Shown here piece by piece: positions 1 through 37,142 of a DNA stretch of 37,142 bases; position 1 is the first letter of the stretch; the number at the start of each line of letters is the position of its first letter. Both the position numbers and the translations under genes were made by a program. The notes under the pieces are model-generated. The model did not search any database. It saw only the letters and a list, made by a program, of their open reading frames with translations, and had not been told where the DNA came from. The DNA comes from a bacterium (GTDB taxonomy: Bacteria > Patescibacteriota > Patescibacteriia > PEXW01): contig JAUYFT010000014.1 in assembly GCA_030689605.1 (NCBI GenBank), positions 1-37,142 on the forward strand. The letters are read 5' to 3'.

Positions 1-173
1 TCTTTAAACAGTCCACTTTTGATTTTTAAATGACACGACCGAATTAAAGGTTGACGCCGGATGTCGGACACAGTACAGTAGAAGTGTTATCAGGAACCCA
101 TGTTCTTTAACGCCGGTTCTATCCCGACGGCAAAACCGAACCTATCGATCGCCTCCTTTCCATGTTTTCGACC

Positions 174-208
174 GCCCCGGCTGCAGCTCACACAGCCGGG
201 GCATTTTT
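174..208 (+). terminator. Intrinsic terminator upstream of rpsO
   Basis: A perfect 10-bp inverted repeat (GCCCCGGCTG / CAGCCGGGGC) with a 9-nt loop is followed directly by ATTTTT. It most likely ends a transcript entering from the left of the window. The region 1-173 holds no gene I can support. Confidence 0.85.
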
Positions 209-238
209 CATTCCTCGTTGACAATTCCCGCCGAAAGG

Positions 239-267
239 TTGACAGGAAACACCAATCCCGCTATAGT
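239..267 (+). promoter_or_regulatory. Sigma-70-type promoter of rpsO
   Basis: TTGACA (239-244), a 17-bp spacer and TATAGT (262-267) lie just after the terminator at 174-208. The predicted start near 274 gives a leader of about 84 nt before the rpsO ATG. Confidence 0.85.
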
Positions 268-293
268 CTCTGCGTCTCAATATTCACTGGTAC

Positions 294-340
294 GGTGACA
301 TCGGCTCCCCCTCGACTTTCGCTCGGGATGGCTAGGTCAC
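294..340 (+). promoter_or_regulatory. Structured rpsO leader, candidate S15 autoregulatory site
   Basis: GGTGAC (294-299) can pair with GTCACC (335-340) and encloses a further weak hairpin. The 3' arm ends 2-3 nt before the AAAGGA ribosome binding site. S15 represses its own translation through leader structures in several bacteria, often through a junction resembling its 16S site. That this leader does the same is an inference from position and pairing only. Confidence 0.4.
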
Positions 341-357
341 CGCGAAAGGACCACGCT

Positions 358-657
358 ATGCTCGACAAGACAGCCAAGGATAGGATCATCAAGAAGTACA
401 AGACGCACGAAGGGGACACGGGCTCGCCCGAGGTCCAGATTGCCATACTCTCGCACGAGATCACCCAGCTGACAGACCACCTGAAAACCCACAAAAAGGA
501 CTTTAGCTCGCGCCGCGGCTTGCTGAAAAAAGTCGGCCAGCGCCGCCGCCTCATGGTCTACCTCCAGCGCGAGGACAACACCCGCTTCGAAGAGCTCGCC
601 AAAAAGCTGAAGCTCAAGGCGCAAACCTACGTTATTCCCACTGCCCCCGCCGAATAA
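358..657 (+). CDS. rpsO: 30S ribosomal protein S15
   Basis: S15 binds the central domain of 16S rRNA early in 30S assembly. The 99-residue product matches the usual length (about 89) with a short C-terminal extension. It carries the family pattern [11 protein letters not shown] near residues 21-31, the [11 protein letters not shown] segment, and [19 protein letters not shown]. The ORF track starts at 100, but the first 86 residues cross the terminator and promoter and look unrelated, so I start at ATG 358, which has AAAGGA upstream. The stop overlaps the next gene (TAATG), giving an rpsO-NYN-pnp cluster. Confidence 0.97.
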
Positions 658-1196
658 TGATTTCCACCGCAGACCAACGCATCGGCGTCTTCGTAGACCT
701 CTCCAACCTCTACCACTCGGCACGACGGCTCCACGGTTGTCGGCCCAACTTCGGCACCATCCTGGAGAAGGGCGTGGCGGGTCGGAACATGATCCGCGCC
801 TTCGCCTATGGCATCACCAACCAGACGCCGGAAGAGGAGAAGTTCTTTGAGTCGCTCACCAAAGTTGGGTACGAGCTGCGGATGAAGGAACTGCAAACCT
901 TCTCCGATGGCACCAAGAAAGGCGACTGGGACGTCGGCATTGCGGTAGATGCGCTCCGCTTCTCTAAAAAACTCGACGTGGTCATTCTGATTACCGGCGA
1001 CGGTGACTTCGTGCCCCTCGTGCAGGCTCTGCAGCATGAAGGCGTCCGCGTGGAGGGCATGGCCTTCGGCCTTGCGACCTCAATCAAACTTAAGGAAGCC
1101 GTGGATCAATTCACTGACCTATCCTTAGACAAACGCTCGTTCCTGATTCCCAGCAAGCTCGCCCGCGAAGGCCGCCTACGCCTGCTGCGTCGCTAA
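657..1196 (+). CDS. NYN-domain (LabA/DUF88-like) putative ribonuclease
   Basis: NYN domains have a PIN-like fold and are metal-dependent RNases in RNA processing and decay. The 179-residue product starts with IGVFVDLSNLYHSAR (Asp14, Asn17), has DWDVGIAVDAL in the middle and VVILITGDGDFVPLVQAL, which together give the acidic cluster typical of LabA-like proteins. Its ATG overlaps the rpsO stop (TAATG), so translation is probably coupled. Lying between rpsO and pnp, it may act with polynucleotide phosphorylase in RNA turnover; that is an inference from position. The substrate is not known. No obvious key residue is missing. Confidence 0.85.
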   Translation: MISTADQRIGVFVDLSNLYHSARRLHGCRPNFGTILEKGVAGRNMIRAFAYGITNQTPEEEKFFESLTKVGYELRMKELQTFSDGTKKGDWDVGIAVDALRFSKKLDVVILITGDGDFVPLVQALQHEGVRVEGMAFGLATSIKLKEAVDQFTDLSLDKRSFLIPSKLAREGRLRLLRR

Positions 1197-1247
1197 CAAT
1201 ACTCATTCGTTTTCTCTCTTAACCTAAGGCTCTTGCTCGCGTTCGTA

Positions 1248-1298
1248 GTTTGAAGTCAGCAGCGTACGTGCCAGCCACGCGCTCTCCTGACTGCAAAC
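1248..1298 (+). promoter_or_regulatory. Long hairpin in the pnp leader
   Basis: GTTTG-aa-GTCAG (1248-1259) pairs with CTGAC-tg-CAAAC (1287-1298): ten pairs around one 2x2 internal loop, with a further GCGT/ACGC pairing inside. It sits about 40 nt before the pnp start. In enterobacteria a long pnp leader hairpin is cut by RNase III and lets PNPase repress itself. A similar role here is only suggested by position. I see no clear promoter in 1197-1247. Confidence 0.45.
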
Positions 1299-1335
1299 TG
1301 TGGGTGCGGCGGAGCCAAAAGAAAGGTCCGCCCCT

Positions 1336-3666
1336 ATGGCAGACATCAAGACATTCACCGCCGAAATCGGCGGCAAGACCCTAAGCATCCAGACGGGCAA
1401 GTACGCCGGCCTGGCGAACGCCGCGTGCACCGTCCAGTACGGTGACACCGTCGTGCTCGCCACCGTGGTGCGCGCAAGCTCCGTGCGCGAGGGCATCGAC
1501 TACTTCCCGCTCATGGTGGACTACGAGGAACGCCTCTACGCCGCCGGGAAAATTAAAGGCTCGCGCTTCATCAAGCGTGAAGGCCGCCCGACCGATGAGG
1601 CCATCCTCACCGGCCGCGTCATTGACCGTTCGGTACGCCCGCTCTTCGACCAGCGCATGCGCAACGACGTGCAGGTTTCCGTACTCGTCCTCTCCGTGGA
1701 CCAGGAGAACGACCCGGACATGCCAGCGCTCATCGGCGCTGCCACTGTCCTCTCTATGTCCGAAATTCCGTGGAACGGACCCTTAGCCGGCGTCCGCGTT
1801 GGCCAGATCAACGGCGAGTGGGTCTTAAACCCCTCTTACGAAGCGCGTGACAAATCTGACCTGGATCTGGTACTCGCCGCGAGCAAAGAGAAAGCCGTGA
1901 TGATTGAAGCCGGCGCCAAGCAGGTGGACGAAGCAACCGTCGCCGGCGCGGTGGAGTTCGGCATGAAGCACAACCGCAAGATCATCGAACTCATCGAGCA
2001 GGTGGTGGCCGCCGTCGGCAAGCCGAAAAACGTCATTGCCACCGAAGGCGCAGACGCCGAGGCCAAGCAAAAGTTGCACGCCAAGGTGGAGGCATTCTTT
2101 ACCCCAGAGCGAAAGCAGGGTCTCTTCGCCGACCCGACCAAGCAAGCACAGAGCACAGCCATTAAGAATCTTACGACTGAGCTCGACGTCATGCTGAAGG
2201 CTGACAACGAGGTGAGCAAGGACGAGCGCGCCACAGGGGTTGGCATGCTGGATGAATTCATCAGCGAAGCCGCCATGGCTTTGGTGCTGGAAACCGGTAA
2301 GCGCGTGGACGGCCGGCGCGTGGATGAACTTCGTTCACTCTCCGCTGAAGTTGCATTACTCCCGCGCACGCACGGCACGGGTGTCTTCCAGCGCGGTGAG
2401 ACGCAAGTCATGTCTATTGTCACGCTCGGTTCGCCAGGCGACGAGCAGACCCTGGATGGCATGGAAGAGACCGGCAAGAAGCGCTACATGCACCACTACA
2501 ACTTCCCGTCCTACTCTGTGGGTGAAGTGAAGCCGAACCGCGGCCCGGGTCGACGCGAAATTGGCCACGGCGCCCTCGCCGAAAAGGCGATCATGCCCTT
2601 GCTGCCAGATAAGGAAACTTTCCCCTACACCATCCGTGTGGTGAGCGAAGTACTCTCCAGCAACGGTTCTACCTCACAGGCCTCGGTGTGCGGCTCATCC
2701 CTGGCGCTCATGGATGCGGGCGTGCCAATTAGCGCGCCAGTCGCGGGTATTGCTATGGGTTTGATTGTCGACCCGAAGGACAACAGCAAGTACAAAGTCA
2801 TCACTGACATCCAGGGTATTGAAGACCACGCCGGTGGCATGGACTTCAAAGTCGCTGGCACGACCAAAGGCATTACCGCCATTCAGGTGGACATAAAAGT
2901 GGATGGCCTAACCATGGACATGGTGAAGGAAGCCCTCACCGGCGCGCAGAAAGCACGTCTGCAGATCCTGGATGTCATGGCCAAGGCAATCGCCGAGCCG
3001 CGCAAGGAGCTATCGCCGTACGCCCCACGCATCACCAGCATCCGCATCAACCCCGAGCTCATCCGCGACGTCATTGGCAAGGGTGGCGAGACCATCAACA
3101 AGATCATTGACGAGTGTGGCGGCGCTGACGTGACCAAGATTGATATTGATGATGACGGCTTGATCTTCATCACCTCCACGAACTCGGAGATGGCAACCAA
3201 GGCCGAGGAGTGGATCAAGAACATCACCCGCGAAGTCGTGGTAGGTGAAATCTTCGAAGGCACGGTTACGCAGATTATGAAGGATCGCAACAGTGGCGGC
3301 GAGATTGGCGCCATCGTGGAATTCGCGCCTGGCAAAGACGGTATGGTTCACATTTCGGAGTTCGCCTCGGCCCGCATCCGCGCCGTCTCGGACATCGTCC
3401 AAGTCGGCCAGAAGCTGAAGGTGAAGGTGATGGAAGTAGACAAGGAGCGCGGCCGCATCAGCCTGTCGGTGAAAGCCTTAGGCGCCGAAAGCGACCTGGT
3501 CATTCCAGAGTCAGCCTTTGACACCGGTGGCCAAGGTGGCTTCAATGGATCTGGCGGCCGAGACCACCACGGTCCACGCGGCTTCAACGGTCCCCGAGGT
3601 GGTGGCGACTCGCCTCGCTCCGGCTCCGGCGCAGCGGGCAACGGCCACTTCCGCCGGAGAGAGTAA
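1336..3666 (+). CDS. pnp: Polyribonucleotide nucleotidyltransferase (PNPase)
   Basis: PNPase is a trimeric 3'-5' exoribonuclease that uses phosphate to degrade RNA and can also add tails. The 776-residue product has both RNase PH domains (about 1-220 and 310-545), a KH domain with the GKGG loop near residues 581-584, and an S1 domain at about 636-713 (GEIFEGTVTQI ... LSVKAL). A Gly/Arg/Ser-rich tail of about 60 residues follows, of the kind that often contacts RNA or protein. I choose ATG 1336, 9 nt after GAAAGG; the track's 1300 start has no ribosome binding site. A strong terminator follows at 3693. The rpsO-pnp linkage is conserved widely in bacteria. Confidence 0.97.
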   Translation: MADIKTFTAEIGGKTLSIQTGKYAGLANAACTVQYGDTVVLATVVRASSVREGIDYFPLMVDYEERLYAAGKIKGSRFIKREGRPTDEAILTGRVIDRSVRPLFDQRMRNDVQVSVLVLSVDQENDPDMPALIGAATVLSMSEIPWNGPLAGVRVGQINGEWVLNPSYEARDKSDLDLVLAASKEKAVMIEAGAKQVDEATVAGAVEFGMKHNRKIIELIEQVVAAVGKPKNVIATEGADAEAKQKLHAKVEAFFTPERKQGLFADPTKQAQSTAIKNLTTELDVMLKADNEVSKDERATGVGMLDEFISEAAMALVLETGKRVDGRRVDELRSLSAEVALLPRTHGTGVFQRGETQVMSIVTLGSPGDEQTLDGMEETGKKRYMHHYNFPSYSVGEVKPNRGPGRREIGHGALAEKAIMPLLPDKETFPYTIRVVSEVLSSNGSTSQASVCGSSLALMDAGVPISAPVAGIAMGLIVDPKDNSKYKVITDIQGIEDHAGGMDFKVAGTTKGITAIQVDIKVDGLTMDMVKEALTGAQKARLQILDVMAKAIAEPRKELSPYAPRITSIRINPELIRDVIGKGGETINKIIDECGGADVTKIDIDDDGLIFITSTNSEMATKAEEWIKNITREVVVGEIFEGTVTQIMKDRNSGGEIGAIVEFAPGKDGMVHISEFASARIRAVSDIVQVGQKLKVKVMEVDKERGRISLSVKALGAESDLVIPESAFDTGGQGGFNGSGGRDHHGPRGFNGPRGGGDSPRSGSGAAGNGHFRRRE

Positions 3667-3692
3667 TCACGAATAATTAAAATTGAAATGGG

Positions 3693-3725
3693 TAGGCGAG
3701 GTCACTTGACCTCGCCTATTTGTTT
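3693..3725 (+). terminator. Intrinsic terminator of pnp
   Basis: An 11-bp stem (TAGGCGAGGTC / GACCTCGCCTA, 4-nt loop) is followed by TTTGTTT, 27 nt after the pnp stop. Confidence 0.9.
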
Positions 3726-3730
3726 CGTGG

Positions 3731-3791
3731 TTAGCCCGTAGCTCTCGCTGCGGGCTTCGACCTGAACCACGAGCAAGGGCTCGTGGCTACA
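3731..3791. repeat. Dual-hairpin repeat, copy 1
   Basis: Two adjacent 8-bp hairpins with 4-nt loops (CCCGTAGC/GCTGCGGG at 3735-3754 and CCACGAGC/GCTCGTGG at 3767-3786), ending in GGCTAC. Nearly identical to 6331-6391, differing at one internal base (cttcga versus cttcgg) and at the left edge. Confidence 0.85.
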
Positions 3792-3806
3792 CCCCAAATT
3801 TTCCAT

Positions 3807-3835
3807 TTGACGACCCCCCCCTCATAGACTAGGCT
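3807..3835 (+). promoter_or_regulatory. Putative promoter of the 3860 gene
   Basis: TTGACG, a 17-bp spacer and TAGGCT. The start would fall near 3842, leaving an 18-nt leader without a Shine-Dalgarno match. Confidence 0.5.
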
Positions 3836-3859
3836 TTACCTATCGAAGTTTCGTCACTA

Positions 3860-4345
3860 ATGTACGCCAATATGGAAAATGAGATGGGTATGGAAAATGC
3901 TTCAAAATTCTCTGCCTCCCAAGAAACAACTGAAGCAATGGCAAAGGAAATGTTAGTTCATAAATTTGTAGAAAAATTAGAATCCAAAAAAGATTCACAG
4001 GCGATTATGGCTGAGATAATTCAGTCAACTCCAGAGCAAGTGCAAGTAACCAATACAGATGGTGTTGAAGAAACGTACGAAGCAGACTTGGAAAAACTTG
4101 GTGACATCCTTCAACAATCAAGCGATTCTCCTGAAACCCAACGTGCCATAACATTACTTGAGAATGCACTCAATGAACGCTTAGAAGTATGGTCCGCGAC
4201 AATTGACGAGGATCCATCTGCAACCCGACCAACTAAAATTGAGCACACATTTCCAGAACTCCAGTTACTTATGGAACGTGCAGGGCACGGGCAGACAACG
4301 CAAGAGAAAATTACTGCCTTTGTTGAGAAGTACGCAGAAAAGTAG
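3860..4345 (+). CDS. Hypothetical acidic helical protein
   Basis: I do not recognise this 161-residue protein. It is Glu/Gln/Lys-rich, has no membrane segment or signal peptide, and is probably mostly helical. Base composition is clearly more AT-rich than the genes on either side, which may point to recent acquisition or weak codon selection. It has its own promoter-like sequence upstream and a terminator downstream, so it is a single-gene unit. Met1, Met5, Met9 and Met11 are all possible starts, since none has a good ribosome binding site; the first is used because it lies best with respect to the promoter. Confidence 0.6.
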   Translation: MYANMENEMGMENASKFSASQETTEAMAKEMLVHKFVEKLESKKDSQAIMAEIIQSTPEQVQVTNTDGVEETYEADLEKLGDILQQSSDSPETQRAITLLENALNERLEVWSATIDEDPSATRPTKIEHTFPELQLLMERAGHGQTTQEKITAFVEKYAEK

Positions 4346-4362
4346 ACCGCTATGCGCAGTCA

Positions 4363-4392
4363 AGCCGCTCGGAATTTCCCGGGCGGCTTTTA
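4363..4392 (+). terminator. Terminator after the 3860 gene
   Basis: A 10-bp stem with one G-T pair (AGCCGCTCGG / CCGGGCGGCT, loop AATTTC) is followed by a short T run. The sigma-factor promoter motif begins 4 nt downstream. Confidence 0.8.
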
Positions 4393-4395
4393 GGT

Positions 4396-4424
4396 TGTAA
4401 GGTTTTCCATTTTCTGGTGTAGTA
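4396..4424 (+). promoter_or_regulatory. Candidate ECF-type autoregulated promoter of the sigma gene
   Basis: TGTAAGGTTT (4396-4405), 12 nt, then TGTAGTA (4418-4424). The same two blocks occur upstream of the secreted-protein gene at 5742-5771 with a 13-nt gap. Counted from TGTAAG the spacing is 16-17 nt, normal for an ECF -35/-10 pair. The -10 block can also be read as a TGn-extended -10 (TGT AGTATA) lying exactly 6 nt before the ATG, which would make the sigma mRNA leaderless. Confidence 0.55.
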
Positions 4425-4432
4425 TAAAAGTA

Positions 4433-4993
4433 ATGGATAGCCAATCCGATGAACAACTCGCTGCCGCTGCGCAGACGGGCAACGTACAGGCATTCGGCGA
4501 GCTCGTGCAGCGGTACGAGGCGGCGATGCAACGGTACGCCCGCCGCTTCCTCTTCACCGTTACCGATACGGATGACGTGGTGCAGGATATTTTTCTAAAG
4601 GCCTTCCAGAACTTGCAGAGCTTTGACGCTCACCGAAGGTTCTCCCCCTGGCTTTACCGCATCGCGCATAATCACTTCCTCAATGTCATCCGCAAACGCA
4701 GCCATGAACCCGTGCCATTCTTCGATCCAGACACATTACTCCCTCATCCGGTGGCACCCGACAACCCCCAACGAGACCAGCAGGATGCCGAACTCCAGCA
4801 CGCAATTACCACCTGCTTGGATAAACTCTCGCCGGTACTACGAGAAGTAGTCGTCCTCGCCCTTATCGAAGATCTGCCGCACGCCGACATTGCGGATATT
4901 CTCCACGTACCGATTGGAACGGTTGATGTCCGCCTCTCGCGCGCAAAAGTAAAACTCCGTCACCTTTGCCACCATCTCGCCGAACACCTATGA
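4433..4993 (+). CDS. ECF-family RNA polymerase sigma factor
   Basis: A sigma factor with only the sigma-2 and sigma-4 domains, which directs RNA polymerase to a small regulon, usually in response to an envelope signal. Region 2 is seen at about residues 20-90 (DDVVQDIFLKAFQNLQSF, then WLYRIAHNHFLNVIRKR) and region 4 at about 125-180 (LREVVVLALIEDLPHADIADIL, GTVDVRLSRAKVKLR). The 186-residue length is typical. The stop overlaps the start of the next gene as ATGA, the usual arrangement of a sigma with its anti-sigma. There is no Shine-Dalgarno sequence; the transcript may be leaderless. ECF subgroup cannot be assigned by eye. Confidence 0.93.
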   Translation: MDSQSDEQLAAAAQTGNVQAFGELVQRYEAAMQRYARRFLFTVTDTDDVVQDIFLKAFQNLQSFDAHRRFSPWLYRIAHNHFLNVIRKRSHEPVPFFDPDTLLPHPVAPDNPQRDQQDAELQHAITTCLDKLSPVLREVVVLALIEDLPHADIADILHVPIGTVDVRLSRAKVKLRHLCHHLAEHL

Positions 4994-5715
4994 ATCCCGC
5001 TGACCTCCGCAAACATATCGAATCAGCCATCAACACTGGACGCGTGCACATGCGCCCACGCTGGCACTTTGTCCTCCGCGCAATCATCCGTGTGGCTGCG
5101 GTAACTCTCACTGGCCTCGTCGTGCTTTTTTTGGTGAGCTTCGTACTCTTCACCTTGCGCGCCAGTGGTGTGGGGGTGCTTACGGGTTTTGGTTGGCGAG
5201 GCATGATTGCCTACGTCACCTCGTTGCCGTGGCTTATCATCGTCATTACCCTGAGCCTCTTGGTTCTGTTAGAAATTGGCATTCGTCGCTTCGGCATAGG
5301 GTACCGTCGTCCCATTGCGTACACGCTCCTGGGTATCCTCTTCGCTCTCGCTGTCGGTGGGGTAATACTGGCGCGAACAAATTTGCACACCCGCTGGGAC
5401 ACGGCCGCCACTGACCAACGCTTACCAGTGGTCGGCGGGCTTTACCGCGGCTTCGGACCGCGCGCCCAACACGCTGTTACTCAAGGGGTAATTCTAGAGA
5501 CAACGATGAGTGGTTTCACCTTGCAAGCAGACAGCGGTGAGACCTATATGGTGACCGTTGAAAAAAGTGCACGCATACCAACACCAGAAGCAATTACTCC
5601 CGGTGCCCGCGTCATGGTGGGTGGTGATGTGAAAAATTCCACGATCAATGCTTTTGGGGTTCGGCCTGCCACCGATGACTGGCAGCCAGGCCGTGGGTTC
5701 CGGCGCGGTCAGTAG
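4990..5715 (+). CDS. Membrane protein overlapping the ECF sigma gene, candidate anti-sigma factor
   Basis: The 241-residue product has a short cytoplasmic N-terminus, three likely membrane segments (about 30-55, 72-95 and 106-126) and an outer domain of about 110 residues. That domain contains GVILETTMSGFTLQADSGE and a later PGARVMVGGDV, a beta-rich pattern similar to DUF5666/OB-like folds. I see no zinc-binding anti-sigma motif (HxxxCxxC). The role as anti-sigma is inferred from the ATGA overlap and membrane location. Start ATG 4990 is chosen over the track's 4966 because of this overlap. Confidence 0.7.
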   Translation: MNPADLRKHIESAINTGRVHMRPRWHFVLRAIIRVAAVTLTGLVVLFLVSFVLFTLRASGVGVLTGFGWRGMIAYVTSLPWLIIVITLSLLVLLEIGIRRFGIGYRRPIAYTLLGILFALAVGGVILARTNLHTRWDTAATDQRLPVVGGLYRGFGPRAQHAVTQGVILETTMSGFTLQADSGETYMVTVEKSARIPTPEAITPGARVMVGGDVKNSTINAFGVRPATDDWQPGRGFRRGQ

Positions 5716-5741
5716 CAGTAAAGCCGCCCACCCTGCCGCAA

Positions 5742-5771
5742 TGTAAGGTTTGGTTGGTTGGCGTTGTAGTA
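5742..5771 (+). promoter_or_regulatory. Second copy of the ECF-type promoter motif
   Basis: TGTAAGGTTT (5742-5751), 13 nt, then TGTAGTA (5765-5771), matching the motif at 4396-4424 in front of the sigma gene. A start near 5778 gives a leader of about 45 nt ending in a strong AAGGAGG site for the secreted protein. Confidence 0.55.
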
Positions 5772-5825
5772 CATAGTGCAGGGCGATTCGAAAGCGCCCA
5801 CTAATGTACGAAGGAGGTGAAGTAT

Positions 5826-6248
5826 ATGAAGAAATCCTACATCATAACAGCGGCCATCGTCGGCCTCGGGCTCGTGAGCGCTGGCACGGTGCTGGCTGCT
5901 GGTCCGCTGAACGGCACCGGTCGGCAGACGATGCTCGATGCGAAAGCCAAGGTTATGAACATGACTGCAACACAGCTCCAAACTGAGCTGCAAGCTGGCA
6001 AGACGATGGCCGACGTAGCCAAAAGCAAGAACGTCACGCTCGACCAGCTCAAAACGGCAACAATGACAGCACAGGAGGCGAGGCTCAATGCTCTGGTGAA
6101 AGCCGGGACTATGACCCAAGCTCAAGCTGACGAGCGCATGGCACAGATCAAAGACCGCCAGGCAGACTGCGACGGTACAGGCGCAAACCGCCAAGCCGGA
6201 AATCGCGGAGCAGGCCGAGGTATGGGCATGCGGTTACACGCGAAATAA
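5826..6248 (+). CDS. Secreted small protein of the ECF module
   Basis: 140 residues. The N-terminus is a clear Sec signal peptide (MKKSYIITAAIVGLGLVSAG, likely cleaved near VLAAG). The mature part has two helical repeats: MNMTATQLQTELQAGKTMAD with DVAKSKNVTLDQL, and a helix-turn pattern GTMTQAQADERMAQIKDRQ. The tail is Gly/Arg/Asn-rich. The pattern resembles DUF2680-like exported proteins of unknown function. ATG 5826 lies 8 nt after AAGGAGG; the GTG at 5817 overlaps that site and is rejected. Sharing the sigma-gene promoter motif, it is the likely direct target of the sigma factor, perhaps an envelope stress sensor or effector. Confidence 0.75.
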   Translation: MKKSYIITAAIVGLGLVSAGTVLAAGPLNGTGRQTMLDAKAKVMNMTATQLQTELQAGKTMADVAKSKNVTLDQLKTATMTAQEARLNALVKAGTMTQAQADERMAQIKDRQADCDGTGANRQAGNRGAGRGMGMRLHAK

Positions 6249-6260
6249 TTGCTCAACCCA

Positions 6261-6290
6261 AAAAGCCGTGGGAACCCCTGCGGCTTTTGG
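6261..6290 (+). terminator. Terminator of the ECF module
   Basis: AAAAGCCG / CGGCTTTT (8 bp) around a 12-nt loop that can pair GGG with CCC, followed by GGTTATT. It lies 12 nt after the stop. Confidence 0.75.
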
Positions 6291-6330
6291 TTATTCCCAA
6301 GTCCCTGGTGTGGGCGGCTCCCATTATCGA

Positions 6331-6391
6331 GTAGCCCGTAGCTCTCGCTGCGGGCTTCGGCCTGAACCACGAGCAAGGGCTCGTGGCTACA
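6331..6391. repeat. Dual-hairpin repeat, copy 2
   Basis: Near-identical to 3731-3791: the same two 8-bp hairpins, here closed by GTAG (6331-6334) and CTAC (6387-6390). The remaining 6291-6516 holds this repeat, a GCGAC/GTCGC mini-hairpin, and the next element. Confidence 0.85.
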
Positions 6392-6450
6392 CATAAAACA
6401 TAATACACAGAGTTCCTAGCGACTTCAGTCGCGTGGTTTGGAAAGGCCAC

Positions 6451-6494
6451 CGGACTTGCGCCAAAGGCGCATCCGCCTCCGGCGGAGAAGTCCG
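6451..6494. repeat. Dual-hairpin element with an outer stem
   Basis: Outer stem CGGACTT (6451-6457) / AAGTCCG (6488-6494) encloses hairpins GCGCC-aaa-GGCGC and CCGCC-tcc-GGCGG. The sequence differs from copies 1 and 2 but the three-way-junction design is the same. Confidence 0.75.
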
Positions 6495-6516
6495 TTTGAA
6501 TGATGAAAAAAAACTC

Positions 6517-6544
6517 TTGCGCCTGCAGCTCCATGCCGTACAAT
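6517..6544 (+). promoter_or_regulatory. Putative promoter of the SAM-decarboxylase-like gene
   Basis: TTGCGC, a 16-bp spacer and TACAAT; start near 6551, 28-nt leader, no clear Shine-Dalgarno sequence. Confidence 0.5.
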
Positions 6545-6578
6545 AAAAGTTGCTCAATTCTTCCTAACCGACAACGAA

Positions 6579-6971
6579 ATGGAAAGTGTCGCCGACCTGC
6601 AGCAGCGCTACGAGACCACCGACGCCTGGGGCCTCGCCACGCAGCTCGACCTGCACACCTGCAACCCAGCCACCCTCCGTGACGCCGAAAAAATCAAACA
6701 GTTCGTTCGTGAACTCTGCGACCTCATTGGCATGAAACGCTTCGGCGATACCGTCGTTGTTGACTTTGGTGAGGACGAACGCGTCGCCGGCTTCTCTATG
6801 ACCCAGCTCATCGAGACGTCGCTTATCTCCGGCCACTTCGCCAACCAGAGCAACAATATCTACCTAGATATCTTCAGCTGCAAGTTCTACGACCCCAACG
6901 TGATGGCCGATTTCGCCAAGACCTTCTTCGAGGCCCAGGACTTCAACATCGCCTGGGTGCTACGGAAGTAG
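6579..6971 (+). CDS. S-adenosylmethionine decarboxylase-like protein
   Basis: Prokaryotic AdoMet decarboxylases cleave themselves at a Glu-Ser bond, leaving a pyruvoyl group, and supply aminopropyl groups for spermidine. This 130-residue protein has the right length. Its GFSMTQLIETSLISGHF aligns with the cleavage region (normally ESHISIHTW) and YLDIFSCKFYDP with the DIFTCG active-site strand. The serine and cysteine are kept, but the residue before the serine is Thr, not Glu, and the following His is Leu, so self-processing may differ. No spermidine synthase lies nearby. A diverged homologue with another substrate is possible. Confidence 0.75.
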   Translation: MESVADLQQRYETTDAWGLATQLDLHTCNPATLRDAEKIKQFVRELCDLIGMKRFGDTVVVDFGEDERVAGFSMTQLIETSLISGHFANQSNNIYLDIFSCKFYDPNVMADFAKTFFEAQDFNIAWVLRK

Positions 6972-7010
6972 AGAGTTTTCCACAGTCCCACTGCCGCTCG
7001 GATTTCTATA

Positions 7011-7111
7011 TGTCATTGCGAGCCCCGCACCAGCGGGGCGTGGCAATCTTGCAGGTTCAGCATGATTGCCGCGTCACCCCTCGAGGGTACTCGGGGTTCC
7101 TCGCAATGACA
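7011..7111. repeat. TGTCATTGCGAG inverted-repeat element A
   Basis: About 101 bp bounded by TGTCATTGCGAG (7011) and CTCGCAATGACA (ends 7111). Internal blocks GTGGCAATC and GATTGCC are shared with 17403-17561. The right end abuts the -10 of the next gene. Confidence 0.8.
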
Positions 7112-7118
7112 GTGAACA

Positions 7119-7127
7119 TGCTATCCT
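7119..7127 (+). promoter_or_regulatory. Extended -10 promoter, leaderless start
   Basis: TGC TATCCT ends exactly 6 nt before ATG 7134, so transcription should start at the ATG. Confidence 0.6.
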
Positions 7128-7133
7128 TTTCTC

Positions 7134-7544
7134 ATGATCGCCCACCACTGGCACCATCTCCAACCTGGCCAGAACTTCGCTGGTACGCTGCTCATCATCA
7201 CCGGCCTCTTCCGTTGCTGGGTTGTGGTCATTATTATGACCTTCGCGGCAACGCGCTATGGCTTGTCTGAACAGCTCATCGGCGTAAGCGCCGTCAGCGC
7301 GCTGGCAGTCATACTCGATTTCTTCTTCACGGCGCGGCAATTCATTGGTTGGGACAAGCACCCAGCACTCCAGTTCACAACATACGCGTTGAAGATTACA
7401 CTCATCCTCATCGCTGTCAGCTACGCCGCAAGCATTTGGTACGCCCGCCACGTGTGGTCGTACTCTGCCTTCGGCCTCTTCGTCGCTGGAGTGTTCGTTC
7501 TCGATTTTCTACTCCTTCACACTCAAACAAAAACGCGCCTTTAA
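7134..7544 (+). CDS. Hypothetical small integral membrane protein
   Basis: 136 residues with about four hydrophobic segments (near 15-40, 48-70, 82-104 and 112-130). No motif I recognise. It has no ribosome binding site but a TGn-extended -10 exactly 6 nt upstream, supporting this start and a leaderless mRNA. The following kinase gene begins 9 nt after the stop, so the two are probably co-transcribed. Confidence 0.65.
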   Translation: MIAHHWHHLQPGQNFAGTLLIITGLFRCWVVVIIMTFAATRYGLSEQLIGVSAVSALAVILDFFFTARQFIGWDKHPALQFTTYALKITLILIAVSYAASIWYARHVWSYSAFGLFVAGVFVLDFLLLHTQTKTRL

Positions 7545-7553
7545 TTTTTTCGT

Positions 7554-8114
7554 ATGGTCATCACCATCAATGGCGCACCCGGATCTGGAAAATCGACCGT
7601 CACGGACCGTTTGGCGAAGCTTCTGCATTACAAGACAATAGACATCGGTCAGCTCCGCCGTAAAGCCGCGCAGCAGAAGGGCATGTCCCTCCACGAATTC
7701 AATGCCTGGTCAGAGGCGCATCCTAGTGCCGGCGACAGAGCTTTCGACCGGCAGCTCGTCACCACAGTTCGCCGTCAACCGCGCGTCGTCATCAGCAGCC
7801 GAACCGCCTGGCACTTCTTCCCGGACTCATTCAAGGTCATGCTTACGGTGGACCCACACGTTGGCGCTAAGCGAACGCTGGAGAACCGCCGCGAACGGCA
7901 GAGCGAACTCGGTACGCACCGATCAATTACCTCAGTAATGCGCCTGCACGCCAAGCGCGTCCGCTCTGACCGCAAGCGGTACCGTGCACTCTACGGCGTG
8001 GACTTCCTCCAGAAGCGACAGTACGACATCGTACTCGACACCAGCCGTATCCCTATCCCGACAGTCATCCGGAAGGTAACAACTGCTTTTAGATCCTGGA
8101 AGAAAGCGCGATAG
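7554..8114 (+). CDS. Cytidylate/adenylate-kinase-like P-loop protein
   Basis: 186 residues. It opens with VITINGAPGSGKSTVTDRLA, a Walker A loop, followed by KLLHYKTIDIGQLRRK, the pattern of the archaeal-type cytidylate kinase (AAA_18/Cmk) group. VVISSRTAWHFFPDSFKVMLTV fits the Walker B strand and following strand, and RTLENRRERQ the Arg-rich lid. These enzymes phosphorylate CMP/dCMP or related nucleotides with ATP. The exact substrate is uncertain. It follows the membrane-protein gene by 9 nt in a probable operon. Confidence 0.75.
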   Translation: MVITINGAPGSGKSTVTDRLAKLLHYKTIDIGQLRRKAAQQKGMSLHEFNAWSEAHPSAGDRAFDRQLVTTVRRQPRVVISSRTAWHFFPDSFKVMLTVDPHVGAKRTLENRRERQSELGTHRSITSVMRLHAKRVRSDRKRYRALYGVDFLQKRQYDIVLDTSRIPIPTVIRKVTTAFRSWKKAR

Positions 8115-8147
8115 GAGTTTTTGGCTAACCTTAGCCATGCCAGTTTG

Positions 8148-8176
8148 TTGACAAGAGGTCAAATTCCTGCTATACT
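8148..8176 (+). promoter_or_regulatory. Near-consensus promoter of the 8183-8608 RNA
   Basis: TTGACA, a 17-bp spacer, and TATACT preceded by TGC. This is the best promoter in the window. The predicted start is near 8183, with no gene starting behind it. Confidence 0.85.
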
Positions 8177-8182
8177 CCTTGC

Positions 8183-8608
8183 AGAAAGATACAAAGCTCT
8201 TTGATTTCCATTGACTACTGCACTTGGGCAAACCAAGGAGCGAGAAGTACGACAGCTGGCAACACCGAAAACGCGTTGTGTGGCTTCTGTTCTACTACTC
8301 GTCATAGCCGTCCACACGGCTGACTGAAAAGAAAAACTAGGAGAATATAAAAATTCCCTAGCATAAAAGGTTAACTCTTACGCTTTCGGGCCAGGGGTAT
8401 AACCACAAGAGTGGTAGTCACTATTCATCGAAAAATGTGGAAAACGATGAATGCAAAGTTTAGCGAGGTTCATGGCATGCGCTGCCCGGTTGACGATTTC
8501 TCACGCTGAGGAGTCGCGAACCGGGTGGCACACGTCTACTCACTAAACTATTTAAGGGCTCAGCCTCTTAATCTCTATGATATACAGGCCTCGAGCCCTT
8601 TTATTTTT
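8183..8608 (+). ncRNA. Candidate structured noncoding RNA (about 420 nt), class unknown
   Basis: This gene-free stretch runs from a near-consensus promoter to an intrinsic terminator and is dense in stable helices: CTTGG/CCAAG (8223-8237), AGCCGT/ACGGCT (8306-8321), CTAGG-GAAT/ATTC-CCTAG with one bulge (8337-8361), GGTTA/TAACC (8369-8404), which competes with CCAC/GTGG (8403-8414), ATTCATCG/CGATGAAT (8423-8452), and CCCGGTT/AACCGGG (8485-8525) with nested GAC/GTC and CTCA/TGAG. Length and strong promoter suit a housekeeping RNA, but I find no RNase P CR-I/CR-V (GAGGAAAGTCC, ACAGAA), no tmRNA tRNA-like ends or tag, and no SRP GGAAGGAAGCAG. A 38-codon TTG-start frame (8211-8327) exists but has no ribosome binding site. 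Confidence 0.65.
8554..8608 (+). terminator. Terminator of the candidate ncRNA
   Basis: AAGGGCTC (8554-8561) / GAGCCCTT (8593-8600), extended inside by GCCT/AGGC, followed by TTATTTTT. The T run also contains the -35 of rnhB. Confidence 0.8.
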
Positions 8609-8636
8609 GTGTAAAAAAGCGTGGATAGAGTATACT
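8607..8636 (+). promoter_or_regulatory. rnhB promoter, leaderless start
   Basis: TTGTGT, an 18-bp spacer and TATACT (8631-8636), which ends exactly 6 nt before ATG 8643. Confidence 0.7.
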
Positions 8637-8642
8637 GGCTGC

Positions 8643-9389
8643 ATGCCAAGAGCTCTTCCGACCAACCACTATGAAGCGAAGCTCCGGAAATCCGGGCATC
8701 GGCTCATTGCGGGCGTGGATGAAGCCGGGAAGGGCAGCTGGGCTGGACCGCTTGTGACCGCCGCGGTGATTTTGGATGAGACGGATATTCCAGCAGAACT
8801 CTACGATTCAAAAATGCTGACCCCGGCGCAGCGCGAGCGGGCGTTCGTATGCATCACGAAGAAGGCGCTCGCCTGGACAGCGCACGTCGTGCCGGTTGCG
8901 GAGATAGACAAACACGGCGTGCACAAGGCAAACCTGGCAGCGCTGAAGAGGGCAGTTGAGAAGCTCCACATCTCTCCGGATGCGGTTCTGGTGGATGCGT
9001 TCAAAATTGACCTGGGCGTAACGCCGGTCGTGAACATCATAGACGGCGATGCACTCGAACGGAGCATCAGCGCTGCTTCGATTATTGCCAAAGTGGTTCG
9101 AGATCAAATTATGAGCTCGGAGATGAATCGGCTATATCCAAAGTTCCACTTTCACGTTCACAAGGGTTATGGCACGCCCCTTCACCAAAAACTCTTGAGG
9201 CTGCACGGACCCACACCGGAACATCGTACAAGTTTTCAACCGGTAAAGGATGCGCTAGCAAAAAAATCTCTAACTAAGAAACGTACAGCCGCAAAATCTC
9301 GGACAAAGACTATAAAAAAGAGTATAAAGAAGAAGGTAGCACGCACGCCAAAACTGGCAATAAAGCGCACGGCGCGCAAAAGACGATAG
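8643..9389 (+). CDS. rnhB: Ribonuclease HII with a basic C-terminal tail
   Basis: RNase HII cuts the RNA strand at ribonucleotides embedded in DNA. The core (about residues 20-205) has GVDEAGKGSWAGPLVTAA with the catalytic DEAG motif, VLVDAFKIDLG and the ASIIAKVVRD block, plus HKGYGTPLHQ. The usual DEAGRGPLAGP reads DEAGKGSWAGP here. After residue 205 there is a tail of about 45 residues that is almost all Lys, Arg, Thr, Ala and Ser, like a histone-H1 tail and probably nucleic-acid binding. The start is ATG 8643 rather than 8577, because a -10 lies 6 nt upstream. It leads the operon rnhB-methyltransferase-yraN. Confidence 0.95.
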   Translation: MPRALPTNHYEAKLRKSGHRLIAGVDEAGKGSWAGPLVTAAVILDETDIPAELYDSKMLTPAQRERAFVCITKKALAWTAHVVPVAEIDKHGVHKANLAALKRAVEKLHISPDAVLVDAFKIDLGVTPVVNIIDGDALERSISAASIIAKVVRDQIMSSEMNRLYPKFHFHVHKGYGTPLHQKLLRLHGPTPEHRTSFQPVKDALAKKSLTKKRTAAKSRTKTIKKSIKKKVARTPKLAIKRTARKRR

Positions 9390-9394
9390 ATCTT

Positions 9395-9949
9395 ATGGCA
9401 AAAATTCCTTCCGGCACAACTCTTTTTCACACCGAACACATCTTGCGCCGCATGGGCGTTGGGCCAGGCATGGTTGTGGCCGATCTCGGCTGTGGTGGCT
9501 CGGGCTACTTCGTGCTGCAAGCGGCGAAGATGGTAGGTAGCAAGGGGACGGTGTTCGGCATAGACGTGTTGAAGTCCGCGCTCTCCAACCTCGTGAGCCG
9601 CGCGCGCCTGGCTGACCTGGCGAACATCGTGCCGGTATGGTCAAACCTGGAAGTGTACCGAGGTGCTCGCCTCGTCCGCGATGAAGTCGTCGACGTCAGC
9701 CTCCTCATCAACCTGCTCTTCCAGTCGCACCGCCATCCAGACATTCTGCGCGAGACCTACCGCATGCTCAAAAACGGCGGCCGGCTACTCATCATCGATT
9801 GGAAAATCACGGGTATGCGAATGGGGCCACGCCGCGAGCAGATCGTCCACGCTTCGGACATTCGACGCTCCGCGGAAGATGCCGGGTTCCTCTTTGTGGA
9901 GGAAATGACCCCTGGACCGTACCACTTCGGCCTGATTTTTAAGAAATAA
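9395..9949 (+). CDS. Class I SAM-dependent methyltransferase
   Basis: 184 residues with motif I VVADLGCGGSGYF (about 28-40), acidic loop GIDVLKSAL (about 56-64), and a later NGGRLLIIDWK strand. The layout resembles UbiE/Methyltransf_11 or archaeal L-histidine-like small methyltransferases; the substrate is unknown. It starts 5 nt after the rnhB stop and its stop overlaps the yraN start (TAATG), so it is in one transcript with both. Confidence 0.85.
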   Translation: MAKIPSGTTLFHTEHILRRMGVGPGMVVADLGCGGSGYFVLQAAKMVGSKGTVFGIDVLKSALSNLVSRARLADLANIVPVWSNLEVYRGARLVRDEVVDVSLLINLLFQSHRHPDILRETYRMLKNGGRLLIIDWKITGMRMGPRREQIVHASDIRRSAEDAGFLFVEEMTPGPYHFGLIFKK

Positions 9950-10290
9950 TGGGCATAACCCAAGAACGCGGCAAACGCGGCGAGGACTTCGCGGCTAGCT
10001 TTTTGCTCAAGAACGGCTTTCGCATTGTTGAGCGCAACGTGCGAACACCCTTCGGCGAAATTGACCTGGTATGCAATGATGCCACAACCACGGTCTTCGT
10101 CGAAGTAAAATACCGAGCTTCCACAGCCTTTGGCCAACCCGAAGAAGTGGTGGTGGGCAAAAAGCTGATGCGCATGCGCCATGCCGCCGAATGGTACGTC
10201 ACCCAACATAAACTCCAGGGCGCTTACCGCCTGGATGTGGTTGGCATCACCGGCGACCCACCCCGCTGCACACACCTGGTAGATGTGTAA
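9949..10290 (+). CDS. YraN/UPF0102 family nuclease-like protein
   Basis: 113 residues, typical for the family. It shows RGKRGEDFAASFLLKNGF, then FGEIDLVCNDATTTVFVEVKYR: the GEIDLV ... EVK pattern of a PD-(D/E)xK nuclease fold. YraN is widely linked to rnhB, as here, and is thought to act in DNA processing; no defined reaction is known. The ATG overlaps the previous stop. Confidence 0.93.
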   Translation: MGITQERGKRGEDFAASFLLKNGFRIVERNVRTPFGEIDLVCNDATTTVFVEVKYRASTAFGQPEEVVVGKKLMRMRHAAEWYVTQHKLQGAYRLDVVGITGDPPRCTHLVDV

Positions 10291-10302
10291 GGGGACAAAA
10301 CC

Positions 10303-10330
10303 TTGACGCCGAAGCTATTCCCTGTATACT
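10303..10330 (+). promoter_or_regulatory. nusA promoter
   Basis: TTGACG, a 16-bp spacer and TATACT. The start near 10337 gives a leader of about 97 nt, which begins with hairpin ACAGCC/GGCTGT followed by TTCTTATTT (a possible attenuator) and then TTCCGC/GCGGAA. Confidence 0.75.
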
Positions 10331-10335
10331 TCCCC

Positions 10336-10412
10336 TTAGACAGCCCCTTGATGAGGCTGTTTCTTATTTACCCACCTTCGTTCCGCTGTAGCGGAACTTC
10401 GGCGGGCAAGCC
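10336..10412 (+). promoter_or_regulatory. Structured nusA leader with attenuator-like hairpin
   Basis: ACAGCC (about 10341) pairs with GGCTGT and is followed by a T-rich run, right at the predicted 5' end. TTCCGC-tgta-GCGGAA follows. NusA is a transcription-termination factor, so early termination in its own leader is plausible but unproven. Confidence 0.4.
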
Positions 10413-10433
10413 CACAACTAACCAACCATATTA

Positions 10434-11855
10434 ATGGCTGCCAACCCAGTTATCGACGCAATGAAGCAGATCGCGGATGAGAAACGGATCCCGATGGATT
10501 CGGTCATTCACACCGTGGAAGCCGCACTTGCCGTGGCGTATCGCAAAGATTTTGGCGAGAAAGACCAGAACATCAAGGTTGACTTCAGCCTGGAAGACGG
10601 GTCGAGTCGGATTTTCGATGAGAAGACGGTTGTCGAAGATGCCAAGAAGGCCACCACCGAAGCCTACGATGCCGAACGAAAGGCAAAAATTGAAGCCGAG
10701 GAAGCTGACCGAGCCGCAAAAGTTGCCGCCGGGGAAACTGTGGCACGGAGTGAAGAAGAAGCACATGCCTTGAAGAAGGCCGAAGCAGCGGAGGAAGCCA
10801 CGACCGAAACGCAGCCGGAGGAGCCGGTGTTTGAACGTTTCGACCCGAAGACCGAGATTACCAAGACCGATGCGAAGACCCTGAAGAAAGGTGCAGCTGT
10901 TGGTGACGTCATCCGCACCGAGCTCTTCCCGCCCTCCACATATGGCCGCATGGCTGCCCAAACGGCCAAACAGGTTATCATCCAGCAGCTCCGTGAGGCT
11001 GAACGTGAAATTATCTTCAAGGAATTCAAGGATAAAGAGGGCGAACTCTTCAACGCCACGGTTCAGCGGCAGGAAGGCCGCTTGGTCATGTTCGACATTG
11101 GTCACGCTATGGGCATTATGCCACCCAGCGAGCAGCTGCCGACCGAACAGTACCGCGCGGGCGCCCGCATCAAGGTCTACATTGTGTCCGTGAACTCCAC
11201 GACGAAAGGCCCGGAGATAATTGTGTCCCGCACTCACCCCGAAATTGTCCGCAAGCTCTTCGCTTTCGAAGTGCCAGAAATTCAGAACGCCACCGTCGAA
11301 ATTAAAGCGGTTGCCCGCGAAGCGGGATTCCGCTCGAAGATTGCCGTGGCTAGCCTGCAGCCGAACATCGACCCGATTGGCTCGTGCGTGGGCCAACGTG
11401 GTAGCCGCGTGCAGACTGTCATCAACGAACTTGGTGGCGAGAAGATTGATATCATCGAATGGTCTGATGATAATATTACCTTCATCGGCAATGCCCTGTC
11501 GCCGGCGAAAGTCATTTCAATTACTCTCGACGACGATTCACACACCGCAAAAGTTGAAGTGAAAGAAGACCAGCTCTCCCTGGCTATTGGCAAATCTGGC
11601 CAGAACGTCCGCCTCGCCGCCAAACTCACGGGCTGGCGCATCGACATCGTCGGTGAGGGTGGCGCCCCGCGCCGCAGCAAGGAAGAAGCAGAGGCTGCGA
11701 AAGCTGCTGCTGCGGAAGCCGCAACTGAAGCACCGACGGAAACTGCTCCTGCCGAAACTCCAGCCGCTCCCGCCACAGAGACCGAATCAACAGCGGAAGC
11801 GCCTACTCCAGAAGAAGCAAAGCCGAAAACGCCAACGGAAAAAACTGATGCTTAA
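10434..11855 (+). CDS. nusA: Transcription termination/antitermination factor NusA
   Basis: NusA binds RNA polymerase and controls pausing, termination and antitermination. The 473-residue product has the N-terminal polymerase-binding domain (MAANPVIDAMKQIADEKRIP), an S1 domain at about 200-270, and KH1/KH2 at about 290-410 (VGQRGSRVQTVINELGGEKIDIIEW; LAIGKSGQNVRLAAKL). Two additions are unusual: about 70 Ala/Glu/Lys-rich residues inserted within the N-terminal domain (about 62-133), and a 60-residue Ala/Glu/Pro/Thr-rich tail instead of the acidic repeats of E. coli. No Shine-Dalgarno sequence is obvious. Confidence 0.96.
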   Translation: MAANPVIDAMKQIADEKRIPMDSVIHTVEAALAVAYRKDFGEKDQNIKVDFSLEDGSSRIFDEKTVVEDAKKATTEAYDAERKAKIEAEEADRAAKVAAGETVARSEEEAHALKKAEAAEEATTETQPEEPVFERFDPKTEITKTDAKTLKKGAAVGDVIRTELFPPSTYGRMAAQTAKQVIIQQLREAEREIIFKEFKDKEGELFNATVQRQEGRLVMFDIGHAMGIMPPSEQLPTEQYRAGARIKVYIVSVNSTTKGPEIIVSRTHPEIVRKLFAFEVPEIQNATVEIKAVAREAGFRSKIAVASLQPNIDPIGSCVGQRGSRVQTVINELGGEKIDIIEWSDDNITFIGNALSPAKVISITLDDDSHTAKVEVKEDQLSLAIGKSGQNVRLAAKLTGWRIDIVGEGGAPRRSKEEAEAAKAAAAEAATEAPTETAPAETPAAPATETESTAEAPTPEEAKPKTPTEKTDA

Positions 11856-11874
11856 TTTACTACCAGCCTACCCC

Positions 11875-11951
11875 CTCTCTCGGCCTTCGGCCACTCTCTC
11901 CCCCGCCCGCCATGCTTCGCAGGCGAAGCGGGCGCGGCCAAGGTGAGAGAG
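11875..11951. repeat. Dual-hairpin element with CTCTCTC/GAGAGAG outer stem
   Basis: CTCTCTC (11875-11881) and GAGAGAG (11945-11951) enclose GGCC-tt-cGGCC and GCTTCGC-ag-GCGAAGC (the latter extended by CCCGC/GCGGG). It has the same design as the other dual-hairpin elements. Confidence 0.7.
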
Positions 11952-11967
11952 AAATGTACACATACCC

Positions 11968-12045
11968 CATTCGTATTTCGTATATTTCCGCCAAAGGCGG
12001 ACCCGCCTCTGGCGGGCGTTGACCTCGTTCGTAATTCGTAATTTT
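11968..12045. repeat. TTCGTATTTCGTA upstream repeat before hppA
   Basis: ATTCGTATTTCGTA, two hairpins (CCGCC-aaa-GGCGG and CCCGCC-tct-GGCGGG) and TTCGTAATTCGTAATTTT directly before the hppA ATG. The flanking words are shared with 20784-20915 in front of the 20920 gene. Confidence 0.65.
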
Positions 12046-14058
12046 ATGGAAATGACGCAGACCTTAAGCTTCGCCCTCGGCGCAGCCATCCTCGCCATCC
12101 TCGCTGGCCTCTGGCTGGCGAAGTGGATTCTCGGCCTCCCGCAGGGAACAGACAAAATGAAAGAAATTGCGAGCGCAATCCAGCAGGGTGCGCGGGCGTA
12201 CCTCAATCGGCAAACACAGACCGTCGCCTGGGTCGCTGCCGCACTCTTCGTCATCCTTGGCTTGTTTGTAAACTGGACCACAGCCATTGGCTTCCTCGTC
12301 GGCGCTGTGCTCTCGGCTCTCGCGGGGTACGTGGGCATGTACATTGCCGTACGCGCCAATGTCCGCACTGCCGAAGCCGCCAAGTCGGGCATGCAGCCAG
12401 CCTTAAAAGTGGCTGTCCGCGGTGGTGCCGTCACGGGCTTGCTCGTGGTCGGCCTGGCTTTGCTCGGTGTAACCGTCTTCTACTGGATCACCAAGGACGT
12501 GAAAGCCCTGATTGGTCTGGGCTTTGGTGGCTCACTTATTTCCGTCTTTGCCCGGCTCGGTGGCGGTATCTTTACGAAAGCCGCGGACGTTGGCGCAGAC
12601 CTGGTAGGCAAAGTTGAAGCGGGTATCCCGGAAGATGACCCCCGCAACCCTGCCGTCATTGCGGACAACGTGGGTGATAACGTGGGCGATGATGCCGGCA
12701 TGGCCGCCGACCTCTTCGAGACCTACGCCGTGACCGCCATTGCGGCCATGCTCTTAGGCTCATTACTCTTCAAAGGCATGGACGCACCGTTGATGTACCC
12801 GCTCGCGCTGGGCGCAATCTCTATTATCGCTTCCATCCTGGGCACGTTCTTCATCCGCCTGGGCGCCAAACAGAACATCATGGGCGCGCTGTACAAAGGC
12901 CTCATTGCCGCCGGCGTGATTGCCGCCATATTCTTCTACCCCATCACGCAGTGGCTCATGAAGGATAACGGCCAGTACACCGTTATGGAACTGTACCTGG
13001 CAAGCCTCATCGGCCTCGGCGTCACCGCGCTCATTGTGGTTATTACCGAATACTTTACGTCAACCAAATACCGCCCCGTCCGCTCCATTGCCGAAGCGTC
13101 CCGCACCGGCCATGGCACGAACATCATCACCGGTCTGGCTGTGGGCATGAAAGCAACAGTACTCCCGGTCATCGCCATCGCCGCTGGCATCTGGGGTTCG
13201 TACGAGCTTGCAGGATTGTACGGCGTAGCGATTGCCGCCATGGCTATGCTTTCTTTGACTGGCATCATCGTAACCATCGACGCCTTTGGCCCGATTACGG
13301 ATAACGCTGGTGGTATTGCCGAAATGGCCAACCTACCGCAAGAAGTTCGCGACGTCACTGATCCGCTCGATGCTGTAGGTAACACCACGAAAGCCGTGAC
13401 CAAAGGGTACGCTATTGGATCGGCCGGTCTCGCCGCTATCGTACTCTTCGCCGCCTACGTGCAGGAGTTCGCGGACCGCGGCTACAACCTGCAGTTCGAC
13501 TTAAGCGATGTGAATGTAATCATCGGCCTGTTTATTGGCGGCATGCTGCCATTCTTCTTCGGTGCGCGCGCCATGGAAGCCGTGGGTAAAGTTGCGGGCT
13601 ACGTCGTGGAAGAAGTCCGCCGCCAGTTCCGGGAAATGCCCGGCATCATGCAAGGCACCCAGAAACCCGACTACAGCCGAGCGGTTGATATTGTCACCCG
13701 CGGCGCCATCCGCGCCATGTTCGTGCCGGCACTTATTCCAGTCCTCGCCCCAATCGTCGTCGGCCTCATCCTGGGCCCAGTCGCCGTGGGCGGCATGCTC
13801 GTGGGTGCAATCGTCACTGGCTTGTTCGTCGCCATCTCCATGACCAGCGGCGGCGCCGCCTGGGATAACGCCAAGAAGTTCATCGAAGCGGGTAACTTCG
13901 GTGGCAAAGGCTCGGAAGCGCACAAAGCAGCCGTCACGGGTGATACCGTCGGCGACCCGTACAAGGATACTGCCGGCCCAGCCATCAACCCGATGATTAA
14001 GATTATCAACATCGTGGCCTTGCTCATCGTCGGCCTGCTGATTAACTGGAAGCTCTAA
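12046..14058 (+). CDS. hppA: Membrane H+-translocating pyrophosphatase, K+-independent type
   Basis: It pumps protons by hydrolysing pyrophosphate. The 670-residue product is nearly all membrane helix and has the catalytic [22 protein letters not shown], then [19 protein letters not shown], and late [30 protein letters not shown] has Lys and Thr at the two positions (A460K and G/A463T in common numbering) that mark K+-independent enzymes. ATG 12046 is used; 12052 (MTQ) is equally possible, while the track's 12019 lies in repeat DNA. In a small fermentative cell this can build proton motive force from biosynthetic PPi, or make PPi in reverse. Confidence 0.95.
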
Positions 14059-14079
14059 TCTCTGATAAGCGAGTGGCGT

Positions 14080-14700
14080 ATGGCTTTTGACCTCCGTACC
14101 CTCCTGTCACCACTCTTCCGCTGGCGTGCAACGTCAGCGGAGGGTTTGGAAAATCTGCCAAAGTCTGGTGCAGCAATCCTCGTCGCGAACCATGTTGGCT
14201 TGCAGGATCCGCAAGCGCTCATTGGCGTTGTCTTAGCGCACAGCCACCGCATGCCATACATCTTGGCGAAGTGGAAAATTTTTGCTAACCCACTCGTCCG
14301 GTACATTGCGAACACCATTCCGCTCTACGACGACCGCAGCCAGACCATCGCCGAGGTCACGGCACTCTTGCAGCGCGGCGAGCTGGTGTGCTTCTACCCC
14401 GAAGCGGGAGTGAATACGCAGCAGACGATTGGAAAAGTGAAGACCGGTGCAGCCCGTCTGGCACTCGCCTCCCGCGCACCGGTTATTCCCATTGGCCTAC
14501 GTAGAACATCGCCCGTGCCACAATCCTCGGCCGACCACCGCCACGACATACTCTTCGGTCGGGTGCAGATTATCATTGGCAAACCCATTGACCTCTCGAC
14601 TTGGTACGGCCTCACGGTGGACCGACCGTTGCTCGACAAAGTAACAGGAGTCATCATGACTCGCGTCGCCGAACTCGCCGGTAAGACCTACACCGGATGA
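14080..14700 (+). CDS. PlsC-type acyltransferase 1
   Basis: 1-Acylglycerol-3-phosphate acyltransferase family, which transfers acyl chains to lysophosphatidic acid or related acceptors at the membrane. 206 residues, with the block I catalytic pattern NHVGLQDP (NHx4D, about 34-41) and block III as FYPEAGVN instead of the usual FPEG. The altered block III may mean a different acceptor. It follows hppA by 21 nt and overlaps the second acyltransferase by ATGA. Confidence 0.85.
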   Translation: MAFDLRTLLSPLFRWRATSAEGLENLPKSGAAILVANHVGLQDPQALIGVVLAHSHRMPYILAKWKIFANPLVRYIANTIPLYDDRSQTIAEVTALLQRGELVCFYPEAGVNTQQTIGKVKTGAARLALASRAPVIPIGLRRTSPVPQSSADHRHDILFGRVQIIIGKPIDLSTWYGLTVDRPLLDKVTGVIMTRVAELAGKTYTG

Positions 14701-15332
14701 AGCGCTACGCCGGCCTTCACTGGTTAGTCCCCTTTTTCACTCGACGTTTTCATACAATCGAAGGCCTGGAGCATCTGCCAAAAATCGGTTCGTACATCCT
14801 TGCCACCAACCATATTGGCTCACCCGACCCCATGTTCATCATGGCGGTCGTCTACCGACACACCCGCCAGCCCGTAATTTTCGTGGTATACGACAAACTC
14901 ACCCAGGTATTCGGCAAAAAATTCGGCTACCGGTGGCTGGGCATGATAGGAAAAAATGAATACCGACCGAGTGAGTGCTTGCCCCAACTGCGCCGGGAGC
15001 TAGAAGCAGGTAACCCGGTCGGGATTTTTCCGGAAGGTATGCGTAATGCCGCACCGTTCGTTCTGCCGGGCAAAACTGGCGTGGCTCGTTTGGCTCATTG
15101 GACTGGCGTACCGGTGATCCCTTGCGGTTTCCAGGGTCCGTTCACCTGGACTGTTGGCCAAGCTATCCGCGCTTCGCTCTCGCCTCGTCGCAATATGGCT
15201 CTCCGCATCGGCACCCCGCTCACTTTCCCCAAGCTTGCGGAAAACCAGATAACCAAAGACTTGCTGACCAACACCACCCGCACCATCATGACCCGGATTG
15301 GCAAGCTTGCCAGCCGACCGTCGCCCTACTAG
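14697..15332 (+). CDS. PlsC-type acyltransferase 2
   Basis: 211 residues with both canonical blocks: NHIGSPDP (NHx4D) and IFPEGMRN (FPEG). It shares the N-terminal layout of the upstream copy (EGLEHLPKIGSYILATNHIG versus EGLENLPKSGAAILVANHVG), so the two look like an old tandem duplication. The pair could acylate the two positions of glycerol-3-phosphate, or one may act on another acceptor. ATGA overlap upstream; the ligase gene starts 9 nt downstream. Confidence 0.9.
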   Translation: MKRYAGLHWLVPFFTRRFHTIEGLEHLPKIGSYILATNHIGSPDPMFIMAVVYRHTRQPVIFVVYDKLTQVFGKKFGYRWLGMIGKNEYRPSECLPQLRRELEAGNPVGIFPEGMRNAAPFVLPGKTGVARLAHWTGVPVIPCGFQGPFTWTVGQAIRASLSPRRNMALRIGTPLTFPKLAENQITKDLLTNTTRTIMTRIGKLASRPSPY

Positions 15333-15341
15333 ACTGCCTTT

Positions 15342-16793
15342 ATGGACTGGTCTACTGTCTCCCACCTCACCCACGACGAAATCACCAGCCTGCAGACCAA
15401 GCGCCTACGGCACTTTTTCCACCACGAGCTGCCCTACAGCCCATACTTTAGGGCGCTATTCGAGAAGCACAACCTGAAGTTCACGGACATCAGCACAATC
15501 GACGACCTGCAGAAAGTACCCTTCTCCTCGAAAGTTGACCTCGCCCCCACACCAGAAGACCCAGCGAAATCCCGCGCCTTCATCCTGCAGCCCGACGAGC
15601 ACCTGCTAAAAAAATACGCAGCGAAAAGCAAGCTCATTGGCATCCTGCTGCAGAAACTCGCCGGCCAAGACGTGAAGAAAAAACTAGAGTGGGAATACAA
15701 GCCCATCCACCTGCACTTCACCACTGGCCGCACTGCCTTGCCCACCGCGGTCGGCTACAGCCAGCGGGATCTAGACGTGCTCAAGGAAACCGCCAGCCGG
15801 CTCTTCCTCACCATGGGCATCCCCGGCAACGCTGTGGTGGTGAATGTCTTCCCGTACGCACCGCACCTAGCCTTCTGGCTGGCCTTCTTCGCCACCTCGA
15901 GCCTGGGGCTTACCACCTTACAGAGTGGCGGCGGCAAAGTGATGGGCACGCAGAAAATCATCGACGCTATCGAACGCCTGAAAGCAACCGTGGTTACCGC
16001 TATCCCGGGCTACTTCTACCATAGCCTGCGCGAAGCAGTGGCGCAGAAGAAGAACTGGTCGAGCCTGCAGTTCGTCGTCTTCGGCGGCGAGCGGGTGAGC
16101 GAAGGTCTGCGCGCGAAGGTGAAGGATCTGTTGAAGGAAGTCGGCGCCATGGATGTGAAGATCATTGCGACGTACGCCCTGACTGAAGGCAAGACCGCCT
16201 GGACGCAGTGCAGCGAAGAGACCGGCTACCATACCTACCCGGACATGGAAATATTCGAAGTAGTGGATGACAAGGGCAATCGCGTCCCCGACGGTCAACC
16301 TGGCGAGCTTGTATACACCAGCCTCAACTGGCGTGGCACGGTCATGGTTCGCTACCGCACGGGGGACATCATCCAAGGCATGAGTTACGACCAATGCCCA
16401 CACTGCGGCCGTACCGTCGCCCGCATCAGCAAGGACATCAAGCGGAAATCAGACATTAAGGAGTTCAACCTGACCAAGGTGAAGGGTGAATTAGTGGATC
16501 TTAACGCTTTCTTCCCTTTGCTCTCGGGCAGCCCAGAGGTGGAGGAGTGGCAGCTGCAAATTGCCAAGGTGAACAACGACCCCTACGAAGTTGATGAGCT
16601 CGTACTATACGTGGCACCTAAGCCTAACGTCACGTTCATGCAGCTGGAACACGCCCTAAACCGCAAGATCATGGCCGAGACCGGCGTGACTGCCCGCTTG
16701 GTGGAGAAACCGCTGGCTGAAGTACTCCAAATGATCGGCATGGAAACCGAGCCCAAAGAGAAGCGGGTGGTGGACGTAAGGCCGAAGGGGTAG
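15342..16793 (+). CDS. PaaK/CapK-like adenylate-forming ligase
   Basis: 483 residues, resembling phenylacetate-CoA ligase and the CapK group: FTTGRTALPTAVGYS near 125 takes the place of the Ser/Thr/Gly-rich nucleotide loop, FGGERVSEGLRAKV, an ALTEGKTAW region, RYRTGDI and the zinc-type CPHCGRTVARI. It should activate a carboxylic acid as an acyl-adenylate and pass it to CoA or another acceptor. The substrate cannot be read from sequence. Its place 9 nt behind two acyltransferases suggests it activates the acyl group they use. Confidence 0.82.
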   Translation: MDWSTVSHLTHDEITSLQTKRLRHFFHHELPYSPYFRALFEKHNLKFTDISTIDDLQKVPFSSKVDLAPTPEDPAKSRAFILQPDEHLLKKYAAKSKLIGILLQKLAGQDVKKKLEWEYKPIHLHFTTGRTALPTAVGYSQRDLDVLKETASRLFLTMGIPGNAVVVNVFPYAPHLAFWLAFFATSSLGLTTLQSGGGKVMGTQKIIDAIERLKATVVTAIPGYFYHSLREAVAQKKNWSSLQFVVFGGERVSEGLRAKVKDLLKEVGAMDVKIIATYALTEGKTAWTQCSEETGYHTYPDMEIFEVVDDKGNRVPDGQPGELVYTSLNWRGTVMVRYRTGDIIQGMSYDQCPHCGRTVARISKDIKRKSDIKEFNLTKVKGELVDLNAFFPLLSGSPEVEEWQLQIAKVNNDPYEVDELVLYVAPKPNVTFMQLEHALNRKIMAETGVTARLVEKPLAEVLQMIGMETEPKEKRVVDVRPKG

Positions 16794-16830
16794 GAGAGAG
16801 CCATAGAGCTGTAAGCCGTAGAGCTATAGG

Positions 16831-16883
16831 GGAGTAGAGGCTTTAGCCTCTCGCGCTTACCCAGAGACTCAAGTCTCTACTCC
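16831..16883. repeat. Dual-hairpin element with GGAGTAG/CTACTCC outer stem
   Basis: GGAGTAG (16831-16837) and CTACTCC (16877-16883) enclose AGAGGCT-tt-AGCCTCT and AGAGACT-ca-AGTCTCT. Only the promoter at 16928 fills the rest of 16794-16999. Confidence 0.8.
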
Positions 16884-16927
16884 GCTTAAATATAATTACG
16901 AGGTCACCGACCGTGGCAATCTTGCTA

Positions 16928-16955
16928 TTGACACAATGAGCAAAATCTGTATACT
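16928..16955 (+). promoter_or_regulatory. Promoter of the 17000 gene
   Basis: TTGACA, a 16-bp spacer and TATACT; start near 16962, 38-nt leader ending in a strong GAGGAGG site. Confidence 0.85.
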
Positions 16956-16999
16956 TATTTGTCAAACTTAAAAAACCAATCAAAAACAGAGGAGGCTAA

Positions 17000-17356
17000 A
17001 TGCCGCTAGTATTGTTGAAAAGGAATCACCCCGACATCCCGGACTTAGAAGTGTATGCCGTCGCACAGCGCCTGAAGTGGCTTGTCGCGAAGCACCTTAG
17101 CGCTCCAGCTGATGGGGGAGAGCTACGCCCGGACGAAGTCGAGGTGGACGTTCACGAAAGAAACCACCTGGACATCGCCGGCAAGGACATTCAAATTGTC
17201 GTGTTCGCTCACGACTACCCCTCACGTAAGCAGAATCTTGAGCAACGCAAGGATCTGATGTTAGAAGACTTAAAGGGGTTCATCAACTCTAAGTACTCCG
17301 TCTTCCTCTGGATCCTGCTCTGTCCGTCTGCATACGGCGAATTCGCTGCCAGATAA
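17000..17356 (+). CDS. Small protein, possibly tautomerase-superfamily
   Basis: 118 residues. After Met removal it begins with Pro (MPLVLLKRN), and the order of an Ala/Leu helix (YAVAQRLKWLVAKHLSAP), a PDEVEVDVHE strand, a DIQIVVFAHD strand and a final helix with conserved Arg resembles 4-OT/MIF-like tautomerases, which use the N-terminal proline as catalytic base. This is a fold-level guess only. The gene stands alone, with a consensus promoter, a strong Shine-Dalgarno site 6 nt before the ATG and its own terminator, so it is probably well expressed. Confidence 0.6.
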   Translation: MPLVLLKRNHPDIPDLEVYAVAQRLKWLVAKHLSAPADGGELRPDEVEVDVHERNHLDIAGKDIQIVVFAHDYPSRKQNLEQRKDLMLEDLKGFINSKYSVFLWILLCPSAYGEFAAR

Positions 17357-17369
17357 ACATTGTAACTTG

Positions 17370-17397
17370 AAGCCCTGCACCACTGCGGGGCTTTTTT
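17370..17397 (+). terminator. Terminator of the 17000 gene
   Basis: AAGCCCTGCA / TGCGGGGCTT (10 bp with one G-T pair, loop CCAC) runs into a T tract. Confidence 0.9.
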
Positions 17398-17402
17398 CGT
17401 TT

Positions 17403-17561
17403 TGTCATTGCGAGGAACCCCGAGTATGTCGAGGGGTGACGTGGCAATCCCGCTGTATCAAAGAGGGAACTTGAATAATACTGGTCTCGAAGTTCATCGG
17501 GATTGCCCGCCTTGCCGGCGAGGCAGGCCGCGCCCCCGTAAGACTCGGGCTCGCAATGACA
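17403..17561. repeat. TGTCATTGCGAG inverted-repeat element B
   Basis: 159 bp bounded by TGTCATTGCGAG and CTCGCAATGACA. Its inner part (gcaatcccg...gtatcaaag and ttcatcgggattgc) matches 32519-32615. Confidence 0.85.
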
Positions 17562-17637
17562 ATGTGGGATGACCTAAGGCTTTACGGCCTACAGCTTTTC
17601 GGCTACCTTAACTCTCTCACCCTAGCATTTTTAACGT

Positions 17638-18927
17638 ATGCAGGTTACCGCCACCAAGCAACCCAAGGGCCTCGTCAAGCTCACCATCGAGCTTCCGGCT
17701 GCGGACTTTACTCCATTCATCACCCGCGCCGTACAGTCACTCGCCAGCCAAACGAAGATCGCCGGCTTCCGCCCCGGCATGGCCCCCCGCGACATCGTCG
17801 AGAAGAAGGTCGGCCATGACGCGCTCATGCAGGAAGCTGCTGGCCTGGCCGTACAAAACTCTTATGCCAAAGCCGTAGCCGAACAGAAACTGCGCACGAT
17901 TGGTGGGCCGAACATCAGCGTGGAGAAGCTGGCTGAAGGCAACCCCTTCATCTTCTCGGCCGAAGTTCCAGTCCTGCCCGAAATCAAGGTGGGTGATATT
18001 GCCACTATCAAGGTCGAGCGGAAGCCGGTGGAAGTGACGAATGAGCAAATTGAGAAGACCTTAAAGAGCCTGCAGCTGACACACGCTTCGCACGCGGCGG
18101 CCAAACGGCCAGCCAAGCACGGCGACCGCGTGGACGTGGACTTTGATGTTGCCCTCGGTAATGTCCCACTAGAGAACGGCAAAGGCACCAACCAGACCAT
18201 GACCATTGGCGAGCAAATGTTTATCCCCGGTTTTGAGGAACAACTTATTGGTTTAGAAGCTGACCAAGAAAAAACTTTCAAGCTCACCTTCCCCAAGGAG
18301 TACGGCAAGAAAGACCTCCAGGGCAAGGAAGCCGAGTTCAAAGTGAAGCTGCGCACGGTGTACGATACGAGCATGCCTTTGCTTGACGATGCCTTTGCGA
18401 AGAAGCTCGGCGACTTCGAGAGCATGGAGAAACTGCGGGAGAAGGTAAAAGAGAACTTACACGAGGAATCTGCTGACCGCGAACGCCAGCGCTACGAGCA
18501 AGCAATTTTGGAAGAGCTCTTGAAGAAGAGCACTATTGATGACGTGCCAACAATCCTCGTAGAGTCGGAGCAGGACAAAATGGTGCACGAGCTCCAGCAC
18601 GCCATTGAACATGATGGCGGAAAATTTGAGGACTATCTCTCCTCCTTGAAGAAGACACGGGATGACTTGAAGAAGGAGTTCGTGAAGCGCGCCGAAGACC
18701 GAGTGAAAGTAGCGCTCCTCCTACGGCACATTGCGGACGACCATAGCCTTGTCGCCAGCACGACAGAGGTGGAAGGCGAAATCAGCGCCGAGAAACTCCG
18801 CCTCGGCAGTAACCCCGAACTGCTCAAGCAGGTGGATTCTGAAGACTACAAGAACTACTTGAAGATGGTACTCACCAACCGCAAGACCATTGCCTGGATT
18901 TTGGAGAAGCTCGAGGGTTCTATGTAA
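17638..18927 (+). CDS. tig: Trigger factor
   Basis: Ribosome-bound chaperone with prolyl isomerase activity that shields nascent chains at the exit tunnel. 429 residues with the ribosome-binding signature GFRPGMAPRDIVEKKVG near residues 42-58, an FKBP-like domain at about 150-245 (GDRVDVDFD ... FIPGFEEQLIGLE ... TFPKEYG) and the helical C-terminal arms. There is no Shine-Dalgarno site; TAGCAT ends 9 nt before the ATG, so the leader is very short. The gene is separate from clpP/clpX, its usual partners. Confidence 0.96.
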   Translation: MQVTATKQPKGLVKLTIELPAADFTPFITRAVQSLASQTKIAGFRPGMAPRDIVEKKVGHDALMQEAAGLAVQNSYAKAVAEQKLRTIGGPNISVEKLAEGNPFIFSAEVPVLPEIKVGDIATIKVERKPVEVTNEQIEKTLKSLQLTHASHAAAKRPAKHGDRVDVDFDVALGNVPLENGKGTNQTMTIGEQMFIPGFEEQLIGLEADQEKTFKLTFPKEYGKKDLQGKEAEFKVKLRTVYDTSMPLLDDAFAKKLGDFESMEKLREKVKENLHEESADRERQRYEQAILEELLKKSTIDDVPTILVESEQDKMVHELQHAIEHDGGKFEDYLSSLKKTRDDLKKEFVKRAEDRVKVALLLRHIADDHSLVASTTEVEGEISAEKLRLGSNPELLKQVDSEDYKNYLKMVLTNRKTIAWILEKLEGSM

Positions 18928-18931
18928 ACCC

Positions 18932-19044
18932 CTCCCAAACCCTCCCCTCCGAGAGGGGAGGAGTTTATAGAATATCCCCTCCTCTCGGAGGAGGGGTGCC
19001 CGAAGCCCCGCACCTTAAAGTGCGAGGGCAAGGGCGGGGTGGTG
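18932..19044. repeat. GC-rich multi-hairpin repeat after tig
   Basis: CTCCCCTC-cga-GAGGGGAG, then CCCCTCCT-ctcgg-AGGAGGGG, then GCAC/GTGC, flanked by CCCCTCC-like and GGGGTGG-like words. It is noncoding and resembles the intergenic palindromic repeats seen in many uncultured bacterial genomes. Confidence 0.7.
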
Positions 19045-19045
19045 T

Positions 19046-19077
19046 AAAAAAAGCGTGTCTGAATTATTCAGTCACGC
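19046..19077 (-). terminator. Terminator of the 49-residue gene
   Basis: On the minus strand GCGTGACTGAA / TTCAGACACGC (one mismatch, loop TAA) is followed by seven T. The stop codon lies inside the stem. Confidence 0.85.
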
Positions 19078-19217
19078 TCTTCGGGAATGGGCTTGCGGTG
19101 CTTCGGCTTTCGCTTGTAGTCCTTGCCGTGCGGCATGGCTTTAGGCGGTTTCTGCGGCACCGGGATTCGGCCTACAGGGACAATCCCTTTCTGGCGAATC
19201 TTTTGGGTTCTACTCAC
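19068..19217 (-). CDS. Small basic protein (49 residues), unknown function
   Basis: Too short for the ORF track as its own frame, and hidden in the ORF at 19068-19484. The product is SRTQKIRQKGIVPVGRIPV followed by a Pro/Lys/Arg-rich tail ending KPIPEERD. Very basic, no hydrophobic segment; nucleic-acid or ribosome binding is possible. Support for a real gene is strong: a consensus promoter, AAAGGAGG 5 nt before the GTG, and a terminator overlapping the stop. I do not recognise the family. Confidence 0.75.
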   Translation of the reverse strand: MSRTQKIRQKGIVPVGRIPVPQKPPKAMPHGKDYKRKPKHRKPIPEERD

Positions 19218-19243
19218 GGGTTCCTCCTTTGTTTGAACACTGG

Positions 19244-19271
19244 AGTATAGCGGAAATGTGACGTATGTCAA
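19244..19271 (-). promoter_or_regulatory. Promoter of the 49-residue gene
   Basis: On the minus strand TTGACA (19271-19266), a 16-bp spacer and TATACT (19249-19244). The -35 directly abuts the nfo -10 on the other strand. Confidence 0.85.
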
Positions 19272-19280
19272 TGCTATACT
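19272..19280 (+). promoter_or_regulatory. nfo extended -10, leaderless start
   Basis: TGC TATACT ends exactly 6 nt before ATG 19287. Confidence 0.7.
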
Positions 19281-19286
19281 TCCCCC

Positions 19287-20126
19287 ATGCTCATCGGCCA
19301 CCACGTCTCCGCCGCGGGCGGCGTGCCGAACGCCCCGAAGAACGCGCACGACCTGAAGTGCGAGGTTTTCCAATTCTTCACGCGCTCTCCCCAGGGTGGA
19401 GCGGCGCCGACGCTCACACCAGACATTGTTGCGGCATTCAAAGCCGGCAATGAAAAGTACGGTATTCCGCGCACATACGTCCACACCCCGTACTTCATAA
19501 ACTTTGCGTCGGCTATTCCGCGCCTGCGAAAGGGGTCTATAGAAATTGTCCGGGACGAATTGGAACGTTCCTCACTGCTTGGCGTCACCGCGGTGATGAC
19601 CCATCTAGGCTCGGCAAAAGATATGCCCGAAGCCAAAGCCACCAAGCTCGTCGCTGATGCGATCAAGGAAATCCTCAAAGGCTACACGGGTTTAACACTC
19701 TTCCTGCTCGAAAACTCTGCCGGCGCTGGGGCAGTGGTGGGGGATACGCTCGAGGAGCTGGCCACGTTCATCAAAGCCGTTCCGGCAGCGCAACGGAAAA
19801 AAATTGGCGTATGCTTGGACACCTGCCACGCCTTTGCCAGCGGGTACGATCTACGGACGAAACCCGCGGTTGAGGCCTTCCTGAAAAAGTTCAACAAGCT
19901 TATCGGCCTCTCATACCTCAAACTTATCCACGCGAACGACAGCATGACAGATTTCGGCGCCCACCGCGATAGGCACGAGCACATTGGCAAAGGGAAAATC
20001 GGTCTGGCGGGTTTCAAAGCGCTCTGCAGCCACCCGAAGCTGAAAAACATCGACATGGTGCTGGAAACCCACCACGACGGCAAGCACATTGCGGACATTG
20101 CCTTGCTGAAGAAGCTCCGACCATGA
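19287..20126 (+). CDS. nfo: Endonuclease IV (AP endonuclease)
   Basis: Cuts DNA 5' of abasic sites in base excision repair, using three zinc ions. 279 residues, normal length. It starts LIGHHVSAAGGV and keeps the metal-ligand blocks: LENSAGAG, GVCLDTCHAFASGYDL, LIHANDS, HRDRHEHIGKG and VLETHHDG. The leaderless -10 supports ATG 19287. Its stop overlaps the start of the DUF218 gene (ATGA). Confidence 0.96.
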   Translation: MLIGHHVSAAGGVPNAPKNAHDLKCEVFQFFTRSPQGGAAPTLTPDIVAAFKAGNEKYGIPRTYVHTPYFINFASAIPRLRKGSIEIVRDELERSSLLGVTAVMTHLGSAKDMPEAKATKLVADAIKEILKGYTGLTLFLLENSAGAGAVVGDTLEELATFIKAVPAAQRKKIGVCLDTCHAFASGYDLRTKPAVEAFLKKFNKLIGLSYLKLIHANDSMTDFGAHRDRHEHIGKGKIGLAGFKALCSHPKLKNIDMVLETHHDGKHIADIALLKKLRP

Positions 20127-20785
20127 AACTCTCGCCGCGCTTCGAGAAAATCTACCGCAAACTACCCCGCGCTGCATGGCTGCTCATCGGGACGCTTGTG
20201 CTCTTCATGCTGCTCTCCGGCTTCACCAATCTCAACGTTTTCTTGGGCCGGGTGTGGCTCGAACACCAGCCGCTCAAACCTGCGGACGCACTCATCATTC
20301 TCGGCGGCGGCATCAATGAGGAAACCGGCGTCCTCTCGTTCAAAACCGAAGAGCGCGTGCGGACCGGCGCACAGCTCTTCCTGGAAAAGAAGATTGCACC
20401 TGTGGTTGTCGTCACCGGTGGGAAGGTTGGCAGCAACCCATTTGCCGAAGCACCGGCAATGGCCAAGCTCCTACAGCAGCTCGGCGTCGTCGAGAACAAC
20501 ATCATCCAAGAGGACAAAGCCCAGAACACGCTCGAGAATGCCGCAAACGTCGTCGCGATTGGCCGTAAATTAGGTTGGAAGTCCATCATTGTACTCACCA
20601 GCGACTTCCACACTAGCCGGGCGTGTACTTTTTTCCGCAATGCCGGTGCACCACCCGTCACCTGCCGAGCAGCTGACCGGAGCACCGTGTCTCAAAGCTC
20701 ACCCATTCGACGACTGCAGAGTATGAAGGGTGTCCTGCGCGAGTATGCGGCAAATCTATTTTACTGGCTCACTGGTAAACTATAG
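20123..20785 (+). CDS. YdcF/SanA-like DUF218 membrane-anchored protein
   Basis: 220 residues: one N-terminal membrane segment (about 16-38), then the DUF218 fold with ADALIILGGGINEETG, ERVRTGAQLFLEKKI, VVVVTGGKV, and IIVLTSDFHTSRACTFF (the SDxxHxxRA motif). Related proteins (SanA, ElyC, YdcF) are tied to cell-envelope biogenesis, but the reaction is not established. Translationally coupled to nfo through ATGA. Confidence 0.88.
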   Translation: MKLSPRFEKIYRKLPRAAWLLIGTLVLFMLLSGFTNLNVFLGRVWLEHQPLKPADALIILGGGINEETGVLSFKTEERVRTGAQLFLEKKIAPVVVVTGGKVGSNPFAEAPAMAKLLQQLGVVENNIIQEDKAQNTLENAANVVAIGRKLGWKSIIVLTSDFHTSRACTFFRNAGAPPVTCRAADRSTVSQSSPIRRLQSMKGVLREYAANLFYWLTGKL

Positions 20786-20915
20786 ATTACGAATTACGAA
20801 AAGGGATACGAATATACGAAATACGAATCCGCAATTCCTAGCCTCATTCCTGATATCACACGCCCCCATTCGTATTTCGTACATTCGTAGCATTCTCATT
20901 CGTATTTCGTAATCT
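20784..20915. repeat. Inverted TACGAA/TTCGTA repeat before the 20920 gene
   Basis: AGATTACGAA (20784-20793) is the exact reverse complement of TTCGTAATCT (20906-20915); between them are several copies of ATACGAA and, inverted, TTCGTATTTCGTA. The right half resembles the block in front of hppA. Confidence 0.75.
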
Positions 20916-20919
20916 TACT

Positions 20920-21684
20920 ATGCAACCAATCACTATTGCCAAACACGCGGCTGACCAAACCGGCAAACTCCTGCTCAAACGGTTCCAGAACCTCCACCGC
21001 CGCGACGTTGATGCCAAGTCAGCCCATGAGCTTGTCACGTCGGCAGACCGAGCCGCGAACCTCCTCATCCAGCGCACGTTGCGCAAGGCCTTCCCAGCTA
21101 TTGGCGTGCTTTCCGAAGAAGGCCACAACCGACCGGGGAAACTCCGCTGGGTCATTGACCCGCTAGATGGCACGACGAATTTCGTCCTCCACGTACCGTT
21201 CTTCGGTGTATCTATAGCCCTCATGGAAGGGGACACATCGCTCTTCGGCATCATCACTTGCCCGCCCACGGGCGAGACGTTTATTGGCGCGCACGGCCAG
21301 GGCGCGACGAAGAATAGTAAACCCCTCCACCGCCACCCCAGCCGACCCTTGAGCCAGGCGATCATCGGCTACGGCTATAGCCACTCGATTGGTTCGCTCC
21401 ACGCTTCGCTGGTCATCGCCGAAAAGCTCAGCCACAAGCTTCGGGCCGTGCGCCACGCTGGCTCAACCGCGCTTGACCTCGCCTACCTCGCCGCCGGACG
21501 ACTCGACGCAGTCATCATCGCCGGACCAATAAACCTCTGGGACGTTGCCGCTGGCGTGGTCATTGCGAGAGAAGCGGGATGTGCAATCCAGAACGAAAAA
21601 GGAAACGAGTGGACGCCAAAGAGCCGGGACCTGTACGCCGGGCCGCTGCCGCTCCTCGCCCACCTCCGCAAGGTCGCACACTAA
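20920..21684 (+). CDS. Inositol-monophosphatase-family phosphatase
   Basis: Mg2+-dependent, Li+-sensitive phosphatase family that includes IMPase/SuhB, CysQ (PAP phosphatase) and some FBPases. 254 residues with metal-binding blocks LSEEGH, VIDPLDGTTNF and LWDVAAGVVIAREAGC. The substrate within the family cannot be told from sequence. There is no Shine-Dalgarno site; the repeat block of TTCGTA words reaches to 4 nt before the ATG. Confidence 0.93.
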   Translation: MQPITIAKHAADQTGKLLLKRFQNLHRRDVDAKSAHELVTSADRAANLLIQRTLRKAFPAIGVLSEEGHNRPGKLRWVIDPLDGTTNFVLHVPFFGVSIALMEGDTSLFGIITCPPTGETFIGAHGQGATKNSKPLHRHPSRPLSQAIIGYGYSHSIGSLHASLVIAEKLSHKLRAVRHAGSTALDLAYLAAGRLDAVIIAGPINLWDVAAGVVIAREAGCAIQNEKGNEWTPKSRDLYAGPLPLLAHLRKVAH

Positions 21685-21713
21685 CGAAACTGCCCCGCCA
21701 GCTGGCAGGGCAG
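21683..21713 (-). terminator. Terminator of the pilus operon
   Basis: On the minus strand CTGCCCTGCCA / TGGCGGGGCAG (11 bp with one G-T pair) followed by TTTCGTT. It abuts the end of the convergent 20920 gene. Confidence 0.75.
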
Positions 21714-21733
21714 CAAAACTGTTGGCTGGTGAA

Positions 21734-22192
21734 CTACCGAGTCACCGAAATTGTCGCACCCTGCTCAGCGTCTGGGGCACACACGGTAATGCGGTTGGTC
21801 GTTGCATTCTTGTACACCTCGTACCCGGCGCCGTTAGTCGAGACGCCAACGGGATCGGTGGGGATAGCAACAAGGTACTTGGCGTTGGTCGTGAGCACGC
21901 CGAGGTCGGTGAGGCCAGTGCAGGTGCCGCCAGTCTTACAGACTTCCTGCGTAGCTACGCCGCACGCTACGCCGTTCGTGATTGTTGCTGGTGCAACGCC
22001 GTTGCTATCAATGACGTACTGGTAGACGGCATTCAGAATGGTGTTCACGTCCGCGCTTCGCTGCGCGTTCTTCGTGTCACCCAACTGCTTGTTCGGGTTG
22101 ATGGCGAGGATAACAATGCCGGCGAGGATGCCGATGGCTGCCACGACCAGCAGGATTTCGATAAGAGTAAACCCCTGTTTTCGATTGCGCAT
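21734..22192 (-). CDS. Type IV prepilin, likely the major pilin
   Basis: 152 residues. MRNRKQG|FTLIEILLVVAAIG is a canonical class III signal: short basic leader, cleavage after Gly, Phe+1 and Glu+5. The globular part starts AINPNKQLGDTKNAQRSADV and has a Cys pair (CGVATQEVC, further CTG) that may form disulphides. It is last in the operon, just before the terminator, as expected for a highly expressed pilin. ATG 22192 is used rather than the track's 22252 because it gives a normal leader. Confidence 0.88.
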   Translation of the reverse strand: MRNRKQGFTLIEILLVVAAIGILAGIVILAINPNKQLGDTKNAQRSADVNTILNAVYQYVIDSNGVAPATITNGVACGVATQEVCKTGGTCTGLTDLGVLTTNAKYLVAIPTDPVGVSTNGAGYEVYKNATTNRITVCAPDAEQGATISVTR

Positions 22193-22241
22193 AAGCGTGT
22201 CGGTTAGTGTTAGAGCTAAATGTAGTATGACCGAATATGGC

Positions 22242-22634
22242 TTAGTTCGCAACTTCCTGCCAGCTGGTAAGCGTCACCGGGCTCACCGTCGCAACGACAA
22301 TAGTGACGTGCCGCACAATTGTACCAACCGTGCCCAAAGCCGTAACACTCCGCGTGGTTCCGCCGGTATTCGTCACGGTAAACGAGCAGGTGCCAGAGCC
22401 AAAGGTTAGTGGGGTTGTCCCTGTAAACGCTGGAGTAAGCCGGATAGTGCTCAAGGCTGCTTCCCCACATGCGTCAGCCAGTCCCCGCGCTTGCACCGAC
22501 TGCTCTGTGGCGAAGCTGGTGCGCGAGCTCCCCAACCCCAGCTGGATGAGGGATATAACTACAGCCACACCGACCGCCCCCAGGATGAGGACACTGATGA
22601 GTGTAACGAAGCCTTGGGTTTTAGGGGCGGACAT
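22242..22634 (-). CDS. PilX-like minor pilin-type protein
   Basis: 130 residues: MSAPKTQGFVTLISVLILGAVGVAVVISL is one N-terminal hydrophobic helix after a Gly-Phe pair, but lacks Glu at +5, which fits PilX/GspK-type minor pilins. The rest is Thr/Gly/Val-rich and beta-prone, with a short Cys loop (GSGTCSFTV). Its start overlaps the end of the upstream pilin gene by 14 bp. Function as a priming or tip minor pilin is inferred. Confidence 0.7.
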   Translation of the reverse strand: MSAPKTQGFVTLISVLILGAVGVAVVISLIQLGLGSSRTSFATEQSVQARGLADACGEAALSTIRLTPAFTGTTPLTFGSGTCSFTVTNTGGTTRSVTALGTVGTIVRHVTIVVATVSPVTLTSWQEVAN

Positions 22635-23136
22635 GGGCAGAGGTCGTGAAGGTCTTGGCAAAGTCATACTCATTGCGGCCGCTGTTGTTCACCGCCGTAA
22701 GCGTGAATTGGACGCGTAAATCGTGTGAAGACGCACTGCGACTAAGGTTCGTGAAGGTGAGTGCTGAGGCGATCACCCGACCATTCGTGAGCACGACGGC
22801 TGTGCCAGCACCCTCAGTTATGCGGAGCGCACCAGCAGTAAGGGCGAACACCGTCGGGCTGTTCCCAGTTGGCGTGACTACAAGCGTCGTACTTGCCCCG
22901 CTCGCGCCTTGCACCGGTGCGGTAATGTCCGTGGCATTACGGATAACTTGGGTAATGCGCTGCATGGCTTGTTGGCCCTGCTGCTCCACCTCGTTAATGA
23001 CCTGGTTCTTCACCCGCACCTGCAAGGTCATGAATAGGAACACGGAAATCGTACCAACCATAATTGTGGTCAGTGCCACGTAGAGGAGAAGCTCGACGAG
23101 GGTGAAGCCGCGAACCTGGCGAGAAGAGCGCCTCAT
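22621..23136 (-). CDS. PilW/GspJ-like minor prepilin
   Basis: 171 residues. MRRSSRQVRG|FTLVELLLYVALTT has the prepilin leader, Gly cleavage site and Glu+5. The following VRVKNQVINEVEQQGQQAMQRITQVIRNA is the long helix of PilW/GspJ proteins, then a beta-rich domain. It overlaps the propeller-pilin gene by 4 bp. Minor pilins of this type prime assembly at the tip. Confidence 0.85.
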   Translation of the reverse strand: MRRSSRQVRGFTLVELLLYVALTTIMVGTISVFLFMTLQVRVKNQVINEVEQQGQQAMQRITQVIRNATDITAPVQGASGASTTLVVTPTGNSPTVFALTAGALRITEGAGTAVVLTNGRVIASALTFTNLSRSASSHDLRVQFTLTAVNNSGRNEYDFAKTFTTSAHVRP

Positions 23137-24530
23137 GGTTGAACGACAGTAAATTCTTGGGCGTTTGCTGCACCCACGGCGTACGCACGGTCTGTTGCAC
23201 CGTCGTATGCGATACCGTTGAGAACACCCAAGGTATTGTAGGTACCGACGAGTACCGGGGTTGCAGGAACTGACACATCCACGACCTGAAACTCTGCAGT
23301 CGCGGAGGCAGTCGCAATGAACACGTGCGTATTCCCATTGCCAAGAATCAAACTGATGTCATTCACCACACCGCCCGCACTAAAGGATCCCAACAAGACC
23401 GGAGCCAGCGGGGTTGTGGTGTTGACAACGTGCAGAACATTCCCTTGCCCCACGAAGAGACGATTGGTAAGGCCAGCCAGGGTAAGCGCGTTGCTCGTCC
23501 CGGCGAAGTTGATGTTGGCAACCTGCACCGGCGCGGCTGGGTTGGCGACGTTAACAACTTGGAGCTCTTGCGTGTTGCTGTTCGAGACAACGTACGCGGC
23601 CGTACCCTGGACGTACACCTCATTACTTGTGTCCGAAAGCTGCGCGGTGCCAAGGAGTACAGGCGCGGCTGGGTTAGCGACGTTCACGATTACGAACTCG
23701 GGATCGGCCGCCAGGAATGTCCGGACGAGGTAGACCGTCGTGCCGAGCATGAATACCCCATTCGCATCAGAATTGCCAGAGGCATTGTAGCTCCCCACCT
23801 GCACTGGCGCGGCCGGGTTGGTGACGTTTATGACCTTAAGTTCCTGCGCGTTGTCGGAGGAGGCAATGTAGGCGTAGTTCCCACTCACAACGATATTCCT
23901 GGGAATACCAGCGAGCGCCAATGACCCCACGAGAGTAGGGCTAGCTGGATTGGTAATGTTGATAACCGCGAAATCAGGCGTTCCATCGTTGCGCACGACA
24001 TAGGCGTAGTTACTCTGAATAGCAATTTTCAACCCATCCTGTAGTCCAGCCAGATTAAGATTTCCGGCAAGGGTATTGGGGTTTGCCCATGACGCTGCTA
24101 CGGCCGCGGCCCAATTCGTCAAACGAGTGGCAGCGCTCGCCGTACCCGTGCGCTGGGCGTTCTGCTGCCAGTTTACGGTGCTGGTGAGCTCCTTCGTGTT
24201 CGCGTCAACTGTGCTCACTGTCACCGAACGGGTAAATTGACCGGCAACGTCCTGGGTTCCACTGTACGTCCACACGTTGCCGCTTACTGCCAGGCCGTGG
24301 CTGCCGTCCACGAGGTTGGTGAACGCACCATCCCGAATGCTCCGGCTCGCTTCCAGGCCTTCGTCTGCCAGCTGGCCGGCTCGGATCCGGGTGCCGGCGA
24401 GTGCCGAGCTATCCTGGCCGTAGATAAACGCCCCCACAAGCGCGGTGATGAGCAGTGAAAAAATCGATGCGGCGAGGAGCACCTCAACCACAGAGAAGCC
24501 TGGTCTAGTAGAGGACGGTGCCTTGTGCAT
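23133..24530 (-). CDS. Minor prepilin fused to an LVIVD-repeat beta-propeller
   Basis: 465 residues. MHKAPSSTRPG|FSVVEVLLAAS is a prepilin leader with Glu+5 and a PilV/GspI-like helix; a pilin domain runs to about 150. From about 165 to the end there are six repeats about 43-46 residues apart of the form VINxTNPAxPxxVGS (for example VINVTNPAAPVQVGSY, IVNVANPAAPVLLGTA), each followed by a NYAYV-type strand: the LVIVD beta-propeller pattern. Such a large head cannot pack within a pilus shaft, so it is probably at the tip and may bind surfaces or host cells, an inference. ATG 24530 overlaps the upstream gene by 26 bp. Confidence 0.85.
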   Translation of the reverse strand: MHKAPSSTRPGFSVVEVLLAASIFSLLITALVGAFIYGQDSSALAGTRIRAGQLADEGLEASRSIRDGAFTNLVDGSHGLAVSGNVWTYSGTQDVAGQFTRSVTVSTVDANTKELTSTVNWQQNAQRTGTASAATRLTNWAAAVAASWANPNTLAGNLNLAGLQDGLKIAIQSNYAYVVRNDGTPDFAVINITNPASPTLVGSLALAGIPRNIVVSGNYAYIASSDNAQELKVINVTNPAAPVQVGSYNASGNSDANGVFMLGTTVYLVRTFLAADPEFVIVNVANPAAPVLLGTAQLSDTSNEVYVQGTAAYVVSNSNTQELQVVNVANPAAPVQVANINFAGTSNALTLAGLTNRLFVGQGNVLHVVNTTTPLAPVLLGSFSAGGVVNDISLILGNGNTHVFIATASATAEFQVVDVSVPATPVLVGTYNTLGVLNGIAYDGATDRAYAVGAANAQEFTVVQP

Positions 24531-24939
24531 TGAGGGTGAGGGTCCGCGTACCGTTCGGACCGGTGAGGGTGAGCGAGCCTGTAGTCTGCGGCAAACCGGT
24601 AAGCTTGGCAAAAATTACTTCCTGAAAACCACTTGGGGTAATCGCTAGTGACGTTGCGCTCACTTCATCGAACAAGGTATTGCGGCTGGCATACGCAGCG
24701 CCTTGAAAGATAGTGATCGAGCCGACGTCCACGCGCACGCCCCATGTCGTGTCAGCATCTGCCGCACGGCTCAAGGCCTGCGCGCGACGGTACGCCGTGG
24801 CCATGGTTGTAGCCGCGACGTCTAGGTCATTACGACTCTGGAGCTGCTGAAAAACGACCGCGCCAATGCCTGCGATGAGCCCAATGAGCGCCACCGAGAG
24901 GAGCACTTCGATGAGGGTAAACCCCGCACCACTTTTCAT
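24505..24939 (-). CDS. GspH/FimT-like minor prepilin
   Basis: 144 residues. MKSGAG|FTLIEVLLSVALIGLIAG is a canonical prepilin start; VVFQQLQSRNDLDVAATTMATAYRRAQALSRAADADTTWGV is the helix and strand pattern of GspH/FimT. The track's start (25020) would give a 33-residue leader; it lies 3 nt after pilC, so it is possible, but 24939 fits the family better. Confidence 0.82.
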   Translation of the reverse strand: MKSGAGFTLIEVLLSVALIGLIAGIGAVVFQQLQSRNDLDVAATTMATAYRRAQALSRAADADTTWGVRVDVGSITIFQGAAYASRNTLFDEVSATSLAITPSGFQEVIFAKLTGLPQTTGSLTLTGPNGTRTLTLNAQGTVLY

Positions 24940-25023
24940 CGTAGTATTACGTTCTAACTGTTGCCCGATTCGTCGGTAGTACATTGCAAAGTGGTGCGGG
25001 GTGAAACCTGACCGACGCATGAC

Positions 25024-26079
25024 CTACGGGTTGAACTGCCCGACGAGGCTGTAGATGGGCAGGATGATAGCGACAGCTACGGCGAGCACGCCCAGCCAAA
25101 CAATGACGAGCAGGATTGGCTCGAGGATGGAGGCGAGGTTTTTCGTACTCTGGTCGGTCTTCTGCTCGTAGATGGCGGAGATACGCAGGAGCATTTCGGC
25201 AAGGTTGCCCGACTGCTCACCAGTGGCAACGAGCTCTTGGATAGGAATAGGAATGAGCCGATTACTCTTGGGGTATGCGCGGAGGCTGGCGTGGAATGAG
25301 TCGCCGTCTTCGATGTCACGACGGAGCTTGGCGTACAGCTTCTTGTACTGTGTAATTGCCGAGGACTGCTCGAGTGACTCCACAGCCTCAATGACCGGCA
25401 AGCCAGCCTGCAAGAGCGTGCCAAGGACGAAGCCGAAACGCGTGAGCTCAACCTCGAGCACAACGTTCCGTATCGCTGGAATTTTCAAGGCGAACCCTTG
25501 CAGCGCTGCCCGGCTCCCTGGCCGCCGGAAAGCGACGACGACCGCGCCACCAATGATGATGATAGCCGCTGGCACCGCAATGGCACCCCAGTGCTGCAGG
25601 AAGATACCGAAGTTGATGAGGAAAATTGTGATTGCTGGCAGGTGGACGTTGAGCGAGCTGAAGACCGTACTCAAGCGCGGCAGAATGAACCACGCTACGC
25701 CCAAACCAACTACCAGCGTTAGGCCGAGGACAAATGCTGGGTACACCATGGCCGACCGGACTTTCGACGTGAGCACGCGATCCTTCTCCTGCTGCTTGGC
25801 GATGAGCGTAAGATTTTCGGCTAAACGTCCAGAATCTTCCCCCAACCGCACCAAGTACGTGGCACGCTTTGGCAAGATCTTCGCCGCATCGAGCGTGCGC
25901 CAAATTGCCGCACCGTTGCTCAGCTCTTCGCGGATCGTCGCCAACGTCTTCTTCATTACTACCGAGCGAACCTGCGTCTCAATCGCGGAAACCGCAGACA
26001 GCACATCCATGCCTGCTCCCAAGAGGACGGCGAGATTCTCTACCACGTACGCACGTTCTTTCGCGCCTCCAATTTGCAT
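25024..26079 (-). CDS. pilC: Type IV pilus inner-membrane platform protein PilC
   Basis: GspF/PilC family, the membrane platform on which the assembly ATPase acts. 351 residues with two T2SSF domains (about 5-125 and 210-330) and three membrane segments (about 115-140, 160-190, 325-348). VYPAFVLGLTLVVG and ATGEQSGNLAEMLLRISAIYE are typical blocks. It starts 11 nt after the pilB stop. Confidence 0.92.
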   Translation of the reverse strand: MQIGGAKERAYVVENLAVLLGAGMDVLSAVSAIETQVRSVVMKKTLATIREELSNGAAIWRTLDAAKILPKRATYLVRLGEDSGRLAENLTLIAKQQEKDRVLTSKVRSAMVYPAFVLGLTLVVGLGVAWFILPRLSTVFSSLNVHLPAITIFLINFGIFLQHWGAIAVPAAIIIIGGAVVVAFRRPGSRAALQGFALKIPAIRNVVLEVELTRFGFVLGTLLQAGLPVIEAVESLEQSSAITQYKKLYAKLRRDIEDGDSFHASLRAYPKSNRLIPIPIQELVATGEQSGNLAEMLLRISAIYEQKTDQSTKNLASILEPILLVIVWLGVLAVAVAIILPIYSLVGQFNP

Positions 26080-26090
26080 GGTTGGTGTCG

Positions 26091-27749
26091 TTACTGTGCC
26101 GGGGTTGCGACGCGGAGCAGCTCCTCGAGCGTCGTTACCCCATTGAGTACTTTCTCAATACCGTCTTCGAATAGGGAACGAGCACCGAGCTTCTTGGCAG
26201 TGCGCCAGATGTCACTACTCGAGGGTTGGGTGGGGATACGCTCTTTGAGCTCATTCGTCACATGAATGAACTCAAAAATACCTGTTCGCCCTTTATACCC
26301 AGTGCCCCCGCATTCCGCGCAACCCTTTGCATGGTAGAGCAATGTACGCCCATGAAACCAGTGTTTCGCCGCAGGCAAGCGCTTCTCCAGGTCAGCCAGA
26401 CTGGTCGGCTCGCTGAACCGACATGCTTCGCAGAGCTTGCGCACCAGTCGTTGCGCAACGAGGAGTTCGAGGGTGGATGCGAGGAGGAACGGCTCAACGC
26501 CCATTTCCATGAGCCGGGGGATTGCCGTGGCGGCATCGTTGGCGTGAAAGGTGGAGAGGAGGAGGTGGCCAGTGAGCGCCGCGTTCACGCTGATGTCTGC
26601 CGTCTCCTGGTCACGAATTTCACCAACCATAATCACGTCGGGGTCTTGCCGGGCGATGGAACGTAGGCCTGTGGCAAAGGTGAGGTTCGTGTCCGCATTC
26701 ACTTGAATCTGGTTGAGCCCCAACACCTTGTACTCCACCGGGTCTTCAATGGTCGCAATGTTCACCTCGGGTCGGTTGAGCATACGCAATATGCCGTAGA
26801 GCGTCGTGGTCTTGCCCGAGCCAGTTGGCCCGCAAACAATAATCATGCCGAACGGTTTCTCGATGGCGTCATAGACTTTGCCCAGGTCATGCGACGCGAC
26901 GCCGAGATCGGTGAGAGTGAAGTTCTTCACATACTCACCGAGCAGACGGAGAACGATCTTCTCGCCGTCCAAAGTCGGCGCTATCGAAACGCGTAAATCT
27001 ACCAGGCGGCCACCGTGCTCCACGCGCATGGCGCCATCCTGCGTGGCGTAGTGTTCGTCTATACGGAGGTGCGACTGCACCTTCACCCGGTTGAGGAGGT
27101 TCTCGTAGTAGATTTTCGGGATGCGACCGGCCTCGTGCAGCACGCCGTCAATGCGGAAGCGGATGACGACCTCTTTATCCTGCGCGTCGAAGTGGACGTC
27201 CGAGGCACGGGCATTGAGCGCATCGCCGAGAATGGCATCGAAAAGTTCAGGGGCGATTCGGTGCTTGCCCGCCAGAATTTCGGCGAAGCGCGTCGTAAGC
27301 GGCTTCCGATAATGTCGCAGTGCCGCGTCGACGTCGTCAGGTAAACCGTAGGCAATAGTGACGTCCTTCACGCCGAGCGCGTTCTGGATGGACGTTGCCA
27401 AGTCAGGTCGCTTGGGGTTATCTGTGGCAACCGTCACCTTCCCTTTCGCCTCCTTGAAGAGCACGACGCGAGACGCACTACCAATGCGTTCAGGAATGCG
27501 CAGCACCTGTTCGCGGGATGGCGGGTAGGTATTGAGGTCTGCGTACGTCACGCTGAAGTGCTCGGCCATAGCTTGGCCTAAGGTGTCGTTGGAGATTATG
27601 TTTTCCTGCAGCAGAAAATCAACCATCGAGGTATGGTTGTCCTTGCTGTACTGCTCAGCGCGTTGCAGATCCTCGACGTTGACGTAGTTCCCAGCGAGGA
27701 GTGCCTTCTTTACCTGTGCATTCTCAAGCCGCGATGCTTGGGTTTCCAT
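26091..27749 (-). CDS. pilB: Type IV pilus assembly ATPase PilB
   Basis: Hexameric ATPase that drives pilin polymerisation. 552 residues: an N-terminal MshEN domain (about 1-150), Walker A GPTGSGKTTTLY, the Asp box, Walker B DPDVIMVGEIRDQETA, the His box, and the zinc-type Cys pairs CEACRF ... CAECGG near the end. The extension ATPase rather than PilT is shown by MshEN and the four Cys. Start ATG 27749 is chosen over 27773 because TGG-TACACT lies exactly 6 nt upstream; the extra residues would be promoter. No pilT or prepilin peptidase is in the window. Confidence 0.95.
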   Translation of the reverse strand: METQASRLENAQVKKALLAGNYVNVEDLQRAEQYSKDNHTSMVDFLLQENIISNDTLGQAMAEHFSVTYADLNTYPPSREQVLRIPERIGSASRVVLFKEAKGKVTVATDNPKRPDLATSIQNALGVKDVTIAYGLPDDVDAALRHYRKPLTTRFAEILAGKHRIAPELFDAILGDALNARASDVHFDAQDKEVVIRFRIDGVLHEAGRIPKIYYENLLNRVKVQSHLRIDEHYATQDGAMRVEHGGRLVDLRVSIAPTLDGEKIVLRLLGEYVKNFTLTDLGVASHDLGKVYDAIEKPFGMIIVCGPTGSGKTTTLYGILRMLNRPEVNIATIEDPVEYKVLGLNQIQVNADTNLTFATGLRSIARQDPDVIMVGEIRDQETADISVNAALTGHLLLSTFHANDAATAIPRLMEMGVEPFLLASTLELLVAQRLVRKLCEACRFSEPTSLADLEKRLPAAKHWFHGRTLLYHAKGCAECGGTGYKGRTGIFEFIHVTNELKERIPTQPSSSDIWRTAKKLGARSLFEDGIEKVLNGVTTLEELLRVATPAQ

Positions 27750-27755
27750 GCTGTA

Positions 27756-27764
27756 AGTGTACCA
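27756..27764 (-). promoter_or_regulatory. pilB extended -10, leaderless start
   Basis: On the minus strand TGG TACACT, 6 nt, ATG 27749. Probably drives the whole pilus operon. Confidence 0.7.
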
Positions 27765-27793
27765 AAAAAACACATTTCTAGGAAAAAAGCAAC

Positions 27794-27822
27794 TTGTCGT
27801 TATGAGGGTCGTTCGCTATGCT
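27794..27822 (+). promoter_or_regulatory. tRNA-Gly promoter
   Basis: TTGTCG, a 17-bp spacer and TATGCT; start near 27829, 7 nt before the tRNA. Confidence 0.65.
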
Positions 27823-27835
27823 GGGTTTGCTCTAC

Positions 27836-27909
27836 GCGGGTATCGTATAATGGTAATACCACAGCTTTCCAAGCTGTTGCCGGGAGTTCGATTCTCCCTA
27901 CCCGCTCCA
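27836..27909 (+). tRNA. tRNA-Gly (anticodon TCC)
   Basis: GCGGGTA pairs with TACCCGC in the acceptor stem; the anticodon arm ACAGC/GCTGT holds TTTCCAA, so the anticodon is TCC. The T arm is GGGAG-TTCGATT-CTCCC. CCA is encoded (27907-27909). The D loop is TAATGGTAA. Confidence 0.95.
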
Positions 27910-27910
27910 G

Positions 27911-28036
27911 CTCGTTTCGTACTCCGCCCTGCGTGAGCGCACCTACGTTTGCTCACTTCGGACTCCGTACGAATCCTCGCTATACCCCACAACTGCGTGC
28001 TCACTTCGTTGCGCGCCACAGTTGCGGGGACCCCGA
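27911..28036. repeat. Palindromic noncoding stretch after the tRNA
   Basis: CGTAC/GTACG and GTGAGC/GCTCAC words nest around 27918-27972, and CCCC-ACAACTG pairs with CAGTTG-CGGGG around 27986-28031. No gene is seen. Confidence 0.5.
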
Positions 28037-28040
28037 TTTA

Positions 28041-28100
28041 CTATAACTCTTTCTTCCAGAGGTACTTCTCTAAATCCACCCACCGCGCACCAGTCGCTAC
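28041..28100 (-). pseudogene. Orphan C-terminal tail of an alkyltransferase-like gene
   Basis: The minus strand encodes RWVDLEKYLWKKEL then a stop, closely matching the tail of the ATL gene just upstream (FVDLSKYLWKP) but in a different frame. The ORF-track protein (28041-28271) joins this tail to unrelated sequence. It looks like the remnant of a second copy or an alternative 3' end. Confidence 0.5.
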
Positions 28101-28165
28101 GCTCCGGTACACGGCAAGCCACTTCATTTGCAGACTGATGCGCGCCCTGAACCCGAGCCCGATCT

Positions 28166-28504
28166 TCATAGAGGGCGAGAGGTTCGGGGCTTCCATAAGT
28201 ACTTGCTTAAATCTACAAACCAAAGCTCTTCTTTTTTTGTAACCTCCACTCCTTCCTTCTGTAACTTCCACGCCTGCTCATTGGCGGTGTGTTCAAGGCA
28301 GGTTGTGGAAATATAGCCAAGCCGATTTATAACGCGCTGCCACGGCACGGTCTGATCCGGCTTGGCATCCAACGAGTGAAGTGCCCAGCCCACGGCCTGC
28401 GCCGCGCGTGGACTCCCAACCAAAGCCGCAATCTGGCCGTAGGTAGCCATCCGACCCTTGGGAATCTTCCGCACTATGGCAAAAACGCGCTGGTTAAACG
28501 TCAT
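28166..28504 (-). CDS. Alkyltransferase-like (ATL) DNA-damage protein
   Basis: ATL proteins resemble O6-methylguanine-DNA methyltransferase but cannot take the alkyl group; they bind and flip O6-alkylguanine and pass the lesion to nucleotide excision repair. 112 residues: RVFAIVRKIPKGRMATYGQIAALVGSP, the RAAQAVGWAL Arg-finger helix, and PWQRVI where true enzymes have PCHRV. The active-site Cys is therefore Trp, the ATL hallmark. The ATG overlaps the upstream stop (ATGA). Confidence 0.88.
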   Translation of the reverse strand: MTFNQRVFAIVRKIPKGRMATYGQIAALVGSPRAAQAVGWALHSLDAKPDQTVPWQRVINRLGYISTTCLEHTANEQAWKLQKEGVEVTKKEELWFVDLSKYLWKPRTSRPL

Positions 28505-29502
28505 AATACCTGTTTATCATCGAGCAGCTCCCGCAGAAAGCGAAAGAGGTGTTTGAGCCGCCCCCGACGCTCGGCAAATGAGAGATCGAGCGATTCAACA
28601 TCAGCGAGGATTATTCCGAGCGTGCGCTCAACGAGACTCGCATGCAGGAGCGCATCTACACGTGTATACCCGAGTCGTACGGCAATTGGCCGAATGAGCG
28701 TAAACCACTCCTGAATCGGCTTCTTCCACTGGCTGTATGGCAGTCTCCAGTTCCCGGGCAGCATCCAGTCGGCCCAGATAATGAACGCTAGCTCGTAGCC
28801 TTCGGGGTACATGCGCGTGTGGGCAAAGTCGGTGAGCGCATACGTGCCATCCTCGCACTGGAAAATTTCTTTCGGCTTCACGTGTCCATGGCACCAGAGC
28901 ATCTTTCGAGTTTTAAATTCTTTGCGCAAGAGCACAAGCGCCGCCTCATAGAGTGGCGCAAATTCTTTACCAGAAAGCGCCTGCTGCCGCAGCGGCCTGG
29001 CAATCTCCGTATCCACCGCAAGCTGCAGCCACCGGCTAATGCGCACTGTGTGGTACTCGTGCGCGGGGAGCTGCTCCAGCAAGGTCAGCGGCCGGTGCGG
29101 CTTCGTCGGGAAACTCTTGCGGTATGCCATGAACACGCGTAAGAATTCTTCCCGGTCAGCAGGTGAGAGCGGTGAGTGGAGGAAGTGCCCTGAGTGTGCG
29201 AGCTCCTCCATGATGAGCCAACCGCGCGAAGGGGACACGATCCCTGACGCGTAGAGCTTTGGCGCACGGAGTATGGCATTCCGCTTTGACCGGTGGAATG
29301 CCGCAAGCGCTCGCGGCTCGTCCGTCGGCTGGGGTTCGTCATACAGCTTCAGCACTGCGGGCTTGCCGCGGTACGTGCCAGTGTAGATTGCATTCCTATA
29401 CTGCCGACCGTAGTGGCGTGCAGAGTAGAGGAGTGGGCCAAGCCGAAAACCCGTCGCTGCAGCAACGCGTCTCGCTTCCTGGGCAAAAGGATTGTGTGGC
29501 AT
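28501..29502 (-). CDS. Kinase-fold (APH/choline-kinase-like) protein with altered catalytic loop
   Basis: 333 residues. GTYRGKPAVLKLYDE is the Lys-bearing beta-3 strand, GWLIMEELAHSGH the hinge, WCHGHVKPKEIF the catalytic loop and YALTDFAHTR the metal loop. In active APH-type kinases the loop reads HGDxxxxN; here the Asp is His and the Asn is Glu, so it may be a pseudokinase or an unusual enzyme. Start ATG 29502 is set by TGG-TATACT 6 nt upstream; the track's 29586 would cross the divergent promoter. Pairing with the ATL gene is an operon fact; a shared role is not known. Confidence 0.7.
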   Translation of the reverse strand: MPHNPFAQEARRVAAATGFRLGPLLYSARHYGRQYRNAIYTGTYRGKPAVLKLYDEPQPTDEPRALAAFHRSKRNAILRAPKLYASGIVSPSRGWLIMEELAHSGHFLHSPLSPADREEFLRVFMAYRKSFPTKPHRPLTLLEQLPAHEYHTVRISRWLQLAVDTEIARPLRQQALSGKEFAPLYEAALVLLRKEFKTRKMLWCHGHVKPKEIFQCEDGTYALTDFAHTRMYPEGYELAFIIWADWMLPGNWRLPYSQWKKPIQEWFTLIRPIAVRLGYTRVDALLHASLVERTLGIILADVESLDLSFAERRGRLKHLFRFLRELLDDKQVL

Positions 29503-29508
29503 GTGACC

Positions 29509-29517
29509 AGTATACCA
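29509..29517 (-). promoter_or_regulatory. Extended -10 of the kinase-like gene
   Basis: On the minus strand TGG TATACT, exactly 6 nt before ATG 29502; divergent from the transketolase promoter 35 bp away. Confidence 0.7.
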
Positions 29518-29549
29518 GGTTGGCGTTTTTCTCTCTGGCAGCACGGTGG

Positions 29550-29558
29550 TGGTACACT
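29550..29558 (+). promoter_or_regulatory. Extended -10 of transketolase
   Basis: TGG TACACT, exactly 6 nt before ATG 29565. Confidence 0.7.
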
Positions 29559-29564
29559 GTAAGC

Positions 29565-31391
29565 ATGACCGAAAAGCAACAGGCACAACTCGCGCTCAGC
29601 ATTCGCCGCTGGATACTGCAGATGACGACAGCGGCTGGCACTGGCCATGCCACGTCATCGCTCTCCGCGACTGACCTCATGGCTGCCCTATTTTTTGGTG
29701 GTTTCTTTCGCGCTGACGTACACAAACCGCAAAACCCAAATAACGACCGGATCATTTTCTCCAAAGGCCACGCCGCACCACTACTCTACGCGCTCTACGC
29801 TGCCGCAGGAGTTATTCCAGAACGCGAACTCCTCATGCTGCGAAAGTTCAGCAGCCGGTTAGAAGGTCATCCCATTCCATCGTCTTTCCCATACGCTGAA
29901 GCAGCAACAGGCTCGCTCGGCCAAGGGCTCTCAGTTGGGCTGGGTATGGCGTTGGCTGCCCGAATAGACAAGCTGCCGTACCGCACATTCGTCCTGCTTG
30001 GTGATAGCGAACTCGCCGAAGGGCAAATCTGGGAAGCCGCACAACTGGCGAGCCACTACAAACTCAACAATCTCATCACCATCGCCGACATCAACCGTCT
30101 AGGCCAACGTGGCGCCACCATGCTCGGCTGGAATGTGCAGGCGTACGCTAAGCGCTTCGCTGCTTTTGGTTGGCGGACGTTTATTGTCGATGGTCATAAT
30201 CTCGATGCTATTGCGGCAATCTATCGCCGAGCCCTTACCTCGAGTAATCGTCCGACAATTATCCTGGCCAAAACGGTGAAAGGAAAAGGCGTGAGCTTTT
30301 TGGAAAACAAGAATGGCTGGCACGGCAAAGCCCTTACCAAAGTCCAGCTCGCCCAGGCATTAGCAGAACTCGGCGAGGTGCAACGTGTGCGCGGTTTTTT
30401 GGCAAAACCACTAACCCGCAAACCCGCTACCCAACCAACCCGCTACCCAGCCAAACCACTCCACTACACGCGCGGCACTCTTGTTGCTACACGCGCGGCG
30501 TACGGCTCTGCCCTTGCTCGCATCGCCCCCGCGTACCCAGAGCTCATCGTTCTGGACGCCGAGACGAGCAACTCCACCATGGCAGACACATTTTCGAAGG
30601 CGCAACCCAAACGCTTCTACGAAATGTTTATTGCCGAGCAGAACATGGTGAGTACGGCACTCGGCCTGGCGCGGCGTGGCAAAATTCCTTTTGCGTCGAC
30701 GTTTGCCGCTTTCCTCACGCGTGCCCACGATCAAATACGCATGGCTGCCTTGAGCGACGCGCACATTGTACTCGGTGGCTCCCACGCTGGTGTTTCCATT
30801 GGCCAGGACGGCGCTTCACAAATGGGCGTGGAAGATATTGCTATGTTCCGCTCGACGTTCAGTAGCACAATCCTGTACCCCAGCGATGCCGTGTCCACCG
30901 AAAAGCTCGTCGAGCAGGCGGCCAAAGCCAAAGGTATTGTGTACATTCGTACCACGCGCGGCAAAACTCCGGTGCTCTACAATAATACCGAATCTTTCCC
31001 CATTGGCGGCAGTAAGACACTCGCCGAAAGCCGCAAAGACAAAGCCACAATCATCGCAGCTGGCATTACCGTCCACGAAGCCGCCAAAGCCTACAACGAA
31101 CTTTTGAAACGCAAGATCAACGTCCGCGTGATTGACCTGTACAGCATCAAGCCAATTGATCGAGTAGCCATCTTGCGCGCCGCCCGCCAAACCAAGCACC
31201 TCATCGTTGTGGAAGACCATGTTGCCGAAGGCGGGGTTGCTGATGCGGTGCGGGAAGTGATCGGTACCTCAGCAAAAGTCACTTCATTGGCTGTTCGAAA
31301 AATTCCCCGCAGCGGCAAACCCGAGCAGCTCCTGGCCTACGAGGGGATTGATGCCAAAGCGATTGTGCGGGCAGTAAAACAATTGAAATAA
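29565..31391 (+). CDS. tkt: Transketolase (both halves in one chain)
   Basis: TPP enzyme that moves two-carbon units in the non-oxidative pentose phosphate pathway. 608 residues: N-terminal TPP domain (SKGHAAPLLYALY, TGSLGQGLSVGLGMA, GDSELAEGQIWEAA ... NLITIADINRLGQ), a linker rich in Lys-Pro-Thr-Arg (about 280-305), the pyrimidine domain with catalytic Glu in FIAEQNMVSTALGLA, and the C-terminal domain. The TPP motif is GDS rather than GDG. It is shorter than E. coli TktA (about 660). The track start at 29259 would read through the promoter and is rejected. Confidence 0.94.
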   Translation: MTEKQQAQLALSIRRWILQMTTAAGTGHATSSLSATDLMAALFFGGFFRADVHKPQNPNNDRIIFSKGHAAPLLYALYAAAGVIPERELLMLRKFSSRLEGHPIPSSFPYAEAATGSLGQGLSVGLGMALAARIDKLPYRTFVLLGDSELAEGQIWEAAQLASHYKLNNLITIADINRLGQRGATMLGWNVQAYAKRFAAFGWRTFIVDGHNLDAIAAIYRRALTSSNRPTIILAKTVKGKGVSFLENKNGWHGKALTKVQLAQALAELGEVQRVRGFLAKPLTRKPATQPTRYPAKPLHYTRGTLVATRAAYGSALARIAPAYPELIVLDAETSNSTMADTFSKAQPKRFYEMFIAEQNMVSTALGLARRGKIPFASTFAAFLTRAHDQIRMAALSDAHIVLGGSHAGVSIGQDGASQMGVEDIAMFRSTFSSTILYPSDAVSTEKLVEQAAKAKGIVYIRTTRGKTPVLYNNTESFPIGGSKTLAESRKDKATIIAAGITVHEAAKAYNELLKRKINVRVIDLYSIKPIDRVAILRAARQTKHLIVVEDHVAEGGVADAVREVIGTSAKVTSLAVRKIPRSGKPEQLLAYEGIDAKAIVRAVKQLK

Positions 31392-31409
31392 TCATCGCGT
31401 GATAATTCT

Positions 31410-32030
31410 ATGACAGCTAAAATACTTCTTCTCGTAGTTTTATTTATTGTTCCCGTTATCTTGCTGTACTTCAAAGTAATTCCTTTTCGGTACAAAATTC
31501 ATACACTAACGCTTGTTGCTCTAATAATTGGGGTAATAATTTTTGCTGATAAGTGGAGCGCGAGTAAACTCGGTTTGGACGCTGAAGGAGTGTCGAACTA
31601 CTGGATGCCTTACGTCTTGTTTACAATTGCCCTAACGGCAGTGGTATTCGTTTTCGTAAAAATACTAGGAAAGAAAAGTAAAACTGAATGGCAGCGCGAC
31701 ACGCACTTTCTTTATGGTTTTATTCTTGTGAGCGTACTCCAGGAAATTGTTTTTCGTGGATTTCTCATACCCGAACTGCAATCATTAATAAATCCTACGC
31801 TTATTATTATTCTGGTGAATGCGCTCCTTTTTGCTTTCATGCATGTAATCTACGCCCATAATAAGGCGGAACTCATCGGTATATTCCTTGGTGGCGTTGG
31901 TTTTGCCACAATGTACGTCTATTTTCCTAGCCTTATACTTGTGATACTTTCTCACGCCGTACTGAACTTTATTGTGGTGTACTATAGGTTTTTCTCCGAG
32001 GAGAGACTCCCACGAGTATACGGTCGGTGA
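31410..32030 (+). CDS. CPBP-family intramembrane metalloprotease
   Basis: 206 residues with about six membrane segments. QEIVFRGFL is the ExxxR motif (here EIVFR) and FAFMHVIYAHN and LSHAVLNF supply the conserved His residues of the CPBP (CAAX/Abi) family. Members cleave within the membrane or act in bacteriocin immunity; the target here is unknown. Composition is more AT-rich than the neighbours, and the same holds for the next gene. Confidence 0.87.
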   Translation: MTAKILLLVVLFIVPVILLYFKVIPFRYKIHTLTLVALIIGVIIFADKWSASKLGLDAEGVSNYWMPYVLFTIALTAVVFVFVKILGKKSKTEWQRDTHFLYGFILVSVLQEIVFRGFLIPELQSLINPTLIIILVNALLFAFMHVIYAHNKAELIGIFLGGVGFATMYVYFPSLILVILSHAVLNFIVVYYRFFSEERLPRVYGR

Positions 32031-32039
32031 TAAATAACA

Positions 32040-32045
32040 TATAAT
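32040..32045 (+). promoter_or_regulatory. Putative -10 of the 32073 gene
   Basis: Perfect TATAAT, start near 32052; no clear -35. Confidence 0.45.
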
Positions 32046-32072
32046 TTATTCGAACCTAAACAAGGAGCTTAC

Positions 32073-32354
32073 GTGAGTGAAATAGTACAGCTTACAGAAG
32101 AACAACAAGAGTTTGTTGATAAGATTGCCCAAAGCCTAGGTGCAAAAAACGCAGATGATCTTGCGAGAATGCTGGAGTGGGCCGAAGGTGGTAAAGCCTT
32201 CGAAGATGCTCAAGCAATGGCGGACCATTTTGGATTTAAAAGTATCTACACATACTTTTCGAGCCCAGATAATGACCGACGCTACCTAGAGATAGAAATG
32301 GCGCTCTTTGAAGAAAAACGAAGACTTGAATTGCAAAATACACGCTCTACATAA
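32073..32354 (+). CDS. Hypothetical small acidic protein
   Basis: 93 residues from GTG, with AAGGAG 7 nt upstream. Helical and Glu-rich, with a segment SLGAKNADDLARMLEWAEGGKAFEDA that could be a small helical-bundle domain; no family recognised. AT-rich like the CPBP gene before it. Ends in its own terminator, with the stop codon in the loop. Confidence 0.65.
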   Translation: MSEIVQLTEEQQEFVDKIAQSLGAKNADDLARMLEWAEGGKAFEDAQAMADHFGFKSIYTYFSSPDNDRRYLEIEMALFEEKRRLELQNTRST

Positions 32355-32368
32355 GCGTGTATTTTTAT
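32337..32368 (+). terminator. Terminator of the 32073 gene
   Basis: Perfect 10-bp stem AATACACGCT / AGCGTGTATT with a 7-nt loop, then TTTTATTT. Confidence 0.9.
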
Positions 32369-32369
32369 T

Positions 32370-32487
32370 TGTCCATCCTGGGCGAAGCCCGCTCCGACTC
32401 TTGGAGCGAGGCGAACGAAGGATCATGCTGTGGTCGGCAAGATTCTTCGTCATCCCTCCGCTCGCCGGGACTCCTCAGAATGACAAT
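32370..32487. repeat. GTCAT-CCTGAG-type intergenic repeat
   Basis: Words TCCATCCTGGGCGAAG, CGAAGGATC, AAGATTCTTCG and CAGAATGACA resemble the common CCTGAG/AGAATGAC palindromic repeat of many uncultured bacteria. No coding sequence. Confidence 0.6.
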
Positions 32488-32518
32488 GAAAAAAATTATC
32501 GCTTCAAGAAATCCTTCA

Positions 32519-32615
32519 GCAATCCCGTTGTATCAAAGGGATACCAGAAAGTAAAGTTGGACTCGAGGTTCAACGGGATTGCCGCGCCCTCGCAAGGCTC
32601 GGGCTCGCAATGACA
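32519..32615. repeat. Right half of a TGTCATTGCGAG-type element
   Basis: Shares gcaatcccg, gtatcaaag, a ttca-cgggattgc block and the CTCGCAATGACA end with the element at 17403-17561; the left inverted end is missing. Confidence 0.75.
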
Positions 32616-32617
32616 AT

Positions 32618-33193
32618 TTAACGCCGAGAAAAATCTTTCACTAGTGCTGCCGACTCACGCGGGCTTTTTATGTATTTGCCGCCTCTCTGCCGACTAATTT
32701 CGTAAATCGAAATAGCAGTCATGACCGACACGTTCAAACTCTCTACAAAACCTCGCATTGGGAGCAGGAGCAGCCGATCACAGGCTGCAACAGCTTGCTC
32801 GGACAGCCCTGCATGCTCGTTGCCTACCCATAATGCAATTTTCTTTGCCGTGAGCTTGGCTTTAGTAAAGTCCTCGGCGCCTTTGCGGAGCACAGTCCCC
32901 ACGGATTCATACTTCAACCGCTTTAGCGCGGCTTTGCATTCGGCAACAGTTTTGAAAATTCTAAACGTCAGCCATTTATTCGCCGAGGAGCTACTGGACT
33001 TGCCCACGCGCTTTGGGTTGTACGCTTTCTCCTTGTTGAAAATGAACCACACATCTTGCACGCCGAGCGCGTCACACGTACGCAGAATCGCCGCGGCATT
33101 GTGCGGGTCGTGAATGTCCTCGAGCACGACGATGAAGCCTGCTTGGCGCTGGCTGGCGACTTGTTGTAGCTTCTTTTGACGTGCCGTCTGCAT
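32618..33193 (-). CDS. TrmH/SpoU-family RNA 2'-O-methyltransferase
   Basis: 191 residues. SPOUT-fold motifs are clear: FIVVLEDIHDPHNAAAILRT (motif 1), IALWVGNEHAGLSEQAV (motif 2) and LPMRGFVESLNVSVMTAI (motif 3). The form is closest to TrmH, which methylates G18 of tRNAs, but a 23S rRNA target cannot be excluded. A TGG-TAATAT lies exactly 6 nt before the ATG, so the mRNA should be leaderless. Confidence 0.9.
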   Translation of the reverse strand: MQTARQKKLQQVASQRQAGFIVVLEDIHDPHNAAAILRTCDALGVQDVWFIFNKEKAYNPKRVGKSSSSSANKWLTFRIFKTVAECKAALKRLKYESVGTVLRKGAEDFTKAKLTAKKIALWVGNEHAGLSEQAVAACDRLLLLPMRGFVESLNVSVMTAISIYEISRQRGGKYIKSPRESAALVKDFSRR

Positions 33194-33199
33194 ACCTAA

Positions 33200-33208
33200 A
33201 TATTACCA
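33200..33208 (-). promoter_or_regulatory. Extended -10 of the TrmH-like gene
   Basis: On the minus strand TGG TAATAT, 6 nt, ATG 33193. It borders the dual-hairpin element at 33210. Confidence 0.65.
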
Positions 33209-33209
33209 T

Positions 33210-33268
33210 GGGTAGCCGTGAGCCCTCGCTCACGGCCAAACGGCGAAAGCGAGAGCTTCCGCCTACCC
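33210..33268. repeat. Dual-hairpin element with GGGTAG/CTACCC outer stem
   Basis: Outer GGGTAG (33210-33215) and CTACCC (33263-33268) enclose CCGTGAGC-cctc-GCTCACGG and GGCGAAAGC-gaga-GCTTCCGCC (one mismatch). The outer right arm supplies the stop codon of the DUF1653 gene. Confidence 0.85.
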
Positions 33269-33514
33269 TCTATTTTTTGGCCCGCCCACAAACGTAAATC
33301 TTTTTACGCGCTTGCCTTTCACACGCAAGTACCCTTCGAACATCTTCCTAGGCCGAACCCAGAGCGACCGGGTATCGTACCGCGCCCGGTACATGACGAG
33401 TGGTTCAAAGGTTTCGGAGTGACGAGCCACGCCTAAGACGTCATATTCTTTTCCTTTATAGTGACGGTACACGCCGAGGTGGATTTTTAGGGACTGGAGC
33501 TTGGGTAGCCGCAT
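33263..33514 (-). CDS. DUF1653 domain protein
   Basis: 83 residues. GVYRHYKGKEYDVLGVARHSE followed by LVMYRARYDTRSLWVRPRKMF is the DUF1653 pattern, a small beta-barrel-like family of unknown function that is common in bacteria. TGG-TAGAAT 6 nt before the ATG indicates a leaderless mRNA. The TAG stop lies inside the neighbouring repeat element, so insertion of the repeat may have set the C-terminus. Confidence 0.87.
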   Translation of the reverse strand: MRLPKLQSLKIHLGVYRHYKGKEYDVLGVARHSETFEPLVMYRARYDTRSLWVRPRKMFEGYLRVKGKRVKRFTFVGGPKNRG

Positions 33515-33520
33515 GTTTGC

Positions 33521-33529
33521 ATTCTACCA
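33521..33529 (-). promoter_or_regulatory. Extended -10 of the DUF1653 gene
   Basis: On the minus strand TGG TAGAAT, 6 nt, ATG 33514; again bordered by a dual-hairpin element. Confidence 0.65.
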
Positions 33530-33530
33530 T

Positions 33531-33592
33531 GGGGTACCCGCGAGCCTCGCTCGCAGTTAACCAACGGCTAAAGCGAGGGCTTTCGCCTAACC
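33531..33592. repeat. Dual-hairpin element upstream of the DUF1653 gene
   Basis: GCGAGC-ctc-GCTCGC and GGCTAAAGC-gagg-GCTTTCGCC (one mismatch) between GGGTA and TAACC. Sister of 33210-33268; the two flank the DUF1653 gene. Confidence 0.75.
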
Positions 33593-33604
33593 TATAAACC
33601 ACGC

Positions 33605-34321
33605 CTACTCCAGCACCAGATCCAAATATCCATTTTTCGCCGGCCTCACCTGCGCAGGCACAGTACCTTTCCAGATATCGTAGCCATCGTGGTACTCCAG
33701 CTGCGTCAGGCTAAAGCCTGGAATAGAGGCCATACGGCTATTCACTTTCTTCACTACCCAGTCCTCAAATTGCTGCACGTACTTTACTGGCACGCTAAAG
33801 CGACCGAGTTTGGCACTGGTAATATCCAGGCTCACACTCTTCTCACTAGTGCGGTTGATCATGACCTTGGCGTACAGCGGGGCTTTCACGTACTGCTGTA
33901 CCATGCCCGAGATTTCTACGCCGCCCTCAATCATACGGACTTGCACGTCGGTGACGGCTGGATTCGTTCCCTGCATTTTATTGAGCCATGACGTTACCTC
34001 CTCCGAGGTGTTCTGCGTGTCTACCGGAACCGAACCACTAAAAATCTCTGATGAGTTACTACTGTAGTCTACTTTCGCTCCCTCGATGACCAGCGGCACT
34101 TTCTGCTGGATTGACACATACGCTTCTTCACTCACCTTCACACCTAAATCTTTAGGCTTGTTTGCACCCATAATGGCAGATGCAACAGGAATATTGCAAA
34201 TCCCAGTCCAGGCAATGGCGAGCACGATGACCACGACAATACCAAGGAGCCACCAGTACCACGTGTGGCGCTTCTTCTTTATAGGAACTTTTTCATTTAC
34301 TGGCTGCGGTTGGGTATCCAT
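33605..34321 (-). CDS. Membrane-anchored hypothetical protein
   Basis: 238 residues. A basic N-terminus (VPIKKKRHTWYW) leads into one membrane helix (WLLGIVVVIVLAIAWTGI, about 25-45); the rest should be outside the cell and is beta/alpha mixed with no Cys. No family recognised; the overall shape (anchor, then a lipid-binding-like domain with SVPVKYVQQFEDWVVKKV) recalls YpmS/DUF2140-type proteins, but this is weak. It begins 4 nt after the VKOR-like gene stop. Confidence 0.65.
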   Translation of the reverse strand: MDTQPQPVNEKVPIKKKRHTWYWWLLGIVVVIVLAIAWTGICNIPVASAIMGANKPKDLGVKVSEEAYVSIQQKVPLVIEGAKVDYSSNSSEIFSGSVPVDTQNTSEEVTSWLNKMQGTNPAVTDVQVRMIEGGVEISGMVQQYVKAPLYAKVMINRTSEKSVSLDITSAKLGRFSVPVKYVQQFEDWVVKKVNSRMASIPGFSLTQLEYHDGYDIWKGTVPAQVRPAKNGYLDLVLE

Positions 34322-34325
34322 AAAT

Positions 34326-34763
34326 TTACTGACTTAGGACGGGTGAGGTATGAGGCGTTCGACGTTGGAGGATGTTCAAACCAAGGATGCACACGTAGAA
34401 GATGAACCCATACACACACGCCGGTAGGCTAGAAGCTTTGAGCCAGGAAATTTCGTACAGCGAGAGGCCGAAAGCGAACAACGTGCCCACGACGCTGAGC
34501 CAAAGAATGGTCGCCTGGACGTTCCGATTCTCCCGTGCAATTGCAATGAGTGCAAGCACGAAAACCACGAAGAACATGGCAAACCCGTATACGCAGTTTG
34601 GCAAACCGAGGATCATCACCGGCCCCGAGGCGCTAGCACTGCAGCTTATAGCCGCCTTCTCGCAACCCGAACCCCACAGATTCACGTAACTCAAGTAGCC
34701 CGAGAGGCTAGCACCAGCTGCAGCTAAAACTGCTACCAGGCTGTAGGCAAACGGACGGCGCAT
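34326..34763 (-). CDS. VKOR-like four-helix membrane protein
   Basis: 145 residues with four membrane segments. GSGCEKAAISCSASASGPVM then LGLPNCVYGF resembles the Cys/Ser region of vitamin K epoxide reductase homologues, which reoxidise DsbA-like partners. The usual CxxC is not seen: a second LPACVYGF has a single Cys. It may be a diverged VKOR or only share the fold. ATG 34763 is chosen; the track's 34775 is a TTG. Operon with the 33605 gene. Confidence 0.6.
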   Translation of the reverse strand: MRRPFAYSLVAVLAAAGASLSGYLSYVNLWGSGCEKAAISCSASASGPVMILGLPNCVYGFAMFFVVFVLALIAIARENRNVQATILWLSVVGTLFAFGLSLYEISWLKASSLPACVYGFIFYVCILGLNILQRRTPHTSPVLSQ

Positions 34764-34795
34764 AAACACATGCAAATGAAGGCGAGTTTATGCCT

Positions 34796-36580
34796 CTATT
34801 GTCCTACAGGTTCAGAAAAAATCAAGCCCCCCCGCGCTTCTGTCGAGCCACTCTGCTGCCGCCACAAAGCTGCGTAGAGTCCGCCAGCTTTCAGTAAGGC
34901 GGCATGACCACCGTGCTCCACCACCTTGCCGCGTTCCAGCACGTAAATGACATCCGCGTGCGCGATGGTCGAAAGCCGGTGAGCAATGAGCACGGTCATG
35001 AGCTGCGGCTTCTTGGCGGTAATGTCCTTTATAGTCTCGGTTATGGATTGCTCGGTGATGCTGTCCAAGCTGCTCGTGGCTTCGTCAAAAATTACGAGGT
35101 CAGGTTCACGGAGCAAGGCGCGAGCTATTGCTAAGCGCTGGCGTTCACCACCCGAGAGTTTAAGGCCGCCTTCGCCGATGCGCGTATCCAATCCTTGGGC
35201 GGAACGCTGCATGATAGATGCTGCTGCGGCTGCTTCGAGTGTGGCCATGCACTCTCCATCAGTCGCTTGAGGCCGGACAAACAAAAGATTCTCGCGGATT
35301 GTTCCAGCAAATAACTGGGTCTCCTGCGCCACCAAGCCAATGCGCTGCCGGAACTGCTGGTAGTCCATGGCCTGGCTATCTACATCGTTGAAGAGTAACT
35401 TACCATGGGTTGGCCGGTACAATCCCGCCAGGAGTTTGACGAGCGTAGTCTTCCCCGACCCCGAAGGGCCCACAAACGCGATGGTCTGACCCGAGCGCAA
35501 GGCAACGTCCACGTGCTCCACCGCTTGGTGGACTGCAGATGCATAGCGGAAGCCAACATCCTGAAAAGTGATGCCGGTGAGCTTGCCCACGACGAGCGGA
35601 TTTTTGGGTTGCTCATCCGCTGGCTGCTTAAGCACTTCTTCCAGCTGATCCATGCTGGCGCGCGCCTCTTGGTACTGCCGCGCTACCGTGCCAAGCTCCG
35701 AGAGCGGGGAGAAGATGAAGAAGGAGTAGATGAACAAGCTGAAGTATTCACCCATGGTAATCTGCCGCTCGAAGATCAGGTAGAACATCAGAATGAGCAA
35801 TGCTGACCGTAGCGCGTTGATGAGCGTGCCCTGGATGAAACTGAACTTACGGATAATGACAATCTTCTTGAGCTCTAGCTGCAAAATTTTGTCGTTTGTT
35901 GAATTCAAACGGTCAATTTCCTGTTGCTCCAAACCTAAGCTCTTAACCAGCTCCACATTGCGCAATGTTTCGATGGTGGAACCGGAGAGTGAGGCAGTCT
36001 CGGCAACGATGACTTTCTGAGCGGCTTTAATCTTGCTGCTGATGAGAAACGTGACATAGCCCAGTGCCGGGATCATGAGCGTGTACACCAAGCCAATGCT
36101 CCACTGCACGGTGTAAGCATAGGTGAGCACGAAAATAATGCCCACGAGCGAGAAGAACAAAATACCAATAGCGCTCACGATGAGTGCCTGAACGTCCGTG
36201 CGCGCCTTCTGCAACTTTTGCAGCAGCTCACCCGACCGCTGATCTTCAAAGGCTTGGTAGGGGAGGGAGAACGAGTGTTGGACACTGTGGGCGTACAACC
36301 GAGCGCCCATGCGCTGCACTATGACGTTGACGAAGTAGTCTTGGAAATTCTTGGCAATGCGGGAAACCAAGGCCGTGCCCATGGAGAGCAGGACGAGAAT
36401 GACGACGCCCTGCACGAACTCCATGCGGGAGAGCTCGTCAATACGGTTGGCGTACCGGTCCACCATGACGCGCAAAATCTGCGGGTCAAGCAGCGAAAAA
36501 ATCTGGTTGACCGCAGCCAGCGCCAGGGCACCAATAAGGAGCTTCTTGTACTGCTTGAGGTACTTCCAGAGGAGACGCAT
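34796..36580 (-). CDS. ABC exporter, fused permease and ATPase
   Basis: 594 residues: six-helix membrane domain (about 1-310) and ATPase domain (about 340-580) with Walker A GPSGSGKTTLVKLL, Q loop VAQETQLFAG, signature LSGGERQRLAIARALL, Walker B LVIFDEATSSLD and H loop IAHRLSTI. This is the MsbA/LmrA half-transporter type that works as a dimer. The substrate cannot be told from sequence. Start ATG 36580 (MRLLWKYLKQYKK) is preferred to the longer 36622 start. Confidence 0.93.
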   Translation of the reverse strand: MRLLWKYLKQYKKLLIGALALAAVNQIFSLLDPQILRVMVDRYANRIDELSRMEFVQGVVILVLLSMGTALVSRIAKNFQDYFVNVIVQRMGARLYAHSVQHSFSLPYQAFEDQRSGELLQKLQKARTDVQALIVSAIGILFFSLVGIIFVLTYAYTVQWSIGLVYTLMIPALGYVTFLISSKIKAAQKVIVAETASLSGSTIETLRNVELVKSLGLEQQEIDRLNSTNDKILQLELKKIVIIRKFSFIQGTLINALRSALLILMFYLIFERQITMGEYFSLFIYSFFIFSPLSELGTVARQYQEARASMDQLEEVLKQPADEQPKNPLVVGKLTGITFQDVGFRYASAVHQAVEHVDVALRSGQTIAFVGPSGSGKTTLVKLLAGLYRPTHGKLLFNDVDSQAMDYQQFRQRIGLVAQETQLFAGTIRENLLFVRPQATDGECMATLEAAAAASIMQRSAQGLDTRIGEGGLKLSGGERQRLAIARALLREPDLVIFDEATSSLDSITEQSITETIKDITAKKPQLMTVLIAHRLSTIAHADVIYVLERGKVVEHGGHAALLKAGGLYAALWRQQSGSTEARGGLIFSEPVGQ

Positions 36581-36601
36581 AGTGGGGTGGACAAAAGGGA
36601 C

Positions 36602-36620
36602 GGGTGGGAAACTCCCACCC
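36602..36620 (-). terminator. Possible terminator after the 36665 fragment
   Basis: On the minus strand GGGTGGGA-gtt-TCCCACCC is followed by GTCCCTTTT; the T run is short, so termination is uncertain. Confidence 0.4.
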
Positions 36621-36664
36621 ATCCAGGAGGATATCAGGATTACCGCCTTACCACCAGGTGACTA

Positions 36665-36898
36665 TTAGGATTGCGGCGCCGCGACCTGTACACTACGCGC
36701 TGCCCGCCGGGCGAGGGCGCGTTGCCACTGGCGCCAAAAAAAAGCGACTATCGCGGTGACACCGAAACCAATCCAAAGCCACTGTAGCGGTGTGCCCCGG
36801 ACGTCAGTGCCGAGCATCCAAGAATGAACCCAGATGGCGCCGAAGGTCACGTAGTTGAGATAGTAGACCCACTGCCCAAACCCCATTCCGCCAGACAC
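36665..36898 (-). pseudogene. Truncated ferric-reductase-like membrane protein
   Basis: 77 residues from a GTG. WVYYLNYVTFGAIWVHSWMLGTDVRGT resembles the last heme-binding helices of ferric-reductase-like membrane domains (HxxxLLGTD type), followed by another helix and a basic tail. The frame stays open upstream into the IS end, and there is no promoter or ribosome binding site, so this looks like the 3' remnant of a larger gene cut by the insertion. A real small membrane protein is the alternative. Confidence 0.5.
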
Positions 36899-36921
36899 CT
36901 CAAAGCGGGTGCTTGCTTGAT

Positions 36922-37142
36922 TTACGCGTGCCGCAGATTGTAGAGACCTACCACCGTCTTGAAGATATCATTGTAATCGGAGAGGGTGCTCCTGAATCGG
37001 TGGCGAGAATACGGAACTGTTTCAAGGATGCGAACACATGCTCAACCAGAATACGTACTCTCGCATGTTTTAGATTCTCGCCGTGCTGTTGCTTGGTCAG
37101 GGGATGATGTTTCGATGATTTGTGGGGGACATGCAGCCCTGT
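36922..37142 (-). pseudogene. 3' end of an IS5-type transposase, frameshifted
   Basis: Reading the minus strand from the window edge, one frame gives GENLKHARVRILVEHVFASL then KQFRIL, the conserved C-terminal block of IS5-group DDE transposases (the catalytic Glu region). Near 37005 the similarity jumps frame to RFRSTLSDYNDIFKTVVGLYN and ends at TAA 36922-36924. The ORF is therefore broken by a frameshift or read in two frames. The rest of the element lies outside the window. Confidence 0.75.

Follow-up and report, generated by a model that had tools for sequence, protein, structure and literature searches.

A probable autoregulated ECF sigma factor switch with a local exported output in a Patescibacteria genome

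Patescibacteria have small genomes and are mostly uncultured, and the control of their genes is almost unstudied. Does a two-block sequence that is repeated in one such genome belong to a regulatory circuit, and which genes does that circuit contain? The window, i.e. the whole stretch of DNA analysed here, comprises 37,142 nt (contig JAUYFT010000014.1, positions 1-37,142) of the draft genome GCA_030689605.1 (644 kb, 83% complete). A sequence-only reading of the window had noticed the two blocks before an ECF sigma factor gene and again before a gene for an exported protein. It had predicted a self-regulating envelope-signal circuit with the exported protein as its main output, and had taken the view that few circuits of this composition have been described from reduced genomes. 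The latter view is consistent with the literature: our search of the open library, which is incomplete, found no publication that treats ECF sigma circuits in Patescibacteria. With its predicted promoter, its probable anti-sigma factor and one main exported output, so compact a circuit would provide a defined entry point into regulation in Patescibacteria. Its output protein points toward the surface signals that these cells sense, and its promoter code is testable in vitro.

The locus has the following features:

4362-4389, forward strand: hairpin and TTTT run, probably terminating transcription of the upstream gene (-21 kcal/mol, z -4.0)
4396-4424, forward strand: predicted promoter 1, with -35 block TGTAAGGTTT (4396-4405), N12 and -10 block TGTAGTA (4418-4424)
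4433-4993, forward strand: ECF sigma factor of 186 aa, regions 2 and 4 only
4990-5715, forward strand: membrane protein of 241 aa, probable anti-sigma factor, its ATG overlapping the sigma stop codon (ATGA)
4990-5073, forward strand: N-terminal cytoplasmic segment of the membrane protein, a helix (3-15 in the model) and then MRPRWHF, conserved in the alignment
5476-5667, forward strand: external OB-like beta-barrel of the membrane protein, DUF5666-like, candidate sensor (model residues 163-226)
5742-5771, forward strand: predicted promoter 2, with -35 block TGTAAGGTTT (5742-5751), N13 and -10 block TGTAGTA (5765-5771)
5826-6248, forward strand: output gene for an exported DUF2680-like helical protein of 140 aa with a signal peptide-like start
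6261-6288, forward strand: hairpin 3′ of the exported-protein gene, likely to act as a terminator (-20.8 kcal/mol for 6252-6296, z -5.1)

As noticed before, exact copies of TGTAAGGTTT-N12/13-TGTAGTA were present in front of the sigma and exported-protein genes (4396-4424 and 5742-5771) and nowhere else in the window. Allowing up to three mismatches revealed no further copy in the window, where 0.02-0.03 copies were expected per shuffled window. A search of the whole 644-kb draft genome returned the same two exact sites and no others, and the control with the reversed pattern gave none. The looser pattern TGTAAGG-N14-17-GTANTA also recovered these two sites alone in the draft genome. Finding only two sites genome-wide supports a regulon that is small and local, its main output being the exported protein; as the genome is incomplete, further targets may be missing. 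The exact window motif was absent from the three other genomes of the order. Two of these genomes hold a sigma ortholog, and both have a diverged site instead.

The -10 block of promoter 1 ends 8 nt 5′ of the sigma ATG, so the sigma-anti-sigma message is predicted to be leaderless or nearly so. Hairpins stand before promoter 1 and after the exported-protein gene, so that the three genes look like one closed transcription unit in which promoter 2 is internal. The hairpin at 4362-4389 was not among the terminators reported by the consensus scan, and consensus scans for sigma-70 promoters and terminators showed no excess over shuffles.

The sigma protein matched Sigma70_r2 (residues 24-90) and Sigma70_r4_2 (residues 124-175) of Pfam at about 1e-15 and TIGR02937 of NCBIfam at 1e-27. 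It has sigma2 and sigma4, lacks region 3 and has a linker of fewer than 50 residues, as expected of an ECF (group IV) sigma factor. SigW was the closest solved relative of the sigma profile (1e-45). The window sigma was the sole protein with Sigma70 region 2 found in the 83%-complete genome, and it may already have an ECF group number. Our survey of the class covered 381 genomes and gave 28 sigma proteins, that of the window included, with more than 150 bits; the next protein scored 121. A scan of named genomes gave further orthologs, almost all from Parcubacteria and related Patescibacteria (Uhrbacteria, Doudnabacteria, Harrisonbacteria, Taylorbacteria, Nomurabacteria and others). We compared 70 non-redundant loci. 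The sigma proteins have the linker signature PFFDPDxLFPHP in common.

The sigma and membrane protein ORFs (4433-4993 and 4990-5715) do overlap by ATGA, as had been reported. Among the orthologous loci, a homolog of the membrane protein lies directly 3′ of the sigma gene in 70 out of 70; its start overlaps the sigma stop codon in 59 of 69 loci, and 25 of these overlaps are ATGA. The structural model of the membrane protein (mean pLDDT 88) begins with a short helix at the N-terminus; three membrane helices follow, and then a five-stranded terminal barrel. Judging from charge and topology, the N-terminus would lie inside and the barrel outside. The window protein belongs to no Pfam or NCBIfam family. 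None of the anti-sigma models in Pfam and NCBIfam matched the membrane family above the cut-off, and a profile search with the family revealed no relative among solved structures. For the barrel domain, a fold search gave weak matches that included short OB folds (IF1, CusF and others), none of them below E 0.001. DUF5666 (PF18914) matched five of 29 relatives weakly and below the cut-off (best E 0.0054), and the window protein was unmatched.

The N-terminal segment, a helix followed by [KR]P[RK]-aromatic, ranks with the best-conserved portions of the membrane family. From the alignment and the model, it is the best candidate for the sigma-binding part. Class I (ASDI/zinc-type) anti-sigma factors have a multi-helix cytoplasmic domain of at least 50 residues; in our model, the cytoplasmic part has about 25-30. 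Class II (CnrY-like) domains have two wrapping helices. Here, we saw one helix (3-15) and, ahead of the first membrane helix, a conserved stretch, and the protein cannot be assigned to class II (PMC7406223).

Using the same profile, we found membrane homologs adjoining divergent ECF genes in Woesebacteria, Saccharibacteria, Dojkabacteria, Peribacteria, Aerophobetes (9e-48) and Chlorobiaceae (about 1e-11 to 1e-14). They were missing at most ECF loci from Acidobacteria, Verrucomicrobia and Akkermansia. Eight membrane homologs of divergent ECF loci were scanned, and no Pfam family exceeded the cut-off. Homologs that stand beside divergent ECF genes and lack a Pfam family make a good candidate for an unnamed anti-sigma family. 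Judging from adjacency, overlap and conservation, the membrane protein of the window is probably an anti-sigma factor of this family. For a new anti-sigma class, the chances seem about even; it would combine a one-helix sigma-binding segment, three membrane helices and an external OB-like sensor, with exchangeable outputs in Patescibacteria, and would occur in Aerophobetes, Lithacetigenota and Chlorobiaceae as well. The unnamed family would add a new anti-sigma architecture and allow many uncharacterised ECF-adjacent proteins to be annotated. Four ECF loci of Chlorobiaceae (L097, L098, L100 and L110) have distant membrane homologs with a similar N-terminal PRW-F motif.

The sigma factor and its promoters might work as proposed, with the membrane protein serving as an effector or as an envelope protein under the same control, the sigma factor being controlled by its own transcription. 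Exported proteins sharing the DUF5666-like domain act as outputs at some loci, as this reading would have it, but the membrane protein was invariably adjacent to the sigma gene and frequently overlapped it across the 70 loci, and it adjoins divergent ECF genes in other phyla. Although its cytoplasmic part is very short and gave no anti-sigma match above the cut-off, few parts of the protein are as well conserved as this N-terminus with its helix and [KR]P[RK]-aromatic motif, and class II anti-sigma domains are likewise short and helical (PMC7406223). We therefore regard an effector role in place of sigma control as rather unlikely, and continue with an anti-sigma role as the preferred reading.

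A two-block promoter model was trained on the 70 sigma upstreams only. It converged, in 52 loci, on a -35 block TGAAATAAA, a gap of 12 (32 cases) or 13 (18 cases) and a -10 block TTGTANTA. At thresholds of 6-12 bits, 74%-70% of the sigma upstreams passed, compared with 6%-1% of shuffled sequences; about a quarter of the orthologs had no recognisable promoter 5′ of the sigma gene. The held-out upstreams of the exported family exceeded 12 bits in 25 of 26 cases, and the single failure was an N-masked upstream. Comparatively, only 1.1% of shuffles and 1.4% of random windows did so. In the 200 bp around and after the end of the membrane gene, the promoter was present in 49 of 65 loci, against 0.9% at random. 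The earlier reading had named the absence of the motif from orthologous clusters as evidence against the circuit. Instead, a homologous ECF promoter occupies the same two positions in most loci (sigma upstream in about 52 of 70, after the membrane gene in 49 of 65). A strict pattern gave 32 sites in 23 of the 381 class genomes, compared with two for the reversed control, and at least 20 of the sites lay within 4 kb of an ECF gene. The family promoter was present at several distant ECF loci of Patescibacteria, and was not seen at the distant ECF loci of Acidobacteria, Verrucomicrobia and Chlorobiaceae.

Across 49 loci, the median distance from the -10 block to the start codon was 8 nt for the sigma gene versus 53 nt for the exported-protein gene. 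In the window, a ribosome site, AAGGAGGTG, precedes the exported ORF (5826-6248). Such a site is not general in the family, as it was found in 6 of 26 exported genes and 2 of 70 sigma genes. Within a locus, the sigma promoter and the output promoter agreed at 14.6 of 17 positions (38 loci), compared with 13.2 when loci were shuffled, and 0 of 5000 locus shuffles gave an agreement as high; base composition and relatedness may account for part of it.

SigW-type promoters have the -10 element CGTA and the whole form TGAAAC-N16-CGTA. With its consensus TGAAAT/C...N12-13...TGTA, the family promoter is of the SigW/RpoE type, and its form is that of the classical SigW-type ECF promoter. The -35 element of SigW, TGAAAC, is known from structure (PMC6713349). 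The -35 of the window, TGTAAGG at both promoters, is diverged from the family consensus. A model trained without the family of the window scored the two sites at 10.4 and 9.4 bits, which ranked third and fourth in the window. Thus, the family consensus alone is insufficient to single out the sites; the identity of the copies and their positions do so. In SigW, K170 contacts the template G opposite C-31 (PMC6713349). Most family members have G at the aligned position; the window sigma has D there, and the -31 base in the window is G. This suggests a matched change of sigma factor and promoter.

If the two-block motif were an operator for a separate transcription factor, the sigma gene would be a mere neighbour. 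A departure of the window motif from the family consensus could be read in this way, but a spacing of 12-13 with the blocks TGAAAY...TGTA is that of a SigW-type ECF promoter (PMC6713349 for the -35), the site tracks ECF genes across the class at promoter distance, and none but the sigma gene was seen as an accompanying regulator gene. An operator therefore seems very unlikely. Chance similarity, or a duplicated DNA stretch carrying the same 10-mer and 7-mer, can practically be dismissed even though there are two copies only and their blocks are identical, because homologous sites occur in most orthologs, the held-out exported-upstream test (25/26) refutes it, and the two copies differ in the bases between and around the blocks and, by one base, in their spacing, which argues against a recent duplication.

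The exported-protein family had 28 matches within the 70 loci. DUF2680 (PF10925) matched 10 of 13 family members, a weak but repeated match (best E 4.9e-6); the window protein itself, at 17.1 bits, is below the curated cut-off of 25. The protein is helical with a disordered Gly/Met-rich tail, and its fold search matched nothing at the threshold of E 0.001. Met- and Gly-rich tails were noted, with 6.1% Met against 2.7% (membrane family).

In most cases the output is DUF2680-like, and in some loci other exported proteins take its place. The promoter precedes an HlyD adaptor at L045, L046 and probably L114, an FMN-binding protein at L061 and a 49-aa exported peptide at L007, which is from the same genus. 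A DUF5666 exported protein lies 5′ of the sigma gene with the promoter at L045 and L057, and similar proteins are found in L064 and L068. The exchangeable outputs all point to the cell surface.

The exported DUF5666-like proteins 5′ of the sigma gene (L045, L046, L057, L064 and L068) share the external domain of the membrane protein; in several loci they come with a promoter copy of their own, and they could permit feedback by competition. At L077, the same promoter is followed by a small exported Cys-rich output (5091-5378) with a metallothionein-like stretch (CPCQ...CECT...CNCNGGGCACQ), a hint of metals. A metal-sensing role was considered from the Met-/Gly-rich tails, the Cys-rich output of L077 and the HlyD adaptors in some loci, and was rejected as the evidence is too thin.

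We consider it likely that the locus encodes an autoregulated ECF sigma/anti-sigma switch with one or few local exported outputs. This reading draws on the motif occurring twice in the genome, the clear ECF assignment, the adjacency in 70/70 loci, the conservation and co-variation of both promoters and the model of three helices and a barrel. Counted against it were the cytoplasmic part of about 25-30 residues, shorter than described anti-sigma domains and with no anti-sigma model above the cut-off, the window -35 far from consensus, the quarter of sigma upstreams without a promoter and the incomplete genome.

In the proposed switch, the membrane protein would be translationally coupled to the sigma factor, and its short N-terminal helix would tether the sigma factor, inactive, at the inner face of the membrane. 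An external change sensed by the OB-like domain would free the sigma factor, which would take RNA polymerase to the two SigW-type promoters. Transcription from promoter 1 would give positive feedback through a leaderless sigma-anti-sigma message; transcription from promoter 2 would give the exported DUF2680-like protein as the effector, presumably with a protective role. Of the envelope circuit predicted earlier, the small local regulon and the exported protein as main output gained support, and we infer the anti-sigma and sensing parts and the use of the sites, that is, sigma binding by the membrane protein, release by a signal and transcription from both promoters.

The predicted switch resembles SigW-RsiW of Bacillus subtilis in having an ECF sigma factor with a membrane anti-sigma factor (here probable), a promoter of the form TGAAAC-N16-CGTA, an operon shared by the two genes under a promoter whose autoregulation is here predicted, and an envelope signal, here presumed. 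Unlike RsiW, with its class I zinc-type domain and one membrane helix, the protein of the window has about 25-30 cytoplasmic residues, three helices and an external OB-like domain. The regulon of SigW is large, whereas two sites were found in this draft genome. The very short helical cytoplasmic segment is like that in CnrH-CnrY of Cupriavidus metallidurans, whose anti-sigma factor is of class II. However, CnrY has two helices (PMC7406223) and one clear helix was seen here, the membrane topology and external domain also differ, and no sequence relation between CnrY and the membrane protein was seen. The external domain, which in some relatives matches DUF5666 (PF18914) weakly and below the cut-off, is joined in this family to a membrane part of three helices, encoded next to an ECF sigma factor.

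Two further features flank the locus:

3732-3792, no strand assigned: left copy of a 61-nt direct repeat, possible block boundary
6332-6392, no strand assigned: right copy of the repeat, 98% identical to the left copy and 2600 nt away

The repeat consists of two small hairpins. It occurs in exactly two copies in the draft genome and is missing in three relatives. The copies bracket a 2.6-kb block that contains the sigma module and the gene at 3860-4345, and the pair may be the vestige of an insertion or recombination event. A search for plasmid relatives of the block found none. The whole module, with the exported-protein gene 5′ of the sigma gene, is present at L073 on a contig assigned to Candidatus Psychracetigena formicireducens (Lithacetigenota), which is outside Patescibacteria. 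This occurrence may reflect transfer or misbinning.
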